Source: Desulfovibrio sp.
GTDB taxonomy: Bacteria; Desulfobacterota; Desulfovibrionia; Desulfovibrionales; Desulfovibrionaceae
Direction of reading: 5' to 3'
Length of the DNA stretch: 64,000 nucleotides
Assembly: GCA_016208105.1 (NCBI GenBank)
Contig: JACQYS010000027.1
Location: 62,001-126,000, forward strand
The notes beneath the pieces are model-generated. The model made no database searches. It was not told the origin of the DNA and saw only the letters and a list, made by a program, of their open reading frames with translations. Each line of letters begins with the position of its first letter. Position 1 is the stretch's first letter. Made by a program: the position numbers and the translations under genes. Below, in pieces: positions 1 through 64,000 of the stretch.

Positions 1-769
1 GAAGAAGCTTCACCTGTATGTCGGCGGAAAGCTCACCGATTTCGTCCAAAAAGAGCGTCCCACCATGCGCCATTTCAAACCGGCCGCGCCGTTTGGCCAC
101 GGCACCAGTGAATGATCCCTTTTCGTGCCCAAAGAGTTCGCTCTCCAGCACCCCGGAACTCAAGGCCATGCAGTTCACGGTGACGAAGGGCTGGTCCTTG
201 CGCGGGGAAGCGTAGTGTATGGCTTTGGCCACCATCTCCTTGCCCGTTCCAGATTCGCCCATGATGAGCACCGTGGAGCGCGACGGAGCGGACCGGTCCA
301 CCAGCTCCAGCACCTGCCCCATGGCCTTGGAACGCCCGATCAGCTGATGGACGGCGTAGCGTTCCTCAAGGCTCTGGCGCAGGTAGATGTTCTCGCGCTG
401 TGTACTGGCAAACTGGGCGGCTTTGGCCACCGTGAGCATGAGCTCATCGTTGGAAAATGGCTTGGTGATATAGTCGAATGCGCCCACCCGCATGGCCTCC
501 ACGGCCCCTTCGATGGAACCGAAGGCGGTCATGATGATGACAGGCACGTGGGAGTAGGCCTTTTTGACGTGTTCAAGCACTTCCTGGCCGGTCATCTTGG
601 GCATCTTCATGTCAGTGATGACCACGTCCACTTCGGATTCCTCCAGATAGGCCAAGCCCATCTCGGGATCGTCCAGCGCGGTTACTGCATAGCCGGCGTC
701 CGCCAGCAATGCTTCCAGAATGAGCAGATAATTGCGTTCGTCGTCTAATATGAGAACTTGTGTCGCCAT
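1..769 (-). CDS. sigma-54-dependent response regulator, NtrC family (partial)
   Basis: Cytoplasmic transcription activator that would drive sigma-54 promoters after phosphorylation by the adjacent kinase. About 256 residues are visible and the 3' end lies beyond the left edge. A receiver domain fills residues 1-120, with the acidic pair D9-D10, phosphoacceptor D53 (ITDMKMP) and the conserved lysine in YITKPF. An AAA+ domain follows, with Walker A GESGTGKE, the sigma-54 contact loop in the form GSFTGA (Ser in place of the commoner Ala) and Walker [10 protein letters not shown]. The DNA-binding domain would be outside the window. The start lies 12 bases after the stop of the histidine kinase, so the two form one operon and almost certainly a cognate pair. 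The target genes cannot be told from the sequence. Confidence 0.95.
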
Positions 770-781
770 GGTTATGGGTAT

Positions 782-2302
782 CTATGGTTTGGAGAAGACT
801 ATGTCCACCCTGGCCCCGCCCTCGGGATTGTCGCCCAGCGCGATTGTGGCGCCGTGGCTGCGCAGGATGTTGGCGGTTATAGCCAAGCCCAGGCCCGTTC
901 CGGATTCCTTGGTGGTAAAAAACGGGTCCAGGAGCTTGTCACGGATACCGGCGGGAATGCCGGGCCCTGTGTCCGTGACTCGAAGCGTTGCCCCGTCCTT
1001 TTCAGCTGACGCCTGGATCACTATCTGGCCGCGAACGCCCTCTTCAGTCACACCGGGTTGTCCATTCATGGCCTCCAGGGCGTTCACCAGAATGTTGTAC
1101 ACCGCCCGGTACAGGAGGTCCTTGTCCGCCTGGACAACGATGCCCGGCCCGTACTGGCGCACCACCTCCACACCCTGCTCCCGGCACTTCTGCTCCAGGA
1201 AGGCCAGGGCCTGGTCGATCACCAACCCCAGGTCCGCCGGCTCCACTTTGAGGGCCTTGGGCCTGGCATAATCCAGAAATTCACTCACGGTCTTGGAGAG
1301 CCGGACCGATTCCTCATGAATGGCCGAGAGAATCTTGACGGTCAGCGGGTCCTTGTCCTTCAGGCGGGAGACTAAAAGTTCAGCACTGGAGCGGATGATG
1401 CCCAGGGGGTTGCGGATCTCATGGGCGATGCCCGCCACCATGCGCCCCATGCTGACCAGCTTTTCGTTCTGCACCATCTCCCGCTCGAAGTCCTCTTTTT
1501 CGCGCATCCGCTGGGCATTGATTCGGTCCGCGCGGTGGATGAGCATGCGCAGGATAAAGAAAATCACCAGCGACGTGCCAAGATTGGCAAGGATGATGAT
1601 GCGCTGGAAGTTGATGAGCTTCTGGTAGTCGGCTGTGATGTCCTGGGTGAACTCCAAGGCTCCGATGACCTCGTCCACCTTCACGAGCCCCCCGGGGCTG
1701 CCGACCTCTCGGGATTTCTCTTCATGAGCTCCGTTGTTCTCCAGAAACTGGGCCGGAAAGGACCCCTTGAAGCGCAGAGGGGACATGGTGCGCATCACCA
1801 CGGAGCGGGGGACGATTTCCGCGGAGAACATGGCGCCAAGAAGGCCCGTCTGGTAGAGAAACTCGTAGTGGAGCTTGCCTTCGCCCACAGCCTGGGCCAC
1901 TGCCTCCCCTCCCAGCCCCTCCTGTCCCACAAGAGACTTGTCCAGGGCATAGACCACGACGCCGCCGGAAGTGAAGATGCGCATGTCCTGTACCGGGAAG
2001 TCCTCCAGAACAGACTGGACCACTGTATCAAGCACCTTGAACTGCTCAGGATTGGCCAGATTGAGCTCGCCGAACTGGAGCACGGCTGGCAGGGCGAAGC
2101 GGCGCGAGATGTTGTGGTTTAGGGTCTCGGCCCAGAGGCGCGCGAACTCGTGCTGTTTGTCCAACAGCACCTGCCGGGCATAGTTGGCCAGGAAGATGGA
2201 AAGAAAGAGGCTCGAAAGCAGAATGAGAACGAGGGCGCCCCAGGATACGAACTTTATTAGTCCAAAAGACCCATCCCGGCCGGCGCCCTCCTGTCGCGTC
2301 AC
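782..2302 (-). CDS. membrane sensor histidine kinase
   Basis: Inner-membrane sensor kinase of 506 residues. There are two membrane segments (about residues 17-40 and 228-250) that enclose a periplasmic sensor region of roughly 190 residues without an obvious named fold. The H-box [11 protein letters not shown] puts the phosphorylated histidine near residue 294. It is followed by a HATPase domain with N-box ([11 protein letters not shown]), DTGPGIP and GTGLGLAI. This is the NtrB/AtoS-like architecture that pairs with NtrC-type regulators, and such a regulator follows 12 bases downstream. The start is a GTG placed 3 bases after the pgi stop with a GGAG in the pgi tail, so it is probably co-transcribed with pgi. 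The ligand is unknown. Confidence 0.93.
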
Positions 2303-2305
2303 CCG

Positions 2306-3655
2306 TTAAAACTCCGTGGTCTTGTGTTCGGCCGCCAGGAATGCGGTCAGCTCGGATTTTTCCTTGACCAAGCCGTCCGCTCCGAGACGGGCCTTGGCCA
2401 GGCGCTTGCCCAGCTCCACCGCCGGCTGGTCCAGAGGATCGATGGACATAAGCCAGCCTGTGAACAGGGTGGTCAGTTCCAGAAGGGCCATGAGCCTGCC
2501 GCACTGGTGCTCGGAACATTCCCCGATGCGCACCTCAACCAGGGGAATCCCCCGCTGGGTCATGGCCATGCGCGATCCCAATGCCTCAGCCGGGAGAAGA
2601 TCGCCCATCATCTTGCCGCGCAGGAAGCCGAACTCGGCGGGGATGTCGTCCGGGAAAGCCAACCCCTGGTGTTCTTCATCGCTGGTGATGAACAGGCACC
2701 CCTTGTTGCGCGGGCCATCCAAGAACATCTGCTGCAGCGAATGCTGGTCCGTGACGCCCACGGCCGGAAGCGGCATGGATCCCTTGCCCTGCTTGCCCAG
2801 GCTCTCCGCCCAGAGCTGGCCGAACCAGGCGCCCATGGTGGCCAGTTGCGGCACGTAGCAGAAGAAGATCAGCTGGTCGAAACCGGAGTCGACGAGGGAC
2901 CAGTTCCAGGTGGCCAGTTGCCAGGCGGGGTGGGCCGACAGGATTTTGGGGGAAAGAATGGTGTCGAAAAGCGGAGTGGACACCGCCAGAGCGCCCTCCA
3001 CCAGGGCCTCGTAGTCGATGCCTAGGAACGCTGCCGGAACGAGCCCCACAGCCGAGAGCACCGAGTACCTCCCCCCCATGTATGTGGGCACGGGAAGGGT
3101 GGTGAAGCCGTGCTTCTGGGACTCCTGGTGGAAGAACCCCTCGTCTCCGGTCACCATGATCAGGTGGTCCTTCCACTTCTGGCCCAGGCTGTCTTTCAGC
3201 CATTGGCAGGCCAGAAAATACTGGCTGGTGGTCTCGATGGTGCCGCCGGACTTGCTTATGGCCAGCACCACCGTCTCCTTGGGATGCAGTTTAGTGAAGT
3301 AGGCTATGAGCGTGGGCACGTCCACGTTGTCCGCGATCCAGAGCCAGGGGCCGTCGTGGCCCGGATGATCCTGCTGAGGGAAGAAGGCCTTTTGCAAGGC
3401 CCTGGGGCCAAGCGCGGACCCGCCTATCCCCAAAAGCAGCATATGCTTGAATTTCTTCAGCTTGGGTTTGAGCTGGTTCAAATCCTTTTTGAGCGCGGGC
3501 CAGTGGGGCATGTTTATGAAAGGCAACTTGCCGCCGCCGGGACCGGAGAGGTCGGTGGAGAGCTTTTCCACAAAGGCCCCGAGCCGGGCCTGACCTTCGC
3601 TGGGGAACACCCCCTTGGGGTAAGCGCTGGTCCAATCGAGCAGGTTGTTAGACAT
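2306..3655 (-). CDS. pgi: glucose-6-phosphate isomerase
   Basis: Interconverts glucose 6-phosphate and fructose 6-phosphate in the cytoplasm (glycolysis and gluconeogenesis). The 449-residue protein shows the SIS-fold phosphosugar loops, including LLGIGGSALGPRAL, AISKSGGTIETTSQ and, further on, the GxTDQHSLQQ segment with the catalytic-region acidic and histidine residues. Length matches the shorter bacterial Pgi class. An in-frame ATG lies 14 codons upstream, but the chosen ATG has a strong AAGGAG site at good spacing. It is the first gene of a set that continues into the histidine kinase 3 bases downstream; an operon of pgi with a two-component system suggests carbon-status coupling, but this is inference. 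Confidence 0.95.
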   Translation of the reverse strand: MSNNLLDWTSAYPKGVFPSEGQARLGAFVEKLSTDLSGPGGGKLPFINMPHWPALKKDLNQLKPKLKKFKHMLLLGIGGSALGPRALQKAFFPQQDHPGHDGPWLWIADNVDVPTLIAYFTKLHPKETVVLAISKSGGTIETTSQYFLACQWLKDSLGQKWKDHLIMVTGDEGFFHQESQKHGFTTLPVPTYMGGRYSVLSAVGLVPAAFLGIDYEALVEGALAVSTPLFDTILSPKILSAHPAWQLATWNWSLVDSGFDQLIFFCYVPQLATMGAWFGQLWAESLGKQGKGSMPLPAVGVTDQHSLQQMFLDGPRNKGCLFITSDEEHQGLAFPDDIPAEFGFLRGKMMGDLLPAEALGSRMAMTQRGIPLVEVRIGECSEHQCGRLMALLELTTLFTGWLMSIDPLDQPAVELGKRLAKARLGADGLVKEKSELTAFLAAEHKTTEF

Positions 3656-3767
3656 CGCGGCAGCTCCTTTTCGTTCTCGCGTGTCGCCTTGGGGCAAACA
3701 CGGCTCCCTCTACTCCAAACAAACGCCAACCCCTCATGAAAACACGTTCATGTTACGATTGAGCAAG

Positions 3768-4940
3768 CTAAGACTTCAGCACCTTACCCACAGCTTCCAG
3801 GGCCTTCACCAGAGTCTCGTCGTCCACGGCGTAGGAGAAACGGATACAGCGATCGTCGCCGAACGCACTTCCCGGAACGAGAGCCACCAGGGCGTCCTCC
3901 AGAATTCGGGTGCACAGCGTGGCCGAATCCGGTGTTTTTTTGTTGTAGCAGGCGGACACATCCGGGAACAGATAAAACGCCCCGCCAGGATTGGGACATT
4001 TCACCCCTGACCAGGTGCTTACGATCTTCATGGCCAGATCGCGGCGGCGCTGGAAATTCGCCCGCATCATCTCCACATAGTCGAAGCTCCCGGTGAGCGC
4101 GGCCACAGCGCCCTTCTGGGCGAAGGAGCAAACGTTGGACGTGGACTGCCCCTGGATCTTGGATTGAGCCTTCACCAGATCCGGATGGGTAACCGCGTAC
4201 CCGATGCGCCAGCCGGTCATGGCGAAGCTTTTGGCCAGGCCGTTGACCACCGCAACCTTGTCCGGATGCTTCTGCCACCATCCGATGCACGAGGCTGGTT
4301 CGGCCGGAGGGTAGACCAGCTGGTCGTAGATTTCGTCGGAAATGACGAATACATTTCTTGAGACCGCCCACTCCATGATGGCGTCCAACTGGGCCTTGGA
4401 GTAGCAGCAGCCCGTGGGGTTGGACGGCGAGTTGAGCACCAGGATGCGCGTCCCGGGGCTCAGGGCCTTTTCCAAGGCCGCCACGCTGACCAGGAAGTCG
4501 TCTTCGGGTTCGGTGGGCACGGGCACGGGGTTGCCCCCGGCCAAGAGCACCATGTCCGGATAGCTTACCCAGTAGGGCGCGGGGATGAGCACCTCTTCGC
4601 CAGGATTGAGCAGGGCCGTGAACAGGTTGTACAGCGCCTGCTTGCCGCCATTGGACACGATGACGGATTCCCGTGGTGGGGTAACCCCGTAAAAACGGCC
4701 AAAGTACCCGCCCACAGCGTCGCGCAGTTCCGGGATGCCCGGCACCGGGGTGTACTTGGTGAAGTTCGCGTCCAGAGCGGCCTTGGCAGCATCCTTGACG
4801 TGGTCCGGAGTCGGGAAGTCGGGCTCACCCACCGCCAGGCTGATGACGGCCTTGCCCTGGGCCTTGAGTTCCTGGGCCTTGGCGTTCATGGCCAAGGTGG
4901 CCGACGGCTGGATACGGGACAATTTCAGGGAAATACGCAT
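3768..4940 (-). CDS. pyridoxal-phosphate aspartate aminotransferase (class I)
   Basis: Transaminase of about 390 residues that would exchange aspartate/glutamate with their oxoacids. Fold-type I class I/II features are visible: the N-terminal VGEPDFPTPDHV, the substrate-side segment LNSPSNPTGCCYS, the aspartate of ISDEIYDQL and the PLP lysine in NGLAKSFAMTGWRIGY. This is the Iγ/AspC-like subgroup common in sulfate reducers. I start at the ATG giving MRISLKL, because relatives begin there with a short helix ending in RIQPSATLA; an in-frame ATG 23 codons upstream has no better ribosome site. Pgi follows 112 bases downstream on the same strand, and sfsA diverges upstream. Confidence 0.93.
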   Translation of the reverse strand: MRISLKLSRIQPSATLAMNAKAQELKAQGKAVISLAVGEPDFPTPDHVKDAAKAALDANFTKYTPVPGIPELRDAVGGYFGRFYGVTPPRESVIVSNGGKQALYNLFTALLNPGEEVLIPAPYWVSYPDMVLLAGGNPVPVPTEPEDDFLVSVAALEKALSPGTRILVLNSPSNPTGCCYSKAQLDAIMEWAVSRNVFVISDEIYDQLVYPPAEPASCIGWWQKHPDKVAVVNGLAKSFAMTGWRIGYAVTHPDLVKAQSKIQGQSTSNVCSFAQKGAVAALTGSFDYVEMMRANFQRRRDLAMKIVSTWSGVKCPNPGGAFYLFPDVSACYNKKTPDSATLCTRILEDALVALVPGSAFGDDRCIRFSYAVDDETLVKALEAVGKVLKS

Positions 4941-5003
4941 GCGGCTCTCGCTGTTGCTTTCGTGTGTGACGGTGGACGAATCGCCAAGACAGTAGAGGAA
5001 AAT

Positions 5004-5729
5004 GTGCAAACAGTAAATTCTTCATGCCCGCTTATCGCCTTCTCCGGCAACACCCGGCGGGCCAGGCTCATCGGGCGCAGGAAGCGGTTTCTTATGGACG
5101 TGGAGGATGCCGCAGGAGCCTTTACTGCCCATACCAACAACACCGGAACCATGCTCGGGCTCTTGCGCCCAGGATGCGAGGTGCTGCTTTCGGTGAGTGA
5201 TGCGCCCGGACGTAAGTACCCATGCACTGTCGAGGCCGTCATGCATGAGGGATTCTGGGTGGGCGTAAACACAGCCATGCCCACTCGAATCTTGAAGGCT
5301 GCCTGGAATGCCGGGATTCTGCCAGAGTGTGCCGGGTACACGCAGTTCGCTGCCGAGCCCCGCTTCGAGCACGGCCGCCTCGACGCGCTGCTCTCTGGGC
5401 CTAACGGGACTCTCTATGTGGAAACCAAAAACGTGACCCTGGTGGAGGATTGCGCCGCCCAGTTTCCGGACGCCCCGTCCGACCGGGCCCGCAAGCACAT
5501 GGGAGAACTCATGCGCCTGGCGCGCATGGGAAATCGGGCGGCTCTCTTTTTCGCGGTTCAGCGTCCGGACGGGCAATGCTTCGCCCCGGCCGAAGCTATC
5601 GACCCGGAATACGCCACGCTCTTTCGCCAGGCCCTGGCCGTGGGTGTCCAGGCCTGGGCCTATGTGGTGGATGTCTCGCCGGAAGGCTACAGGCTGGGAC
5701 AAAGCCTCCCCTTGGCTCCAGGCTTTTGA
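5004..5729 (+). CDS. sfsA: SfsA family DNA-binding/nuclease-fold protein
   Basis: The SfsA family was first linked to sugar fermentation stimulation in Escherichia coli; members bind DNA and have a PD-(D/E)XK-like fold. The 241-residue protein has the hallmark N-terminus RARLIGRRKRFLMDVE, the NTGTM motif and the segment YVETKNVTL, followed by FPDAPSDRARKH. I chose a GTG start: AGAGGAA lies 3 bases upstream and the predicted N-terminus aligns with E. coli SfsA (RATLIQRYKRFLADV). A longer open frame exists upstream but runs antisense through the aminotransferase. It is divergent from the aminotransferase, with about 60 bases between starts for both promoters. Confidence 0.93.
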   Translation: MQTVNSSCPLIAFSGNTRRARLIGRRKRFLMDVEDAAGAFTAHTNNTGTMLGLLRPGCEVLLSVSDAPGRKYPCTVEAVMHEGFWVGVNTAMPTRILKAAWNAGILPECAGYTQFAAEPRFEHGRLDALLSGPNGTLYVETKNVTLVEDCAAQFPDAPSDRARKHMGELMRLARMGNRAALFFAVQRPDGQCFAPAEAIDPEYATLFRQALAVGVQAWAYVVDVSPEGYRLGQSLPLAPGF

Positions 5730-5818
5730 CGGTGCGTACTGGCAAATGCGGGCCCGACTGGACCAAGAGCAAATCCATGCCTGCCCCAGTCGACTCCTGG
5801 AACGTCACATGCGGTCGG

Positions 5819-6094
5819 CTATCCCTCCAGTTCGTGCACTTCCGCAGGGTGTTCCTTGCGGAGCTTCTCCCCGTACTTCACCCTGGCCTCCCAGATCTTG
5901 AGCCCAACCCGTTTGCCCAAATCCATCTGGCGGGCCTTCAAGAGAGCTTCGGCGGCATCCCGGTTTCCCTGGGACTTGAGCATGGTGGCGGACTCCAGGT
6001 CCCGCAGATACTTCGAACACTCGGCGATGACCCCCGTCAGGTCCAAATCGTCGAGTTCCGCCGGGACACGCACTGACCGAACGCGGCGTTGCAT
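5819..6094 (-). CDS. small helical protein of unknown function
   Basis: A 91-residue, soluble, charged protein with no signal peptide or membrane segment. It begins MQRRVRSVRVPAELDD and seems mostly helical, ending in a highly charged tail. The ATG has a textbook AAGGAGG site 7 bases upstream; the reading frame continues far upstream as a low-complexity Ser/Gly-rich translation opposite the AMIN-domain gene and is not coding there. The RVPAELDDLDL opening is reminiscent of ribbon-helix-helix starts, but the rest does not confirm that. It lies convergent to sfsA and divergent from the AMIN-domain gene. I do not recognise the family. Confidence 0.7.
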   Translation of the reverse strand: MQRRVRSVRVPAELDDLDLTGVIAECSKYLRDLESATMLKSQGNRDAAEALLKARQMDLGKRVGLKIWEARVKYGEKLRKEHPAEVHELEG

Positions 6095-6230
6095 GGCAGC
6101 CTCCTTGATTTCATTTCGTATTACAATATCGATGTCATCCCGGCAATAGTCAATCGCTCCGGAACCTGGGGAACCAAGAGCTTGCCTACGTTGCCGCAAG
6201 AATGATACCCGTTGCCCCCAAGGAGTCCCA

Positions 6231-7238
6231 ATGGCCCTGACACGCAACGACAAGATGCTCATTCTAGCGGCCCTGTTACTGGCCGCTTTGGTAGTGGGTG
6301 GGCTGGCCTGGTGGCGCACCTCCGGCAAGCGGGCCGAACCCGCTCCCGGGGCGGCCTCCCCCCAGACCGCGCAGTTGCCGCCCATTGTCGAGCACAAGGT
6401 ACAGGTACCCCAGGACGCCAAGCCACCCGTTGTCTCCCCGCTGACTCCCCCGGCGCCTTCGATTCCCGCTGCCCCGCCCGTGGAACCGGACAAGTCGCTC
6501 CAAGGCATATTTGCCGAACAGCCCGCCCCAGAGCCCATGCCCGAAGTGCTCCCGCCTCCCGAACCGGAAAAGGCTCCAGCCAATACTGTGGAACCGGAAA
6601 AGCCCAAGAAAAAAGAGACTCCGGCAGAACGCAAGGCGCGCTTGGCAGCTGAACGCAAAGCCGCTGCGGAAGCAAAAAAGGCTGAGGAAGAAGCCAAGAA
6701 GGCCAGGGCTGAAACCTTGCGCCGGGCCCAGGAAGAGCTGCGCAAGGCCGAAGCCGATCTCAAACGTGCCCAGGCCCAGGCGAAAAGCGGGCAGGCCGCG
6801 CCTGCAGCCGTGCAACCTGAGCCCCCTGCTCCCGCTACCGAGCCCGCAAAACCCGAAGCCGCTCCTGAGGCCAAACCCGCGCCAAAACCCGAAGTGAAGA
6901 TTCCCGAGAAGCCCGCCCCCGAACGCCGGGTGGTGGACAAATTGACGGTCAGCGAAACCGGTGAAGAAGTCATTATCACTCTTCAAGGGGCCTCCACATC
7001 CTCTAAACCAGAAGCCCTGCTCCTTGGAGCGCCCCCAAGACTTGTGATCGACCTGCCCGGGGCATGGTCTTACAAAAGCACGGACAAGCCTGCCGGCAGC
7101 CTGGTGAAAGCAGTCCGGGTGGGCACGCATCCCGAGAAACTCCGGTTGGTGCTAGACCTGGCCAATCCTCCCAAGGGCCCCAAACACCCCGCAGTGGAGA
7201 AGACCTCAGAGGGTCTTGTGATCAAGCTCGGCAAATGA
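6231..7238 (+). CDS. AMIN-domain membrane-anchored envelope protein
   Basis: A 335-residue envelope protein. Residues 9-28 form one membrane segment, followed by a Pro/Ala-rich linker, a charged Lys/Glu/Ala coiled coil (about 125-190) and a second proline-rich linker. The C-terminal ~90 residues match the AMIN fold (start VVDKLTVSETGEEVIITL, then PPRLVIDLPG and LRLVLDL). AMIN domains bind peptidoglycan or localise amidases and secretins at the envelope. The layout (anchor, long spacer, AMIN) suits a protein that crosses the periplasm to bind the wall. The stop overlaps the start of the EipA-like gene (ATGA), so both are translated together. Confidence 0.85.
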   Translation: MALTRNDKMLILAALLLAALVVGGLAWWRTSGKRAEPAPGAASPQTAQLPPIVEHKVQVPQDAKPPVVSPLTPPAPSIPAAPPVEPDKSLQGIFAEQPAPEPMPEVLPPPEPEKAPANTVEPEKPKKKETPAERKARLAAERKAAAEAKKAEEEAKKARAETLRRAQEELRKAEADLKRAQAQAKSGQAAPAAVQPEPPAPATEPAKPEAAPEAKPAPKPEVKIPEKPAPERRVVDKLTVSETGEEVIITLQGASTSSKPEALLLGAPPRLVIDLPGAWSYKSTDKPAGSLVKAVRVGTHPEKLRLVLDLANPPKGPKHPAVEKTSEGLVIKLGK

Positions 7239-8101
7239 ACAACCGAAAACAACGGAGAAACGCCTTGAAAAAGACGGCCGTTCTTCTCTTTCTCGTAAGC
7301 ATGGTCTGCGCGCCATTGGCTGCCCACGCCCTGCAGGAACGAAACATCACCGACGAACCCAGCGTCAACAAACCCCAGGCCCCGGCTAAACCGGCCCAAC
7401 CAGCTCCTGCCGCTCCTGCGGACAAAGCGCCTTCAAAGCCTGAGACCCAGGCCCCTGAGCAGCAATCCTACCAGCCTTCCTCTCAACCGCAGCCATCCGC
7501 TGGAGGAAGCTGGACACCGGGCGAATCCAAGGAAGCGGCCAAACAGGATTCCGCGCCACAGACCGGCCAGAGCTCCGGGAAAATCTTCGACATGCCCGAG
7601 GCCAAGCAGGTGCAGGTGAGCACCTACTCCCGCAAGGAAGTGGACGAGCAGGTCATGGGCTTTTTCGAGGGCGGGGCCAGAGGATTGGCCGACCTGATTT
7701 CCAGGGCTTTCGAAAAGTATGGTGAACCCACCGGCTTCATCAAAGGCAACGAGGGCGCGGGTGCGCTCGTGGTGGGTCTTCGCTACGGCGAGGGCTGGCT
7801 GTATCTGAAGAATGGCAAGAAAGTGTACGTCTACTGGCAGAGCCCGTCCGTTGGGTTCGACCTTGGTGTGAACGCCTCCAAAGTGTTCTGCATGATCTAC
7901 AACATGACCGACCCGGAGCAGATCTTCCAGCGCTATCCGAGCATCGACGGCAGTGCCTACATCGTGGGCGGCTTCGGCATGAACTACCAGCAGTCCGGAA
8001 AGGTCATCCTGGCCCCAATCCGCTTCGGAGTGGGCTTACGCCTGGGCGCCAACGTCGGGTACATGCACTTCACCAGGGAGAGGACCATCAACCCGTTCTA
8101 G
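7235..8101 (+). CDS. EipA/DUF1134 family envelope protein
   Basis: A 288-residue exported protein. A signal peptide covers about residues 1-30 (AVLLFLVSMVCAPLAAHA), then a Pro/Ala/Gln-rich linker, then a ~160-residue C-terminal domain of the DUF1134 family (GGARGLADLISRAFEKYGEP, and GEGWLYLKNG, VGFDLGVNASKVFCMIYN). The Brucella/Caulobacter member EipA is a periplasmic beta-barrel-like protein needed for envelope integrity. The start overlaps the AMIN gene stop by four bases, so the two products are made together and may act together at the wall. A longer open frame starts inside the AMIN gene, but the ATGA start is the natural one because the signal peptide begins there. Confidence 0.88.
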   Translation: MNNRKQRRNALKKTAVLLFLVSMVCAPLAAHALQERNITDEPSVNKPQAPAKPAQPAPAAPADKAPSKPETQAPEQQSYQPSSQPQPSAGGSWTPGESKEAAKQDSAPQTGQSSGKIFDMPEAKQVQVSTYSRKEVDEQVMGFFEGGARGLADLISRAFEKYGEPTGFIKGNEGAGALVVGLRYGEGWLYLKNGKKVYVYWQSPSVGFDLGVNASKVFCMIYNMTDPEQIFQRYPSIDGSAYIVGGFGMNYQQSGKVILAPIRFGVGLRLGANVGYMHFTRERTINPF

Positions 8102-8272
8102 GGTTGCCTTATTGAAATACGGACATAGTTAGGGGTACGGTTCATGATACGCCCGGGCGGCTAACGCGGCCGCGGCGTAACCCCGCCCAAAGAAACAACG
8201 TCTACAAACAGGTGTCAGGGCGCTCTGTTTGGAGTCCGCCCTGCATATTCCAGTTTTGGAGAAAAGATAACG
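8102..8272. other. intergenic, no clear signal
   Basis: 171 bases between the EipA-like and DUF1571 genes. It includes a GC-rich block (CGGGCGGCTAACGCGGCCGCGG) without a clean hairpin plus T-run. I see no convincing terminator, so the DUF1571 gene could be read from the upstream operon or from its own unseen promoter. Confidence 0.4.
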
Positions 8273-9004
8273 ATGACCCGGTTTGCACTCTTGATCCTTG
8301 CCTGCTTTCTGTTCTCGTCCCCTTTCGACCGCCCCTCCCAGGCTGCCGAAGACGGCAGCGCCCTCCTGGCCCTGCTGGAGAAGATGGAGGCGAGCTACTC
8401 TCAGGTTCGTGACTACACTGCCAATTTCCAGAAGCAGGAACGAATTGGGGATACCCTGAAGGAAAAGGAACTCATTCTCGTCAAATTCCAGAAGCCGTTC
8501 AAGGTGTATATGAAATGGCTGGAGGGCATGGCCAAGGAAGCTCTCTACGTCCAGGGCGAATACAGCGACAAGGTTCTGGCCCGTTGCGACGGTCTGCTCG
8601 GATTGTGGACCTGGTCCTTCAAGCCCAGGGACAAAGCCCTCATGGACGGCAACCGGCATCCCATTACCGACATCGGCGTTGGCTTCATCATCGAGATGAT
8701 GCGCCAAAACATCCCCCTGGCCTTGGAGCACGGAGAGCTGAAGGGCGTGAACATCACCGACGACACCTATGACGGCAGGCCTTCCACCAAGGTTGAAGCC
8801 GCGTTCACTTCGGATGGCGGCAGGGAATACTACGCCGCCCGAGTGGTTCTTCATGTGGACAAGCAGCATCTGCTGCCAATCGGCATTTCCTGCTATGACG
8901 GCGCCGGGGCCCTGCAGGAGCAATACGGTTACAAGGACCTCAAGGTGAACGTGGGGCTGACGCCCATGGATTTCTCCAAGGCCAACAAGAGCTACCGTTT
9001 CTAG
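8273..9004 (+). CDS. exported LolA-like DUF1571 protein
   Basis: A 243-residue periplasmic protein with a signal peptide at residues 1-24 (cleavage near SQAAE). The mature part resembles the DUF1571 family, a half-barrel related to the LolA/LolB lipoprotein carriers: YTANFQKQERIGDTL early, then the strands LILVKFQKPFKVYMKW, and a later GFIIEMMRQN helix. A role in carrying or sensing lipids or lipoproteins is an inference from the fold. It is preceded by GGAG at good spacing. It follows an AMIN protein and EipA-like protein, so this stretch looks like an envelope maintenance group. Confidence 0.82.
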   Translation: MTRFALLILACFLFSSPFDRPSQAAEDGSALLALLEKMEASYSQVRDYTANFQKQERIGDTLKEKELILVKFQKPFKVYMKWLEGMAKEALYVQGEYSDKVLARCDGLLGLWTWSFKPRDKALMDGNRHPITDIGVGFIIEMMRQNIPLALEHGELKGVNITDDTYDGRPSTKVEAAFTSDGGREYYAARVVLHVDKQHLLPIGISCYDGAGALQEQYGYKDLKVNVGLTPMDFSKANKSYRF

Positions 9005-9043
9005 CAGCGTATCCAGTTGTCACTTGTGCGCGTTCTTTCGGGG

Positions 9044-9583
9044 CTATGCCTTCACTTCCCGCATGGCCCCGATTGACAGCGCCAGGAACTCATCCAGCCC
9101 CAGCCCCGCCTTCTCGCACTCCAGGATATTCTCCCGGCGCACCGCCCGGGCAAAGGCCTTGTCCTTCATCTTCTTCTTGACGCTCTTGGCCTCCAGCCCA
9201 TCGTAACCCGTGGGTCGCATGAGCGAGGCGGCGTGAATCATGCCTGTCACCGTTTCCGCGCAGCGCAATCCGAAATCGAACACGGACTCGGGAGAGACCC
9301 CGGTCATCTCGCCGTTGTGGGCCTTGATGGCCCGCAGGGCTTCCTCGGGCAGCTTGCCTGAAAGAAGCTCTGCCGAAACCAGGCCGTGGCGTTCGGGCTG
9401 ATCCTTTGTTTGAGGGTAGTCCAGGTCGTGCAGGAGCCCGGCCAGCCCCCACATGTCCTCGTCCCGGCCCAAGCGCGCGGCCAGGGCCCGCATGACGGCC
9501 TCGGTCTGCAGCGCGTGAAGGACCATGTGCTGCTCTGGCCCCTGGGCCATGATGTCTTTCAACGCCTGGTCTCGGGTGGTCAT
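9044..9583 (-). CDS. HD-domain (HDIG-type) phosphohydrolase
   Basis: A 179-residue soluble HD-superfamily protein. The metal-binding histidine/aspartate pattern is seen as H19/H23 early (EQHMVLHALQTE), LLHDLDY, HG and the late KAH segment. Small single-domain HDIG proteins hydrolyse phosphomonoesters or nucleotides; the substrate here is unknown. The C-terminal third (KSVKKKMKDKAFARAVRRENI) is helical and basic. It is convergent with the DUF1571 gene and divergent from the WcbI-like gene; no operon partner. Confidence 0.85.
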   Translation of the reverse strand: MTTRDQALKDIMAQGPEQHMVLHALQTEAVMRALAARLGRDEDMWGLAGLLHDLDYPQTKDQPERHGLVSAELLSGKLPEEALRAIKAHNGEMTGVSPESVFDFGLRCAETVTGMIHAASLMRPTGYDGLEAKSVKKKMKDKAFARAVRRENILECEKAGLGLDEFLALSIGAMREVKA

Positions 9584-9605
9584 GTGTTCTCCTTGAGCTT
9601 AGGCT

Positions 9606-10454
9606 GTGATAGAGCCTGCGGCCATGGCGATTGAGAAAAAAAAACTGTGCATCCTTCACGGCAACTGCCAGGGGGAAACCTTGGCGGCCCTGCTGTCCGC
9701 CTCTCCCGAGTTCGCCTCCGGGCTCGAGGTGGAATTCTATGTGAATTTCACCCGCCAGGCCATCCCCGAGGAGAGCCTTTCCCGCTGCGGGCTTTTCCTC
9801 CACCAGCACCTAGGCGCCAACTGGGGAGAATTGTCTTCGGAAAGCCTGAAAGCGCGGCTGCCTCGAAACGCGGCTGTCCTGTGCTATCCCAACATGCTTT
9901 TCAAGGGGTATTGGCCTTTCTGGTCCAACAGGGCTGGCTTCGACTACTCCGACTCCCTGCTGGACGGTCTGTTGGAACGAGGTCTCGCCAAGGCCGAGGC
10001 CCTGCACGTGGCCCTTAAGGGCAATCTGGACCGCATGTTCGGCCTTGCCGGGCTTTTGGCAGACACCCTGGGCAGGGAACGTGAAAAGGAGAGCTTGTGC
10101 GATGTGCCCTACGTGGACCTCATTGAAGACGCGTTCAGACACGAAAAGCTCTTCCAGAGCGTGAACCACCCGCGCAAACGCCTCATGGTCCATGTGGCGC
10201 AAACCATTCTTGCGCGCCTTGGCTTACCGCCTCTTCCGGACGGTTTTCAGGAGGCCTGCCCCGAACTGTACCCGGATTTCGAACTGCCTATCCATCCCCA
10301 GGTTGCGGCCTTTCACGGGCTTACGTTCGGGGGCGAAGGCTGGCGGTTCAACGTGTACGGACAGCCCATGACCTATGCCGAATATATAGGCCTCTACCTG
10401 GACTGCAAGCTGGCCGGCCGGGGGGATTTCATCCGCTACCTGCATGGGGAGTGA
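9606..10454 (+). CDS. WcbI-family putative polysaccharide acetyltransferase
   Basis: A 282-residue soluble protein opening with KLCILHGNCQGETLAALL, the glycine/cysteine-rich entry loop of the WcbI family, followed by the middle motifs FLHQHLG and LCYPNMLFKGYWPFW. WcbI of Burkholderia capsule clusters binds coenzyme A and is thought to modify capsule sugars; here no capsule cluster is nearby. The reported start is a GTG; an in-frame ATG six codons later is equally possible, as neither has a clear ribosome site. The tail (FGGEGWRFNVYGQPMTYAEYI) also fits the family. Substrate unknown. Confidence 0.75.
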   Translation: MIEPAAMAIEKKKLCILHGNCQGETLAALLSASPEFASGLEVEFYVNFTRQAIPEESLSRCGLFLHQHLGANWGELSSESLKARLPRNAAVLCYPNMLFKGYWPFWSNRAGFDYSDSLLDGLLERGLAKAEALHVALKGNLDRMFGLAGLLADTLGREREKESLCDVPYVDLIEDAFRHEKLFQSVNHPRKRLMVHVAQTILARLGLPPLPDGFQEACPELYPDFELPIHPQVAAFHGLTFGGEGWRFNVYGQPMTYAEYIGLYLDCKLAGRGDFIRYLHGE

Positions 10455-10562
10455 CGACGAATTCTTTTTTCACCAAACAAATGCACGGTCAGCATGACCA
10501 TCGTTTCGAGATGTGTTATGGACAAGCCTCACCTAGGTTAAGAAACAGCAAGGAAGGCAGCA

Positions 10563-10859
10563 ATGGACGCCACCAAGACAGTTTTTCCGGACATCATCTC
10601 TTCGCGGCTCGAGGATCTCTGGAACGCACCCCTTCCAGGCGAGGAAGCTCCGCAATACTTCGAGACCCTGCGCACGGTGGAGGAGCGCATCCTGGCGCTT
10701 ATCCCCGAGGAGAAGAAGCAGGACGCTCATGGGATACTGACGGAAATGGAAGGGCTTACCGAAAGACTCAGACACCTTTACGTGCGTTTCGCCTACATTC
10801 AGGGGCTCCAGGACGGCGGCAAGCTCCGCGAGGTACTGGGCGACCCTAACGCATGCTGA
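10563..10859 (+). CDS. small acidic protein of unknown function
   Basis: A 98-residue soluble, mostly helical, acidic protein (MDATKTVFPDIISSRLEDLW; later LTERLRHLYVRFAYIQGLQDGGKLREVL). An AAGGAAGG site lies at good spacing before the ATG, which argues that it is real. No membrane segment, no cysteines of note, and no family recognised. It stands alone, 108 bases after the WcbI-like gene, and the 200 bases after it hold no gene I can support. Confidence 0.65.
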   Translation: MDATKTVFPDIISSRLEDLWNAPLPGEEAPQYFETLRTVEERILALIPEEKKQDAHGILTEMEGLTERLRHLYVRFAYIQGLQDGGKLREVLGDPNAC

Positions 10860-11064
10860 ATTGATTCCTCAGCAGCGGCTCGAAGTGAAAAGCAGGGAGC
10901 CAGGCCCTGGCCGCACGAAAACGCATACACTGCTGGACGCTTCCAAGGCTGCCTCAAGTTCAAGTGGTCGCCACGAACCCAACTTGCGAAGCACTTGAAC
11001 ATCCTGCAGGGAACGCCCGCCCCGAGGATCTTCGCTTCTCTCCTGCTTCAGGAGCTGGGAGGGG

Positions 11065-11331
11065 TCACGCGCCGGCGGAACCGCCGTCTCCGGCCGGGGC
11101 TTTGAGCGAATCCAGGTCGGCCCTGATGCCCCCAGCGACTTTTTCCGCAAAGGCCAGGGCTATTTTCTGGGCATCCTCCAGGGAGGAGAACTTGTCCTTG
11201 AGCGAACGCTGCCCTACCTGAACCTTCCATCCGGGCGGAGTGAGGCGATCATACACCACAGTCATGAGCAGGGCCTTGCCCAGGCTCATGTAGTAGGTGG
11301 AGTCGTCGTGCTTGATCCATTCCAGGCTCAT
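11065..11331 (-). CDS. small protein of unknown function
   Basis: An 88-residue soluble protein beginning MSLEWIKHDDSTYYMSLGKALL. The central part (YDRLTPPGWKVQVGQRSLKDKFSSLEDAQKIALAFAEKVA) looks like a two-layer alpha/beta unit, followed by a Gly/Ala-rich tail. I start at the ATG with AGGAGGGCC just upstream rather than ten codons earlier. It follows the class-V aminotransferase by 65 bases on the same strand and may be read with it. Function unknown. Confidence 0.68.
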   Translation of the reverse strand: MSLEWIKHDDSTYYMSLGKALLMTVVYDRLTPPGWKVQVGQRSLKDKFSSLEDAQKIALAFAEKVAGGIRADLDSLKAPAGDGGSAGA

Positions 11332-11396
11332 TGGCCCTCCTAACGGGTCGTTTGCGACCACACGATAACACAGATAGTCTCGGAGAAGAAATACTC

Positions 11397-12527
11397 CTAC
11401 GTGGAAAGACTCCTCGCCAGCACATTGGTGAACTGTTCGATGTCCGCCGCGTTGGCATAGAGGTGTGGCGCGACCCGTAGCGTGCCGGCCCTGGCGCTCA
11501 CGAACACGTTTTCCTTGGCCATGGCCGCGGCAACCGGCTTGGCCGGGCCGTGCGGAAGCCTGAGCCCGATCATGTGCGGGGCGCGCTCGCTTTCGGCTGT
11601 GGGGGTTAGGCCAAAGGCCTGGCCCGTGAGCGCCAGCTTTTTGGTGATCGTGCTCAAACTCATGGCGATTTTATCAACGCCCCAGGAATCGATGAGAGTG
11701 AGAGCCGCGGCGGCCATGGGCATGAGGATGAAGTTGCTGGCTTCGCCCACATCGTATCGTCTCGCTCCAGGCCGATAGTTGTCCCTGTATTCGGTCAGAC
11801 TCGAAAAATCCTCGCTGCCTTCGCGGTTGAGCCAGTTCTCTTCCAAAGGCTCGCCCCTCCTCCAGCGCTCGTCCACATAGCAGAAGCCGACACCGTATGG
11901 GCCAAGCAGCCATTTGTGCCCGGCCACTGCAAGGATGTCGGGCCTCACCGCGTCCAAATCGAACTCCATGGCTCCGAGCGACTGAGTGGCGTCGACAACC
12001 AGATGCGCTCCAACCTTGTCGCAGGCCTCTCGCACCGCCTTCAAGTTAAAGACCGTGCCGTCGATCCAGTGGCAGTGCGGCAGGGCCACCAGCCCGATCT
12101 CGTCGGTTATGAACGAGAGCACGGAATCGGACCAGGTCCCTTCGCCAGGGCGCGGAACGGCGCGTACTCGTCCCGGAGCCATCTTGAGCCAGGAATAGAC
12201 GTTGGATGGAAACTGCTCGTCCAAGATGAGCACGGCCTTGTCCTTGGCGAGGGGCAGGTTCTTGGCTGCCACCGCCATGGAGTAGGAGACCGACGGAACC
12301 ACGGCCACACCCTCGGGCTTTGCTCCCAACACCCTGGAAAAGGCGGCTCTGGCCGCTTCCAGATCCGCAAAGAAACGGTCCGGGGTCATGAGCCAGGGCG
12401 AGCGCTTGAGTTCCATGGCCTCTCGCCCCGCTTCCAGCACGGGCTCGGGTAGGGGGGAGGTGTACGCGCAATTGAAGTAGGCGATTCCGTCCGGAATGCC
12501 GAAAAGCAGGCGCTGGTTACCGATCAT
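11397..12527 (-). CDS. class V aminotransferase-fold PLP enzyme
   Basis: A 376-residue fold-type I enzyme of the cysteine desulfurase/isopenicillin epimerase-like group. It shows VVPSVSYSMAVAA (phosphate cup), LPHCHWIDG, the PLP-ring aspartate in LVVDATQSLGA and the Schiff-base lysine in VAGHKWLLGPYG. There is no active-site cysteine loop typical of IscS/NifS, so a desulfurase role is unlikely; the substrate is not predictable. A strong AGGAGGAGCC site precedes the ATG. A small unknown gene follows on the same strand. Confidence 0.88.
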   Translation of the reverse strand: MIGNQRLLFGIPDGIAYFNCAYTSPLPEPVLEAGREAMELKRSPWLMTPDRFFADLEAARAAFSRVLGAKPEGVAVVPSVSYSMAVAAKNLPLAKDKAVLILDEQFPSNVYSWLKMAPGRVRAVPRPGEGTWSDSVLSFITDEIGLVALPHCHWIDGTVFNLKAVREACDKVGAHLVVDATQSLGAMEFDLDAVRPDILAVAGHKWLLGPYGVGFCYVDERWRRGEPLEENWLNREGSEDFSSLTEYRDNYRPGARRYDVGEASNFILMPMAAAALTLIDSWGVDKIAMSLSTITKKLALTGQAFGLTPTAESERAPHMIGLRLPHGPAKPVAAAMAKENVFVSARAGTLRVAPHLYANAADIEQFTNVLARSLST

Positions 12528-12606
12528 GGCTCCTCCTGGCGGTAGCGATGGGGGCAGGATACCCGGATACCGGGTAAGTTCAAGTGTGGGCCGTTCTTAA
12601 CCACAA

Positions 12607-12630
12607 AGGCCGCCCGTATCCGGGCGGCCT
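12607..12630 (-). terminator. intrinsic terminator of glnA
   Basis: A ten-pair GC-rich stem (AGGCCGCCCG / CGGGCGGCCT) with a four-base loop lies 22 bases past the glnA stop. Read on the minus strand it is followed by TTTGTGGTT, a moderate T-run. Confidence 0.75.
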
Positions 12631-12651
12631 CGGGCTCGGCGTCTTCGCCCG

Positions 12652-13989
12652 CTACAGAATCGGCAGGTACTTCTCGATCTCGTATTCGGTAATCTGCATG
12701 CGGTATTTGTCCCACTCGTCATGCTTGTATTCCACCAGGGCCGTGTGCAGGTGGTCGCCGAGAATGTCGCGCATGAGTGTGGATTTCTCCAAGTTGCTTA
12801 CGGCCTCGTACAGGCTGCCGGGCAGCGAGGCGATGCCGTGCTTCTTCATCTCCCTCTCGCTCATGTGGAAGATGTTGTCCTCCACTGGCTTGGCCAGCTT
12901 GTATCCGTCCTCGATGCCCTTCAGGCCCACGCCCAGCATCACCGCGAAGGCCAGGTAGGGGTTGGCGGCCGGGTCAGGGCAACGAAGCTCGATGCGGGTG
13001 GCCGACTCCTTGCCTGGCTTGTACATGGGCACGCGGATGAGCGCGGAACGGTTGCGCTGGGCCCAGGCGATGTATACCGGGGCCTCGTAGCCGGGCACCA
13101 GGCGCTTGTAGGAGTTGACCCATTGGTTGGTGACGCAGGCGAACTCCGGAGCATGCTTGAGAAGACCAGCGATGTAGGCCTGGGCTTCAGTGGAGAGATG
13201 ATTTGGAGAGGAGGCGTCGTAGAAGGCGTTCTTGGAGCCCTTGAACAGCGACTGATGCACGTGCATGCCAGAGCCGTTCTCGCCGAAAAGCGGCTTGGGC
13301 ATGAAAGAGGCGTAGCAGCCGTGCTTGCGGGCCACTTCCTTGACCACCACGCGATAGGTGATGGCCGTGTCCGCCATGGCCAGGGCCTCGTTGTAGCGCA
13401 GGTCGATCTCGTGCTGGGACGGCGCCACCTCGTGGTGGGAGTATTCTACGGCGATGCCCATGGATTCCAGGGCGAAAATAATGTCGCGGCGAACGTCGTT
13501 GGCCAAGTCCAGGGGGGGGGCGTCAAAGTAGCCGCCCTTGTCGAGGATCTTCGGTTCGGAAGCGCTGGAGAAGAGGAAGAACTCAAGCTCTGGACCAACG
13601 AAGTAGGTATAGCCGAGGTCAGCCGCTTTCTTGAGCATTTTCTTGAGCACGTAGCGCGAATCCGCGGCGAACGGGGTCCCGTCGGGATTCTTCACATCGC
13701 AGAAGAGCCGGGCCACCGGACGGTCCGACGGGCGCCAGGCCACCAGCTGAAAAGTGGTGGGGTCGGGAAAGGCCACCATGTCCGATTCGTGGATTTTGGT
13801 GAACCCGGTGATGGAAGAGCCGTCGAAGCCCATACCCTCGTCGAAGGCCGCTTCCAGCTCCCTGGGGGTGATCTGGAAGCTTTTGAGCATTCCCAAGATG
13901 TCTATGAACCAGAACTGCACGAAAGAGACGTTATAGTCTTTTACCGCCTTGAGCACATCGTCAGCGTTCTTACACTTGAACACCGCCAT
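12652..13989 (-). CDS. glnA: glutamine synthetase, type I
   Basis: Makes glutamine from glutamate, ammonia and ATP. The 445-residue protein shows the GSI signatures: GFDGSSITGF, FVGPELEFFLF, SQHEIDLRYNEALAMAD, NGSGMHVHQSL and RIELRCPDPAANPYLAFA. At the position where enteric GSI-beta enzymes carry the adenylylated tyrosine in NLY, this protein reads DNIFHMSE, so covalent adenylylation is unlikely. The length (no ~25-residue insert) also fits the alpha-type subgroup controlled by feedback or protein binding. I start at the ATG with GGAGGACAAAC in front; an in-frame ATG 48 codons upstream is not supported. No sigma-54 box was found upstream. Single-gene unit ending in its own terminator. Confidence 0.96.
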   Translation of the reverse strand: MAVFKCKNADDVLKAVKDYNVSFVQFWFIDILGMLKSFQITPRELEAAFDEGMGFDGSSITGFTKIHESDMVAFPDPTTFQLVAWRPSDRPVARLFCDVKNPDGTPFAADSRYVLKKMLKKAADLGYTYFVGPELEFFLFSSASEPKILDKGGYFDAPPLDLANDVRRDIIFALESMGIAVEYSHHEVAPSQHEIDLRYNEALAMADTAITYRVVVKEVARKHGCYASFMPKPLFGENGSGMHVHQSLFKGSKNAFYDASSPNHLSTEAQAYIAGLLKHAPEFACVTNQWVNSYKRLVPGYEAPVYIAWAQRNRSALIRVPMYKPGKESATRIELRCPDPAANPYLAFAVMLGVGLKGIEDGYKLAKPVEDNIFHMSEREMKKHGIASLPGSLYEAVSNLEKSTLMRDILGDHLHTALVEYKHDEWDKYRMQITEYEIEKYLPIL

Positions 13990-14184
13990 GTTTGTCCTCC
14001 AAGTAAGGTCGTTTTTGGGTTCCCCTGGTTCAATGCGGGGATTTGCTTTTTTACTCCAAAGGGTGGCCTGCTTCAAGGCGAAAAGGTGGATTTCGTTGAC
14101 AAAAATGTAACCACTTGCCTCGTTTGACAGCATAAACGCTCGAAATACAGCTCCTTATGCCGCAGCGGAACACCATGGTCCGCC

Positions 14185-15147
14185 CTAACCCGAATCCTGT
14201 TCGAACATTCTCTTTAGCAGTATCCGCAAAGTCCCATGGCTTCTTTCATCCAGACGGGAGATACCCGAAGCCACGGTTGCTTCGCGGGCGCGCCGGAATT
14301 CCTCGGCAGTAAGCGTACGGTCGAGCCCGGGCAAGGAGCAGGCATCCGCGCAGGGACGGTACTGGTCCATGAGGTTGACGTAGGTTTCGGTGGAGAGTTC
14401 TGTCGCCAGAAAATTCATCCACCCGGCTGTTCCGGCCAATTCTCCCGGAAGAACGAGATGGCGCACCAGAAGCCCTCGTTCGGCCACTCCATGCTTGTTC
14501 AGGCACAAATCCCCCACCTGGGCGTGCATGGCCGTGAGGGTCTGCCGGGCTCGCTCAGGATAATCCGCTGCCCCGCACAACTTGGCCGCCACAACAGGGT
14601 CCCAGAACTTCACGTCCGGCATGTAGATGTCCACTACTCTCTGAAGCAGTGCGAGCGTTTCCAGGCTGTCATACCCGCCCGAGTTGTACACCAGCGGCAG
14701 GCACAGACCACCTTCCACCGCCAAGGGGAGGGCTTCGAGTATCTGGGCAGTGACATGGCTTGGAGTGACCAGGTTGATATTGGACGCGCCCCTAGCCTGA
14801 AGGTCGAGCATGATGGCGGCCAATTCGCTGGCCGACACCTCGATTCCGGATTCCGGGCTTCGGCTGATGTCGGAATTCTGGCAGAACACGCATCTGAGAT
14901 TGCACCCCGAAAAGAAAATCGTGCCCGAACCGCCTTGCCCAACAAGGCACTCCTCCTCGCCGAAATGAAGACAATGGCTGGCCACCCGCGCCAGGCGCCC
15001 AACCCCGCAAGAGCCGATTTCCCCATCAAGCCTGTTCACCCCGCAGATACGGGGACAGATCCGGCATTCGCGCATCAGGGCCAACGCAGCCTCTGCTCTG
15101 GGTTTGAGCAAGCCTTGGGCATTGAGAGCGACGTAAGAGGGGGCCAT
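14185..15147 (-). CDS. AmrS-like radical SAM protein
   Basis: A ~320-residue radical S-adenosylmethionine enzyme of the pyruvate-formate-lyase-activase/AmrS group. The cluster motif is CNLRCVFC (Cx3Cx2C), preceded by a cysteine-rich N-terminal segment (CRICPRICG and GSCGVG) typical of this subgroup, and followed by GGxxNINLVTPSH-type strands. Such enzymes activate glycyl radical enzymes or install radical-based modifications; no partner is adjacent (AmmeMemoRadiSam partners AmmeMemoA/B are absent here). I start at an ATG with GAGG six bases upstream; ATGs 13 and 29 codons upstream are possible. Confidence 0.85.
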   Translation of the reverse strand: MAPSYVALNAQGLLKPRAEAALALMRECRICPRICGVNRLDGEIGSCGVGRLARVASHCLHFGEEECLVGQGGSGTIFFSGCNLRCVFCQNSDISRSPESGIEVSASELAAIMLDLQARGASNINLVTPSHVTAQILEALPLAVEGGLCLPLVYNSGGYDSLETLALLQRVVDIYMPDVKFWDPVVAAKLCGAADYPERARQTLTAMHAQVGDLCLNKHGVAERGLLVRHLVLPGELAGTAGWMNFLATELSTETYVNLMDQYRPCADACSLPGLDRTLTAEEFRRAREATVASGISRLDERSHGTLRILLKRMFEQDSG

Positions 15148-15293
15148 GAGAGCCTCGTACAGGTAAGGCAGATCCTTCCGAGCCATGAGACGCAGGGAGA
15201 CTGGACCAGAACAAGCGCAGATAACCTCGCGCAAACAGCGAACTATTCTCTTCAGTGCTCCGGCTGGTTCACGACGATTGTTCAGTAAATGAG

Positions 15294-15323
15294 AAGCCCC
15301 CCTCCCGCAAGGGGAGGGGGGCT
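15294..15323 (-). terminator. GC-rich hairpin, likely terminator
   Basis: A stem of about 12 pairs (AGCCCCCCTCCC / GGGGAGGGGGGCT) with a short GCAA-type loop. Read on the minus strand it is followed by TCTCATTT, a weak T-run. It would end transcription coming from the glycosyltransferase and repeat region before the radical SAM gene. Confidence 0.6.
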
Positions 15324-15363
15324 CTGACAGAGCAGACGCATGAAGCGCCTGCCGGAGGTGTTT

Positions 15364-15410
15364 AGGTTGGTTGACCGGTTGCCTGCGTCCAGTGCCTATC
15401 CGAAGAACCG
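15364..15410. repeat. imperfect direct repeat, copy 1
   Basis: 47 bases starting AGGTTGGTTGACCGGTTGCC. It matches copy 2 at 15514 with a few substitutions and one indel. Both copies are in the same orientation with starts 150 bases apart. Confidence 0.8.
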
Positions 15411-15513
15411 CGCCGGGATATCACGTCTCATTCTTCTGCTTCCGGTACCGCCCTGAGGCTCGGTATTCCGGAACACTTCCACCCGGCGTCCCGGGGCTTT
15501 CAGCCCCATTTTC

Positions 15514-15559
15514 AGGTTGGTTGCTCGGTTGCCTGTGTCCAGTGCCTGCCGAAAAACCG
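15514..15559. repeat. imperfect direct repeat, copy 2
   Basis: 46 bases starting AGGTTGGTTGCTCGGTTGCC, the second copy of the repeat at 15364. The DNA between the copies includes a GGGGCTTTCAGCCCC hairpin. Confidence 0.8.
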
Positions 15560-15781
15560 ATCCGCGCGGTTCAGACACTTACTCCTGCCTGACCCTGGGA
15601 GCGTCCTTTTCATCCGCTTCCCTTGGGGTGTTCTCCGCCCGGAATCTTTGGGCCTCGGGCCCCGCGGAGATAGCGGTTCGTCGTGATCCCTCCTTTTCGG
15701 GTTGGGCCGGTTCCGCTCGATCTCCGCACGTAAAATAAAAAATAGACATCGTTCCGGAGATGGCAAGAGGGGGAAAGCAAA

Positions 15782-17584
15782 TTATTTTTCCGATACACTC
15801 TGGAGGCTAAAATCCAGAAATCGAACTCCATCCGTATCCTCACCAGTGAATGCCGAAAAACTCCCATCCCTGAAGAGTTCAAAACGGAGCGTCAGAAACC
15901 TGTAGGGACGATCACGGACAAGCTCTATCTTCTCGTGTCCTCGCATGTCGGGCCCTACGCTCTCGAATGAAAATGAATCCGCATAGGGTTCATCATCAAA
16001 ACGGCACTGAACACCAAAGCGGTTTCCAGCGCGACGATTTGAATAGCCGAAATGAACGACTATTCTTTGCGGGACGTTTGAATAGTTCTCGAATGTGAAC
16101 TCCGCAAATCCTGTTCGGCCCGCCTCGGTGGCTATTAGAATATCCTCAAGCACTGGCTGGCATGCGACATATTCCATGCGGTGGACATAAGTCATGAAAT
16201 CATGAGGAGCAGCAGTGATCCTCTGTTTGAAAGGCAGGTTTATAAGGCTGATGACAGGTTCTCTGGTCAAAACTTCCTGCTGAGATCCAGTGTCTGAAGA
16301 CTGCAATATCACAACCCCATCATGTGAAACCAGCCGTTGTGCTCGCAAGGGATTGGAAGTGGCAAACTGGTCCAGGTACCAGTTGAGGGGGCCTACCTCA
16401 CCGTTTTGCTTGTACACATAGATGAGGCCAGGTTTATGTTTGCCAAGAATTCTTTGAGCTTTGTCTTTGTAGTCCCCACTATAACTGGCAGCAGAATAAT
16501 AAGACTCCCGGACTGGAAAGAGGTACCATATCCCTCCGATTATTGCGAAAGCACACGCAAGCCAGGGGATGGCCCTCTCACCGGCCAGACTTCTAACCGC
16601 CTGGGTCTTCCAGATGAGAACTGGGGGGAGCAGAAACATCAGGTGCCATGGGTTGAAATAATCACTGTATCGAGCTGCGACTAAGGCCAGGAGAGGGAAA
16701 GTAAACCACCCCAAAGAGATGAATCCCAGCAACTTGTTTCGTTTGAATAGAGTTGAGGCACCAATTACGATTAATACAGCAAGCCCAAGACGAATATGCA
16801 CTAGCGCATCTCGGAAAAAAAGCTCACCAAGCTTTTCTAAAGTCACACCGGCTACTTCCGGATAACCAGCGCCTCCGGCGATGGCCCTCTCGCGTTTAAT
16901 AAGAGCTACGAAATACGGAATAACGCAGGCCACCCCCATTCCAGATACTAGGCAAAACAATAGAAACCTTGAAAATTTTATGCGTCCTCGCGCCCAAGCA
17001 CACAGCATAATCAACCCTGCCCCGCCGACCGCCAATAAACCAGAAAAATGGAGCAAAACCGGCGGCCAGAGGGCAAAACCAGCCAGTAAAAAATCCTTGG
17101 CTTTTCCTTCCTTAATTGCGCGCCAGAGGAAAAAGAAACTCATGAAGCTGAACAAGAAGACAATGCTATAGGGGCGTAGCTGCCTGGAAAGTAAAACGTG
17201 CCACGGCTGCACTGCGGTGAGCGACGCAAGCAAAAGCCCCGAGCCTTCCGAGAGCATCTCCCTCCCGGCCCGCCAGGCAAACCATACCCCGGTCACTCCG
17301 AAAGCCACCTGGGGCAGGCGCAGCACGAAGTCTGAGAGCCCTGCGGTCATGACCAGCTTGGTGAGCAGATAGAACGTGGGAGGATGAAAATCCTCGGCCA
17401 TTGATCGCTGAAAGATGGACCAAACAGGTAGTTTGGCCACCATGGCCACAAGGACTTCGTCAAACCACAAGGAGGGAACTTCCAGCTTCCACAACCTAAG
17501 GGCTGAGGCTACCAGAAGAACAAAAAGAAATACGCGCCCAAACCAAACCGTTTCGTATCCGTTGCTTTGGGCGCGTTTTATCAT
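15782..17584 (-). CDS. GT39/ArnT-like membrane glycosyltransferase
   Basis: A 600-residue inner-membrane protein of the GT-C superfamily, which moves sugars from polyprenyl-phosphate donors in the periplasm. The first periplasmic loop carries the acidic catalytic motif (LWFDEVLVA near residue 40), then HPPTFYLL and SRQLRPYS, typical of the PMT/GT39 and ArnT-like groups. About ten membrane segments occupy residues 15-370. The C-terminal ~230 residues form a periplasmic domain, with a beta-rich end (FAEFTFENYSNVPQRIVVHF). The start lies 15 bases after hisG, so the two are co-transcribed, which is functionally odd. A second protein of this family lies at 38.9 kb. Confidence 0.85.
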   Translation of the reverse strand: MIKRAQSNGYETVWFGRVFLFVLLVASALRLWKLEVPSLWFDEVLVAMVAKLPVWSIFQRSMAEDFHPPTFYLLTKLVMTAGLSDFVLRLPQVAFGVTGVWFAWRAGREMLSEGSGLLLASLTAVQPWHVLLSRQLRPYSIVFLFSFMSFFFLWRAIKEGKAKDFLLAGFALWPPVLLHFSGLLAVGGAGLIMLCAWARGRIKFSRFLLFCLVSGMGVACVIPYFVALIKRERAIAGGAGYPEVAGVTLEKLGELFFRDALVHIRLGLAVLIVIGASTLFKRNKLLGFISLGWFTFPLLALVAARYSDYFNPWHLMFLLPPVLIWKTQAVRSLAGERAIPWLACAFAIIGGIWYLFPVRESYYSAASYSGDYKDKAQRILGKHKPGLIYVYKQNGEVGPLNWYLDQFATSNPLRAQRLVSHDGVVILQSSDTGSQQEVLTREPVISLINLPFKQRITAAPHDFMTYVHRMEYVACQPVLEDILIATEAGRTGFAEFTFENYSNVPQRIVVHFGYSNRRAGNRFGVQCRFDDEPYADSFSFESVGPDMRGHEKIELVRDRPYRFLTLRFELFRDGSFSAFTGEDTDGVRFLDFSLQSVSEK

Positions 17585-17599
17585 TTTGCGCGGTGGGAA

Positions 17600-18478
17600 C
17601 TAAACAACCTTATTCAGCGAGTATTCGATGATCCCCTCGGCTCCAGCGTCCTTGAGCTTGGGGATAAGGTCACGCACCACTGACTCGGCCACAACAATCT
17701 CCACCGAGAGCCAGTCCGAGTTGAGCAGGTGGGCCACCGTGGGAGAATTCAGGCTCGGCAATTCGGCCAGGACCTTGTCCTTGGCGCCGTGGGGCACGTT
17801 CATCTTGAGCCCAACCAGCTTTTCGGCGCGCAGCGCGCCCTGGAGCATCATGATCATGTTCTCGATCTTGCGGCGCTTCCAGGGATCTGCCCAGGCCTCT
17901 TTGTTGGCGATAAACTGGGTGTTGGTCACCAGCACTTCGGCAATGATGCGCAGCCCGTGGGCCTTGATGGTGGTGCCGGTCTCGGTGACTTCGACGATGG
18001 CGTCGGCCAGGCCCTCGACCACCTTGGCCTCGGTGGCGCCCCAGGAAAACTCGACATCCACCTTGATGCCGGCCTGCTCGAAGTAGCGCTTGGTGTATCC
18101 CACCAATTCGGTGGCTATGCGCTTGCCGTTCAAATCCTCGGGGCGCTTGAAAGGGGAATCGCCAGCCACGGCCAGCACCCAGCGGGCCGGACGGGAGCTG
18201 ACCTTGGAGTAGACAAGGTCGGTCACGATCACCACGTCGGACTGATTCTCGAGAATCCAGTCCTTGCCGGTAAGCCCGCAGTCCAAGAGGCCGGATTCGA
18301 CGTAGCGGCTCATCTCCTGAGCGCGGCACATGGAGCAGGTGATCTCCTCGTCATCGATCTCAGGGAAATAGTTGCGGTGGTGTTCCTTGATTCTCCAGCC
18401 CGATTTCTCAAAGAGCTTGATGGTGGCGTCCTGGAGCGAACCCTTGGGGATTCCCAGCTTGAGCTTGGGAGAAGACAT
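17600..18478 (-). CDS. hisG: ATP phosphoribosyltransferase, long form
   Basis: First step of histidine synthesis: joins ATP and PRPP. The 292-residue protein is the long HisG form with its own C-terminal regulatory ACT-like domain, so no HisZ is needed. Visible: [19 protein letters not shown], the [13 protein letters not shown] segment, [14 protein letters not shown] and the PRPP-loop region [15 protein letters not shown], then the regulatory domain to NKVV. Histidine feedback would act on that domain. An ATG with AGGAGGCCGCA upstream supports the start. No other his genes are nearby; the GT39 gene follows 15 bases downstream. Confidence 0.95.
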
Positions 18479-18579
18479 TGCGGCCTCCTAGTATATGGTC
18501 CCGAAATGCGGGATTATGTGAAAAAGTCGTGGACGGGCTTGGTAGCCCGCTTTGAAACGCTTGGCAAGCGGCGGTCTGG

Positions 18580-19497
18580 TTACGATCCGTGCTCCTCGCC
18601 CAATTCATTCAGGAAAAATTCGTCCTCTGTCCAGTCCTCGCGCACCTTCACGAAAAGCTCCAGATGCACGGGCGCTCCGGTCAGTTCCATGATCTCTTGC
18701 CTGGCCTGGGTTCCCACATCCTTGAGCACCTTGCCGCCCTTGCCGATCACCATCCCCTTGTGCCTGTCGCGCGAGACGTAGATCACCGCGCTCACGCGCG
18801 CGCCCTTGGCGGTTTCCTGCCAGTGTTCGATGGCCACAGCCGTATTATAGGGCAGTTCCTGGGTGAGCTTCAAAAAAAGCTTTTCGCGGATGATTTCCGA
18901 CGCCAGAAAACGCATGGGCGCGGTGGTGAGTTCGTCACTGGAATAGACCGACTCGCCCTCGGGCAAATGCCCGGTCATGGCTTTCACCAGAGCGTCCAGG
19001 CCGCGCTCCTTGAGCGCGGACACCGGCACTATTTCGGAGCCGGGCCAAGCCTCGCCGAGACGGGCCATAACTGGCAATAAGCCCTTCATATCGGCCAGGG
19101 CGTCGGTCTTGTTGAGGGCAATGATCACAGGCAGACCGGAACGCTCCACCGGACGGGCGAGGAGCTTGATGTCTTTTTCCAGGATGTCTGGTTTGCGTGA
19201 ATAGAACGGGGCATCCAGCACGATGACGATGGCCTGGGCCTGGGACAGGGCCTGCCAGGCGGCCTCGACCAGGCGGCTGTTGAGCTTCGAGCCGCGGGGG
19301 ATGTGCACGCCCGGGGTGTCCAGCAGCACAATCTGGGCCTCGTCCGTGGTGAATATGCCAGCCAACCGGTTGCGGGTGGTCTGGGGTTTGGGGCTGACAA
19401 TGGCCAGCTTTTGTCCGAGAAAAGCGTTCAACAACGTTGACTTGCCAGCGTTTGGCGGTCCGATCAGGGCCACGTGGCCGAAGCGGTGAGCATTCAT
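18580..19497 (-). CDS. era: GTPase Era
   Basis: Ribosome-assembly GTPase that binds the 3' end of 16S rRNA. The 305-residue protein has G1 GPPNAGKST, G3 DTPG, G4 NKTD and a C-terminal KH domain (VIGKGGKVLKDVG). I start at the ATG with AAGGAGGCCACTCT upstream; an earlier in-frame ATG is not supported. It is divergent from topA, with 88 bases between the two starts. Confidence 0.96.
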   Translation of the reverse strand: MNAHRFGHVALIGPPNAGKSTLLNAFLGQKLAIVSPKPQTTRNRLAGIFTTDEAQIVLLDTPGVHIPRGSKLNSRLVEAAWQALSQAQAIVIVLDAPFYSRKPDILEKDIKLLARPVERSGLPVIIALNKTDALADMKGLLPVMARLGEAWPGSEIVPVSALKERGLDALVKAMTGHLPEGESVYSSDELTTAPMRFLASEIIREKLFLKLTQELPYNTAVAIEHWQETAKGARVSAVIYVSRDRHKGMVIGKGGKVLKDVGTQARQEIMELTGAPVHLELFVKVREDWTEDEFFLNELGEEHGS

Positions 19498-19585
19498 AGA
19501 GTGGCCTCCTTTTTTATTGTATTTGGGCGACAAACGTCACCCGCCCCTTGCCTAACCTCTTGACGATGGCTATAGCCGCCCTGTC

Positions 19586-21835
19586 ATGGCGAAAGACCTC
19601 ATAATTGTCGAGTCCCCGGCTAAGGTAAAGACCATCAAGAAGTTTCTCGGAGACAAGTTCTACGTGGAAGCCTCTGTGGGACACGTCCGCGACCTGCCCC
19701 AGAAAAAGCTCGGCGTGGACGAAGCCAACGGCTTCGAACCCCAGTACGGCGTCATCCCGGGCAAACAAAAGGTCGTTGACCAGCTCCTCAAGGTGGCTGG
19801 CAAGGCAAAGACCATCTACCTTGCCCCTGACCCCGACCGCGAGGGCGAGGCCATCGCCTGGCACATTGCCGAGCTTCTCAAGGAAACCAATCCCAACATC
19901 GGGCGCATCCAGTTCAACGAGATCACGGCCAAGGCCGTGCGTGAAGCCCTTGACCACCCCAGCTCCATCGACGAGAAGCTCTTCGAGTCCCAGCAGGCCC
20001 GGCGTATCCTGGACCGGCTGGTGGGATACAAGATTTCCCCTCTCTTGTGGAGAAAGGTGCGCAAAGGCATCAGCGCCGGGCGCGTGCAGTCCGTGGCCCT
20101 CAAGATGGTTGTGGACCGCGAAAAGGAACGCCTGGCCTTTGTTCCCGAGGAATATTGGCTCTTCAAGGCGCGCCTGGATGCCGGGACGCCGCCGCCCTTC
20201 GATGCCGAACTCAGCAAACTCGGGGGCAAGAAGGCCCACATAGGAAGCGGCAAGGTTGCCACGAGCCTGGAAGAGGAACTGAAAGGCCAGCCTTTCCTGG
20301 TGAAGGATGTGGCCGAGAAGGAACGCCAGAAGTCCCCTCCTCCACCCTTCATCACCTCCACGTTGCAGCAGGCCGCCAACCAGCGGCTGGGCTACCCCGC
20401 CAAGAAGACCATGGGCGCGGCCCAGAAGCTCTACGAGGGTGTGGACCTGGGCGAACGTGGCACCACGGCGCTCATTACCTACATGCGTACCGACTCCACC
20501 CGCATTGCCGACGAAGCCCGTGATGCGGCGAAGGCCTACATTGTGGACTCCCTGGGGCAGGAATACTACCCGGAGAAGCCCAGAATTTTCAAAACCAAGT
20601 CCGGAGCCCAGGACGCCCACGAAGCCATCCGCCCGGTCGACGTGCACGTGACGCCCAAAGACGTGGCCGGTCTTCTGCCCAAGGACCAGTTCATGGTCTA
20701 CAAGCTCATCTGGGAACGTTTCGTGGCCTCCCAGATGGCAGTGGCCAAGTTCTGGGACACCGCGGCCACCATCGTTGCGGGCCGTGCCGAATTCAAGGCC
20801 AAGGGGGAGCGCCTGCTCTTCCCCGGTTACCTGAAGGTCTACGGCCAGGACGCCGAGGAAGAGGGCGAGGGAGCCAAAAAGGCCCTGCCGCCACTCAAGA
20901 AGGGCCAGGACTTGAAGCTTTTGGAGATCAAGAAAGAGCAGAAATTCACCCAGCCCCCGGCGCGCTACACCGAGGCCTCCCTGGTACGCGAACTGGAAGA
21001 GAAGGGCATTGGTCGGCCCTCCACGTACGCGGCCATCATCTCCACCCTGCTGGACCGCGACTACGCTCGCCTGGAGGAAAAACACTTCGCTCCCACAGAG
21101 CTTGGCACTACGGTTTCAGACAAACTCTCCGAGCATTTCCAGACCATCATGGACGTGGGCTTCACCGCTGGCATGGAGGAGGCCCTGGATCTGGTGGCCG
21201 AAGGAAAGAAGGACTGGCACGTTCTTCTGTCCGAATTCACCAACGGCTTCTACCCGGCCCTGGAAAAGGCCTCCAAGGACATGGAAAAGCAGGTGATCGA
21301 CTCTGGTCTGGCCTGCCCCAAGTGCGCCAAGCCCATGCAGGTGAAGTTCGGCCGCACCGGCGAGTTCCTGGCCTGCTCCGGCTACCCTGAGTGCAAGTCC
21401 ACCTCGAACTTCACCCGCAACGAGGACGGCAAGTACCAGTTCGCTGAAAAGGCGGCCGAAGCTCCACCCGAAGTGGTGGGCACCTGCCCCGATTGCGGCA
21501 AGGATCTGTATTTAAAGAAAGCCCGCACAGGGAGCCGATTCATCGCCTGTTCCGGCTACCCCAAGTGCAAGCACACCCGCCCCTTCACCACGGGCGTCCC
21601 CTGCCCGCGCGAAGGCTGCGACGGGGAGCTGGTGGAGAAGAGTTCACGCTTCGGCAAGCTGTTCTACTCCTGCTCCAAATATCCCAACTGCGACCAGGCT
21701 GTCTGGGATTGGCCGGTGCAGGAAAAATGTCCGGAGTGCGATTCGCCTATTCTGGTGCGAAAGCAGTCGAAGCGGTACGGCGAGCACCTTGCCTGCCCTG
21801 TGAAGACGTGCAAGTATAGGAAGATACAGGAATGA
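19586..21835 (+). CDS. topA: DNA topoisomerase I
   Basis: Relaxes negative supercoils (type IA). The 749-residue protein has the Toprim domain at the N-terminus (IVESPAKVKTIKKFLG, DPDREGEAIAWH), the core with the catalytic tyrosine near residue 299 in ITYMRTDSTR, and SAGRVQSVAL. The C-terminus carries four zinc-ribbon units (CPKC, CPDC, CPREGC and CPECD with their partner pairs), the usual topA tail. A strong terminator follows 22 bases after the stop. Single-gene unit facing away from era. Confidence 0.97.
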   Translation: MAKDLIIVESPAKVKTIKKFLGDKFYVEASVGHVRDLPQKKLGVDEANGFEPQYGVIPGKQKVVDQLLKVAGKAKTIYLAPDPDREGEAIAWHIAELLKETNPNIGRIQFNEITAKAVREALDHPSSIDEKLFESQQARRILDRLVGYKISPLLWRKVRKGISAGRVQSVALKMVVDREKERLAFVPEEYWLFKARLDAGTPPPFDAELSKLGGKKAHIGSGKVATSLEEELKGQPFLVKDVAEKERQKSPPPPFITSTLQQAANQRLGYPAKKTMGAAQKLYEGVDLGERGTTALITYMRTDSTRIADEARDAAKAYIVDSLGQEYYPEKPRIFKTKSGAQDAHEAIRPVDVHVTPKDVAGLLPKDQFMVYKLIWERFVASQMAVAKFWDTAATIVAGRAEFKAKGERLLFPGYLKVYGQDAEEEGEGAKKALPPLKKGQDLKLLEIKKEQKFTQPPARYTEASLVRELEEKGIGRPSTYAAIISTLLDRDYARLEEKHFAPTELGTTVSDKLSEHFQTIMDVGFTAGMEEALDLVAEGKKDWHVLLSEFTNGFYPALEKASKDMEKQVIDSGLACPKCAKPMQVKFGRTGEFLACSGYPECKSTSNFTRNEDGKYQFAEKAAEAPPEVVGTCPDCGKDLYLKKARTGSRFIACSGYPKCKHTRPFTTGVPCPREGCDGELVEKSSRFGKLFYSCSKYPNCDQAVWDWPVQEKCPECDSPILVRKQSKRYGEHLACPVKTCKYRKIQE

Positions 21836-21857
21836 TTTCGGCCGCTAGCAGCTGATA

Positions 21858-21894
21858 AAAGGCCCGGCAGTTACGCTACTGCCGGGCCTTTTGT
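21858..21894 (+). terminator. intrinsic terminator of topA
   Basis: AAAGGCCCGGCAGT pairs with ACTGCCGGGCCTTT around a six-base loop and is followed by TGTTTTATC. The A-run on the 5' side makes it bidirectional, so it can also stop transcription from the minus-strand cNMP-binding gene. Confidence 0.9.
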
Positions 21895-21948
21895 TTTATC
21901 TGCTCTGTTAAACGCTCCACCAGGGCGCGCACGCTCTCGTTTTAGACA

Positions 21949-22374
21949 TCAGGTCAGAGTGATCTTCCGTGTTGTCTCAACAAACCGCTTGGTTGTGATG
22001 ATGTAGAGGAATTTCATGATATTATAACGGATCTCGATCGGAACGCGATCAAGCACCGCCTTCTCGAACTCGAACAGGATAGCGTCTCCCATGGAGACGG
22101 CCGTGACAGTCCTGGCGATATTTAAAAACGGCCCTACCTCCCCGAATATGTCGCCGGGTCCCAATGTCGTCAGGACCTTGTTGTTGCGCGTGATCCGGAT
22201 TTTTCCACCAAGAACTATGTATATCTTGTTGGCCGAGTCGCCGACACGGTAAACCACGCTTCCACTGCCAAGCTTCGCCCAATGGCCTTCATTGACGAAC
22301 GCCTCAAGTGTCGCATCATCCGGGAAAGCGGAGAAGAACGGGATTTTGCGCAGCAGTTCGAGCTTGGGGATCAT
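21949..22374 (-). CDS. cyclic-nucleotide-binding domain protein
   Basis: A 141-residue single-domain protein with the Crp-type cNMP-binding beta-roll: FSAFPDDATLEAFV, then GSVVYRVGDSANKIYIVLGGKIRI, the phosphate-cassette region GDIFGEVGPFLNIARTVTAVSMGDAILFEF. The cassette has FGEVGPFLNIARTVTA, close to the canonical FGE(x)ALL..PR(S/T)A, with Arg present. No DNA-binding helix-turn-helix follows, so it is not a Crp regulator; it probably senses a nucleotide or acts with a partner. AAGGA precedes the ATG. It is the last gene before a bidirectional terminator. Confidence 0.85.
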   Translation of the reverse strand: MIPKLELLRKIPFFSAFPDDATLEAFVNEGHWAKLGSGSVVYRVGDSANKIYIVLGGKIRITRNNKVLTTLGPGDIFGEVGPFLNIARTVTAVSMGDAILFEFEKAVLDRVPIEIRYNIMKFLYIITTKRFVETTRKITLT

Positions 22375-22516
22375 TGACTATCCTTGGTCGTGGCAGAATG
22401 TGCGTGGCTTATAAACATGCAACATACTGCCCTTGTTAAGTCAATCTCCCCTGCACGGGACTTCCTATTCGGGTTGAAAAAAACCTCACCCCTCGCGAGG
22501 TTGGAGAAGCAAATAA

Positions 22517-24280
22517 TTACCCCCGCCCCTCCCCGCTCTGCACGGCCCACAGGCCGGCGTAAACACCTTTCTGGGCCAGCAGATCGTCATGGCGGCCGCG
22601 CTCCACGATCACGCCTTCCACCACCACGATGATCTCATCCGCAAGGCGCACGGTGGAGAGCCTATGAGCGACGGCCAGGGTCATGCGGTTCTGCCGGAAA
22701 GCATGCAGGTTGTGCTGGATGATGCCCTCGGTGCGGGTGTCCACGGCCGAGGTGGCCTCGTCCAGCACTAGGATGTCCGGGTTTCTCAGCACCGCCCGGG
22801 CGAGCGAAATACGCTGGCGCTGACCACCGGAAAGTTTCACCCCTCCCTCGCCGATGGGCGTGTCAAAACCCTGTGGCAGCTCCTTGATGAACTCAAGCGC
22901 GCCGGCGATACGTGCGGCATCCGCTAACGCCTGACCCGTAGCCTCCGGCGCTCCCAGGCGGATGTTTTCGGCCACGCTGCCGGCGAACAAAAACGCGTCC
23001 TGGGAAACATAGCCCATGTGGCGGCGCAGGCTTTCCAAGGTGAATTCCGAAATATCCCGCCCATTGAGTGCTATCCGTCCCGAGGCCGGCTCCAGATGGC
23101 GCAGCATGAGCTTCACCAGGGTGGATTTGCCAGCTCCCGTGGGCCCAACCACTCCGAGCACCTTGCCGCGCTCCATGGTGAAATCCACACCGTTTATGAC
23201 TGGCTCGCGGTCCGGGTAGGCGAAGCGGACGTTCTCGAACCGGATCGCAAGGGGCGTCTCATCAAGGGGCACCGAACCTGGTTTGTCCGCAATAGCCGGC
23301 TTGAGCGACAGCACCCCCCAGATGCGAACGGCCGACGCCTCAGAGCGCTGGAACTGATTGATGAGCATGCCGAACACGAAAAGCGGCAGGATCATGCGGG
23401 TGGCCAGCAGGATGAAGGTGGCGTAGTCGCCAAGGGTCGGCCCGTTTCCGGAAAGGGTCAGCCAGCCGCCGCCCGCAATGAGCAGGGCGAAGGCCGCTCC
23501 GGCCACGCAGTAGAGCACAGGAATAAAGCGCGCCCTGGCCAGGGCTGCGCCCACGGCCTCATCCCTGTAGCGAGCAGACTGCACATCCACCCTTCGGGCC
23601 TGGTCCTCCTCGGCCGTGAAGGCCTGAATCACGCCCATGCCCCGCAGGTTGTTGCCGATGATGGCCGCCACTTGGCCCACGGCCTTTCGGGCCTCGCGGT
23701 AGCGCGGCCGGATACGCGTTGAAAAGGTGCGCACCGCGGCGAAGGCCACAGGCATGGGAGCCAGAAGCAGGAGCGCCAGGCGCCAATCGATCCAGAAAAG
23801 AACCGCGAAGGTTCCCACGAAAGTGATCACCAGGCGAATCGAAGAGGTGGTGGAATCGGAGAGGAAGGTCTCCAGGGTGTCCACGTCCGAGGAGACCACA
23901 TTCAAGAGATCCCCGGACTGGCGTTCCTCGAAAAAATGCATATCTTGCCGCTGCAGGTGGCGGTAGAGCGCGTTCCTCAAATCGTGGCGCACGTGCTGAG
24001 CCATGGAGTCCAGAGCGTAGTCGCTCACTGATTGAAACGCGGCAAGGCAGACGAAGGCAACGAGCACCCCGCCCCCGTAGAGGAGCAGGGTGTCCAGCCC
24101 CGGGGCCAGGCCTGACTTGGCGGCTGTGATGGCATCCACGGCCCGTCCCACCAGGATCATGGGTATCAGGTCGCAGGCCCGGGCCGCGGCATTGCTGATA
24201 AGGCCCAGAAAAAAACGTTTGCGGTACGGGGCCACGAAAGACAGGAGTTTGGGCAGGACCCAGCTTGAAGCGATGCGCAT
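22517..24280 (-). CDS. ABC exporter, fused membrane and ATPase (MsbA/MDR-like)
   Basis: A 587-residue half-transporter that dimerises to export lipids or drugs. Six membrane segments occupy about residues 20-310 and the ATPase follows, with Walker A GPTGAGKST, Q-loop, signature LSGGQRQRIS, Walker B ILVLDEATSAVD and the switch histidine in AHRLST. An in-frame TTG six codons upstream is an alternative start. The start faces the rubredoxin gene on the other strand at 40 bases. The substrate is unknown; no MsbA-specific neighbour (lpxK) is present. Confidence 0.9.
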   Translation of the reverse strand: MRIASSWVLPKLLSFVAPYRKRFFLGLISNAAARACDLIPMILVGRAVDAITAAKSGLAPGLDTLLLYGGGVLVAFVCLAAFQSVSDYALDSMAQHVRHDLRNALYRHLQRQDMHFFEERQSGDLLNVVSSDVDTLETFLSDSTTSSIRLVITFVGTFAVLFWIDWRLALLLLAPMPVAFAAVRTFSTRIRPRYREARKAVGQVAAIIGNNLRGMGVIQAFTAEEDQARRVDVQSARYRDEAVGAALARARFIPVLYCVAGAAFALLIAGGGWLTLSGNGPTLGDYATFILLATRMILPLFVFGMLINQFQRSEASAVRIWGVLSLKPAIADKPGSVPLDETPLAIRFENVRFAYPDREPVINGVDFTMERGKVLGVVGPTGAGKSTLVKLMLRHLEPASGRIALNGRDISEFTLESLRRHMGYVSQDAFLFAGSVAENIRLGAPEATGQALADAARIAGALEFIKELPQGFDTPIGEGGVKLSGGQRQRISLARAVLRNPDILVLDEATSAVDTRTEGIIQHNLHAFRQNRMTLAVAHRLSTVRLADEIIVVVEGVIVERGRHDDLLAQKGVYAGLWAVQSGEGRG

Positions 24281-24320
24281 TTGTTCCGTATAGCGCAACC
24301 CACGAGGGAGGAAAATACCG

Positions 24321-24488
24321 ATGGAAGACAGATACGTTTGCCTGCTGTGCGGCTACACCTACGACCCCAAGCGGGGCGACGAAAAGGGCGGCATCAAGCC
24401 CGGCACCCCTGGGGACAAGCTCCCCGTTGATTGGTGCTGTCCCCTGTGCCGGACGGACCAGACCAATTTCGCCAGGAAAGGCGAGTAG
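24321..24488 (+). CDS. rubredoxin
   Basis: A 55-residue one-iron electron carrier of the kind sulfate reducers use with superoxide and oxygen reductases. Both iron-binding loops are present: CLLCGYTYDP and CCPLCRTDQTNF, separated by the family's GDEKGGIKPGT and LPVDWCCPLC. GAGGGAGGAAAATACCG precedes the ATG. The second loop has CPLCR where most rubredoxins have CPxCG, a small variation. Too short to stand out by length, but complete from start to stop. No redox partner is adjacent. Confidence 0.95.
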   Translation: MEDRYVCLLCGYTYDPKRGDEKGGIKPGTPGDKLPVDWCCPLCRTDQTNFARKGE

Positions 24489-24631
24489 CCTACGACTCGC
24501 ACCCGCAATCCCGCTACTCGGGGTTTTGTACTTGCTAAGTCGCCAAGCTTCTGCATTGACGGGCCACCCGCTCGGTGTTTCAGGACACAAATCCGCTGAA
24601 AAGGGCGCGCACTTTCACCTGAATGATGTTT

Positions 24632-25483
24632 TCACCGCCTGGGAGCAGTCGGGTTGCGTGCCTCACACGGCGTACCGACCTGGCACAATCCGCAGCTGTT
24701 CACCGGAAATCCCAGCTGCTCGCGCTCGACAAATCCCGCCGTCACTCCTCGGATGTAGTCCTTGCATTTTATTTTGTCGTGACCGGCTTCAGTGATGGCC
24801 CCGGCCGGGCAGCGCTTGATGCAGCCCCGGCAGACGCCCTTGGCGGCACGCAGACACCATTGGTTGTGGGCGATATAGGGCCTGGGTGTTGGTGAAAGCA
24901 CGGTTTTGGCCACAACAGACCCAACTCGCACCGCTTTGCCAGCCGGGGTGATCAGCCCGTCCGACAGGCCGAATGTGCCCAAGCCGCAGGCGTGAGCCGC
25001 GTGCCGCTCGGACCAGTTCGACGCGAACCCGAACCGTTCTGACATGGCCCGCCCCCACTGGGGGAGAAGCGTCGGTGCAATCGCGGCAACACCACGCTCA
25101 GCCAGCAGTTCAATCATGAACCTCCGCAGGTTCTCGTTCACCATCTCCCCGTAGTGACGCGCCCGGCTCCACTCGATGCTCGGCATATCACGAGCCTTTC
25201 GGTGCGCTGCGCGTGTGTGTGCGGTTTGGGGCAGCACCCAGGCGATAACCGTAAGTTCTTCAGCGCGAACATCTTCCTCGGGATAGGCCAAGGAGTAGGC
25301 TTCTTGCGGCGTCCAGTAGAACTCCGGCCCGATGTCCCTCTTCAACAATGCAAACAGCGGATCCGCACCTGAGGCGCACCCAAGCAGGGGCGTATCAAAG
25401 GCTGGCAGGTCCGATCCAGGCTCAATGGAGTTGTTGTCCCTCTCGGACATCCAGGAAACCACTTTCTCTGCGATCAGGTGCAT
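24632..25483 (-). CDS. QueG-like 4Fe-4S ferredoxin protein
   Basis: A 283-residue protein related to the epoxyqueuosine reductase/reductive dehalogenase ferredoxin family. The C-terminal part has a ferredoxin-type cluster motif CRGCIKRCPAGAI with further cysteines (CGLCQVGTPC), while the N-terminal ~170 residues correspond to the corrinoid-binding-like domain, with HACGLGTFGLSDGLITPAGKAVRVGSV, a motif shared with QueG. It lacks the C-terminal HEAT-repeat tail of typical QueG (about 370 residues), so it is probably one of the paralogous short forms of unknown substrate, not queG itself. GGGAGTAACCC precedes the ATG. It is divergent from the yggS-like gene. Confidence 0.8.
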   Translation of the reverse strand: MHLIAEKVVSWMSERDNNSIEPGSDLPAFDTPLLGCASGADPLFALLKRDIGPEFYWTPQEAYSLAYPEEDVRAEELTVIAWVLPQTAHTRAAHRKARDMPSIEWSRARHYGEMVNENLRRFMIELLAERGVAAIAPTLLPQWGRAMSERFGFASNWSERHAAHACGLGTFGLSDGLITPAGKAVRVGSVVAKTVLSPTPRPYIAHNQWCLRAAKGVCRGCIKRCPAGAITEAGHDKIKCKDYIRGVTAGFVEREQLGFPVNSCGLCQVGTPCEARNPTAPRR

Positions 25484-25613
25484 GGGTTACTCCCTTCTTG
25501 GCAACAGGATAGCCCACCGCCATTTTCAATTCAAACCCTCCCGGAACGATTGCCGGCTTTGGGTCTGCCCTCCCCCATTTTCCATCAGCTACTATTGTGT
25601 TACCGCATGGGCC

Positions 25614-26312
25614 ATGCCGGAGATGATGAACGCGAGAATACGCCTGGATCAGGTTCGTAAACGCATAGCGCGCGCCTGTGCCCGGGTCGGCCGGAACCCG
25701 GCGGATGTGACCCTGGTGGCCGTGTCCAAGACCCACCCCCCCCAGGACGTGGCCGCTCTTAATCAGGCGGGACAGGCGGTGTTCGCGGAGTCGTACGTCC
25801 AGGAGGCTTTGCCCAAGATGGACGCTCTGGCGGATCTTCATGTCCGCTGGCACTTCATTGGCCGGTTGCAGAAAAACAAGGTGAAGTACGTAGCAGGGCG
25901 ATTCGATTTGATTCATTCCATTGATTCAATTGAACTGGCCCGGATGTTGCATAAAAAATGCGCGGCTCGTGGGATAATCCAGCCTGTGCTGGTGCAGGTC
26001 AATCTTGCCTGCGAAACCCAGAAAGCCGGCTGTTCCCTGGAAGGTACGCTGCCCTTGGCGCAGGAAGTGCGCGGGCTGTCCGGGCTGAAACTCGAGGGGC
26101 TCATGCTTTTGCCCCCCTGGGATGAAGACCCGGAGGCCAATCGAAGCCTCTTCGCCCAGGCAGCCAAGCTCAAACATGAGCTTGCGGACCGCCTTGGCCA
26201 GGCCCTGCCCGTTCTTTCCATGGGCATGTCCCACGACCTGGAGCAGGCCGTGGAGGAAGGCGCCACCATGGTGCGGGTGGGCACGGACCTTTTCGGGGAA
26301 AGAAACCGCTGA
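25614..26312 (+). CDS. YggS/PLPBP family PLP homeostasis protein
   Basis: A 232-residue alanine-racemase-fold protein that binds pyridoxal phosphate and keeps PLP and amino-acid pools balanced. PLP lysine in LVAVSKTHP, then GEN-like FAESYVQE, WHFIGRLQKNKVKY, IHSIDS, LVQVNLACETQKAGC, and MGMSHDLEQAVEEGATMVRVGTDLFG. In most relatives the FAESY position reads GENYVQE; here FAESYVQE. A start at 25614 (MPEMMNARI) is my choice among several adjacent ATGs; the reading frame extends upstream but is not coding. fliL begins 20 bases after the stop, so it is probably the first gene of the flagellar transcript. Confidence 0.9.
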   Translation: MPEMMNARIRLDQVRKRIARACARVGRNPADVTLVAVSKTHPPQDVAALNQAGQAVFAESYVQEALPKMDALADLHVRWHFIGRLQKNKVKYVAGRFDLIHSIDSIELARMLHKKCAARGIIQPVLVQVNLACETQKAGCSLEGTLPLAQEVRGLSGLKLEGLMLLPPWDEDPEANRSLFAQAAKLKHELADRLGQALPVLSMGMSHDLEQAVEEGATMVRVGTDLFGERNR

Positions 26313-26331
26313 CGCGAACAAGGAGCCGAGG

Positions 26332-26898
26332 ATGGCCGATCTTGAAGAAGAAGATGGCGCACAGCCAAAAAAGAAGAAAGGCAAACTCCTTATCATCATC
26401 CTTCTGGTGGTGGTTCTCGCTGCCTTGGGCGGCGGCGGATACTTCGCATACCTGAAGTTCTTCAAGGCCCCTCCGCCTGAGAGCACAGAAGAACAAGCCC
26501 CGCCTGAGGGAGCTAAGAAGGAAGAGAAGAAAGAGGAAAAGAAGGAAGAGAAGAAGAAGGAAGAGAAGAAGGATGAGAAGAAAAAAGACGAGAAAAAACC
26601 CGTTACTTCCATCCAAAATATCGTCACGAACTTGGCCGATCCAGGCGGCAAGCGCTATGTCCGCCTTTCCGTGGAATTCGACTTCAAGGACGAGCATACG
26701 GCCGCGGAGTTCGCCGAAAAATACCAGGCCCGGGTCAAGGACGCCATTCTGACCCTTCTCTGGTCCAAGACCAGCGAAGAACTTTCCAACGTGGACGGAA
26801 TGATCGCCTTCCGCACCGAGCTGCAGAACCGGGTGAACCAGATCATGGGGCCTGGCATGGTGAAACAGGTGTTCATCACCGACAGGGTGATCCAGTAG
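26332..26898 (+). CDS. fliL: flagellar basal-body protein FliL
   Basis: Single-pass inner-membrane protein that supports the stator ring of the flagellar motor. The 188-residue protein has a short charged cytoplasmic head, a membrane segment (about residues 18-39), an extreme Lys/Glu linker (about 60-87) and a periplasmic FliL domain (SIQNIVTNLADPGGKRYVRLSVEFDF, ending MVKQVFITDRVIQ). An AGGAGCCGAGG site precedes the ATG. The linker is encoded by a near-pure purine tract. It is followed 9 bases later by fliM. Confidence 0.93.
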   Translation: MADLEEEDGAQPKKKKGKLLIIILLVVVLAALGGGGYFAYLKFFKAPPPESTEEQAPPEGAKKEEKKEEKKEEKKKEEKKDEKKKDEKKPVTSIQNIVTNLADPGGKRYVRLSVEFDFKDEHTAAEFAEKYQARVKDAILTLLWSKTSEELSNVDGMIAFRTELQNRVNQIMGPGMVKQVFITDRVIQ

Positions 26899-26907
26899 GG
26901 ACAGGAC

Positions 26908-27885
26908 ATGAGTAAAATCCTGAGCCAGGACGAGGTCGACACCCTACTTCGGGGACTGACCGGCGGCGAAGTTGAGGCCGAGTCTGAAATCCTGGAGGAC
27001 GATTCGGGCATAGTGCCCTTTGACCTCTCCAACCAGGACCGCATCATCCGCGGGCGAATGCCCGTCCTTGAGATAATAAACGACCGTTTTTCACGTCTGG
27101 CCACCAATGCCATGGCCAATGCCATGCGCAAACGCGTGGACGTGAACCCCATCTCCATCGACATGTCCAAATTCGGCGACTTCATGCGGAGCCTGCCGGT
27201 GCCGACCTCGATAAACATCTTCAAGCTCGACCCCCTGCGCGGCAATGCCATCCTGGTTGTGGATTCGCGCCTGGTGTTCGCCCTGGTGGAAAATTTCTTC
27301 GGCGGGGCTGGCAGTCAGCCAAAGGTCGAGGGCCGGGACTTCACACCCATCGAGCAGGCCATCATTTCCAAGGTGGTCAGGATCGCCCTGGCCAACCTCG
27401 AAGACGCCTGGAGGCCCGTGCACGAGGTGCACGTGGAGCTTATCCGCTCCGAGATAAACCCCCAGTTCGCGGCCATCGTGCCCCCTTCCGACGTGGTGGT
27501 CGTGGTCACCTTCGAGGTGGAGCTGGAGAACGCCATCGGCTCCATGATCGCCTGCCTGCCCTACGCCACCATCGAACCCATTCGTTCAAAACTCTACGCC
27601 TCCTTCCAGTCCGAGCGACTGGAAGTGGACCATGCCTGGATAAGCCGCTTCAAGGAGCGGCTTATGGAAACCCCTGTGGAAGTTGTGGTGGAGTTCGGCA
27701 AGTCCCAGCTTTCCGGGCGCCAGCTTCTCTCTCTCAAAGAGGGGGACATCATCCTGCTGGACACGGACGTGGAAGCCCTTTTAAAGGCCGAGGTGCAGGG
27801 CGTGAAAAAATTCTGGGGAATCCCGGGCAACGTGAAATCCAACAAAGCCTTCCAGGTTATCCGGGAAGAGGAAACCCATTTCTAA
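26908..27885 (+). CDS. fliM: flagellar motor switch protein FliM
   Basis: Part of the switch (C) ring, contacted by CheY-P and FliG. The 325-residue protein begins with the CheY-binding peptide (ILSQDEVDTLLRGLTGG, close to the canonical LSQxEIDALL), then the middle domain with NEVGGAG-like FFGGAGSQP, and a SpoA-type C-terminal domain with the GDIILLD turn. Six bases separate it from the next reading frame. Fits the fliL-M-N-O-P-Q order. Confidence 0.95.
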   Translation: MSKILSQDEVDTLLRGLTGGEVEAESEILEDDSGIVPFDLSNQDRIIRGRMPVLEIINDRFSRLATNAMANAMRKRVDVNPISIDMSKFGDFMRSLPVPTSINIFKLDPLRGNAILVVDSRLVFALVENFFGGAGSQPKVEGRDFTPIEQAIISKVVRIALANLEDAWRPVHEVHVELIRSEINPQFAAIVPPSDVVVVVTFEVELENAIGSMIACLPYATIEPIRSKLYASFQSERLEVDHAWISRFKERLMETPVEVVVEFGKSQLSGRQLLSLKEGDIILLDTDVEALLKAEVQGVKKFWGIPGNVKSNKAFQVIREEETHF

Positions 27886-27900
27886 GGGGAGGTGGCTGAC

Positions 27901-28482
27901 ATGGCCCCCGACGACATCGACCAAGACCAATTAGCCGCGGAATGGGCCGCTGCCCTGGAAGACGACACTGACGGAGGAGGCGGCGACCCCTTCGAGCAAG
28001 CCCTCGGTGCTGTCGGCGGTGGTGATGCCGCCCCTGCCGCAGGCGGCGACGCCGGTGCGGGAGACGAGGCCCTGGCGGAACAGTGGGCCGCTGCCCTGGC
28101 TGGCGAAGAAGAGACCTCTGTTAAGCGCGAACGCGAGCAGGCTCAGCTGTCAGCCAAAAGCCGCGAGGCATCGTTCAAGGATTTGACGCAGGAGGCCAAA
28201 GTCCCCCGTGCTGAATCCGGCCGGCGCGACCTGGACTTCATACTGGACATCCCCCTGGACGTATCCGCCGAACTGGGGCGCACCAAGCTTTTGATCAACG
28301 AGCTTTTGCAGCTGGGCCAAGGTTCGGTCATCGAGCTCAACAAGCTGGCTGGCGAACCGCTTGAAATCTACGTCAACGGCAAGCTGGTGGCCAGAGGCGA
28401 GGCCGTAGTCATAAACGAAAAATTCGGTGTGCGCCTGACAGATATCATCAGCCCCATCGAAAGGGTGAAGCAGCTTGGCTGA
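27901..28482 (+). CDS. fliN: flagellar motor switch protein FliN
   Basis: Forms the base of the C ring and docks export components. The 193-residue protein is longer than E. coli FliN (137): it has an acidic Gly/Ala/Asp-rich N-terminal half, including two near-identical AEWAAALEDD- and AEQWAAALAGEE-like stretches (short internal duplication), then the SpoA domain (LDFILDIPLDVSAELGRTKLLINELLQLGQGSVIELNKLAGEPLEIYVNG). ATG chosen because GGGGAGG lies 8 bases upstream; a GTG three codons earlier would put the site too close. Its 3' end overlaps the fliO start. Confidence 0.94.
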   Translation: MAPDDIDQDQLAAEWAAALEDDTDGGGGDPFEQALGAVGGGDAAPAAGGDAGAGDEALAEQWAAALAGEEETSVKREREQAQLSAKSREASFKDLTQEAKVPRAESGRRDLDFILDIPLDVSAELGRTKLLINELLQLGQGSVIELNKLAGEPLEIYVNGKLVARGEAVVINEKFGVRLTDIISPIERVKQLG

Positions 28483-28870
28483 TGTAACGGCCCCCCTCAC
28501 CACTCCGCCCCCCTCCATGAGCATGGGAGGCGCGGCGATTCAGATGGCCGTGGCCCTCCTGCTCATTCTGGTTGTCATTTTGCTGGCGTACTGGATGCTC
28601 AGGCGTTTCGGGCCCCGCTTCGGCCTGGGCGCCCCCGCCAAGTCGCGCGGGCTGCGGGTGGAGAGCTACCTCACCCTGGGACCCCGGAAAAACATTATGG
28701 TGGTCCGCTTCTTGAATAGGCTTTTGGTGCTCGGGGTCACTGACCAGAGCATCAATCTCCTCACAGAGGTGGACGCATCCGATGAAAACAAGGATTTCCA
28801 AGCCGTTCTTGATGACGCTGGCCGCCGGGCTGACGGTCCTGGCTCTTCCGGCCCTGGCGCTGGCGGCTGA
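28475..28870 (+). CDS. fliO: flagellar biosynthetic protein FliO
   Basis: Chaperone-like membrane protein needed to stabilise FliP during assembly of the export gate. The 131-residue protein has a single membrane segment (about 23-45, AVALLLILVVILLAYWML), then a cytoplasmic domain with ESYLTLGPRKNIMVVRFLNRLLVLGVT. The start is a TTG overlapping the fliN stop by eight bases; the ORF's 3' end overlaps fliP by 89 bases, more than usual. The Gly/Ala/Ser-rich tail reads into the fliP signal peptide region. Confidence 0.85.
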   Translation: MADVTAPLTTPPPSMSMGGAAIQMAVALLLILVVILLAYWMLRRFGPRFGLGAPAKSRGLRVESYLTLGPRKNIMVVRFLNRLLVLGVTDQSINLLTEVDASDENKDFQAVLDDAGRRADGPGSSGPGAGG

Positions 28871-29543
28871 GCCCACCCTCACGCTCAATCTGGCCGCCGG
28901 GCAGCATCAGCCCGAAAAGGTCAGCCTCCTTATCGAAATCCTGTTCCTGCTCACGGTGCTCTCCCTTGCACCGTCGATTATCCTGTGCGTCACCTCGTTC
29001 ACCCGCATCATCGTGGTCTTCTCCTTTCTGCGCCAGGCCATGGGAACCGGGCAGATGCCTCCCAACCAGATACTGGCCAGCCTGGCCATCTTCATGAGCG
29101 TGGTCATCATGTACCCCACTGGAAAGGCCATCTACGACCAGGCATTGAACCCTTACATGGAAGAGAAGATCGGGTTTTCGGAGGCCCTTAAAAAAGCCGA
29201 CGCCCCCATGCGCGAATTCCTCTTCAAGCACACCCGGGAAAAGGACCTGTCCATATTCTACACCATCACCAAGATGGAGCAGCCCAAGACCAAGGACGAC
29301 GTGCCCACTGTCATGCTGGCCTCAGCCTTCATGATAAGCGAATTAAAGACCGGCTTCACCATCGGTTTCCTGGTGTACATCCCCTTCCTGGTCCTGGACA
29401 TGGTGGTATCAAGCGTGCTTTTGGCCATGGGCATGATGATGCTGCCGCCTGCCATGGTGTCCATGCCCTTCAAGCTTTTGCTCTTCGTGATGGTGGACGG
29501 CTGGAGCCTCATGACCGCCTCGCTCGTCAACAGCTTCGTCTAA
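28782..29543 (+). CDS. fliP: flagellar export gate protein FliP
   Basis: Core pore subunit of the flagellar type III export gate. The 253-residue protein has a cleavable signal peptide (MKTRISKPFLMTLAAG, cleavage near ALAAEP), the first membrane helix with LTVLSLAPSIILCVTSFTRIIVVFSFLRQAMG, and the LASAFMISELKTGFTIGFLVYIPFLVLDMVVSSVL core, ending with FKLLLFVMVDGWSL. All are diagnostic. It is in the usual position after fliO and before fliQ. Confidence 0.96.
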   Translation: MKTRISKPFLMTLAAGLTVLALPALALAAEPTLTLNLAAGQHQPEKVSLLIEILFLLTVLSLAPSIILCVTSFTRIIVVFSFLRQAMGTGQMPPNQILASLAIFMSVVIMYPTGKAIYDQALNPYMEEKIGFSEALKKADAPMREFLFKHTREKDLSIFYTITKMEQPKTKDDVPTVMLASAFMISELKTGFTIGFLVYIPFLVLDMVVSSVLLAMGMMMLPPAMVSMPFKLLLFVMVDGWSLMTASLVNSFV

Positions 29544-29561
29544 CATGAGGAAGATACACCC

Positions 29562-29831
29562 ATGACCCCCGAAGTCGTCATCGGATTCGCCCGCTCCGCC
29601 ATCGAGACCACCCTCTTGCTTTCCATGCCCCTCTTGGTGGTGAGCCTGGTCGTGGGCGTGGTGCTTTCAATCCTTCAAGCCGCCACTCAGATTCAGGACG
29701 CCACCCTGACCTTTGTGCCAAAAATCGTGGCCATGTTTCTCGCGCTCATCATCGCCTTCCCGTGGCTTATGGACAAAATGGTCTCCTTTACCCGCGACCT
29801 GATGCTCAATCTCCCCCAGTACATCCGCTGA
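29562..29831 (+). CDS. fliQ: flagellar export gate protein FliQ
   Basis: An 89-residue two-helix membrane protein that packs against FliP and FliR in the export gate. The sequence includes TTLLLSMPLLVVSLVVGVVLSILQAATQIQDATLTFVPKIVAMFLALIIAFPW, the classical FliQ pattern. AGGAAG precedes the ATG. fliR and flhB do not follow here: the next DNA carries a hairpin and an opposite-strand gene, so the remaining export genes lie elsewhere. Confidence 0.95.
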   Translation: MTPEVVIGFARSAIETTLLLSMPLLVVSLVVGVVLSILQAATQIQDATLTFVPKIVAMFLALIIAFPWLMDKMVSFTRDLMLNLPQYIR

Positions 29832-29839
29832 AACGAAGA

Positions 29840-29872
29840 GCGGCCCGCTAGGGCGAGAACCCCGCGGGCCGC
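29840..29872 (-). terminator. GC-rich hairpin between fliQ and the short SBP gene
   Basis: GCGGCCCGC and GCGGGCCGC pair around a 15-base loop. Read on the plus strand it lacks a T-run; on the minus strand it is followed by TCTTCGTTT. It probably stops transcription from both sides. Confidence 0.5.
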
Positions 29873-29929
29873 TACGATCACCCCTGGCAGGAGGATGGAT
29901 CGGCTTGTCAGGACACGACGCTAATTGTC

Positions 29930-30187
29930 TTACTTCTTGGCGTACTCCGTGTCGTTGTAGAACGATTCGCCGGTTCCGGCCTTCACCCATTTGAGTGTCG
30001 CACCGTTCTTTGCCGCGAACGCCTCGCCCAAAAGCTTCAAGAGGCCCAGTTCACCCGGGCTGCCAGTAGCCAGGGTGAAGACGTTGGGGCCTGTGCCATA
30101 TGTCTGGGCTACCGTAACCTCAGCGAGCCCGAAGTTCGTGATGGCCAGCAGAGTCAACACGGTGGCCAGAATTCTCTTCGCGAACAT
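29930..30187 (-). pseudogene. short substrate-binding protein, probably internally deleted
   Basis: An 85-residue exported product with a clear signal peptide (residues 1-28, cleaving near TVAQ). Mature N-terminus NVFTLATGSPGELGLLKLLGEAFAAKNGATLKWVKAGTGES is the start of a tungstate/molybdate-type (TupA-like, PBP superfamily) binding protein, which normally runs to ~260 residues. Here it jumps straight to FYNDTEYAKK and a stop. The last ten residues resemble a C-terminal tail, so an in-frame internal deletion is plausible. It could instead be a real short peptide. No transporter genes adjoin. Confidence 0.55.
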
Positions 30188-30203
30188 GAGGTGACCCTAG
30201 CCA

Positions 30204-30217
30204 TGTCAATTTTGACA
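30204..30217. promoter_or_regulatory. inverted repeat, possible operator
   Basis: TGTCAA-TT-TTGACA, a two-base-spaced inverted repeat 17 bases upstream of the minus-strand short SBP start and 85 bases upstream of the TRIC gene. It could be an operator for either gene. No known regulator is identified from the sequence. Confidence 0.3.
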
Positions 30218-30301
30218 AAACGCTAGCCGATCGTCACATACCCGTCAAAATCCGGCTCATGGGCTTTGCCTTACCGCCATTTCAATGTACCTATCCCATG
30301 C

Positions 30302-30958
30302 ATGGACACCCAACCCTTCCAACTGCCGATCTTTCTGGATCTGGCCGCTGTATTCCTCATGGCCCTGACCGGGGTCATCGAGGCCATCCGGCGTCAGTAC
30401 GACATCATCGGCCTGTGCGTGCTGGCCCTGGCCACAGGCGTGGGCGGCGCACTCATACGCGACGGAATCTTCCTGCAGAACGGCATTCCGGCAGTACTTC
30501 TGGACGACCGGTATCTTCTGGGTGTGGCCGCTGCCGCTGTTCTCGGCCTGGCATTCGGGACCAGGGCGGTTATTTCAGAGCGACTGATCGCCCTTGTGGA
30601 TGCCCTGGCCCTCGGGGCCTACGCGGTGGTGGGAGTGGAGAAAACCTTGGCCCTGGGCCTGGGATTTGTACCTGCTGTGCTGGTGGGGGTGGTGAACGCC
30701 TGCGGCGGAGGCGTGCTGCGCGACCTGTTCATCGGAGAAAAGCCCATGGTCTTCAAGCCCGGGCAGTTCTATGCGTTCGCAGCGCTCATCGGCTGCATAC
30801 TCTACGTGCCCCTGCGCCGCCATACCGACTTTCCGCCCCTGGCCGTGGCTTTGATAGCCATTGCCGTCACGTTCGGGCTTCGGGTCCTGGCCATCACCCT
30901 CAACTGGAGCACAACTCCGGTTGGAGAAAAGGGGATTCTTCGCCGGCGGCGGCGCTAG
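30302..30958 (+). CDS. TRIC/UPF0126 family membrane channel
   Basis: A ~218-residue protein with seven membrane helices, matching the prokaryotic TRIC (YicG-like) family of trimeric cation channels. It has two repeated modules; the glycine motifs are visible at GGALIRDGIFLQNG and, in the second module, GGGVLRDLFIGEKP. The chosen ATG gives MDTQPFQLPIF; an in-frame ATG 12 codons upstream is also possible and neither has a good ribosome site. The two copies of GGxxRD(x)IF are diagnostic. Standing alone; physiological ion not known. Confidence 0.9.
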   Translation: MDTQPFQLPIFLDLAAVFLMALTGVIEAIRRQYDIIGLCVLALATGVGGALIRDGIFLQNGIPAVLLDDRYLLGVAAAAVLGLAFGTRAVISERLIALVDALALGAYAVVGVEKTLALGLGFVPAVLVGVVNACGGGVLRDLFIGEKPMVFKPGQFYAFAALIGCILYVPLRRHTDFPPLAVALIAIAVTFGLRVLAITLNWSTTPVGEKGILRRRRR

Positions 30959-31028
30959 TCAGCACAGAACTCGAGAGGCCAAGAGCAGTACACGCGCCAT
31001 GAATACTGTTGCTTCGCAAGGTTACTAC

Positions 31029-31844
31029 TCAGCGCTCCACCCCCAGCCTCTTGAACCAATCCGGGCGCTTGCCAACGAATTCCATTGCTGCTTCAAAGGC
31101 CTCGTCCGTGTGTGGCTCGAACGTGACTGATGGTTTGAGTCCACGCTTTTCGAGGCCCACAAAAAAATCATCCCAGGGTATCTCCCCCTGCCCCAGCCCC
31201 ATGTGCTGGTCGAAACTGCCGTCATTGTCGTGCAGGTGCAGATGGCCAAGCAGCGGGGCGAAAGTATCAAGCCAGTGATCAAGGTTTTGCAGCCTGTGCC
31301 CGCCTGAAAAGCTGAACCAGTGCCCCATGTCCAAACACAGGCCAACACGTTGGCCGTGGGTCTCGCGGAGCTTTTCCACCACCCCAGCCACCGTGGCCGG
31401 GTCTGGTTCGAACGTGTTCTCCAGGTAGAGCGGGGGGTGTTCCGGCCAGGCTGCCAGCGTGGCTTTCCAGGTTTCCAGGGCCCGCTCCCTCCAGAGGGGA
31501 TAGGTGTTCATGTACAGCAAGTGGTCATAGCGGACATGCCCGATCATATGGGCCGGTTCATAAATTCTGGCCACTTCCATGGCCCGGCATAACCGCTCCT
31601 GGCAGGCGGCCCGAATCAGATTGTCCGCGCTCCCGGGCTGGAGATCGAAGAAGGGCAGGTGCAGCGACGCAGTGAGGTTTGCTTCCTTGAAACGCTGCGC
31701 CATACCCCGGTGCCAGTTCAGGTCAACCATGTCCATAAGCACAGGGTCCAAGCCAAGCTCCGGGTTTACCCCGCGCTTCAAGAACGTATCTAGAACCTCA
31801 GGTTTCTTGAATGCGGTGCGCAGATTCAAGTTTACGAAAAACAT
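31029..31844 (-). CDS. TIM-barrel sugar-phosphate isomerase/epimerase-like protein
   Basis: A 271-residue protein of the xylose isomerase-like/AP endonuclease 2 superfamily. Metal-binding pattern visible as ASLHLPF, MIGHVRYDHLL, LYLENTFEPDP, VGLCLDMGHW, LGHLHLHDNDGSFDQHMGLGQGEIPW and VTFEPHTDEAFEAA. The HLHDNDG..D.H..LGxGxIPW string is common in the sugar-isomerase-like group, so it is more likely a sugar or cyclitol enzyme than a DNA repair nuclease. ATG chosen with AGGAGCGGCC upstream. Divergent from the thioredoxin gene; substrate unknown. Confidence 0.85.
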   Translation of the reverse strand: MFFVNLNLRTAFKKPEVLDTFLKRGVNPELGLDPVLMDMVDLNWHRGMAQRFKEANLTASLHLPFFDLQPGSADNLIRAACQERLCRAMEVARIYEPAHMIGHVRYDHLLYMNTYPLWRERALETWKATLAAWPEHPPLYLENTFEPDPATVAGVVEKLRETHGQRVGLCLDMGHWFSFSGGHRLQNLDHWLDTFAPLLGHLHLHDNDGSFDQHMGLGQGEIPWDDFFVGLEKRGLKPSVTFEPHTDEAFEAAMEFVGKRPDWFKRLGVER

Positions 31845-31920
31845 GGCCGCTCCTGTCGACAAACGTTAAAAAAGAAATATTATGGGGTCTTGAACCATGA
31901 ATTCAACCATGGAGCACTTC

Positions 31921-32355
31921 ATGTCCGATACATTAAAGATCACCTGTCCCCACTGCCATACCCGCAACCGTGTCGTATCCGGCAAAGAACTCCAGGCCAC
32001 ATGCGGGAAATGCGGCAAACCGCTTTTCACTGGAAAATCCGTAGAGCTCACCGAGGCCACTTTCGCCAAGCACGTGCTGGAAACCGACGTCCCCCTGCTG
32101 GTGGATTTCTGGGCTCCCTGGTGCGGCCCGTGCAGGTCTATGGCGAACGCCTTCGAGGAAGTGGCCCGGAGACTGGAGCCGGAAATCCGTGCTGCCAAGG
32201 TAAACACAGAGAACGAGCAGATTCTGGCCGCCCAAATGGGCATCAAAAGCATACCCACCTTGATTCTATTCAAGAACGGCAAGGCGGTGGACTCCATTTC
32301 AGGAGCCCTGGACGCCAACAACCTGGAGAGTTGGGCCAGATCCCGAGCCATGTAA
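31921..32355 (+). CDS. trxC: thioredoxin 2 with N-terminal zinc finger
   Basis: Cytoplasmic disulfide reductase of 144 residues. The N-terminal zinc module has CPHCHTR and CGKCGKPLF (two CxxC pairs) and is followed by a thioredoxin domain with the active site WAPWCGPCRSM and the cis-proline segment GIKSIPTLILF. This two-part layout is the TrxC type, linked to oxidative stress in other bacteria. I start at the ATG with GGAG just upstream; an in-frame ATG eight codons earlier is possible. It may share its transcript with the tiny ORF that follows. Confidence 0.93.
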   Translation: MSDTLKITCPHCHTRNRVVSGKELQATCGKCGKPLFTGKSVELTEATFAKHVLETDVPLLVDFWAPWCGPCRSMANAFEEVARRLEPEIRAAKVNTENEQILAAQMGIKSIPTLILFKNGKAVDSISGALDANNLESWARSRAM

Positions 32356-32403
32356 GGGGAGCTGTGGCGTGCTTTGCGCCGGCATAGCCCGCAGGAGGAA
32401 CTC

Positions 32404-32490
32404 ATGCTTGGCGGAAGATTGACCGGTTTCTCAGTCCTGGCATTTGTACCTGCCATGTCCGCCCACCCAGCCCCTCTCTGTAAACAATAA
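32404..32490 (+). CDS. possible 28-residue small protein
   Basis: A tiny open frame (MLGGRLTGFSVLAFVPAMSAH, then PAPLCKQ) preceded by AGGAGGAACTC at ideal spacing, which is the best ribosome site in this neighbourhood. The peptide is hydrophobic in its middle and might be a membrane micropeptide or a leader. It could equally be chance. It lies 48 bases after the thioredoxin stop. Confidence 0.3.
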   Translation: MLGGRLTGFSVLAFVPAMSAHPAPLCKQ

Positions 32491-32492
32491 AA

Positions 32493-32523
32493 ATCCCGGC
32501 GTGGCGTCATGCCAGGCCGGGAT
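32493..32523 (-). terminator. intrinsic terminator of the purB-to-M99 operon
   Basis: ATCCCGGC pairs with GCCGGGAT, with a second inner stem (TGGC/GCCA). On the minus strand it is followed by TTTTTATTG. It lies 36 bases past the M99 gene and closes the five-gene operon. Confidence 0.8.
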
Positions 32524-32558
32524 CAATCAGTTGCCTCACCTGACCAGATCTGCCCAGT

Positions 32559-34346
32559 TCACTGACCGAGGGAACCAGCAGCCTCCGTTGTCATGGACAG
32601 GGCCACCCGTCCGGACACGGGCATCTTGCCCATTTCTGAGAATGTGGTGGCTTGACGCAAAACGAGTTCATCCTTTTCGGTTACAGCGAAACTCTGCCCG
32701 GGGTTCACTGGTGTTTTCCCGGCGAAAAGCTGAACCATTCCCGCTGGACCATTTCCCCGCACATCCTTCAAAACATAGCGCCCCGCAGGCAGCAGGAGCT
32801 GTTTCCCCGGAGCCCAGGCCAGGGTCATCTCCTTGCCGTCTCCGGCTTCGACCACCAGCGACTGGACTTCCCGGGGCCTGACCCGGATGGAGAATTTAGC
32901 GGCAGGCTCCCTGTGCGTCTCGCGCACCACTTCGCAGAGGAAGTCGCCATTCTCAATAACTTTTATGAATTTTGGGATAAAGCTCTTGGGATCGAGAATG
33001 ATTTCCTGTCCGGCATCCTGGCCGTCGTTCTTGCCCACGCGGCTCACGTAGCCCTTGAGATTGAGAACCTCGTCCTTCTTGCTGCCCCAGACACCTTCGA
33101 GCACAAGCTGGTCGCCCTGCACGGCTTCAAGCGTTCCGCCAGACGGGATCACCTTCAATTCGCCACCGAGCCAGCAGACGAACTTTGGCGGCCCCGAGGC
33201 TTCCGCCGCTGGCCAGTTGCCCGTCCACTCCAGCGTGGCCTTGGCCAAAAGGACACCGTCGGCCCGAACGTCCAGGGTTTGGAAAGGCGACAACGGCAGG
33301 CGGGGTGCCTTGGCCAGATTAAAGCCCGGCCGGTCCGATGCGAATACCGCGGTAACCGGGTTCATGGCGGTCAGGCCGCTGGGAAACTCGCAGCGAACGT
33401 CCAGGGGCGTACCCGGAGCGAGCTTGATCTTCTGTCTGTCCGAAATAACTTCCCGACCGTTGACCACAACCTTGAGCTCTTTGGCCGGATAGGCCTTCAT
33501 GTCCTCTGGAGTCAGCCTCGGGACGTCGAGCTCCACGCCGAACTGACGCAGAAATAACGTGGTGGCTTTCAGCTGTTGCGCCACCTTCCAGGACAGGTCG
33601 GGAATATTCTTGCTCACCTCGATGGCCACGGCCGGGATGCCCACGTTGGCCAGGGCGTAATACGTGAGCGACTTGCGCTGTTCCAAATACTTCGAGCGGT
33701 CGTTGAAGGTGTCCATGTTGAAGAGTTGGAAGGCAAATTCCTTGGGGGCAATTCCATCGTTGAGCTTGGACAGAACCTGGCGGGCCAGGCGCTCCAGATG
33801 AACCAAGCGTTTGTAGTCGGTGGCGTCGATGATCACGGACTGCCCGTAGCGGTGGGGTCCGCGAAGATCGCTCTTGCGTACGGGATCATAGAATCCCGAT
33901 CCCTCGTGCAAATGAACCAGGGCCTGGCTCTGGGACACGAGGAAGCGGATGAGTCGCGCCAGCCTGTCCTCGTAAAATTCGTTGTAGTCTTTGTCGAAGC
34001 GTCGGTTCAGGTCCACGTTAATGGCCCGCTTGCGCTCGTGAATGGATGGGGGATTGGCCCTGGGTACGATGATCACCGTCCCCTTGGTCACCTTGGCCCT
34101 GGTGAGAAGCTGCGCGGTAATGAATCCACCGGATTCGTCGCCCTGGATGCCGCCCTGCACCATGACTGTGGGCCCGGGTTTTTCTCCTTTGAGAAAATGC
34201 ACGTCCAAAGCGTATTGGGTGCCGGGGAAAAAGGTGTGGACCTCGCCCAGAGCCGGCTGTGCGGCCAGAACGAGCAGCAGAAGGACCAGGCTACTGAGCC
34301 TGGGCAAGCGGATAGGTCTCGCTGAAGATGGTTTTTCCTGAAGCAT
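32559..34346 (-). CDS. M99-family carboxypeptidase, Csd4/Pgp1-like
   Basis: A ~595-residue exported zinc carboxypeptidase of the M14-like M99 family. A signal/membrane segment is at about residues 18-34. Zinc ligands appear as VQGGIQGDESGG (Gln and Glu; the Gln in place of the usual His is the hallmark of Helicobacter Csd4) and LVHLHEGSG (His), with NVDLNRRF typical of the fold and EVSKN later. The C-terminal ~300 residues are beta-rich repeats of unknown role. Csd4/Pgp1 trims the terminal D-alanine/mDAP bond of monomeric tripeptides in peptidoglycan. The start overlaps the upstream gene by 56 bases (an earlier ATG at 34391 is possible). A membrane coiled-coil protein and a Csd6-like protein precede it in the operon. 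Confidence 0.85.
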   Translation of the reverse strand: MLQEKPSSARPIRLPRLSSLVLLLLVLAAQPALGEVHTFFPGTQYALDVHFLKGEKPGPTVMVQGGIQGDESGGFITAQLLTRAKVTKGTVIIVPRANPPSIHERKRAINVDLNRRFDKDYNEFYEDRLARLIRFLVSQSQALVHLHEGSGFYDPVRKSDLRGPHRYGQSVIIDATDYKRLVHLERLARQVLSKLNDGIAPKEFAFQLFNMDTFNDRSKYLEQRKSLTYYALANVGIPAVAIEVSKNIPDLSWKVAQQLKATTLFLRQFGVELDVPRLTPEDMKAYPAKELKVVVNGREVISDRQKIKLAPGTPLDVRCEFPSGLTAMNPVTAVFASDRPGFNLAKAPRLPLSPFQTLDVRADGVLLAKATLEWTGNWPAAEASGPPKFVCWLGGELKVIPSGGTLEAVQGDQLVLEGVWGSKKDEVLNLKGYVSRVGKNDGQDAGQEIILDPKSFIPKFIKVIENGDFLCEVVRETHREPAAKFSIRVRPREVQSLVVEAGDGKEMTLAWAPGKQLLLPAGRYVLKDVRGNGPAGMVQLFAGKTPVNPGQSFAVTEKDELVLRQATTFSEMGKMPVSGRVALSMTTEAAGSLGQ

Positions 34347-35088
34347 TTGACAACACCAACCTGAAGCCGAAAACATTGCCGGGCTCGACACCCTGGGGAA
34401 GCGGGGCCTGGGACGATACCTGTTTGAAGCGCTGGATGGAAAAGCCCAAGTCTTCCTTGCCTGTCTGGACGGAGACTACGCTTCCATCACGGGTGACTAC
34501 CACCAGCTGCCCATTTCCGGAAAGGGCCTGCGGCATGAGATTGGAAAGATCAAAGCCATATTGCACGGACTTCGCATCCACTTTGGCCCGGAAGTTCTCC
34601 ACGCCAACTTGGCCCAGGTCAACCTTGCCCATAACATCGGCCAGATCGAAGCCAGCAGGCTTCTCCCGTTCAGGAGGAGGCCCATTTTTGATGGCATCCT
34701 TCGTTGCCGGTGCATCCTTTGAATCTTTGCCACCCTTCGTCCCTGCCTGAACCTGGGGCTTGGCTGCGGGGGTCTCTATGCCCAAACCTCCCATGAGCTG
34801 GGAAAGTTCAGTGGGATCGGAAGTCTGGAGAAGTTTTTCGATATTTTGGAGACGCTCGAGCTTCAGAAGCGTCTCGGAAAGCCGTTTCTCAACCTCACGC
34901 TTGTCGTTCTGCATCTCCTGGGAGCGGCGCCAGAACTCGTAGGCCGCAAACAAACCGCCAGCGGCACAAAGCACGACAAATACGAGAAAATACGTGACGG
35001 CGCGAATCCACCCCGGCCTCAAGCGCAAACGCTTGGCCGGCTGCTCATCCCTGAACCAGATGAGATTAAGCTTGCTCAGATCCGCCAT
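34291..35088 (-). CDS. single-pass coiled-coil envelope protein
   Basis: A 265-residue protein: a basic cytoplasmic head, one membrane segment (about 29-50, VTYFLVFVVLCAAGGLFAAYEFW), a coiled coil (about 55-90, RSQEMQNDKREVEKRLSETL), a charged Lys/Asp/Pro linker and a ~120-residue C-terminal periplasmic domain ending LSNASGKTIFSETYP. I do not recognise the C-terminal domain. It starts directly after the Csd6-like stop (no gap), and its end overlaps the M99 gene. The layout resembles a scaffold tethering wall enzymes in the envelope; Helicobacter Csd5 has a comparable plan, but that is analogy, not homology shown here. Confidence 0.8.
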   Translation of the reverse strand: MADLSKLNLIWFRDEQPAKRLRLRPGWIRAVTYFLVFVVLCAAGGLFAAYEFWRRSQEMQNDKREVEKRLSETLLKLERLQNIEKLLQTSDPTELSQLMGGLGIETPAAKPQVQAGTKGGKDSKDAPATKDAIKNGPPPEREKPAGFDLADVMGKVDLGQVGVENFRAKVDAKSVQYGFDLSNLMPQALSGNGQLVVVTRDGSVVSVQTGKEDLGFSIQRFKQVSSQAPLPQGVEPGNVFGFRLVLSNASGKTIFSETYPLAQAQ

Positions 35089-36384
35089 CTATATTTTGCT
35101 CCAATCTTCATCCAGAATGGTCCAGCCATCACCCGTCGGCCCGAAAACCATCCGCTTTCTTCCCTTGTCGGTGTTTCCGTCCTTGCTGGCGTATTCCTGA
35201 ATGAACTCGACCTTCACCCCGTCCTGAGCCAGGGAGAACTTCATGTCGCGAATGACCACTTTCTTGGGGGCTTTGTTGCCAGCCCAGAGCTGCTGCTTCT
35301 GTTCGCGTATGGAGGCCTTGCCCTTGCGGTCACCCTGAGTGGCGTTCTCGCCGTAAAACTGGATGTACTCGCTCAGTTTGCCCTTTTCCCAAGCTTGGCG
35401 CCAGGCTTCAACCGATTTGCTCACGTCGTCACGGACGCGTGACAGGTATTTGCCCTCCAGGCCAAGCGAGGTCTCGTCAAAATCCATTCCCACGATAACC
35501 AGCCGGCCCTGCTCGTTGCGCTGCCAGTACAAGCGCTTGATGCCCTCGCTGGTAAGGGTCGGGGAACGATAGAGCTGGCCGAAATAGGTGACCCAGTAGT
35601 CCGGACCTTGCACGGCCCGTACGTCCTCGATCAGCACATGAATCCAAGGCAGCTTGGCAAAGAGCTGGCGCTTGTGACCGCGATAGTTCTCAAAAGGCTC
35701 GCCGGAAGCGATGGCGAATTTGTTCGCGTCGTGGAAAGCGAAAAAATCTTCAGACTTGCGCGACCAGGCCTTGGCCCATTCCAGGGTGGCGGCGACAACT
35801 TCCTGGGCTTCCTTGGAGGCGGTTGGTGTGTCTTTGGCCCAATGAACCTCGTTGGCAATGACCACCGGGAGGATACGCTTGGTGAGCTGCGGGTCAAGCT
35901 CCTTGATGTCAGGATTATTGAGCGCCACGCAGCCACGGCTCTCATTGGGGGTGATGGGCCTGCCCCGGCCATGGATCCATATGCCGGAGCCCTTGCGCCC
36001 GTTTATGACATCAATGGGGTTGGGATAGTTGAGAGTAAAGGCCAGGTCGCCATAGAGGCCGAAATCGAGCCCACCCCCGATACGCTCCTTGATGAAGTAC
36101 ACTCCCTCGGGAGTCTTCAAGTCGCCCTCGCGCCATTTGGTGCCAGGTTCCTGGCCCGTGGTGCACGGCAGCTGCTTTATGGGCTGCAGAGGGCTTTTCT
36201 GCTCGAAAAACCAGAAGGTCTGGGAAGACTTGTCCACCGCCAGAAACCTCTGCGGGCCGTAGGGATCGGCCTTGAGATCGACGGTCCACCCCTCTCCGGC
36301 AGCGAATGCCGGGGCAAAGGACAAGCAAAGCAATGCGGCGACAACGAAACCGAGTGTGGATGATTTGGCGTTTGGCGCAGCCAC
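35089..36384 (-). CDS. L,D-transpeptidase-fold protein with NTF2-like tail, Csd6/Pgp2-like
   Basis: A 431-residue exported protein. Signal peptide at about residues 9-28 (VVAALLCLSFAPAFA). The YkuD catalytic domain carries the HGRGRP...ESRGCVALNN active site with the nucleophilic cysteine. The C-terminal ~230 residues contain two NTF2-like units, each starting with W-x-x-AW-x-x-K and ending with a segment like VIVGMDF or WTILDEDW. In Helicobacter Csd6 and Campylobacter Pgp2 this fold acts as an L,D-carboxypeptidase that trims tetrapeptides to tripeptides and controls helical shape. The start is a GTG with AAGGAGGAG eight bases upstream. It lies 42 bases after pyrE, and the next gene begins right after its stop. 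Confidence 0.85.
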   Translation of the reverse strand: MAAPNAKSSTLGFVVAALLCLSFAPAFAAGEGWTVDLKADPYGPQRFLAVDKSSQTFWFFEQKSPLQPIKQLPCTTGQEPGTKWREGDLKTPEGVYFIKERIGGGLDFGLYGDLAFTLNYPNPIDVINGRKGSGIWIHGRGRPITPNESRGCVALNNPDIKELDPQLTKRILPVVIANEVHWAKDTPTASKEAQEVVAATLEWAKAWSRKSEDFFAFHDANKFAIASGEPFENYRGHKRQLFAKLPWIHVLIEDVRAVQGPDYWVTYFGQLYRSPTLTSEGIKRLYWQRNEQGRLVIVGMDFDETSLGLEGKYLSRVRDDVSKSVEAWRQAWEKGKLSEYIQFYGENATQGDRKGKASIREQKQQLWAGNKAPKKVVIRDMKFSLAQDGVKVEFIQEYASKDGNTDKGRKRMVFGPTGDGWTILDEDWSKI

Positions 36385-36425
36385 GGTCTGGCTCCTCCTT
36401 GAGTCGACGGTGGTCTTGATCGAAC

Positions 36426-36977
36426 TCAAATCCCTTTGGCCGCTACGAGGTCGGCCCGGGTAAATATGGACTGCAGTTCGTACCCGGCAGCGGCCAGATT
36501 CTCCCGGCCGCCTTCCTGGCGGTCCAGCACGGCCAGCACGGCGACGATTTCGAGCCCCGCAGCGCGCACACGCTCGCACGCCTTGAGCAGAGTACCGCCG
36601 GTAGTGACGACATCCTCAAGCATGGCCACCTTGTCGCCTTGCTTGAAGTTGCCCAATCCTTCCAGGTACTGGTTGGTTCCATGGCCCTTGGCCTGCTTGC
36701 GGACAATGAAACCCGGCAGAGGGCGTTTGCCGATAAAGGACATGACCGTAACGGCGCTCACCAGGGGGTCGGCCCCCAAAGTCATGCCGCCTACGCCCTG
36801 CACGTCTATGCCCGAGAGCATCTCGCAGAACATGCTGCCGATGAGGAAGGAACCTTCGGGATGCAGTGCCGTGGGTTTGCAGTCGAAGTAGTAGTCGCTC
36901 TTGCGACCTGAAGTGAGGACGAAATCGCCCTCACGGTAGGATTTGTCGAGAATGATTTTGGCGAGCCGCTGTTTCAC
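36426..36977 (-). CDS. pyrE: orotate phosphoribosyltransferase
   Basis: Converts orotate and PRPP to OMP in pyrimidine synthesis. The 183-residue protein has the PRPP loop MLEDVVTTGGTLL and the N-terminal SGRKSDYYFD motif, at normal length. It overlaps purB by four bases (ATGA), so the two nucleotide genes are coupled. The Csd6-like gene follows 42 bases downstream. Confidence 0.95.
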   Translation of the reverse strand: MKQRLAKIILDKSYREGDFVLTSGRKSDYYFDCKPTALHPEGSFLIGSMFCEMLSGIDVQGVGGMTLGADPLVSAVTVMSFIGKRPLPGFIVRKQAKGHGTNQYLEGLGNFKQGDKVAMLEDVVTTGGTLLKACERVRAAGLEIVAVLAVLDRQEGGRENLAAAGYELQSIFTRADLVAAKGI

Positions 36978-38269
36978 GCCCCGAACACCCTTTTGTAGAT
37001 GGCCGCCTCCTGATTGAGGAAATTGGCCGGATTGAACAGTTCGTCCAGCTTGCTTTCGCCTAATGTGCTGGCGATGGCCGTATCATGGCGGACCTCATCC
37101 GGGAAGAGCTTTTTTTCCGTCCAGCAGCGCATGGCCACGGCCTGCACGCTCTCGTAGGCCGCCTGGCGGTCCATTCCAGCGTCGATGAGGGCCAGCAGGA
37201 TCGCCTGCGAGAAGAACAGTCCGTAGGACCCCCAGAGGTTGCGCTCCATGTTCTCGGGAATGATGCGCAGCCCGGAGAGCAGGTTGGCCAGGCGGTGGAG
37301 CATGTAGTCGGCCAGGATCGTGGAGTCCGGCATAATGACGCGCTCAACCGAAGAATGGGAGATGTCGCGCTCGTGCCACAGGGCCATGTTTTCCATGGAT
37401 GCCAGCGCATTGGTGCGCAAAAGCCTGGAAAGCCCGGCCAGGTTTTCGGCGGAAATGGGGTTCTTCTTGTGGGGCATGGCCGAAGAGCCTTTCTGGCCCT
37501 TTCCGAAGCCCTCTTCCACTTCGAGCACCTCGGTGCGCTGGAGATGGCGCAGCTCAACGCAGATGCGCTCCACACCGCCGCCCAAAAGGCCCAGCGCAGT
37601 GAAGAATTCGGCATGCCGGTCCCGCTGCACGATCTGGGTGGACACCGGATCAGGGATAAGCCCCAAGATGGCGCAGGCCCTCTCCTCCAATTCAGGGGAA
37701 AGATAGACGTAGGTGCCAACCGCGCCGGAAATCTTGCCCACGGCCACGGACTCCACGGCTCTGGCCACGCGCTCCCTATGGCGGCAAAATTCCGCGTAGA
37801 ACACCGTCATCTTGAGCCCGAAACTGGTGGGCTCCGCATGGATGCCGTGGGTGCGGCCCATGCACAAACGGCCCCTGTGGGCAAGAGCCATTTCCTTGAG
37901 CACCCCTATCAACCTGTCGATGCCTTCGAGTATTTTAAGGCCTGCGCGCTTGAGCAAAAGACCGTTGGCCGTGTCCACGATGTCCGAACTGGTGCACCCC
38001 AGGTGGATGAAGCGCGCCGAAGGGCCCACGATCTCTTCCACATTGGTGAGAAACGCGATGACGTCGTGCCGGGTGCGCTCCTCGATCTCGAGGATGCGGT
38101 CCACGTCGATGTCCGCCTTGGTGCGGATGGTCTCCATGTCAGTGGCAGGAATCCTACCCATGGCATGCCATGCCTCGCAAACAGCGAGCTCGACTTCCAG
38201 CCAAGCCCTGAACCTGTTTTCAAGGCTCCAGAGCCGGCCCATTTCCGGGCGGGTGTAGCGTTCGATCAT
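36974..38269 (-). CDS. purB: adenylosuccinate lyase
   Basis: Acts twice in purine synthesis (SAICAR to AICAR, adenylosuccinate to AMP). The 431-residue protein has the signature GSSAMPHKKNPI, the HLGCTSSDIVDT and RTHGIHAEPTSFG regions with active-site His, at the standard bacterial length. It is the first gene of an operon that continues through pyrE and three wall-related genes, with a terminator from fmdB just upstream. Confidence 0.96.
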   Translation of the reverse strand: MIERYTRPEMGRLWSLENRFRAWLEVELAVCEAWHAMGRIPATDMETIRTKADIDVDRILEIEERTRHDVIAFLTNVEEIVGPSARFIHLGCTSSDIVDTANGLLLKRAGLKILEGIDRLIGVLKEMALAHRGRLCMGRTHGIHAEPTSFGLKMTVFYAEFCRHRERVARAVESVAVGKISGAVGTYVYLSPELEERACAILGLIPDPVSTQIVQRDRHAEFFTALGLLGGGVERICVELRHLQRTEVLEVEEGFGKGQKGSSAMPHKKNPISAENLAGLSRLLRTNALASMENMALWHERDISHSSVERVIMPDSTILADYMLHRLANLLSGLRIIPENMERNLWGSYGLFFSQAILLALIDAGMDRQAAYESVQAVAMRCWTEKKLFPDEVRHDTAIASTLGESKLDELFNPANFLNQEAAIYKRVFGA

Positions 38270-38317
38270 GTATTTGGCGTGGGGTTAGGATGGACCCGGT
38301 TTCCGGGCCAAAAACAA

Positions 38318-38341
38318 GCAAGGCAGCCGAAGCTGCCTTGC
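38318..38341 (-). terminator. intrinsic terminator of fmdB
   Basis: GCAAGGCAG and CTGCCTTGC pair around a six-base loop, 11 bases after the fmdB stop. Read on the minus strand the stem is followed by TTGTTTTTGG. It separates fmdB from purB. Confidence 0.8.
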
Positions 38342-38351
38342 AAGGGCCTTG

Positions 38352-38648
38352 TCAGTTGGAACAGCCTCCCGAGGCGCAGGAAGCAGCACATGGCTTCACT
38401 TCCGGCTTGGCTTCCGGCTTTGGAGCCGGCGCGGCCTCGGCGGTAGCGGATTCCGTTTTCGCAGAGGAAGGTTTGGAATACGCATCGGAATACCAGCCCC
38501 CTCCCTTCAACACGAAGGAGGAGCTGGAAATAAGACGTTCGGCCTTGCCACCGCAGACAGGACAAGGGACTTTGCGCTCGGCGAAGTCCTTCTGCCATTC
38601 CTCGAAAGTCTGCTGGCATTCCTGGCAGCGATATTCGTAGATGGGCAT
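38352..38648 (-). CDS. FmdB-family zinc-ribbon protein
   Basis: A 98-residue protein with the FmdB motif at the start (MPIYEYRCQECQQTF, then CPVCGG), a compact zinc ribbon. The remainder is a Pro/Ala/Lys-rich linker, with a C-terminal cysteine cluster CAASCASGGCSN that could bind a second metal. FmdB-like proteins are regulators or metal chaperones of unclear role. I start at the ATG with AAGGAGG upstream (a longer in-frame start exists eight codons before). It is transcribed away from the tiny basic gene upstream. Confidence 0.85.
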   Translation of the reverse strand: MPIYEYRCQECQQTFEEWQKDFAERKVPCPVCGGKAERLISSSSFVLKGGGWYSDAYSKPSSAKTESATAEAAPAPKPEAKPEVKPCAASCASGGCSN

Positions 38649-38724
38649 GACTGCCTCCTTAACGACGCTCAAATCGGAACAGCTCTTGAAGTATGATTCG
38701 CAGGAGCTGTTGTCAAATACTCGG

Positions 38725-38835
38725 CTAGGCCTTTTTTGCGGCCTTTGCTTCGCGCACGCGTTCTTTCAGGCGCTCCTGACGACGCTTGCGGCGGCGGTCC
38801 AATTCTTTCTTGCGCTCGATTTTCTTGTGAGCCAT
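38725..38835 (-). CDS. 36-residue very basic protein
   Basis: A short open frame beginning MAHKKIERKKELDRRRKRRQ with 20 or so Lys/Arg residues and a Glu pattern typical of one long helix, ending AKAAKKA. The ATG has GGAGGAACGACC upstream. It resembles small basic nucleic-acid or ribosome-associated proteins, but it matches no family I can name. It sits 76 bases upstream of fmdB, same strand, and may be co-transcribed. Confidence 0.55.
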   Translation of the reverse strand: MAHKKIERKKELDRRRKRRQERLKERVREAKAAKKA

Positions 38836-38933
38836 GGGTCGTTCCTCCTGGCGGTATACGCTCGAAAAGAAACCCCCTAATTGTTTGACCCAAGTCTGTC
38901 CAGGTGTTTTTTTCCTCGAAAACGGCTACCACC

Positions 38934-41699
38934 ATGGTCATGAGCAATTCCCGTGCCCGTATTGTCCTGCTCCTCGTGGTAGCGGCCACGGCCTTGGCCA
39001 TCCGGCTGGCCTGGCTGGAATCGACCTCGCTCTGGTGGGACGAATTCGTGACCCTGGGACGGGCCAAGCTCGGATTGTCCGAAATATGGAGAAACCTTTC
39101 CTACCAGGGGCCGTCCGATTCCTCGCTCGACTCCTCACCCCCACTTTTACACTTCATTCTTCACGCCGTTCTGGCCGCAGGGGGGGCTTCGGAAACATGG
39201 GTGAAGCTTCCTAGCGTCGTTTTCGGGGCACTCACGGTGCTTGTCCTCTATCCCCTGGGCACCAGGCTTTTCGGAGGGAGGGCGGGGCTCTATGCATCCG
39301 CCCTGCTCGGGTTCTCGATCTACCATCTCCATTACAGCCGCGAGGCCCGCCCCTATTCGCTCTACCTGCTTCTTGCCGCCAGCTCTCTGTGGCTTTTGCT
39401 GAGAGCCCTGGAGCTGAACCGGACCAGGGATTGGGCCGCCTACACCCTCGCGGCCGCCGTAACGCTCTATGCGTCGTACCTTGGGGGGGCAAGCCTTGCC
39501 GCGCAAGGCGTGTACTTCGCCTATTTGACTCTCTCCCGCCGGCTGACAAAAGGTCGTTTCCTGCCGGCCGCAGTCAGCATGGCCGCAGCGGCCGCAGCCT
39601 ATGCCCCCTGGCTCCCGGGGCATCTGTTCCACATGCGGCTGATCTATTCGCCGCAATCGGACATGGGCCTTACCTGGGATTTTTTATCGCGAGCCCTGTT
39701 GGAATTCACCACCCAGAGTACATTATACTTGGCCTGCGCCTGTTTCGGATCATTCGTGGGGCTTTGGCGAAACAAAGACGGGCTCGCGCTTCTTATCTTC
39801 TGGCTCCTCTTTCCTGTGGCCACGGCCATGCTTCTGAAAACTGGCATAGCTGTGAATCCCCGGTACCTCATCAATTTCGTTCCAGGGCTGGCTTTGCTGG
39901 CCGGAGCTGGCCTGGACGGCCTGGTGAAAGGGCTCTCCATCGGCCTGCCAAGCCGCGCCGCCGCGCTTCTCGGGCTTTTCGCCGCCATCGGCCTCTCCTG
40001 GCCCAGCCTTACCGGGCTGTCGGACTACTACCGCCGCGACCAGCACTCCGTCCGTGAAGACCTTCTGGATATTGCCGAAAACTCCCCGGGCATCGATGCG
40101 CTGGCTTTTGCCCGCAACCGTCACATCAAGGTATTCGCCCGTTGGTATCTGCGGGATATCTACGGCGATCTGCGTGATAGCGGCGATTTGCGCTACAAAA
40201 GGGTGATGCTCCTTAGCGGCCGGGATTTTCTTCCCGAGGGCCTGGGCCAGCCTGAACGGTTTGGAGACCTCTACGGCTTCCGCCTCGGACTTCTCAACCT
40301 GAGCCCGCTTGCGGCAGTCAACACCTACAAGATGAATTTCTCGGACATGAGTTTCTACCGGGAGGCGGCGCAGTGGAACAATGTCGGACCCGACCTGTTT
40401 CAGAAAACGCTCAGCCTCTACGATCCGGAACGCCCAGGCCGGGCTCTCTGGCGCTTTAGAGCGCCCGAAGGCGGATTTACGGGCGATATCCCCGCGCGCT
40501 GCCTGCTGCGGCTTACCCGCAGCCAGGCCACGCCCCCTCCCGACGCCACTGTAACCGTCGTGGCCGGAGACAGTCCCGAGAGGCTCGCCACACTGCGCAC
40601 ATTCTCCCAGGCTGATTTCGCTGGTACCGGTCTGGATATTCGCCTGAGCATCCCGAAACCTGCGGGAGACGAGCTGACCTTTGGCTTTCTTCTTGAGCCC
40701 GGGACGGTCCACGGCGGCATCGACCTGGTAACCATGGAAATCTTCTTCCCCGACCGTCCTGGTTCGCCGCAGCTCATGGCCAGCTCCCTTGAGGGAAAAG
40801 CGGACATAGTCCCCTGGAAACCAGGAACCGTGCGCCTGGGCGATTCTTCACTGTACGGCTTCGCCAGCAACGACCCCTTGCTTCAGGCCTTCCTGGCGGA
40901 GAATCCAAACATCGCTCCCGTGGCTTCCTTACCCGGCTTGAGCCTGTACGATCCCGCCCTTGCCCGGCCCTGGTTTGCCCTTCCCGATACTCGCGAGGTG
41001 CTCATGCCCCAGGAGACCAAGGGGCTCCTGGTCTCCGGGGCCATGTCCGGGCAAAGTCTGAACCTTGGGAAAACGGCATTGGAGCTTCCATTCGATGCCC
41101 CTCCCGGATCGACCCTGGCGCTCAATCCAGGCGGCCGCGGCAGGCTCTGGGCAACACAGGATTATTCCGTTGGCCCCGGGGCCGCGTTTTCCAGTTTCAA
41201 CATCACAGCTGGGCCAGAAGGCCCGTGTCTTACCTGTGCCAATGAAAACAGCTGCTTCATCACCTACGCCCTGCGTTCGCGCCTTCCGGTACGGGAAGTG
41301 CGGTTGGTCTATTGCCCGGAAGCTTACGGCGAACCCGGCATGGAAAACGGGGTGCGCCTCTCATTCTCCACGGACGGCAACTCCTACAGAACGCTCGACT
41401 CCTTTACTGTTGCGGAATCGGAACTGTGGGAAGGCAAGAAACGCCGGATTTCCCGGACCACCCTGGACAAGCCTTCGGAGCGCATCTACCTGCGATTCGA
41501 ACTCAGCAGCAGCAAGGCCCGCCTCTGGGCAGGGCCTGGCTATCCCATGCGGATAGACGCTTGGCTTGACCCGGCCCAGATCATCCCCATGAAGCCTTTC
41601 GCATCCCCCTTCTCTCTCTCCAAAGGCGCTGGCCCCCTTCGCCTCTACCTCTCAACCAAACCTCTTGAAGACCTGGACCGGCTCCTGGCCCCGCACTAA
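38934..41699 (+). CDS. GT39/ArnT-like glycosyltransferase with large periplasmic tail
   Basis: A ~920-residue inner-membrane GT-C enzyme. The first half has about ten membrane segments and the catalytic acidic motif LWWDEFVTLG, plus SREARPYSLYLL in the second loop, both as in the other family member at 15.8 kb. The second half (residues ~460 on) is a very large periplasmic beta-rich domain; its end (VREVRLVYCPEAYGEP, LWEGKKRRISRTTLD, RIYLRFEL) looks like a discoidin/carbohydrate-binding sandwich. It probably glycosylates a surface polymer. The start lies at one of three close ATGs (38904, 38934, 38940), with no decisive ribosome site. A Sel1-like gene follows 9 bases downstream. Confidence 0.82.
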   Translation: MVMSNSRARIVLLLVVAATALAIRLAWLESTSLWWDEFVTLGRAKLGLSEIWRNLSYQGPSDSSLDSSPPLLHFILHAVLAAGGASETWVKLPSVVFGALTVLVLYPLGTRLFGGRAGLYASALLGFSIYHLHYSREARPYSLYLLLAASSLWLLLRALELNRTRDWAAYTLAAAVTLYASYLGGASLAAQGVYFAYLTLSRRLTKGRFLPAAVSMAAAAAAYAPWLPGHLFHMRLIYSPQSDMGLTWDFLSRALLEFTTQSTLYLACACFGSFVGLWRNKDGLALLIFWLLFPVATAMLLKTGIAVNPRYLINFVPGLALLAGAGLDGLVKGLSIGLPSRAAALLGLFAAIGLSWPSLTGLSDYYRRDQHSVREDLLDIAENSPGIDALAFARNRHIKVFARWYLRDIYGDLRDSGDLRYKRVMLLSGRDFLPEGLGQPERFGDLYGFRLGLLNLSPLAAVNTYKMNFSDMSFYREAAQWNNVGPDLFQKTLSLYDPERPGRALWRFRAPEGGFTGDIPARCLLRLTRSQATPPPDATVTVVAGDSPERLATLRTFSQADFAGTGLDIRLSIPKPAGDELTFGFLLEPGTVHGGIDLVTMEIFFPDRPGSPQLMASSLEGKADIVPWKPGTVRLGDSSLYGFASNDPLLQAFLAENPNIAPVASLPGLSLYDPALARPWFALPDTREVLMPQETKGLLVSGAMSGQSLNLGKTALELPFDAPPGSTLALNPGGRGRLWATQDYSVGPGAAFSSFNITAGPEGPCLTCANENSCFITYALRSRLPVREVRLVYCPEAYGEPGMENGVRLSFSTDGNSYRTLDSFTVAESELWEGKKRRISRTTLDKPSERIYLRFELSSSKARLWAGPGYPMRIDAWLDPAQIIPMKPFASPFSLSKGAGPLRLYLSTKPLEDLDRLLAPH

Positions 41700-41708
41700 G
41701 GCACAACC

Positions 41709-42134
41709 ATGCATCCTGTTACTTCCCACTCCCGGCACACTGTTTTGAGCGTGGTTATTCTTGCTCTATCCCTTTTTTCCCTGCCGGTTTCCGCTGCAAC
41801 ACCCGGCGACCTCTTTGCCGAAGGATACAGGCATCTTACCGGGCAAGGCCAGCCTCGGGACGCAACCATGGCGGCGTCCTTATTTCTTGAAGCTGCACAG
41901 GCCGGCGAGCCCCAGGCTCAATACCAGCTTGGAGTGATGTACATGGATGGGCTGGGAGTGCCGACGGACTCGCTTTGGGCGTATTTCTGGCTGAGCCGGG
42001 CGATCCAAAATCCAGGTCTGCCGGATTTGGCCAGGGAGCAGGCGCGCGGTCGACTGGACGCCCTCAGGAAACAGCTTTCGGCAGACCAAAAAAGGCGGTT
42101 GGGGCTGAGCAACGATGAGACCAGAATCCCTTAA
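41709..42134 (+). CDS. exported Sel1-repeat protein
   Basis: A 141-residue protein with a signal peptide (VVILALSLFSLPVSA) and about two Sel1/TPR-like repeats: FAEGYRHLTGQGQPRDATMAASLFLEAAQAG and AQYQLGVMYMDGLGVPTDSLWAYFWLSRAI. Sel1 repeats are protein-protein scaffolds. It sits 9 bases after the large GT39 gene, so it is probably co-translated with it, and may hold the enzyme to an envelope partner. Confidence 0.85.
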   Translation: MHPVTSHSRHTVLSVVILALSLFSLPVSAATPGDLFAEGYRHLTGQGQPRDATMAASLFLEAAQAGEPQAQYQLGVMYMDGLGVPTDSLWAYFWLSRAIQNPGLPDLAREQARGRLDALRKQLSADQKRRLGLSNDETRIP

Positions 42135-42168
42135 ATCCAAAGGCCTTTCCCCTTGAACCATCAAAAAA

Positions 42169-42198
42169 CGGGATCCACCGTTTTTCCGGTGAATCCCG
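42169..42198 (-). terminator. intrinsic terminator of the HcyBio gene
   Basis: CGGGATCCACCG pairs with CGGTGAATCCCG around TTTTTC. On the minus strand it is followed by TTTTTTGATGG, a strong T-run. Convergent with the Sel1 gene, it can serve both sides. A second GC-rich hairpin sits at 42217-42241. Confidence 0.85.
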
Positions 42199-42216
42199 CG
42201 AAGCATAATGCCGGGT

Positions 42217-42241
42217 CCAGGGGGAGATGCCTCCCCCCTGG
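42217..42241 (-). terminator. second GC-rich hairpin downstream of HcyBio
   Basis: CCAGGGGGAG and CTCCCCCCTGG can pair around a short ATG loop with one bulge. No T-run follows on either strand, so it is more likely an RNA-stabilising structure or part of a double terminator. Confidence 0.4.
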
Positions 42242-42262
42242 TCGCCGAAGGCATCTTAACTG

Positions 42263-43426
42263 TTATTCGGATATAATCCTGTCCTGCGGTTCGGTGAGCA
42301 TAAACTCGCCCTTTTCTATCTTCCCCTTTAATTCCTGAGCTATCTCCAAAGACAGGGCGTAGCTGGTCAGAGGGACGGTTCGGACCTTTTGGCCGTTCAC
42401 GTCTATCTCACCGCTTTTGAGTTCAGCGAATGTTGGTTGAGCCAGGACATTGTTCACGCCGTTCGGATAATCCTGCCCGTAGTCTCGCACGGGCATGGTG
42501 ATGTCCGCGTCGGAGACGCCTGTGAAAAAGGCCATGTCCTCATCCAAAATGGGAATTGGAATGCCCACGCCCACATTGAGCGAGCAGCCGTAGCCCAGGA
42601 TGGAAACACCTCGAACCCATTTGGGGCTCATGGCCTTCATGTCGCCTTTGAGCATGAGCGTTCCGGAGGCGGTGAGCGGAATTCCCCGTTCGTTTCGAGC
42701 TGGTTTCGGGTTATGCTGCGTGCCCGCGCCGATCACCCAGCCCGTTCCGCCGCCGAGCCAGATTTTGGTCCCAAGGCCAATGGTGCGCAGATAGGGATCG
42801 TTGAACAACGGCGAGAGCTGCCCGGCTGTGGCGTAGTTGGCGTTTCGCATGGTGGGCTTGAGCGGGCCCATGTACGTGTAGATGACGCGGCTGCCTGTGT
42901 TCACGGCCACGTTGTAGCTCTGGTAGCAGTTTCGAGGATTCAACAGCTCCGCGTATTTCAAGTCCGCCAGAGTGACCGACTTGTCCAGTTCGCGCCTGGG
43001 GTAGCAGTCCGTGCCGTAGGCTGTGGCCTTGAGCCTGACGGCCTTGCCCCGCAAAAGCTCCTCGATCACATGGCCGCCGCCGTACAGGAATCTGCCGGGA
43101 TAGACCTTGTTCAGAGGGTCGTCCTCCCGGGGCTCTGTGCAACCGAGATAGGCGTCCACCGCAGCGAGACCGGCATAACAGGGCACACCGTTCAGCCATA
43201 CCTGCGAAGCCTTGATGGTCGGCGGCTCCTGGCCGAAATTGAAAAGCATCCCGGAAGAGCACATGGGTGAAAACGTACCCGTGGTGACCACGTCCACGTC
43301 TTTGGCAGCCGCGGTTTTCCCTTTCCGGCGCACTTCTTCCACCATCTCCTCGGCTGTGAGAATGACGGCTTTGCCTTTTTTTATCCGCTCATTGATCTCG
43401 CGGATGGTTTTGTGAACCTTCACCAT
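42263..43426 (-). CDS. homocysteine biosynthesis protein, DUF39/HcyBio family
   Basis: A 387-residue protein of the family that, in Desulfovibrio and methanogens, makes homocysteine from aspartate semialdehyde and sulfide without O-acylated intermediates. Conserved parts visible: DVVTTGTFSPMCSSG near the start, PCYAGLAAVDAYLG, LNPRNCYQSYNVAVN and GAGTQHNPKPARNERGIP. In studied organisms a ferredoxin/NIL-domain partner is usually encoded next to it; none is present within the window near it. I start at the ATG with AGGGAGG upstream. It is divergent from dnaA, with 145 bases between them. Confidence 0.9.
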   Translation of the reverse strand: MVKVHKTIREINERIKKGKAVILTAEEMVEEVRRKGKTAAAKDVDVVTTGTFSPMCSSGMLFNFGQEPPTIKASQVWLNGVPCYAGLAAVDAYLGCTEPREDDPLNKVYPGRFLYGGGHVIEELLRGKAVRLKATAYGTDCYPRRELDKSVTLADLKYAELLNPRNCYQSYNVAVNTGSRVIYTYMGPLKPTMRNANYATAGQLSPLFNDPYLRTIGLGTKIWLGGGTGWVIGAGTQHNPKPARNERGIPLTASGTLMLKGDMKAMSPKWVRGVSILGYGCSLNVGVGIPIPILDEDMAFFTGVSDADITMPVRDYGQDYPNGVNNVLAQPTFAELKSGEIDVNGQKVRTVPLTSYALSLEIAQELKGKIEKGEFMLTEPQDRIISE

Positions 43427-43572
43427 GGCTTTCAGCCTCCCTAAGAAGAAAAGACGCGGCATCATGGCCAAAAACAGATGGCTTGGCAATACGCTCCCGG
43501 GCGCGGTTGAATCCGGTTCATTTTTGGTCTAGCTTTTACCCATCCTCGGAATAGCTCTATCCAACACCCACA

Positions 43573-44877
43573 GTGCTCAAACAACAGCTCCGCCGCCATC
43601 TTGCCCAGATAACTCCAGAACAGGACCTTGTCCGCTGGTATGATCCCCTTGATCTCCATCCGTTGCCCGATTCACTGGAGATCGTAATCGAATTTCCACA
43701 CGCTCATTTCGGGTACTGGTTTGAAACCAAGATCAAAGATCATTTTGAAAAGCAGGTCAGCCTGTTTCTGGGGCCGGGCTACGTCCTTCGCTACCGAAGC
43801 CGGGCAGGCGCCTCGCCTAACGCAGCTTCTGCGGAATTTAAAGCTGCTGTCCTTGATTTTCCTTTCGGCCACGAGTTCACCTTCGAGCAGTTCTTCACCA
43901 ATCAGAAAAACCTCTTTCCTTTGGCCACGGCCAAGGACGTGGCCAAATGCCGTGAAGTGAAGTTCAATCCTTTGATCATCCAAGGCGAGCCGGGGACCGG
44001 GAAAACACACCTGCTTCGCTGCATGGCAAACGAAATAAGCAAATACAGGGACAAGAATTTCATGTTCCTGGCCACTCTGGACGAACTCGCGGAGATGTAT
44101 GATACCGTCTCCCGTACCTCACCAGTTCCTGTGAGAACTCAACTTTCAGGATATAGTTGTTTTTTTATCGACGACCTGCACCGCTTGGAAGACTATCCCA
44201 ACCTGTCCAAAGAACTGCTGATACTGTTTAACATGTTTCAGGACACCGGCCGCCAGATGGCCTTCTCCTCGTCGATTCCATTGAACACTTGCGAAGGCAT
44301 ACCTCCTGAACTCAGGGCCAGATTGGAATGCGGCCTCATGGTGCAGCTTTCCAAGCCCGATCTCGATGTCCGCCTCAAATACGTCCAGGACCAATGCCAA
44401 AGAAAGAAAATAAGCCTTACCAAAGCGCAAATGCTCACCTTGGCTCAACGCCATCAGGAATTCAGAGGCCTGCACGGGCTTCTCAACAAGTTCAGGGCAT
44501 TTCGTGAATTACTCAAGCGGGACATTTCCGAGTCTATCTTCGAGAACATCCTGGGCAGAAGCCGCGATGATCAGACCGCAAAAACCACACCCCAGATTAT
44601 TTTCGACCAGGTAGCCAAACGTTTCAGCGTAGATGTGAAATCCATTCTGGGGAGCAAAAGAAACAAGCAGATCGTTTTGGCCAGGCAGGTTGCTATGCTT
44701 CTGTGCAGGGAGGAACTCGGCCTTTCCTATCCCGCCCTGGGTAAGCTCTTCGGAGGAAAAGACCACTCAACAGTTCTTCATTCAGTAAAAAAAATCCATA
44801 AATCACAAGTTGATAACAGCGATATGAAAATTTTGGTGAATTCGTTGCGCAAAAGCTGCCGCCAAGGAGGGACATAA
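43573..44877 (+). CDS. dnaA: chromosomal replication initiator DnaA-like ATPase
   Basis: A 434-residue AAA+ protein. Walker A GEPGTGKTH (about residue 138), Walker B CFFIDDLHR, box VII arginine in ELRARLECGL and the C-terminal DnaA signature with GKLFGGKDHSTVLHSVKKI that contacts the DnaA box. The N-terminal ~130 residues are a diverged domain I/II. Divergent in wording but complete, with all functional motifs. The start is a GTG with no strong ribosome site. A terminator follows 1 base after the stop. The neighbours dnaN, gyrB and gyrA argue for the chromosomal origin region. Confidence 0.9.
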   Translation: MLKQQLRRHLAQITPEQDLVRWYDPLDLHPLPDSLEIVIEFPHAHFGYWFETKIKDHFEKQVSLFLGPGYVLRYRSRAGASPNAASAEFKAAVLDFPFGHEFTFEQFFTNQKNLFPLATAKDVAKCREVKFNPLIIQGEPGTGKTHLLRCMANEISKYRDKNFMFLATLDELAEMYDTVSRTSPVPVRTQLSGYSCFFIDDLHRLEDYPNLSKELLILFNMFQDTGRQMAFSSSIPLNTCEGIPPELRARLECGLMVQLSKPDLDVRLKYVQDQCQRKKISLTKAQMLTLAQRHQEFRGLHGLLNKFRAFRELLKRDISESIFENILGRSRDDQTAKTTPQIIFDQVAKRFSVDVKSILGSKRNKQIVLARQVAMLLCREELGLSYPALGKLFGGKDHSTVLHSVKKIHKSQVDNSDMKILVNSLRKSCRQGGT

Positions 44878-44905
44878 GCCTTGCCCAGTGGCAGGCTGTT
44901 CTTTT
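44878..44905 (+). terminator. intrinsic terminator of dnaA
   Basis: GCC(T)TGCC pairs with GGCAGGC around CAGT and is followed by TGTTCTTTTTTG, immediately after the dnaA stop. Confidence 0.75.
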
Positions 44906-45231
44906 TTGTTTCTTTCCAAGACATAACTGAACTCTTAAATAAACAATTATTTCAATATATTACCACATTAACGAACAACTGTCGCGGCTCTACTAATACA
45001 GCTAGAAGAGAATACTTGTTTATTGACCTCTTGAAGAAAGAGACACTCACCGGCCCAAATCGGTGCCGGGTTGTTTTTCTCCAACCACCAAGAAACCGCA
45101 GGTGTGTTGGTTCCGAGAGCAAACATTTGCCTCTGGTTTTTTAGGAAGCCTGAAGAAGAGCAGCTGCAGTGACGTTCCAAATATCTATTTTATGAAACAG
45201 AACGGTGACTTTGAATATAGCTTTGTATTAA
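44906..45231. other. 326-base AT-rich intergenic region
   Basis: Separates dnaA from the binding-protein gene. It is clearly AT-rich at first (CTTAAATAAACAATTATTTCAATATATT) then mixed. Searching by eye for DnaA boxes (TTATCCACA and its reverse complement) finds none perfect here. No protein or RNA gene can be supported. It may hold the end of an unidentified element. Confidence 0.5.
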
Positions 45232-46251
45232 TTATTGAGAATTTGAAGGGAGAGATGTCATATCGTTTTGAACAATAATTTCCCCAATTGTAATTTTATT
45301 TGCAATTATTTTAATTTCTTCATTTATAGATGGTGAAACGTTGCTAATAGGAAACAATGTAAATCTAGATTTCCCTTCTCCCCAAGGCATTTGAATATAT
45401 CCACTGGTTATTCCATTTTTTATTCTCCCTATTATATCCAATAAAGGTCCTGAAAAATCGAACATGTCTGAAGTTAAATATCTATTTTTAGAGAAACTCA
45501 ATTTACTGGTATATATTGTTGTGAAATAAACGGGAAATTCATTACTATTTACAGCTTCAATTATTCCAAAGTTCCCCATGTTAACTCCAGAAAGAATTAC
45601 ATCACACCCTTCTTGAATGAAAACTTCTGCTGCTTGACGGCTGTGCATTGGATCATTGAAGTCGCCGACATTGACGTATTTAAGAGTTGCATTCTGATTA
45701 TATTCCCTGATGGCCATGAGAGCCGCATTCACTTGAGCACGTGAGAACGGTTGGGGCATTCCTCCGATGTAGCCTATGATTCCCGTTTTGGTGATCTTGG
45801 CAGCCAATGCTCCAAGAACATAAAATCCTTTGTGGTATTCACGCCCAAGGACGTGGATGTTTCCGCATTGGCTTGAAATGGGTTCTTCCGCTTCGGCGAT
45901 GAAGGCCACATCCGGAAATTCCGCACACATGCCGAGTATGGCCTCGAGATATTGCCCCCCATGTCCCCATATTACGGAACATCCGTCAGCTATGAGTTCG
46001 CGTATTGCTCGCGGGGCGTCCCAGGGGGATATGCGTTGGCGGTAGCACGTGGTGACACCATATTCTTCTTGGGCTCGAATCATGGCCGCGTGACCGAGCT
46101 CATTGAAGTCCTTATCGACCACGACCCCTGGAAACAGAACACCCATACGCAAAGGCTGTTGGGTTTCAGCCAGCGCTGTGCAGGGGCACAAGGCGAGCAT
46201 GGTCCAGATAAAGGTGATTTGGCTTATGCGAAGAAACGTCATTGAAATCAT
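45232..46251 (-). CDS. BMP-family periplasmic binding protein
   Basis: A 339-residue exported protein: signal peptide at residues 10-28 (FIWTMLALCPCTALA), then the basic membrane protein/PnrA fold (LRMGVLFPG, KDFNELGHAAMIRAQEEYGV, VIWGHGGQYLEAILGM and SGVNMGNFGIIEAVN). Such proteins bind nucleosides or related ligands, normally for ABC importers, but no permease or ATPase is present. Its ATG overlaps the stop of the histidine kinase (ATGA), so both are made together and the protein probably presents a ligand to the kinase. The DNA is much more AT-rich than the neighbours. Confidence 0.88.
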   Translation of the reverse strand: MISMTFLRISQITFIWTMLALCPCTALAETQQPLRMGVLFPGVVVDKDFNELGHAAMIRAQEEYGVTTCYRQRISPWDAPRAIRELIADGCSVIWGHGGQYLEAILGMCAEFPDVAFIAEAEEPISSQCGNIHVLGREYHKGFYVLGALAAKITKTGIIGYIGGMPQPFSRAQVNAALMAIREYNQNATLKYVNVGDFNDPMHSRQAAEVFIQEGCDVILSGVNMGNFGIIEAVNSNEFPVYFTTIYTSKLSFSKNRYLTSDMFDFSGPLLDIIGRIKNGITSGYIQMPWGEGKSRFTLFPISNVSPSINEEIKIIANKITIGEIIVQNDMTSLPSNSQ

Positions 46252-48725
46252 GCCTCACGTCTGTCTTGCGTGTAGGGAAGCTTGATTATGAACGTGGTTC
46301 CACTGCCCAGCTCAGATTCAACGGTGATGGTGCCAGCATGATTATTGGTGATGATAAAGAAGGAAACGGAAAGGCCGAGACCGGTTCCTTCCCCGGGAGG
46401 TTTGGTGCTGAAAAATGGTTCGAACACCTTGCGGCGAGTTGTTTCTTCCATACCAGGCCCGTTGTCCTCGATTTCTATCCTGGCGAATTCGCCATCGTTG
46501 CGGGTTCGCAGTGTGATCTTCGGGGATAATACCTTTGAAACAGACATGGCTTGAGCCGCGTTTCGTAGAATGTTCATAAAAACTTGCTCTATCTGAGTGG
46601 GAGAGCACTGAACCAGAGGCAGTGCCGGGTCGCTATCCCAAAGTATATCTATCTGTTTGAAATCGTATTTTTTCTTCAGGTCATAATCTTTCGAGCACAG
46701 CTCGACTGCTTTCTCCATCAGATCCGTCATATTCACGAAACCCATGGAAGCATCGGTCTTTCTGCTGAACTCCAGCATATTGGCAACGATTTTCGCGGCA
46801 CGCTCAGCAGATTGGCGAATGCCTTCCAGCATGACTGGTATGTCTCGTTTTACCAAAAAGGACTGAATATTATCGAGAGGACATCCGGCTTCTTCGGCGG
46901 CTTCAGTGTTGGCCGCAACATTTGCGTTCAGACGTCTGATGATGACCTGTACACTCTGGAGTATTCCTCCCAGCGGGTTGTTGATCTCATGGGCCATACC
47001 TGCGGCAAGGCCACCTACAGACATGACTTTTTCAGTCTGGATCATCATCTCTTCCATTCGAACCCGTTCAGTCACGTCGTCTAAACGGATGACCGCTCCT
47101 TTTACACCATTGCTTATAAGAGGATAAGCCAGCATATCCACTTGCAGCAGTTTATCTTTGAAAGATAATGCCATTTTATTACGTACCAGCGGTGTTCCAT
47201 TCATCAGGGAATCCCAACTGGTCCCAATCCGTTCGGCTACGGTTGGGAGAGCTTCTGACAATTGTTTTCCAATCACCAGTGAGGCGTTAATTCCCGTAGC
47301 TTCTTCCGCCGTGGTGTTCCAATGGGTTATTACCATGTCGGTATTGACCCCGATGACTACGGACGGCATGGAGTCGATTATTCCCTGGAATGCATTTCTG
47401 GCACTCACCAACTCGATTTCGGTAAGACGCCTCACCTCGACTTCATCTTCTAGCTGCCTGGACTTTCCCTGTATCTCCCGGCTCATCTGATTGGCCGATT
47501 CGGCCAGGCTCTTTAACTCCACAACATGTAAACTGTCGTAATTTATTGGGGTAATATGTTTTGGTGCATCACGGAAAAAAGATAGAAAAACAGCGAACTC
47601 TTTACGAAGCCTTCGCGAGACGAAAGTGCTTGCTGTCAATACTGCCAGGGCAGCTACCGCCAAAGAGCCAAGAATCAGTCCTATCTGTCGAACCATAGTG
47701 GCCCGTAGTGAATCCTTATGCTGGAAGACCACCTCGGTCATTCTGTCTAATGGAACCGTTGCCACCAGTATCCATCCCCAGCCTGGGACTGTGCGCGCAT
47801 AAAACAGGTTTGTGACCGCAGCTTCCGACTTGCTCTTCGGAAGTTCCAAATACCCGAATCCACCCTCGGCTTTCAGGCCTTCCGAGAGGATGTCGTGAAC
47901 GACCATTCGGCCGTTGCTGTCTTGAAGTTCCAGTATGTTCTCACCCTGGGCGTACACACCTGAGGGATCGAAAAGAACAGTTCCGCCGAAATCAAGAATA
48001 CGAATGACACTGGACTCCGCGTTCTTAAAGAGGCTGAGCCTGCGTTTTATGCTTTCTTGAACGCTCAGTTCGACGTCGTCGAGATACTCGCCTGTACCAA
48101 TTATCCAACCAAAAGGAGGGAATAATTTTAAATATGATATTTTTGGAAGGGCAATGCTTTGACCAGGTCTATTCCAATAATACGTATCGAATCCTTCACC
48201 GGCGGTAGTTCCAATTCTAATGAAACTTTGAATTATTTTTTTTCCTGATAAATCTGAAAGATCGAAATCGTTTTTTCCTATCATGCCAGGTCTGAAACGG
48301 TTCATAACAAGGATATAGTTAACGTCATGGATCCAATAATAACCTCTGCCATCATAAAAACTAACTGAATTAAGCGAATCAATAATAATTTTTTTAATAC
48401 TAGATTCTGGAAGTGTGTTTTTATTATTGTAATAAATTACAGAAGCAATATCATACGCTTCTAATGTTTTTTGCTTAAGGTCATTCTTAATATCATTTGT
48501 TATCTTTGATCTTTCGTACCTAATAAGATCAGTGGCATGATCCATTTCATTTGTTAAAATATCCTGCTGCCTACGTACATATTCCTGTTCGTATGCGGCA
48601 GTGTTGTTCTTAAACTCGCTGTATTGCGTATATATGACGATTACAGAAATCGCGGAGCTGACGGCTAGTGTAATGAACAGTGCACTTGCTCTGAAAAGCT
48701 TAGAAATACTATACATTCTAGCCAT
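46248..48725 (-). CDS. double-Cache, PAS sensor histidine kinase
   Basis: An 825-residue inner-membrane sensor kinase. After an N-terminal membrane segment comes a long periplasmic region with two Cache modules: the first ends with the YYWIHDVNYILVMN, GFDTYYWNRPGQSIALPKISYLKLFPPFGWIIGTGEYLD pattern, the second with VPGWGWILVATVP. A second membrane helix, a coiled stretch, a PAS domain (MPSVVIGVNTDMVITHWN), a HisKA domain (AAGMAHEINNPLGG) and a HATPase domain (NILRNAAQAM, GPGMEE, GEGTGLGLSVS) follow. The ATG is chosen by GAAAGGACCACC upstream; in-frame ATGs lie up to 41 codons further upstream. No response regulator is adjacent. Confidence 0.9.
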   Translation of the reverse strand: MARMYSISKLFRASALFITLAVSSAISVIVIYTQYSEFKNNTAAYEQEYVRRQQDILTNEMDHATDLIRYERSKITNDIKNDLKQKTLEAYDIASVIYYNNKNTLPESSIKKIIIDSLNSVSFYDGRGYYWIHDVNYILVMNRFRPGMIGKNDFDLSDLSGKKIIQSFIRIGTTAGEGFDTYYWNRPGQSIALPKISYLKLFPPFGWIIGTGEYLDDVELSVQESIKRRLSLFKNAESSVIRILDFGGTVLFDPSGVYAQGENILELQDSNGRMVVHDILSEGLKAEGGFGYLELPKSKSEAAVTNLFYARTVPGWGWILVATVPLDRMTEVVFQHKDSLRATMVRQIGLILGSLAVAALAVLTASTFVSRRLRKEFAVFLSFFRDAPKHITPINYDSLHVVELKSLAESANQMSREIQGKSRQLEDEVEVRRLTEIELVSARNAFQGIIDSMPSVVIGVNTDMVITHWNTTAEEATGINASLVIGKQLSEALPTVAERIGTSWDSLMNGTPLVRNKMALSFKDKLLQVDMLAYPLISNGVKGAVIRLDDVTERVRMEEMMIQTEKVMSVGGLAAGMAHEINNPLGGILQSVQVIIRRLNANVAANTEAAEEAGCPLDNIQSFLVKRDIPVMLEGIRQSAERAAKIVANMLEFSRKTDASMGFVNMTDLMEKAVELCSKDYDLKKKYDFKQIDILWDSDPALPLVQCSPTQIEQVFMNILRNAAQAMSVSKVLSPKITLRTRNDGEFARIEIEDNGPGMEETTRRKVFEPFFSTKPPGEGTGLGLSVSFFIITNNHAGTITVESELGSGTTFIIKLPYTQDRREA

Positions 48726-49131
48726 TGGTGGTCCTTTCTGTTCTCCTGCTGAGAAAGGGGCACGCTTGCACAACCGGAGTTCTTTGTAGAAAATCCGGAA
48801 AATTTGACCGTGTATAATTCTTTTGGACGTTGCTGTAAGTGAGGTCAACTAAAGATTTTGATTTCTTCCGAGTATTCTCCCCTTTTTCTTGGCCGTGGAC
48901 TTCATACTCGGCTAAGGCAACACGTATTTGGCGGGCTTGCTTCTAAAATGAGGTTTGCGTGAGGATGGTTCATGGTGCCCGCACTGGCGGACAACACGGC
49001 CATAAACCCTTGCCAGACCTAGCTTACCGGGGCCTTGCCCTTTGCGTTTTTTTCCGTATAGTCCCTTCGCCACGCTGGCTTCAAATCATCCCCGACCATC
49101 GATGCCATACCTGCTCAAGGAGACGACCCCC
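48726..49131. other. 406-base region between the Cache kinase and dnaN
   Basis: Divergent promoter region. The kinase side is AT-rich, the dnaN side more balanced. I see no RNA gene and no perfect DnaA box. A possible promoter for dnaN is listed separately at 49035. Confidence 0.5.
49035..49062 (+). promoter_or_regulatory. possible sigma-70-type promoter of dnaN
   Basis: TTGCCC, a 16-base spacer and TATAGT lie 70 bases upstream of the dnaN start. The -10 box is good, the -35 weak, so this is suggestive only. Confidence 0.3.
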
Positions 49132-52679
<3,548 letters not shown>

Positions 52680-52874
52680 GGTGAACACATACTCGGCCTT
52701 ACGCGCGGCCATGAGGAGAGAACTCTCTTCCTGTTTCTAGTGTGGCTCAAACGCGCATTGAGTCGAATTTGTTCAAGGCATTGTTTTGATTCAATACTGC
52801 CGGAAACCAGAGCTTGCTCCTGGTACCGTGACGGGTAAACCGGCGCATAGTAACGCTGAACTGCGAGGCATCAC
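52680..52874. other. 195-base gap between gyrB and gyrA
   Basis: No gene, hairpin plus T-run or clear promoter is recognisable. It breaks the usual tight gyrB-gyrA linkage, so gyrA may have its own promoter here. Confidence 0.4.
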
Positions 52875-55313
52875 GTGCTCGACCAGATAACCATCGAAGA
52901 AGAACTTCAAAAGTCTTACCTGGAATATTCTCTTTCCGTCATCGTGGGCCGGGCCATACCCGACGTTCGCGATGGTTTGAAACCAGTGCACAGGCGCGTT
53001 CTCTTCGCCATGCACGAGCTCTCCAACTCGTTCAACAGGCCCTATAAGAAGTCCGCTCGCATCGTCGGTGACGTCATCGGTAAATACCACCCCCATGGTG
53101 ACCAGTCCGTGTACGATGCCCTGGTTCGCATGGCCCAGGAATTTTCCATGCGCGACCCTCTGGTTGATGGCCAGGGCAACTTCGGTTCTATCGACGGCGA
53201 TGCTGCTGCAGCCATGCGTTACACCGAAGTTCGCATGTCGCGTCTTACCAGCGAGTTTCTGGCTGATATCGACAAGGAGACAGTCGATTTTCGGGCGAAC
53301 TACGACAACTCCCTGGAAGAACCCTCTGTACTCCCGACCAAGGTTCCCAACCTCTTGCTTAACGGCAGCTCAGGCATTGCGGTTGGCATGGCCACCAACA
53401 TTCCTCCACATAATCTTGGGGAACTGTGCGACGCCCTGCTGACCATACTTGATAATCACGAGTGCTCAATTGATGAGGTTATCGCTTGTGTTCCTGGTCC
53501 AGACTTTCCGACTTACGGCGCGATCTTTGGCGGTCAGGGCCTCATCGACGCCTACCGGACCGGCCGTGGCTCTATCAAGATGCGCGGCAGAGTGGAAATC
53601 GAGGAACACAAGAAGAACCAGGAATTGGTCGTCATCCGCGAGATTCCCTACGCGGTGAACAAATCCACCCTGGTGGAGAAAATCGCCCAGCTTATAATTG
53701 AAAAGAAAATCGACGGTGTATCCGATCTTCGTGACGAATCCGACCGCAAGGGCATCCGCATCGTGCTTGAACTCAAGCGCGGCACTATTCCGGATATTGT
53801 CATCAACAGCCTGTATAAATTCACTCCTCTCGAGACCTCTTTTGGCATCAACATGCTCGTTGTTGCCGGAAACAGGCCAGCGCTTCTCAACCTGAAGCAG
53901 ATACTCGAATTCTTCTTGGACCACCGCAAAGAAGTGATTCTTAGGCGCTCCCGCTTTGATCTACGCAAATCCGAGGAACGTGCGCATATTCTTGAAGGGC
54001 TGCGAATTGCCCTGGACAACATCGACGAAGTGGTCAGTTTGATTCGCGCATCCAAGAATGCCCTCGAGGCCAAGGAACGGCTCATGGAGCGTTTCAGCCT
54101 TTCCGAGCGTCAATCCCAAGCTATCTTGGATATGCGGCTCCAGCGCCTGACCAATCTGGAACGGGAGAAGCTGCTTGAAGAATATGCCGAGCTTATTAAA
54201 TTCATCGAGTACCTCCGCTCCATTTTGGAAAACGACGAGGTCTTGCGTGGCGTCATCCGCGACGAACTCAAGGAACTGAAAGAGAAGTTCGCCACTCCCA
54301 GGCGTACGCAGATTCTTGAGAGTCTAGAAGGCATAGACATCGAGGATCTTATTCCTGACGAGAACGTTGTCATCACGCTTTCCCGTCGCGGTTACATCAA
54401 GCGCACTCCTCTTGATACCTACCAGCAACAGCGGCGCGGCGGAAAAGGCATAGCTGGCGTTCACACCTCAGCGGAAGACTTTATCCAGAGCTTCTGCACT
54501 ACCACCAACCACCAGCATCTGTTGCTCTTCACGAACCTCGGCAAGATGCACCAGCTCAAGGTTCATCAGATCCCAGAAGGGTCTCGAACAGCCAAGGGCA
54601 TGCATATCGCCAACCTCCTGCCCATGGACAAGGAGGAGTTCATCGCTACTGCCCTTACCATCCGAGAGTTCACTCCCGACAGGTATTTCCTGTTCGTCAC
54701 CCGTAAGGGCATGGTGAAGCGCACTGCCATCGACCTTTATAAAAATGTCCGCGTGGGCGGCATTCGGGCTGTGAACTTAAATGACGGTGACGAACTCCTG
54801 GACGTGAAGGAAGTTCCCATTAATGCCGAGATCCTCCTTGCCACTGAATACGGACAGAGCATTCGCTTCAGTGTGAGCGATGTCCGCCCCATGGGTCGCA
54901 GCGCGGCTGGGGTGAAAGGCATCGCCCTTGTTGGCAAAGATCGTGTTTCGTCTGGTGTCGTTTTTGGCGATCCTGAACGGACTCAGGTGCTGACCGTGTC
55001 CGCCAATGGATTTGGCAAGCGTACCGATGTAGACCACTACCGGTTGCAAACCCGTGGTGGAAAAGGCGTCATCAACATGAAGGTGACCCAAAAGACCGGT
55101 CACGTTATTGGGGCCACTTCAGTTTGCGAAACAGACGACATTTTGCTTCTCACCTCTGCCAACAAGATTATCCGAACCCCTGTTGCCCAAGTCAGAAATG
55201 TCGGTCGTGCAGCCCAGGGTGTAACGTTGGTCGACATGGCGGACGGGGTGTTGGTCATGGGCTTCGATGTTGTGGAAAGCGGTCTTTCAGAACCATCTGG
55301 AGACGAGTCTTAA
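52875..55313 (+). CDS. gyrA: DNA gyrase subunit A
   Basis: Breakage-reunion subunit of gyrase. The 812-residue protein has the catalytic tyrosine near residue 116 in [11 protein letters not shown] and the GyrA-box [12 protein letters not shown] of the wrapping domain, six beta-pinwheel blades to the C-terminus. In the quinolone region the sequence reads [17 protein letters not shown]: the position that is Ser83 in E. coli is Gln, and the Asp at 87 is kept. The start is GTG with GAGG upstream. Standard length. Confidence 0.98.
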
Positions 55314-55353
55314 AAACGTCCGTTCTGCGCTCTTCTGATAAGGAAGACGGCCC

Positions 55354-55731
55354 ATGGCATGGAAAATCCTTCTTCTTTCTTTAGCAGGCGCGCTAGGCAC
55401 TTTGGCGCGGTACTGGCTTTCTGGAGCGGTACAGAGGACGTTAGGAATCGATTTTCCCTGGGGTACCTGGGCGGTTAACGTCTTCGGTTGTCTTCTCTTT
55501 GGTCTTGTCTGGGTTTTTAGTGAAGAACGGTTTCTCTTATCAGGTCAAACCCGGCTCATAATCCTAGTTGGTTTCATGGGCGCCTTTACTACTTTCTCCA
55601 CGTACATTTTCGAGTCGTCCCAATTGGCTCTTGATGGTCAGTGGCTTTATGTTGCTGCGAATCTCATTGGTCAAAACATTGCCGGGTTTGCTGCCCTTTT
55701 CTTAGGCATTCTCATTGGGAGGACTATTTGA
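55354..55731 (+). CDS. crcB: fluoride channel FluC (CrcB family)
   Basis: A 125-residue four-helix membrane protein that exports fluoride as a dual-topology dimer. Family motifs present: GALGTLARYWLSG at the start, WGTWAVNVFGCLLFGL with the conserved Asn, GFMGAFTTFSTYIFE, and LIGQNIAGFAALFLG. It overlaps no gene upstream; I looked for a fluoride riboswitch in the 40 bases before it and do not see one. It is followed at once by a DUF190 gene. Confidence 0.93.
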   Translation: MAWKILLLSLAGALGTLARYWLSGAVQRTLGIDFPWGTWAVNVFGCLLFGLVWVFSEERFLLSGQTRLIILVGFMGAFTTFSTYIFESSQLALDGQWLYVAANLIGQNIAGFAALFLGILIGRTI

Positions 55732-55732
55732 C

Positions 55733-56059
55733 ATGAATTGGTGCACTTTAGACCGATTACGTATTTATACCGGCGAGTTTGATCGCTTTGAGCGATCACC
55801 TGTTTTTGAGCACATAGTCAAGGCCGCCCATGATCATGGCCTAGCCGGGGCTACGGTTTTACGGGGCATGATGGGGTTTGGCGGGCACAGCGAAATCCAT
55901 ACTGCTAAAATTCTCCGACTTTCCGAAGACTTACCCATAATCATTGAAATCATTGATACCGCAGCAAAGATTGATCTTTTCATTCCAGCAATACAGCACG
56001 TACTTTCCCAAGGCCTTATGACTCGCGAATCCGTTTCAGCTTTGTCTTTCAACAAGTAA
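55733..56059 (+). CDS. DUF190 family protein
   Basis: A 108-residue soluble ferredoxin-like-fold protein of the DUF190 family, which often travels with FluC/CrcB. Visible pattern: LRIYTGEFDRFERSPVFEHIVKAAHDHGLAGATVLRGMMGFGGHSEIHTAKIL, ending with a PIIIEIIDTAAKIDLFIPAI helix. The ATG sits one base after the crcB stop, with GGGAGGACTATTTG upstream. It is thought to modulate or sense something linked to fluoride, but that is not established; the pairing supports a link. Confidence 0.9.
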   Translation: MNWCTLDRLRIYTGEFDRFERSPVFEHIVKAAHDHGLAGATVLRGMMGFGGHSEIHTAKILRLSEDLPIIIEIIDTAAKIDLFIPAIQHVLSQGLMTRESVSALSFNK

Positions 56060-56081
56060 GTTAGAATTCTTTTTAGCTTTG

Positions 56082-56360
56082 TTATCCCCTTGGTGAATGA
56101 TTATGGAAAACGATCTTCATGCCAAGAATAGAGGCCGTCAGGGTTAGGCTTGCGATGTTTGCAGCTATTACTGCGATTGATCCGATTAAGAAACCATACA
56201 CGATCCAAAGCGTTATTCCAGTGCACAAGAAAACGTACATCCGCAGTGAAATGTCTTTCACGGATCTGGTTCTATACGTTTTAACCACTTGAGGGATGAA
56301 AGCGCTGGTGGTCATGCATCCAGCGATCAGGCCGAGGCTCTCGATGCTTAACCAATTCAT
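56082..56360 (-). CDS. SemiSWEET family sugar transporter
   Basis: A 92-residue membrane protein with one triple-helix (PQ-loop/MtN3) repeat that dimerises to move small sugars. The sequence opens with ESLGLIAGCMTTSAFIPQVVKTYRTRSVKDIS (PQ motif) and then LWIVYGFLIGSIAVIAANIASLTLT. I start at the ATG of MNWLSIESLG; the frame extends a further 22 codons upstream but its ribosome site is worse. Convergent with the DUF190 gene and divergent from coaBC. Confidence 0.88.
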   Translation of the reverse strand: MNWLSIESLGLIAGCMTTSAFIPQVVKTYRTRSVKDISLRMYVFLCTGITLWIVYGFLIGSIAVIAANIASLTLTASILGMKIVFHNHSPRG

Positions 56361-56413
56361 TTTATATTTTCCCACCCTTTGACAGCAGCGCTTACCTCGC
56401 GCATGATTGACCC

Positions 56414-57640
56414 ATGCTGCCATCACATTTGAAGTTTCCCATACACCACGGCTCCCGCGTTCAATTGGGAGTAACCGGGAGCATTGCGGCTTACAAGGCT
56501 CTTGAGCTCTTACGGATTTTTCATGAGCTTGAGTTGGTTGTTGGAGTCACCCTAACCAAAGCCGCTACCCAGTTTGTTACCCCCCTTTCGTTCGAAGCTC
56601 TCGGGGCTGAACACGTGTATGCAAACATGTGGGGCGGTGCGGACAGTGCTTTTGGACATCTCGAACCTGCTCAGGAAGCCCGATGTCTGGTTATTGCTCC
56701 TGCAACGGCCAACATTATGGCTAAATTAGCCCATGGTATCGCTGATGAGATTCTGTCTACTCAAGCCTTGGCTTTTTCTGGGCCAGTGCTTTTAGCGCCT
56801 GCCATGAACCCGCGCTTATGGGACGCAAAAGCGACCCAATCCAATGTAGATACTCTTCGCTCACATGACTTGACCGTGCTCGAACCTGCCAGCGGCATGA
56901 TGGCTTGTGGCGAAATAGGGAAGGGGAGGCTGGCTTCGCTTCCTGATATAACTGCCCACGTTTTGCGGTTGCTTACTGCACAGGATATGGCTGGCACCAA
57001 AGTCTTGGTTAGTCTTGGCCCTACTCGTGAATATTTCGACCCTGCGCGGTATTGGTCCAACCCATCCACCGGCATCATGGGAGCTGCCTTGGCAATTGCC
57101 GCCTGGCTTCGAGGCGCCAATGTCACAGTTGTTCACGGCCCGGTGAATCTCTGGTTTCCTGATTCTATTCGTTTGATACCTGTTCAGACTGCTCGGGAGA
57201 TGTTTAGCGCCTGTGTCGACCTCTGGAGCTCCCAAGACATCGCTCTTATGACCGCCGCAGTATCTGATTTTTCTCCGGTGTATCAAGGCAATGAAAAGTT
57301 TAAAAAATCTTCTCTTAAACAAAATAACTTTCAGATAGATTTCACAGCAAATCCCGACATCCTTCGCACTCTTGGTGAATCCAAGACAGTTCATCAAAAA
57401 CTTTTAGGCTTTTGTGCTGAAACTTCTGATCTCGCTTCCTATGCCGCGCAGAAGCTTAAAGATAAAAATTGCGATGTCATGGTTGCTAACTCTATTGTTT
57501 CAAGCGGTAGCGGTTTCGGATCGCACACAAATCAAGTTTTTGTTGTCGACTCTTTTGGCCGTTCTGAACAATGGCCCACATTATCAAAATGCGAAGTGGC
57601 TTGGAGACTTCTTGAGTGGATGACCCATCTTTTGGTCTGA
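56414..57640 (+). CDS. coaBC: bifunctional phosphopantothenoylcysteine decarboxylase/ligase
   Basis: Two steps of coenzyme A synthesis. Residues 1-180 are the flavin-dependent CoaC domain (GVTGSIAAYKALELLR, VIAPATANIMAKLAHGIADEILS, APAMNPRLWD, GMMACGEIGKGRLASL), and the remainder the CTP-dependent CoaB domain (VSLGPTREYFDPARYWSNPSTGIMG, DIALMTAAVSDFSP, CDVMVANSI). In the PAMN motif an arginine-leucine replaces the more usual methionine after a two-residue gap. Normal length for CoaBC. The 3' end overlaps the next gene by 25 bases. The DNA is visibly less GC-rich than the first half of the window. Confidence 0.95.
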   Translation: MLPSHLKFPIHHGSRVQLGVTGSIAAYKALELLRIFHELELVVGVTLTKAATQFVTPLSFEALGAEHVYANMWGGADSAFGHLEPAQEARCLVIAPATANIMAKLAHGIADEILSTQALAFSGPVLLAPAMNPRLWDAKATQSNVDTLRSHDLTVLEPASGMMACGEIGKGRLASLPDITAHVLRLLTAQDMAGTKVLVSLGPTREYFDPARYWSNPSTGIMGAALAIAAWLRGANVTVVHGPVNLWFPDSIRLIPVQTAREMFSACVDLWSSQDIALMTAAVSDFSPVYQGNEKFKKSSLKQNNFQIDFTANPDILRTLGESKTVHQKLLGFCAETSDLASYAAQKLKDKNCDVMVANSIVSSGSGFGSHTNQVFVVDSFGRSEQWPTLSKCEVAWRLLEWMTHLLV

Positions 57641-58167
57641 GCGAACATCTGCGTGTTCTTTATCACGCCGGTATCAGATCTGTACTTTCATCTGTTCCAG
57701 AACTTCCTCGTGATACTCTTCTTTCTGTATCTCCGTGGTTCGATTTTCTTTCTAAACTTCCTATTACAGCTCGATCCATTTGGTCCTACAGTGATCTAAT
57801 TTTTGATCTTACAGGTAATGCCAGCCGTGCCCGCGGCGATCTTTGGCGTTCCATGATCCGCTATATGGATCTCCCCAAAGGTTTTATCGGTTTTTTCCCT
57901 TATACCTTGCCTGCTGAAAACAATCTAACTACCCATGTCGAACATTTTTTTGAGCTTATATTATCGCATGTTCCCACCTCCCTTATTATTTTCGGAGACG
58001 ATTGTTTTGCTGAAAAGATACGTGCTTTAGTCCACTCTTCAGCAAAGGATCTTTCCCATGTTCGCGTTGTAGCTGCTCCATCACCCGAAACATTATGCAG
58101 TTTTTCTTCAGACGACCTGGAATCATTTTCTCTCAATCTGCGGCCTTCCTTACTAAACGCAACGTGA
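57616..58167 (+). CDS. protein of unknown function downstream of coaBC
   Basis: A 183-residue soluble protein with no signal or obvious motif. The sequence (MDDPSFGLSEHLRVLYHAGI, later PRDTLLSVSPWF and GFFPYTLPAENNLTTHVEHF) looks globular alpha/beta, ending in a Ser/Leu-rich tail. The GTG start overlaps coaBC by 25 bases and has GGAGA upstream, so it is translationally coupled. Not recognised. A role near coenzyme A synthesis cannot be asserted. Confidence 0.6.
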   Translation: MDDPSFGLSEHLRVLYHAGIRSVLSSVPELPRDTLLSVSPWFDFLSKLPITARSIWSYSDLIFDLTGNASRARGDLWRSMIRYMDLPKGFIGFFPYTLPAENNLTTHVEHFFELILSHVPTSLIIFGDDCFAEKIRALVHSSAKDLSHVRVVAAPSPETLCSFSSDDLESFSLNLRPSLLNAT

Positions 58168-58208
58168 TCTACCTCAGCTTGACAAAGACTATGGACTCTA
58201 CTTATTTT

Positions 58209-58217
58209 TTATCCACA
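58209..58217 (+). promoter_or_regulatory. perfect DnaA box
   Basis: TTATCCACA, the consensus high-affinity DnaA binding site, in an AT-rich gap between the coaBC-linked gene and the epimerase. I found no other perfect copy by eye in the origin-proximal intergenic DNA that I read. It may titrate DnaA or regulate the epimerase. Confidence 0.5.
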
Positions 58218-58273
58218 TTCTTCAGGTTTTCCTTCTTTTTAATCTCGCATAAGGCTCATTTCAGAGGCGCTTC

Positions 58274-59281
58274 ATGAAATTTCTTGTAACCGGTGCTGCC
58301 GGTTTTATTGGGTTTCACCTGTGCAAAAAACTTCTTGAGAAGGGATACACAGTAATCGGCATCGACAATTTAAACGATTATTACTCTGTAGCCTTAAAAA
58401 AAGACCGTCTTCGCCTTCTCCAGAAATTTGATCATTTTACTTTTGTAAAAATTGATCTTTCTGATCGTGATTCTCTGGAATCTCTTTTCGCAAACAACGA
58501 CTTCACTCATGTTATAAACATGGCTGCTCAGGCTGGAGTACGCTACAGTCTCGAAAACCCGAATGCGTATATTCAGTCCAACATCGTAGGGTTTGCTAAT
58601 CTTCTTGAATGCTGCAGGCAGAATAAAATCCAGCATTTGGTCTATGCCTCTTCAAGTTCCGTTTATGGTTTAAACACTGACATGCCTTTCTCTATTCATT
58701 CGAATGTCGATCATCCCATCAGCCTTTATGCCGCTTCAAAAAAGTCTAACGAACTGATGGCGCATGCCTATAGCCATTTATATGCTCTTCCTACCACCGG
58801 GCTACGTTTTTTTACCGTGTATGGACCATGGGGACGGCCTGACATGGCTTTATTTTTGTTCACTAAGGCTATACTTGAAAACCGCCCCATCCAGGTTTTC
58901 AACCATGGGAAAATGCGCCGAGACTTCACGTATATTGATGATATTGCTGAAGGCGTTTTTCGCGCCTCTCTCAAGATTCCTGAGCCCAACCATGACTGGT
59001 CAGGCCATTCTCCTGATCCAGGCACCAGCCTCTGCCCGTACCGGTTGTATAATATTGGGAACAATAAGTCGGTAGAACTGACCACGTATATCGAAGCGTT
59101 AGAAAATGCTTTAGGAAAGAAAGCGCACAAGATTATGTTGCCCATGCAACCAGGTGACGTGCCAGCTACTTATGCAGACATTGATGACCTTGTACGTGAT
59201 GTTGGTTTTCAGCCATCAATGCCTATTGAAATTGGCATCAAGAACTTTGTTTCCTGGTATAAAGAATATTACAATGCCTGA
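58274..59281 (+). CDS. NAD-dependent UDP-glucuronate 4-epimerase-like protein
   Basis: A 335-residue short-chain dehydrogenase/epimerase that would interconvert UDP-glucuronate and UDP-galacturonate for surface polysaccharide. NAD motif [20 protein letters not shown], then [15 protein letters not shown]-like [15 protein letters not shown], catalytic SSSVYG and YAASKKSNE, and the C-terminal [47 protein letters not shown] is the UGlcAE-type stretch. The start has only a weak ribosome site. It is followed by a small gene and the par locus. Confidence 0.9.
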
Positions 59282-59361
59282 TACCCTTGACACCAGGTCG
59301 AGGCTTCCTTACTAAAGCCAGTAAATTTCTCACATCATTAATCCCACGTAGGTACCTGGAG

Positions 59362-59652
59362 ATGGATTTCCTCGCCTTAAAACGCGCTCTTGATGATTCT
59401 TTCAAGGTGATTCTTGAAGCTGCTCAAGACGGACAAATTCCTGATGAGAAACTTGTTAATCAATTTGCCCGCCTTTCTACACAGCTCCACGTTCAGGCCG
59501 ATGATGTCTGGGCTGGCGAGGCCGAAGACTTCGCTCATTTGGCAAATCAGCTTTTGCAAACCGTTAAAAAGGGCAAGCTCGAGGATGCCATTCGCCTGAT
59601 CGACTCTTTGCAAGACGCCCAGGACTATTGCCATCGCACCTACAAATCTTAA
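59362..59652 (+). CDS. small soluble protein with CH-motif tail (XXXCH-like)
   Basis: A ~96-residue helical, acidic protein beginning MDFLALKRALDDSFKVILEAA and ending DAQDYCHRTYKS. The CH near the end resembles the XXXCH-domain family of small proteins seen in Desulfovibrio, but that match is from memory only. A TTG start 25 codons earlier is possible; ATG chosen by family-like start, although GGAG lies right against it. It directly precedes the parS site and parA. Confidence 0.55.
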   Translation: MDFLALKRALDDSFKVILEAAQDGQIPDEKLVNQFARLSTQLHVQADDVWAGEAEDFAHLANQLLQTVKKGKLEDAIRLIDSLQDAQDYCHRTYKS

Positions 59653-59674
59653 GATTGTTTCACGTGAAACAATC
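59653..59674. promoter_or_regulatory. parS centromere site
   Basis: GATTGTTTCACGTGAAACAATC, a 22-base perfect palindrome whose centre is the canonical parS core TGTTTCACGTGAAACA. It lies between the small CH-tailed gene and parA, 25 bases upstream of the parA start. ParB would load here to segregate the origin, and may also influence parA expression. Confidence 0.97.
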
Positions 59675-59698
59675 CCGAAACCCGGAGGGTCTGCTTCT

Positions 59699-60466
59699 AT
59701 GGCCCGATGCATCGTTATTGCCAACCAGAAAGGGGGGGTGGGTAAAACCACAACGGCAGTGAATCTGGCCGCCTCCTTGGCTGTGATGGAAAAAAAAACT
59801 CTTCTGATTGATTGCGATCCGCAAGCCAATGCTTCAAGCGGCGTTGGCATCTACCCCGAAAAGGTCCTGGAAAATCTCTACTCCGTTTTGTATGAGCCGC
59901 AGAAAGCATGGGATGCGGTGTATGAGACGTCTTTTCCGTATCTACACGTATTGCCCTCTACGTCAGATCTGGTGGCGGCGGACATCGAGCTTGTTGATAA
60001 GCAGGGGCGGGAGAGCTTTTTAAAAGACGTAGTTGGTGTGCTTGGTGAAAAATATGATTTTATTCTCTTGGATTGCCCCCCATCTCTCGGCCTAGTTACT
60101 CTCAATGCCCTGTGCGCAGCTACCGAGCTGTTGGTGCCTCTCCAGTGCGAGTATTATGCCCTTGAAGGTGTCGCACAGCTTCTCAAGACGTTTGAGCTGG
60201 TCCGGCGGCGGTTCAATGGGCGGCTGCATCTTTTGGGTGTCGTCATGACCATGTACGATGGGCGGAACAAGCTGAACAGGCATGTGAAGCGTGAGATTCG
60301 AAAGTGTTTCCCTAAGCATCACTTCGAGACCATCATCCCGAGAAATGTGAGGGTCTCTGAAGCTCCGAGCCACGGGTTGTCTGTGATAGCCTATGATGTA
60401 AAGTCGAAGGGGGCAGAGGCATATCTCGGATTGGCCAGAGAGGTCGTTTGCCGCGTGCCAGCTTAG
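59699..60466 (+). CDS. parA: chromosome-partition ATPase ParA/Soj
   Basis: Moves ParB-bound origins along the nucleoid. The 255-residue protein has the deviant Walker A KGGVGKTTTAVN, then DCDPQANASSGVG, LLDCPPSLGLVTLNAL, and GVVMTMYDGRNKLNRHV, the normal Soj pattern. CGGAGGG precedes the ATG. A strong terminator follows, then an opposite-strand gene; parB comes only after that, which is unusual for parAB operons. Confidence 0.96.
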   Translation: MARCIVIANQKGGVGKTTTAVNLAASLAVMEKKTLLIDCDPQANASSGVGIYPEKVLENLYSVLYEPQKAWDAVYETSFPYLHVLPSTSDLVAADIELVDKQGRESFLKDVVGVLGEKYDFILLDCPPSLGLVTLNALCAATELLVPLQCEYYALEGVAQLLKTFELVRRRFNGRLHLLGVVMTMYDGRNKLNRHVKREIRKCFPKHHFETIIPRNVRVSEAPSHGLSVIAYDVKSKGAEAYLGLAREVVCRVPA

Positions 60467-60490
60467 TTAGGGTTATGATTCATTAATTGG

Positions 60491-60517
60491 AAGGCAGGAG
60501 CTGTTGGCTCCTGCCTT
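60491..60517 (+). terminator. intrinsic terminator of parA
   Basis: AAGGCAGGAGC pairs with GCTCCTGCCTT around TGTTG and is followed by TTATTTTTTG. It lies 25 bases after the parA stop and overlaps the 3' end of the convergent zinc-ribbon gene. Confidence 0.9.
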
Positions 60518-60931
60518 TTATTTTTTGATGAAAGGACGACACTCAACATCAACATGTTTCTTAAAGTGCTTTTTCAATATTCGGGCGTTGCAGGTTTGGC
60601 ATTCAAAGTTCACCAAACCTCCGATAGTAGCCGAGCGAAGTTTGAATTTTCTGGGTGTGTCCTGCATCCAGTCTGGTGTTTCGTTTCCGCACTGGTCGCA
60701 AGAGACATCTTTGGGCAAGGGATATTGAAAGTCCCAGAATTGAGCGAGAGCTTCCCAATCATTCATTGGTTCTGCGGATTCTTTCTTAAGTGAAGGATCG
60801 AGCTCCTCAAGCGCTCTGTCAATTGCTGGAGAAATGATTGGTTCGGCCTTTGCCCACAGGGCAGGGCTTAGGAAAACGCCAATGAATCTTTTTTCCTGGT
60901 CGTACAAGGGAAGAAAATGATCGGTAAACAC
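60518..60931 (-). CDS. unknown protein with zinc-ribbon-like cysteines
   Basis: A 137-residue soluble protein. Four cysteines in two pairs (CDQCG in the middle, CQTC near the end) make a zinc ribbon plausible. N-terminal half (DHFLPLYDQEKRFIGVFLSPALWAKAEPIISPAIDRALEE) is a separate alpha/beta unit. It is encoded on the minus strand between parA and parB, which normally adjoin. I do not recognise the family. Confidence 0.6.
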   Translation of the reverse strand: MFTDHFLPLYDQEKRFIGVFLSPALWAKAEPIISPAIDRALEELDPSLKKESAEPMNDWEALAQFWDFQYPLPKDVSCDQCGNETPDWMQDTPRKFKLRSATIGGLVNFECQTCNARILKKHFKKHVDVECRPFIKK

Positions 60932-61056
60932 GGTGGCTAAAACCTCCTAATGAACAGGTGAGCCAAATGCTGGCGGTTGCTTTCTTGCGGTGCTAGAGGG
61001 TAAGGAGTTCAAGACTGATGTCAAGCTGCGACTGGAGCGGCCAGGAGGATTTAGGT

Positions 61057-61959
61057 ATGGCTGGAGCGAAAGGTTTAGGGCGAGGGCTGGATGTCCTGCT
61101 CAAAGGCATATCTGTTGGCAGTGAAAACCCTGAGGTTCTCCTCGTGCAACTGGAGAATGTTCACCCGAATCCTAGGCAGCCACGTCTCGAATTCGATCCG
61201 CAGGCATTGGCAGACCTTGCCAGCTCAATCAAAGAGCAGGGCGTGCTGCAGCCAATTCTGGTGCGGGAGAGTTCGACTGGACGTGGACAGTATGAGCTCG
61301 TAGCAGGAGAAAGGCGGCTTCGGGCGAGCAAATTGGCTGGCTTGAGCGAAATTCCAGCGATTTTACGCGATGTTACCGACGAACAAAGCCTTGCGCTCGC
61401 TCTCATTGAAAATTTGCAAAGAGAGAATTTGAATGCGTTGGAAGAGGCCAAGGGTCTTGATCAACTGTCCAATGTGTTTGGCATGAATCAGGAAGCCCTC
61501 GCACAAAAAGTTGGGAAAAGCAGATCATCTGTGGCGAATAGTCTGCGCCTCCTACAGTTACCTGAGCACATCCAGCAGAGCCTCTTTAAGGACGAAATCT
61601 CGGCTGGCCATGCCCGGGCTCTGCTTTCCATCGCGGATGAAGGTATCCAAGACAAATTGTGGAAGAGGGTGGTGGATTTGGGTCTGTCAGTACGAGAGGT
61701 CGAGGACATGGCCAGCCACTGGAAAGAGCATGGAGATCTCCCGCACGGAAATTTGCAGGCCCATAGCCCGAAACCTGGTAAGAGAACTAAAACTCCTCTG
61801 CCAACAGAAATGACTCATTTGATGAGTAAATTGCGTGAGAAATTCAAAACCAACGTCAAAATTGGCGGAGATGAGTCTCGCGGCAAGGTCACATTTTCAT
61901 ATGCAACCTCAGAGGAATTAAAGGCGCTTGTGGAGGCATGGGGCGTTGATGATGCCTAA
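61057..61959 (+). CDS. parB: chromosome-partition protein ParB/Spo0J
   Basis: CTP-dependent clamp that loads at parS. The 300-residue protein has GLGRGLDVLL at the start (ParA-stimulating end), PNPRQPRLEFD, LVAGERRLRASKLAGL (CTP-binding box II with GERRxRA), ENLQRENLNALEEAKGL, helix-turn-helix with KSRSSVANSLRLLQLP, and a C-terminal dimer region. ATG chosen with CAGGAGG upstream; 13 more codons exist in frame. Its end overlaps the heptose kinase start by ten bases. Confidence 0.96.
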   Translation: MAGAKGLGRGLDVLLKGISVGSENPEVLLVQLENVHPNPRQPRLEFDPQALADLASSIKEQGVLQPILVRESSTGRGQYELVAGERRLRASKLAGLSEIPAILRDVTDEQSLALALIENLQRENLNALEEAKGLDQLSNVFGMNQEALAQKVGKSRSSVANSLRLLQLPEHIQQSLFKDEISAGHARALLSIADEGIQDKLWKRVVDLGLSVREVEDMASHWKEHGDLPHGNLQAHSPKPGKRTKTPLPTEMTHLMSKLREKFKTNVKIGGDESRGKVTFSYATSEELKALVEAWGVDDA

Positions 61960-62983
61960 GGCGCTGGATAAATCTCTTTTATCCGCGATGATAGATCGCC
62001 TCGCAAACGTTCCTGTTTTAGTGATCGGGGACGTAATGCTTGACCATTATCTTTCAGGGGATGCCGAACGAATCTCTCCTGAGGCTCCGGTTCCTGTAGT
62101 GCGCGTAGACAAGGAAAGGCACTTGCTTGGCGGTGCGGGTAACGTGGCCCGAAACATTGCGGCATTGGGTGGAGACCCGGAAATCATAAGCGTTATTGGT
62201 GCGGATGATCCAGGGAAGGTTTTGCAGGATCTTTTGGCCAAGGAGGGGTTGCGCGGTAATCTCGTAGTCGAAAAGAGCAGGATGACTACCATCAAAACCA
62301 GGATTATCGCACGCAATCAACAGATGATCAGGGTTGATCGGGAAGAGGTCCGGCAACTGCAGGGGCAAAGCCTCGAAGCTCTTGAAAGCATCGTTCGAAA
62401 AGTGTCACGCCAGCACACCGTCATAGTATTGTCTGATTACGGCAAAGGTGTTGTCTGCAAGGCTTTGCTGGATACAATCCACGAATTGAAAACCTCTTCA
62501 GACAAGCCCATAGTAGTTCTTGTGGACCCAAAGGTAATCAATGCCGGTTTGTACGCCGGAATGGACGTCCTCACGCCCAATGCCAAGGAGGCGGGCGAAA
62601 TTACCGGAATTCAAGCCAAGGGGAAGGATGCGGTAATCAAGGCGGGCCATGCCCTGTTCAAGCAGCTGCGTTGCAGCCATGTGTGCATTACCTTGGGAGC
62701 AGATGGGATGGCGGTCTTCGAAAAACCTGGAAAAGTGTATCACGTGCCGACTGTGGCCCAGAGCGTGTTTGATGTTACAGGAGCTGGAGATACGGTTATT
62801 TCAGTTCTTGCACTCGCTCTGGGAGCAGGGCTCAGCTTGGTGGAAGCGAGTGTTCTGGCAAACTATGCCGCTGGAATTGTAGTTGGTCAGGTAGGTACAG
62901 CCGCAGCTACGCCGGAAAGTCTTCAAGAAGCTGTTCGAAAAATCTCGCTCCCGAAAATTGAAAGTTGGCTCAACATTGAATGA
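61949..62983 (+). CDS. rfaE1: D-glycero-beta-D-manno-heptose-7-phosphate kinase (RfaE domain I)
   Basis: Makes ADP-heptose precursor for lipopolysaccharide core. The 344-residue protein is the PfkB-fold domain I alone: VPVLVIGDVMLDHYLSG, GGAGNVARNIAALGG, LVDPKV, LTPNAKEAG and DVTGAGDTVIS (anion hole and catalytic Asp). The nucleotidyltransferase domain of E. coli HldE is absent, so another protein must do that step. Starts inside the parB stop (ATG overlap), so it is translationally coupled to parB. The Mla-type genes follow 11 bases downstream. Confidence 0.92.
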   Translation: MMPKALDKSLLSAMIDRLANVPVLVIGDVMLDHYLSGDAERISPEAPVPVVRVDKERHLLGGAGNVARNIAALGGDPEIISVIGADDPGKVLQDLLAKEGLRGNLVVEKSRMTTIKTRIIARNQQMIRVDREEVRQLQGQSLEALESIVRKVSRQHTVIVLSDYGKGVVCKALLDTIHELKTSSDKPIVVLVDPKVINAGLYAGMDVLTPNAKEAGEITGIQAKGKDAVIKAGHALFKQLRCSHVCITLGADGMAVFEKPGKVYHVPTVAQSVFDVTGAGDTVISVLALALGAGLSLVEASVLANYAAGIVVGQVGTAAATPESLQEAVRKISLPKIESWLNIE

Positions 62984-62994
62984 GGTAACTGTAT

Positions 62995-63312
62995 ATGGCG
63001 GATGAGCAAAGCACAGCCTGGACAGCAAAAGGCAGCCCGGAAACAGGCTTGGCAACTCTCCAGGGTGAAGTCGATTTTACCAACTCCCAGGATGTTCGTC
63101 AGTGGCTTAGAGAGTTTTCAAGTTCGTTCGCAGGCGATATGCAGCTCGATCTTTCAAATCTATCCTACATAGACAGCTCAGGTCTTGCCGTGCTCATCGA
63201 AGTTCGTAAATATCTGAAAAATTTCAATAGAAACATACGCATAGTGGCTGTGTCAGCACAAGTGAACAAGCTTTTCACCTTGACTCAGATCGGCGAATTA
63301 TTCGGGATTTAA
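62995..63312 (+). CDS. STAS-domain protein, MlaB-like
   Basis: A 105-residue single STAS domain. The phosphoacceptor-like LSYIDSSGLAVLIEVRKYL helix motif is present, with the conserved serines. Directly before a MlaE-type permease, so it is more likely the regulatory MlaB-like subunit of the lipid ABC importer than a free anti-sigma antagonist. GAGG precedes the ATG. It starts 11 bases after the heptose kinase stop. Confidence 0.88.
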   Translation: MADEQSTAWTAKGSPETGLATLQGEVDFTNSQDVRQWLREFSSSFAGDMQLDLSNLSYIDSSGLAVLIEVRKYLKNFNRNIRIVAVSAQVNKLFTLTQIGELFGI

Positions 63313-63321
63313 GGATTCACA

Positions 63322-64000
63322 GTGGCCAGCGAATTCGATCAATTCATCTGGCTGGTCAACCGTCTTCTCGGCTGTTTACGCCGACCATTTTCCAAAAAAC
63401 CATACATGAGCTGGCAAACCTGGCGGCATTTCGCCTGGGTAGGCGCAGATTCACTGCCCATAGTCAGCACCATTGCAGCCTGCACAGGGGTGATTCTGGC
63501 ACTCCAGGCCGCAGCGCAACTCGAGAAAGTTGGCGCGCTTTCATATGTTGCCAATCTTGTTGGAATCAGTATCGTCGCTGAACTGGGCCCTTTGCTTACA
63601 GCATTGATTCTCTCCGGTAGAGCAGGCGCTGCCTTCACTGCTGAAATTGCGACTATGAAAATTTCAGAAGAGATTGACGCGTTGGAGGTCATGGGGCTTG
63701 ACTCGGTTCGTTATCTTGTCTGGCCCAAATGTCTGGCCATGGTTCTTATGGCACCCATGCTTACTCTTTGGGCAGATTTCACCGGGGTGTTGTCTGGAGG
63801 GATATTTTCAGTAATGGCGCTCGGGATAACGGCCCAAACCTATTACGAACAAACCGCAAGTTTCATAACGTTGCGTATTCTCTTTTCAGGATTGATAAAG
63901 AGCCTGGCCTTCGGCTTGGCCATAACCCTCATAGGGTGCTGGCAGGGATATCTGGCGCGGGAGGGAGCGTTGGACGTTGGACATAGAACGACCCGGTCTG
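63322..64000 (+). CDS. MlaE-family lipid ABC transporter permease (partial)
   Basis: Permease of a Mla-type system that moves phospholipid between outer and inner membranes. About 226 residues visible; the 3' end is beyond the right edge. The family core is clear: QTWRHFAWVGADSLPIVS at the start and ELGPLLTALILSGRAGAAFTAEIATMKISEEIDALEVMG with the elbow helices, then LVWPKCLAMVLMAPMLTLWADFTGVLSGGIF. The start is a GTG with AAGGAT upstream, nine bases after the STAS gene. The ATPase (MlaF) and MCE protein (MlaD) are expected just downstream. Confidence 0.93.
   Translation, partial: MASEFDQFIWLVNRLLGCLRRPFSKKPYMSWQTWRHFAWVGADSLPIVSTIAACTGVILALQAAAQLEKVGALSYVANLVGISIVAELGPLLTALILSGRAGAAFTAEIATMKISEEIDALEVMGLDSVRYLVWPKCLAMVLMAPMLTLWADFTGVLSGGIFSVMALGITAQTYYEQTASFITLRILFSGLIKSLAFGLAITLIGCWQGYLAREGALDVGHRTTRS

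Follow-up and report, generated by a model that had tools for sequence, protein, structure and literature searches.

Several peptidoglycan-trimming enzymes are described as determinants of cell shape, namely Bd1075, Pgp2 and Pgp1 (PMC8938487, PMC3961634, PMC3310789), and Csd6 and Csd4 are likewise described as shape determinants. Pgp2 and Pgp1 are reported to act sequentially, the product of Pgp2 being the substrate of Pgp1, and the same source describes Pgp2 homologues outside curved bacteria and adjacent pgp1 and pgp2 genes in Nitratiruptor, Nautilia, a Desulfococcus and Persephonella (PMC3961634). The bd1075 gene is described as monocistronic, and according to the Bd1075 paper no mechanism is known by which one lateral side-wall would be targeted (PMC8938487). 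Connections to bactofilins are reported for two systems: Csd5 binds the bactofilin CcmA (PMC9507126), and in Rhodospirillum LmdC is recruited by a bactofilin to the inner curve, for which a conserved cytoplasmic hairpin is required (PMC10945521). How a curved cell keeps its trimming enzymes on a single side is a standing question in the field. A linker gene placed between those of two such enzymes, and co-occurring with a bactofilin encoded alongside the elongation machine, would be a concrete bridge between the cytoskeleton and wall editing.

Many sulfate reducers of the group to which Desulfovibrio belongs are curved. The window, the whole stretch of 64,000 nucleotides of Desulfovibrio sp. 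DNA that was analysed, carries purB, pyrE, a YkuD gene, a gene for a bitopic protein (CC) and an M99 gene, all on the minus strand; the last three are consecutive and unbroken in the list of open reading frames, as the first-pass annotation had described them. The features are:

38318..38341, minus strand: terminator-like hairpin between fmdB and purB, upstream of purB (pattern scan)
36974..38269, minus strand: purB, adenylosuccinate lyase, probably the first gene of the operon (open reading frame; name from the first-pass annotation, in agreement with our own reading)
36426..36977, minus strand: pyrE, orotate phosphoribosyltransferase (open reading frame; name from the first-pass annotation)
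35089..36384, minus strand: ykuD, Csd6/Pgp2/Bd1075-type, GTG start (profiles, PDB matches)
35857..36249, minus strand: YkuD catalytic domain, residues 46-176, with Cys152 within SRGCVALNN (profile)
35494..35796, minus strand: NTF2-like repeat 1 (PF24125 match G000:C27:97494-97796, 44.6 bits)
35107..35424, minus strand: NTF2-like repeat 2 (PF24125 match G000:C27:97107-97424, 50.4 bits)
34291..35088, minus strand: CC, bitopic linker candidate, 265 aa (AlphaFold2 model; order-wide family)
35020..35073, minus strand: predicted beta-hairpin of CC before the transmembrane (TM) segment, KLNLIWFRDEQPAKRLRL (model strands 5-10 and 18-22, model residue 1 being Ala2)
34822..35016, minus strand: predicted single TM segment of CC continuing into a coiled-coil helix (model helix 24-88)
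34297..34617, minus strand: predicted Ig-like beta-sandwich of CC (model residues 157-263)
32559..34391, minus strand: M99, Csd4/Pgp1-type, probable start ATG 34346 (profile, PDB, model)
32492..32524, minus strand: predicted intrinsic terminator hairpin 3' of M99, followed by a U tract (folding energy)

The genes are tightly spaced, with a 4-nt overlap between purB and pyrE, 41 nt between pyrE and ykuD, 0 nt between ykuD and CC, and an overlap of CC and M99. The 64-nt stretch containing the hairpin after M99 (32482-32545) has a folding energy of -28.7 kcal/mol (z -3.9); this hairpin has a mismatch in its stem and was missed by the pattern scan. The site between fmdB and purB comes from that scan, which returned 10 sites versus 8.2 expected from shuffles. 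Because of the spacing, the hairpin after M99 and the terminator-like site ahead of purB, a single transcript from purB to M99 is likely, in line with the co-transcription that had been proposed. The purB product shares 66% identity with the homologue of another family and 63-75% across 12 aligned members of the order, and pyrE homologues occupy the same position in the order loci.

The trio of YkuD, CC and M99 genes is real and not a chance arrangement, since the same gene order was found again across both the order and the phylum. Beside purB-pyrE, ykuD-CC-M99 recurs across the order, which supports conservation of the gene order. Among 28 loci of the order picked by CC, 13 have CC between the two enzyme genes, and among 40 loci picked by M99 and read in the rest of the phylum, 26 have the order YkuD-CC-M99. 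The trio is not peculiar to vibrioid sulfate reducers: many families of the phylum carry it, so that it is no speciality of the Desulfovibrionales, and adjacent pgp1 and pgp2 genes are published from four taxa (PMC3961634). CC without an adjacent YkuD gene was found in three f5 loci and in the Desulfonatronum locus L078. In the named long loci L073 and L081, purB lacks both YkuD and CC as neighbours, which speaks against a bactofilin-linked curvature module. By title, the literature searched held no paper on a ykuD-CC-M99 operon in this group.

The M99 protein was correctly assigned to the Csd4/Pgp1 type. It matches PF17033 with 94.1 bits (gathering cut-off 27), and a sequence search of the PDB matched the Csd4 structures 4q6m and 4wck at E ~1e-20. 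Residues 59-503 of its model align with Csd4 (Z 27.5, rmsd 15.2, 356 aligned residues), and the best five PDB fold matches are all Csd4 (Z 26.3-27.5, rmsd 14.9-15.5, 353-363 residues), the next having Z 19.4. Since the rmsd is high, the domain placement in the model differs from that in Csd4. The motifs QGDE and HLHEG correspond to residues 83-86 and 160-164, and Q83, E86, H162 and E258 are present in 18/18 aligned rows and line up with Csd4. We take Q83, E86 and H162 to be zinc ligands and E258 the catalytic Glu. A Gln ligand in the zinc site of Csd4 is named in the titles of Chan et al. (2015) and of a Gln46His structure entry. By eye, translation probably starts at ATG 34346, directly before a signal-peptide-like stretch, rather than at GTG 34391. 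By analogy, M99 is a candidate D,L-carboxypeptidase acting on tripeptides. No M99 match was obtained in the named Pseudodesulfovibrio pelocollis genome or in Desulfonatronum and Desulfonatronovibrio MAGs of unstated completeness. All three are described as curved genera, and this pattern speaks against a curvature reading. Judged from the genomes, M99 appears dispensable or replaceable, being often lost or replaced.

The YkuD protein scores above the Pfam cut-offs for YkuD (62.4 bits) and for the NTF2-type Cds6_C domain (88.4 bits), and its best PDB matches are 7o21 (Bd1075, 1.5e-32), 4xzz (Csd6) and 6xj6 (Pgp2). The catalytic H138 and C152 are kept in 30/30 alignment rows with letters. The Cys+2 position (C152-V-A154) is Ala and not Arg in 25/30 rows, as in Csd6 and Pgp2; Bd1075 is reported to carry Val (PMC8938487). 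The N-terminus is signal-peptide-like by eye. PF24125 matches two stretches of the single open reading frame in the window and at least two in most order genomes with matches, although f5 has them in two separate genes and G027, G120 and G150 have one match each. The Csd6/Pgp2-like YkuD fold with an NTF2 domain described in the first-pass annotation thus stands, whereas its single tail proved to be two repeats, and by its sequence the protein is a two-NTF2 variant of the Csd6/Pgp2/Bd1075 type. As in those relatives, it is a candidate L,D-carboxypeptidase.

CC finds no family in either Pfam or NCBIfam at E<=1 and has a single marginal match to PDB sequences (E 0.9). Its AlphaFold2 model (mean pLDDT 82.5) consists of a hairpin, a TM/coiled-coil helix, a disordered linker and an Ig-like domain, and agrees with the membrane scaffold-like protein that had been proposed. 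The best PDB matches of the last domain are Ig-like domains of GH2 enzymes (Z 11.1, rmsd 2.1, 95 aligned residues). The hairpin would face the cytoplasm and the Ig-like domain the periplasm. The family is present in 105/150 order genomes, or 104 after removal of one M23 match. The hairpin profile resembles M23 N-termini, with 8/5000 shuffles equally good; the hairpin HMM alone found no M23 peptidase above background among 8730 open reading frames. Two non-M23 frames, PilN/PilO-like by eye, match the TM/coiled-coil part of CC, and one of them beats every M23 frame; this and the HMM result also count against a module. On weak sequence evidence, the hairpin may resemble the bactofilin-binding hairpin of LmdC. 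Identification of CC as LmdC itself was rejected: CC has no Pfam family at E<=1, and two M23 frames of the order score 121-122 bits. The literature searched yielded no description of CC or of its putative bactofilin partner.

A link between CC and a bactofilin, absent from the first-pass annotation, emerged from gene presence. Among 90 genomes of the window's family, 81 have both, 9 have neither and none is discordant (one sub-threshold bactofilin row, G063, dropped); in the same genomes NTF2 is discordant with CC in 3 (agreement 87/90) and M99 in 5. Across the 150 order genomes, with G065 kept as CC, 104 have both, 1 has CC only, 12 bactofilin only and 33 neither. In the window genome the bactofilin gene directly follows rodA in the mre/mrd operon, and a bactofilin is the rodA neighbour in 7/7 further CC-containing family genomes read; within the 1.5 kb read it was not found after rodA in 9/9 CC-less family genomes. 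Loss requires 7 changes on a purB tree, at least 4 of them on starred branches. A sign test on four supported independent pairs gives p 0.125, a point against the module. Discordant order genomes, which speak against a bactofilin-linked module, are five with an mre-type bactofilin and no CC (G064, G068, G085, G094 and G100; 66-96% complete, 200-390 contigs) and one with CC and no bactofilin (G091, 77% complete). In eight f3/f6 relatives CC is missing and M23-bactofilin pairs are present. Presence of YkuD-NTF2 equals that of flagellar FliP in 90/90 family genomes, provided that four low-scoring FliP hits are secretion-system relatives, as expected if shape serves swimming.

Gene content and order, the conserved active sites, the matching presence and loss of CC and bactofilin and the position of the latter in the elongasome operon, together with the modelled architecture of CC, lead us to favour, with moderate confidence, a bactofilin-linked peptidoglycan-trimming module that would bend the cell. 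The YkuD enzyme would convert tetrapeptides to tripeptides, as Pgp2 and Bd1075 do, and M99 would convert these to dipeptides, as does Pgp1. CC would cross the inner membrane, its cytoplasmic hairpin docking on the rodA-adjacent bactofilin in the manner of LmdC, while its periplasmic helix and Ig-like domain may, as gene order suggests, retain or place either enzyme or the two together. As the side wall grows, trimming would thereby act on only one of its flanks, and the cell would bend.

The likelihoods given to the explanations need not add up to one. CC could instead serve the two enzymes only, as anchor or activator, with the bactofilin match arising indirectly where shape, motility and bactofilin were lost together in non-motile or host-bound lineages. 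Its position between the enzyme genes (13/28 and 26/40 loci) and its agreement with NTF2 fit this, as does the absence of FliP from 7/9 CC-less family genomes, and such co-loss could explain much of the pattern. However, G084 and G105 have lost CC and bactofilin yet keep FliP and the YkuD gene beside pyrE, G129 keeps CC and bactofilin without YkuD, M99 or FliP, and the conserved segment ahead of the TM would be needless in a purely periplasmic anchor, so that we hold this account to be rather unlikely. These three genomes alone separate the readings.

The survival of CC in G129 would also suit a protein that is mainly an elongasome or bactofilin factor, for example controlling wall synthesis, and merely shares an operon with the enzymes. 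This account overlaps with the bactofilin-linked module, and the loci lacking an adjacent YkuD gene and the mre/mrd location of the bactofilin accord with it, but the place of CC between YkuD and M99, kept across the phylum, argues for a shared task and makes it improbable. General maintenance, in which stem peptides are trimmed for turnover or to limit cross-links without any role in curvature and the purB/pyrE neighbourhood is inherited synteny, draws on the broad distribution in the phylum, the many genomes with M99 lost or replaced and the Pgp2 homologues beyond curved bacteria (PMC3961634). It seems improbable too, as the closest characterised relatives are described as shape determinants and, within the family, YkuD is kept exactly where FliP is kept and CC where bactofilin is kept.

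Compared with known systems, the bactofilin-linked module combines familiar parts in a different arrangement. The YkuD enzyme shares with Csd6, Pgp2 and Bd1075 the fold, the His/Cys catalytic pair, the Cds6_C domain and a signal-peptide-like N-terminus, and with Csd6 and Pgp2 the Ala at Cys+2, but it has two NTF2 repeats where they have one, and its operon also encodes a bitopic linker and M99. The latter resembles Csd4/Pgp1 in its Gln-Glu-His zinc site, catalytic Glu and model fold over residues 59-503, whereas the order M99 proteins form a divergent branch (74-131 bits versus 256-300 in canonical copies) with open frames mostly of 550-750 aa, and the window protein extends about 100 residues beyond the Csd4 match at its C-terminus. 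Like the LmdC M23-bactofilin module (as described in PMC10945521), CC has a predicted beta-hairpin, a TM segment, a coiled coil and a putative bactofilin partner; unlike LmdC, it carries no M23 domain, the cleavage being left on this reading to separate L,D- and D,L-carboxypeptidases, and its bactofilin lies in the mre/mrd operon. With Csd5 of H. pylori it shares a short N-terminus, one predicted TM segment, a C-terminal domain and a probable bactofilin link; its model is a hairpin followed by one long helix, of presumed orientation. However, its modelled domain resembles Ig-like domains where that of Csd5 is SH3, it matches no Pfam family at E<=1, and it is encoded beside the trimming enzymes. 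CC is not filed as Csd5. Tentatively, CC might found a new family of bactofilin-docking TM adaptors with an LmdC-like hairpin and no peptidase of its own, through which a bactofilin encoded with the elongasome would be coupled to L,D- and D,L-carboxypeptidases working in two steps. Much of the sulfate-reducer phylum could then share one curvature operon of ancient origin, parallel to the CcmA-Csd5 system of Helicobacter but built differently.

The five genes considered here lie consecutively on the minus strand of the window and overlap or are separated by gaps of at most 41 nt, with purB and pyrE named by reading in the first-pass annotation, names with which the present reading agrees:

36974-38269, minus strand, purB
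36426-36977, minus strand, pyrE
35089-36384, minus strand, ORF of the YkuD protein
34291-35088, minus strand, ORF of CC, the 265-residue coiled-coil protein
32559-34391 (probable start 34346), minus strand, ORF of the M99 peptidase

A hairpin with a U tract is located 3' of the M99 gene (64-nt stretch, -28.7 kcal/mol, z -3.9) and a terminator-like site lies between fmdB and purB; as predicted from the sequence, purB through M99 likely form a single transcript. A thioredoxin-like gene separates M99 in the window from a sugar-isomerase-like gene (by eye, 31029-31862), whose relatives often directly follow M99 elsewhere in the order Desulfovibrionales (L183, L041, L045, L050 and other loci). In families f2 and f5, a conserved gene for a putative lipoprotein with the motif LLWPD or similar is found between pyrE and ykuD or CC, and a Pfam scan of two of these proteins returned no model above its cut-off. 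Its positions are:

L043:7271-7873, putative lipoprotein gene
L046:6331-6939, putative lipoprotein gene
L045:9271-9843, putative lipoprotein gene
L049:6429-7019, putative lipoprotein gene
L047, within frame 6757-7617, putative lipoprotein gene
L078, within frame 11700-12455, putative lipoprotein gene

The assignment of the M99 protein as a Csd4/Pgp1-like carboxypeptidase, made in the first-pass annotation, is borne out by a profile score of 94.1 bits against a Pfam cut-off of 27 and by its structural matches. The five best PDB matches of the predicted structure (mean pLDDT 79.1) are all Csd4, the best with Z 27.5 and rmsd 15.2 over 356 residues, and the next fold follows at Z 19.4. Residues Q83, E86, H162 and E258 are conserved in 18 of 18 aligned relatives. 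The companion assignment of a Csd6/Pgp2-like YkuD enzyme with NTF2 stands as to its domains, with scores over the cut-off for both YkuD and Cds6_C and PDB matches to Bd1075, Csd6 and Pgp2, but unlike these relatives the window protein carries two NTF2 repeats in one ORF. In a study on Campylobacter jejuni, Pgp2 is described as producing the tripeptide that Pgp1 uses (PMC3961634), and by analogy the operon would therefore encode both trimming steps. Both f5 genomes read contain two tandem YkuD-NTF2 genes distant from the purB locus (L196:5125-7857 and L197:6396-9425), and none lies beside CC at three f5 purB loci. A reduced genome with a 1.46 Mb chromosome (G120:C1, L195:5103-6940) has kept a single-NTF2 YkuD, CC and bactofilin and has no M99.

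The unbroken order of the three genes, pointed out in the first-pass annotation, recurs well beyond the window. Among 28 order loci chosen for holding CC, with weak or secondary matches (L053, L058, L059) omitted, YkuD-CC-M99 is found in 13, YkuD-CC without adjacent M99 in 12 and CC alone in 3. A purB-query search of named genomes listed at least about 21 Desulfovibrionales, mostly MAGs, and no straight-rod control was recognised among the matches listed. Among these matches, the trio lies beside purB-pyrE in five named loci (L065 Desulfocurvus, L066, L067 Humidesulfovibrio, L069 and L077), while Desulfovibrio sp. A2, Pseudodesulfovibrio pelocollis and several host-associated Desulfovibrio MAGs show YkuD-CC without M99, on contigs some of which end soon after CC. 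Desulfonatronum (L078) has CC without adjacent YkuD, two further named loci read (L073, L081) have neither, and L064, L068, L070 and L079 are short contigs in which the operon place is only partly readable. Outside the order, purB-(pyrE)-YkuD-CC-M99 was encountered at L083, L085, L089 and L118 among the matches listed. In the phylum Desulfobacterota, M99 is present in 57 of 297 genomes, 47 of them outside the family of the window, and one M99 locus was read in 40 of these 47. YkuD-CC-M99 was found at 26 of the 40 loci (25 by profile and L172 by a CC-like gene in the gap), YkuD-M99 without CC at 7 and no nearby YkuD at 7; purB lies within the stretch read at 11. This recurrence marks the trio as an old feature of the phylum. 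A 2014 publication reported that in four taxa the genes of both enzymes are paired within 300 bp of each other (PMC3961634). At two f26 loci (L145, L157) the order differs, with M99 following purB, a gene resembling that for amidophosphoribosyltransferase (purF by eye) and pyrE, and YkuD is lacking.

Two types of M99 exist among the 150 order genomes, a canonical Csd4-like type in 42 (256-300 bits) and a divergent type in 48. They never share a genome in this sample, as if an unlinked copy had displaced the one in the operon; elsewhere in the phylum, both types occur together in G363 and G444. The canonical type was rejected as the operon enzyme, because at 7 of 7 order loci read neither YkuD nor CC lies within about 7 kb of it. 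The divergent type mostly belongs to the operon, but the G011 copy is on a separate contig and G075 has a second copy elsewhere. M99 presence is nested within that of NTF2 (89 of the 90 M99 genomes). Pseudodesulfovibrio and Desulfonatronum are described as curved, and the named genomes of these genera that were searched gave no M99 match; if those descriptions hold, curvature cannot depend on M99. A 2012 report placed Pgp1 largely among bacteria of helical or vibrioid shape (PMC3310789).

CC matches no Pfam or NCBIfam model at E≤1 but is a genuine protein family. Single-sequence search found it in 29 of 39 relatives and a profile in 105 of the 150 order genomes, a total corrected to 104 as the G065 match is an M23 peptidase (G065 is still inside the CC/NTF2 and CC/bactofilin tables). 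One of two CC match pieces in G137 (G137:C1:1367091-1367612) contains a TAA, which may mean that the gene is decaying or may come from where the match was cut off. The predicted structure (mean pLDDT 82.5, pTM 0.46) starts with a beta-hairpin (residues 5-10 and 18-22) and one helix (24-88) that in the model reads as a transmembrane segment followed by coiled coil; from about 104 to 147 the chain is a disordered linker, and residues 157-263 form a beta-sandwich. Among solved structures, GH2 Ig-like domains match the sandwich best (Z 11.1, rmsd 2.1, 95 residues), a fold too common to indicate function; the fold search barely covered the hairpin and long helix, and only common Ig-like folds were prominent, for the C-terminal domain, so that a family missing among its matches is not thereby ruled out. 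In f5, a CC-type C-terminal domain is also found on proteins with an N-terminal HTH_25 (L058:7274-8239 in G026:C5 and L059:1557-2588 in G035:C84; Pfam-confirmed for L058), which we take to be a RodZ-like architecture and which gives a second hint that the domain belongs to cell-shape proteins.

The N-terminal segment of CC, which we infer to be cytoplasmic, is strongly patterned: 26 sequences give the consensus KYNxIxMRDDxxVxRxR, in which D14 never varies and R13, R20 and R22 hardly do. M23 proteins of the order (M23 domain Pfam-confirmed for two) have a similar-looking N-terminus. When 30 CC and 10 M23 sequences were compared over 24 ungapped columns, 8 of 5000 column shuffles reached the similarity score, and with a hairpin-only HMM of CC the M23 proteins were not significantly above background. 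The transmembrane segment and coiled coil of CC are also matched by two ORFs that are not M23 proteins and look PilN/PilO-like by eye (E 7e-10 and 4e-4), and E-values of the whole N-terminus were therefore not counted as evidence. The likeness of the CC hairpin to M23/LmdC-type N-termini is thus suggestive only. LmdC is a bitopic M23 peptidase whose cytoplasmic N-terminus binds bactofilin, with a conserved beta-hairpin needed for recruitment, and the LmdC-bactofilin pair is located at the inner curve in Rhodospirillum (PMC10945521).

CC and NTF2 agree strongly across the 150 order genomes (both 101, CC only 4, NTF2 only 9, neither 36), with 110 counted NTF2-positive of 112 over the PF24125 cut-off and ten g28 genomes at E 1e-3 to 1e-5 excluded. 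Owing to phylogenetic non-independence, Fisher p-values for order-wide co-occurrence are only descriptive. Bactofilin (PF04519) matches occur in 119 of the 150, of which 117 are over the cut-off and 116 counted, leaving out the weak G063 (E 8.9e-5), G030 (1.1e-5) and G092 (1.6e-7). In the 90 genomes of the family, CC and bactofilin are concordant throughout (both 81, neither 9) with the sub-threshold G063 row dropped; if counted, G063 would give one discordance, yet there is no bactofilin at its rodA locus. Discordance with CC amounts to three family genomes for NTF2 and five for M99. The bactofilin gene of the window genome (by Pfam) follows mreC-mreD-mrdA(PBP2)-rodA (names by eye), and it lies directly after rodA in 7 of 7 further CC-positive family genomes read; 1.5 kb beside rodA, read in all nine CC-negative ones, contained no bactofilin. 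In a purB tree of 30 family genomes (all nine CC-negative and 21 of the 81 CC-positive), 7 changes (bootstrap 6-8) are required to explain the shared CC/bactofilin state, of which at least 4 fall on starred branches, and a sign test over the four starred pairs gives p 0.125, so the link is a strong pattern with modest formal evidence. Beyond the family, eight f3/f6 genomes with bactofilin and no CC have another, M23-adjacent bactofilin (position in G073 from the bactofilin profile search), five fragmented order genomes have the mre-type bactofilin gene without CC, and one 77% complete order genome has CC without bactofilin.

The main confounder of the bactofilin result is a change of lifestyle, which can remove several envelope genes together, as the co-loss of flagellar FliP and YkuD-NTF2 indicates. 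Both have the same presence pattern across the 90 family genomes (both 82, neither 8) when four low-scoring FliP matches are discounted (G063, G111, G135 and G153, 217-220 bits, taken for type III secretion relatives on the score gap alone). The match is also compatible with a shape trait serving swimming. Genus g28 has FliP, and its genomes do not occur among the M99, CC or bactofilin matches; the proposed model would predict straight rods there. G084 and G105 have kept FliP and a YkuD gene next to pyrE, with CC and bactofilin gone; in G129, CC and bactofilin remain, with YkuD, M99 and FliP gone.

In the arrangement considered most likely, bactofilin would lie beneath the membrane and CC across it, while outside YkuD and then M99 would carry out local trimming of stem peptides and so make one flank grow differently. 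The trimming chemistry follows from characterised relatives; the contacts of CC and the role in curvature we infer. A literature search, with most subscription papers outside its scope, returned nothing on the YkuD-CC-M99 operon or CC, nor on Desulfovibrio with Csd4 and Csd6, and by title none of the papers on Desulfovibrio curvature and peptidoglycan or bactofilin concerns the operon. Compared with known systems, the trimming enzymes and the cytoskeletal theme are familiar, and the CC linker family and the gene arrangement are new.
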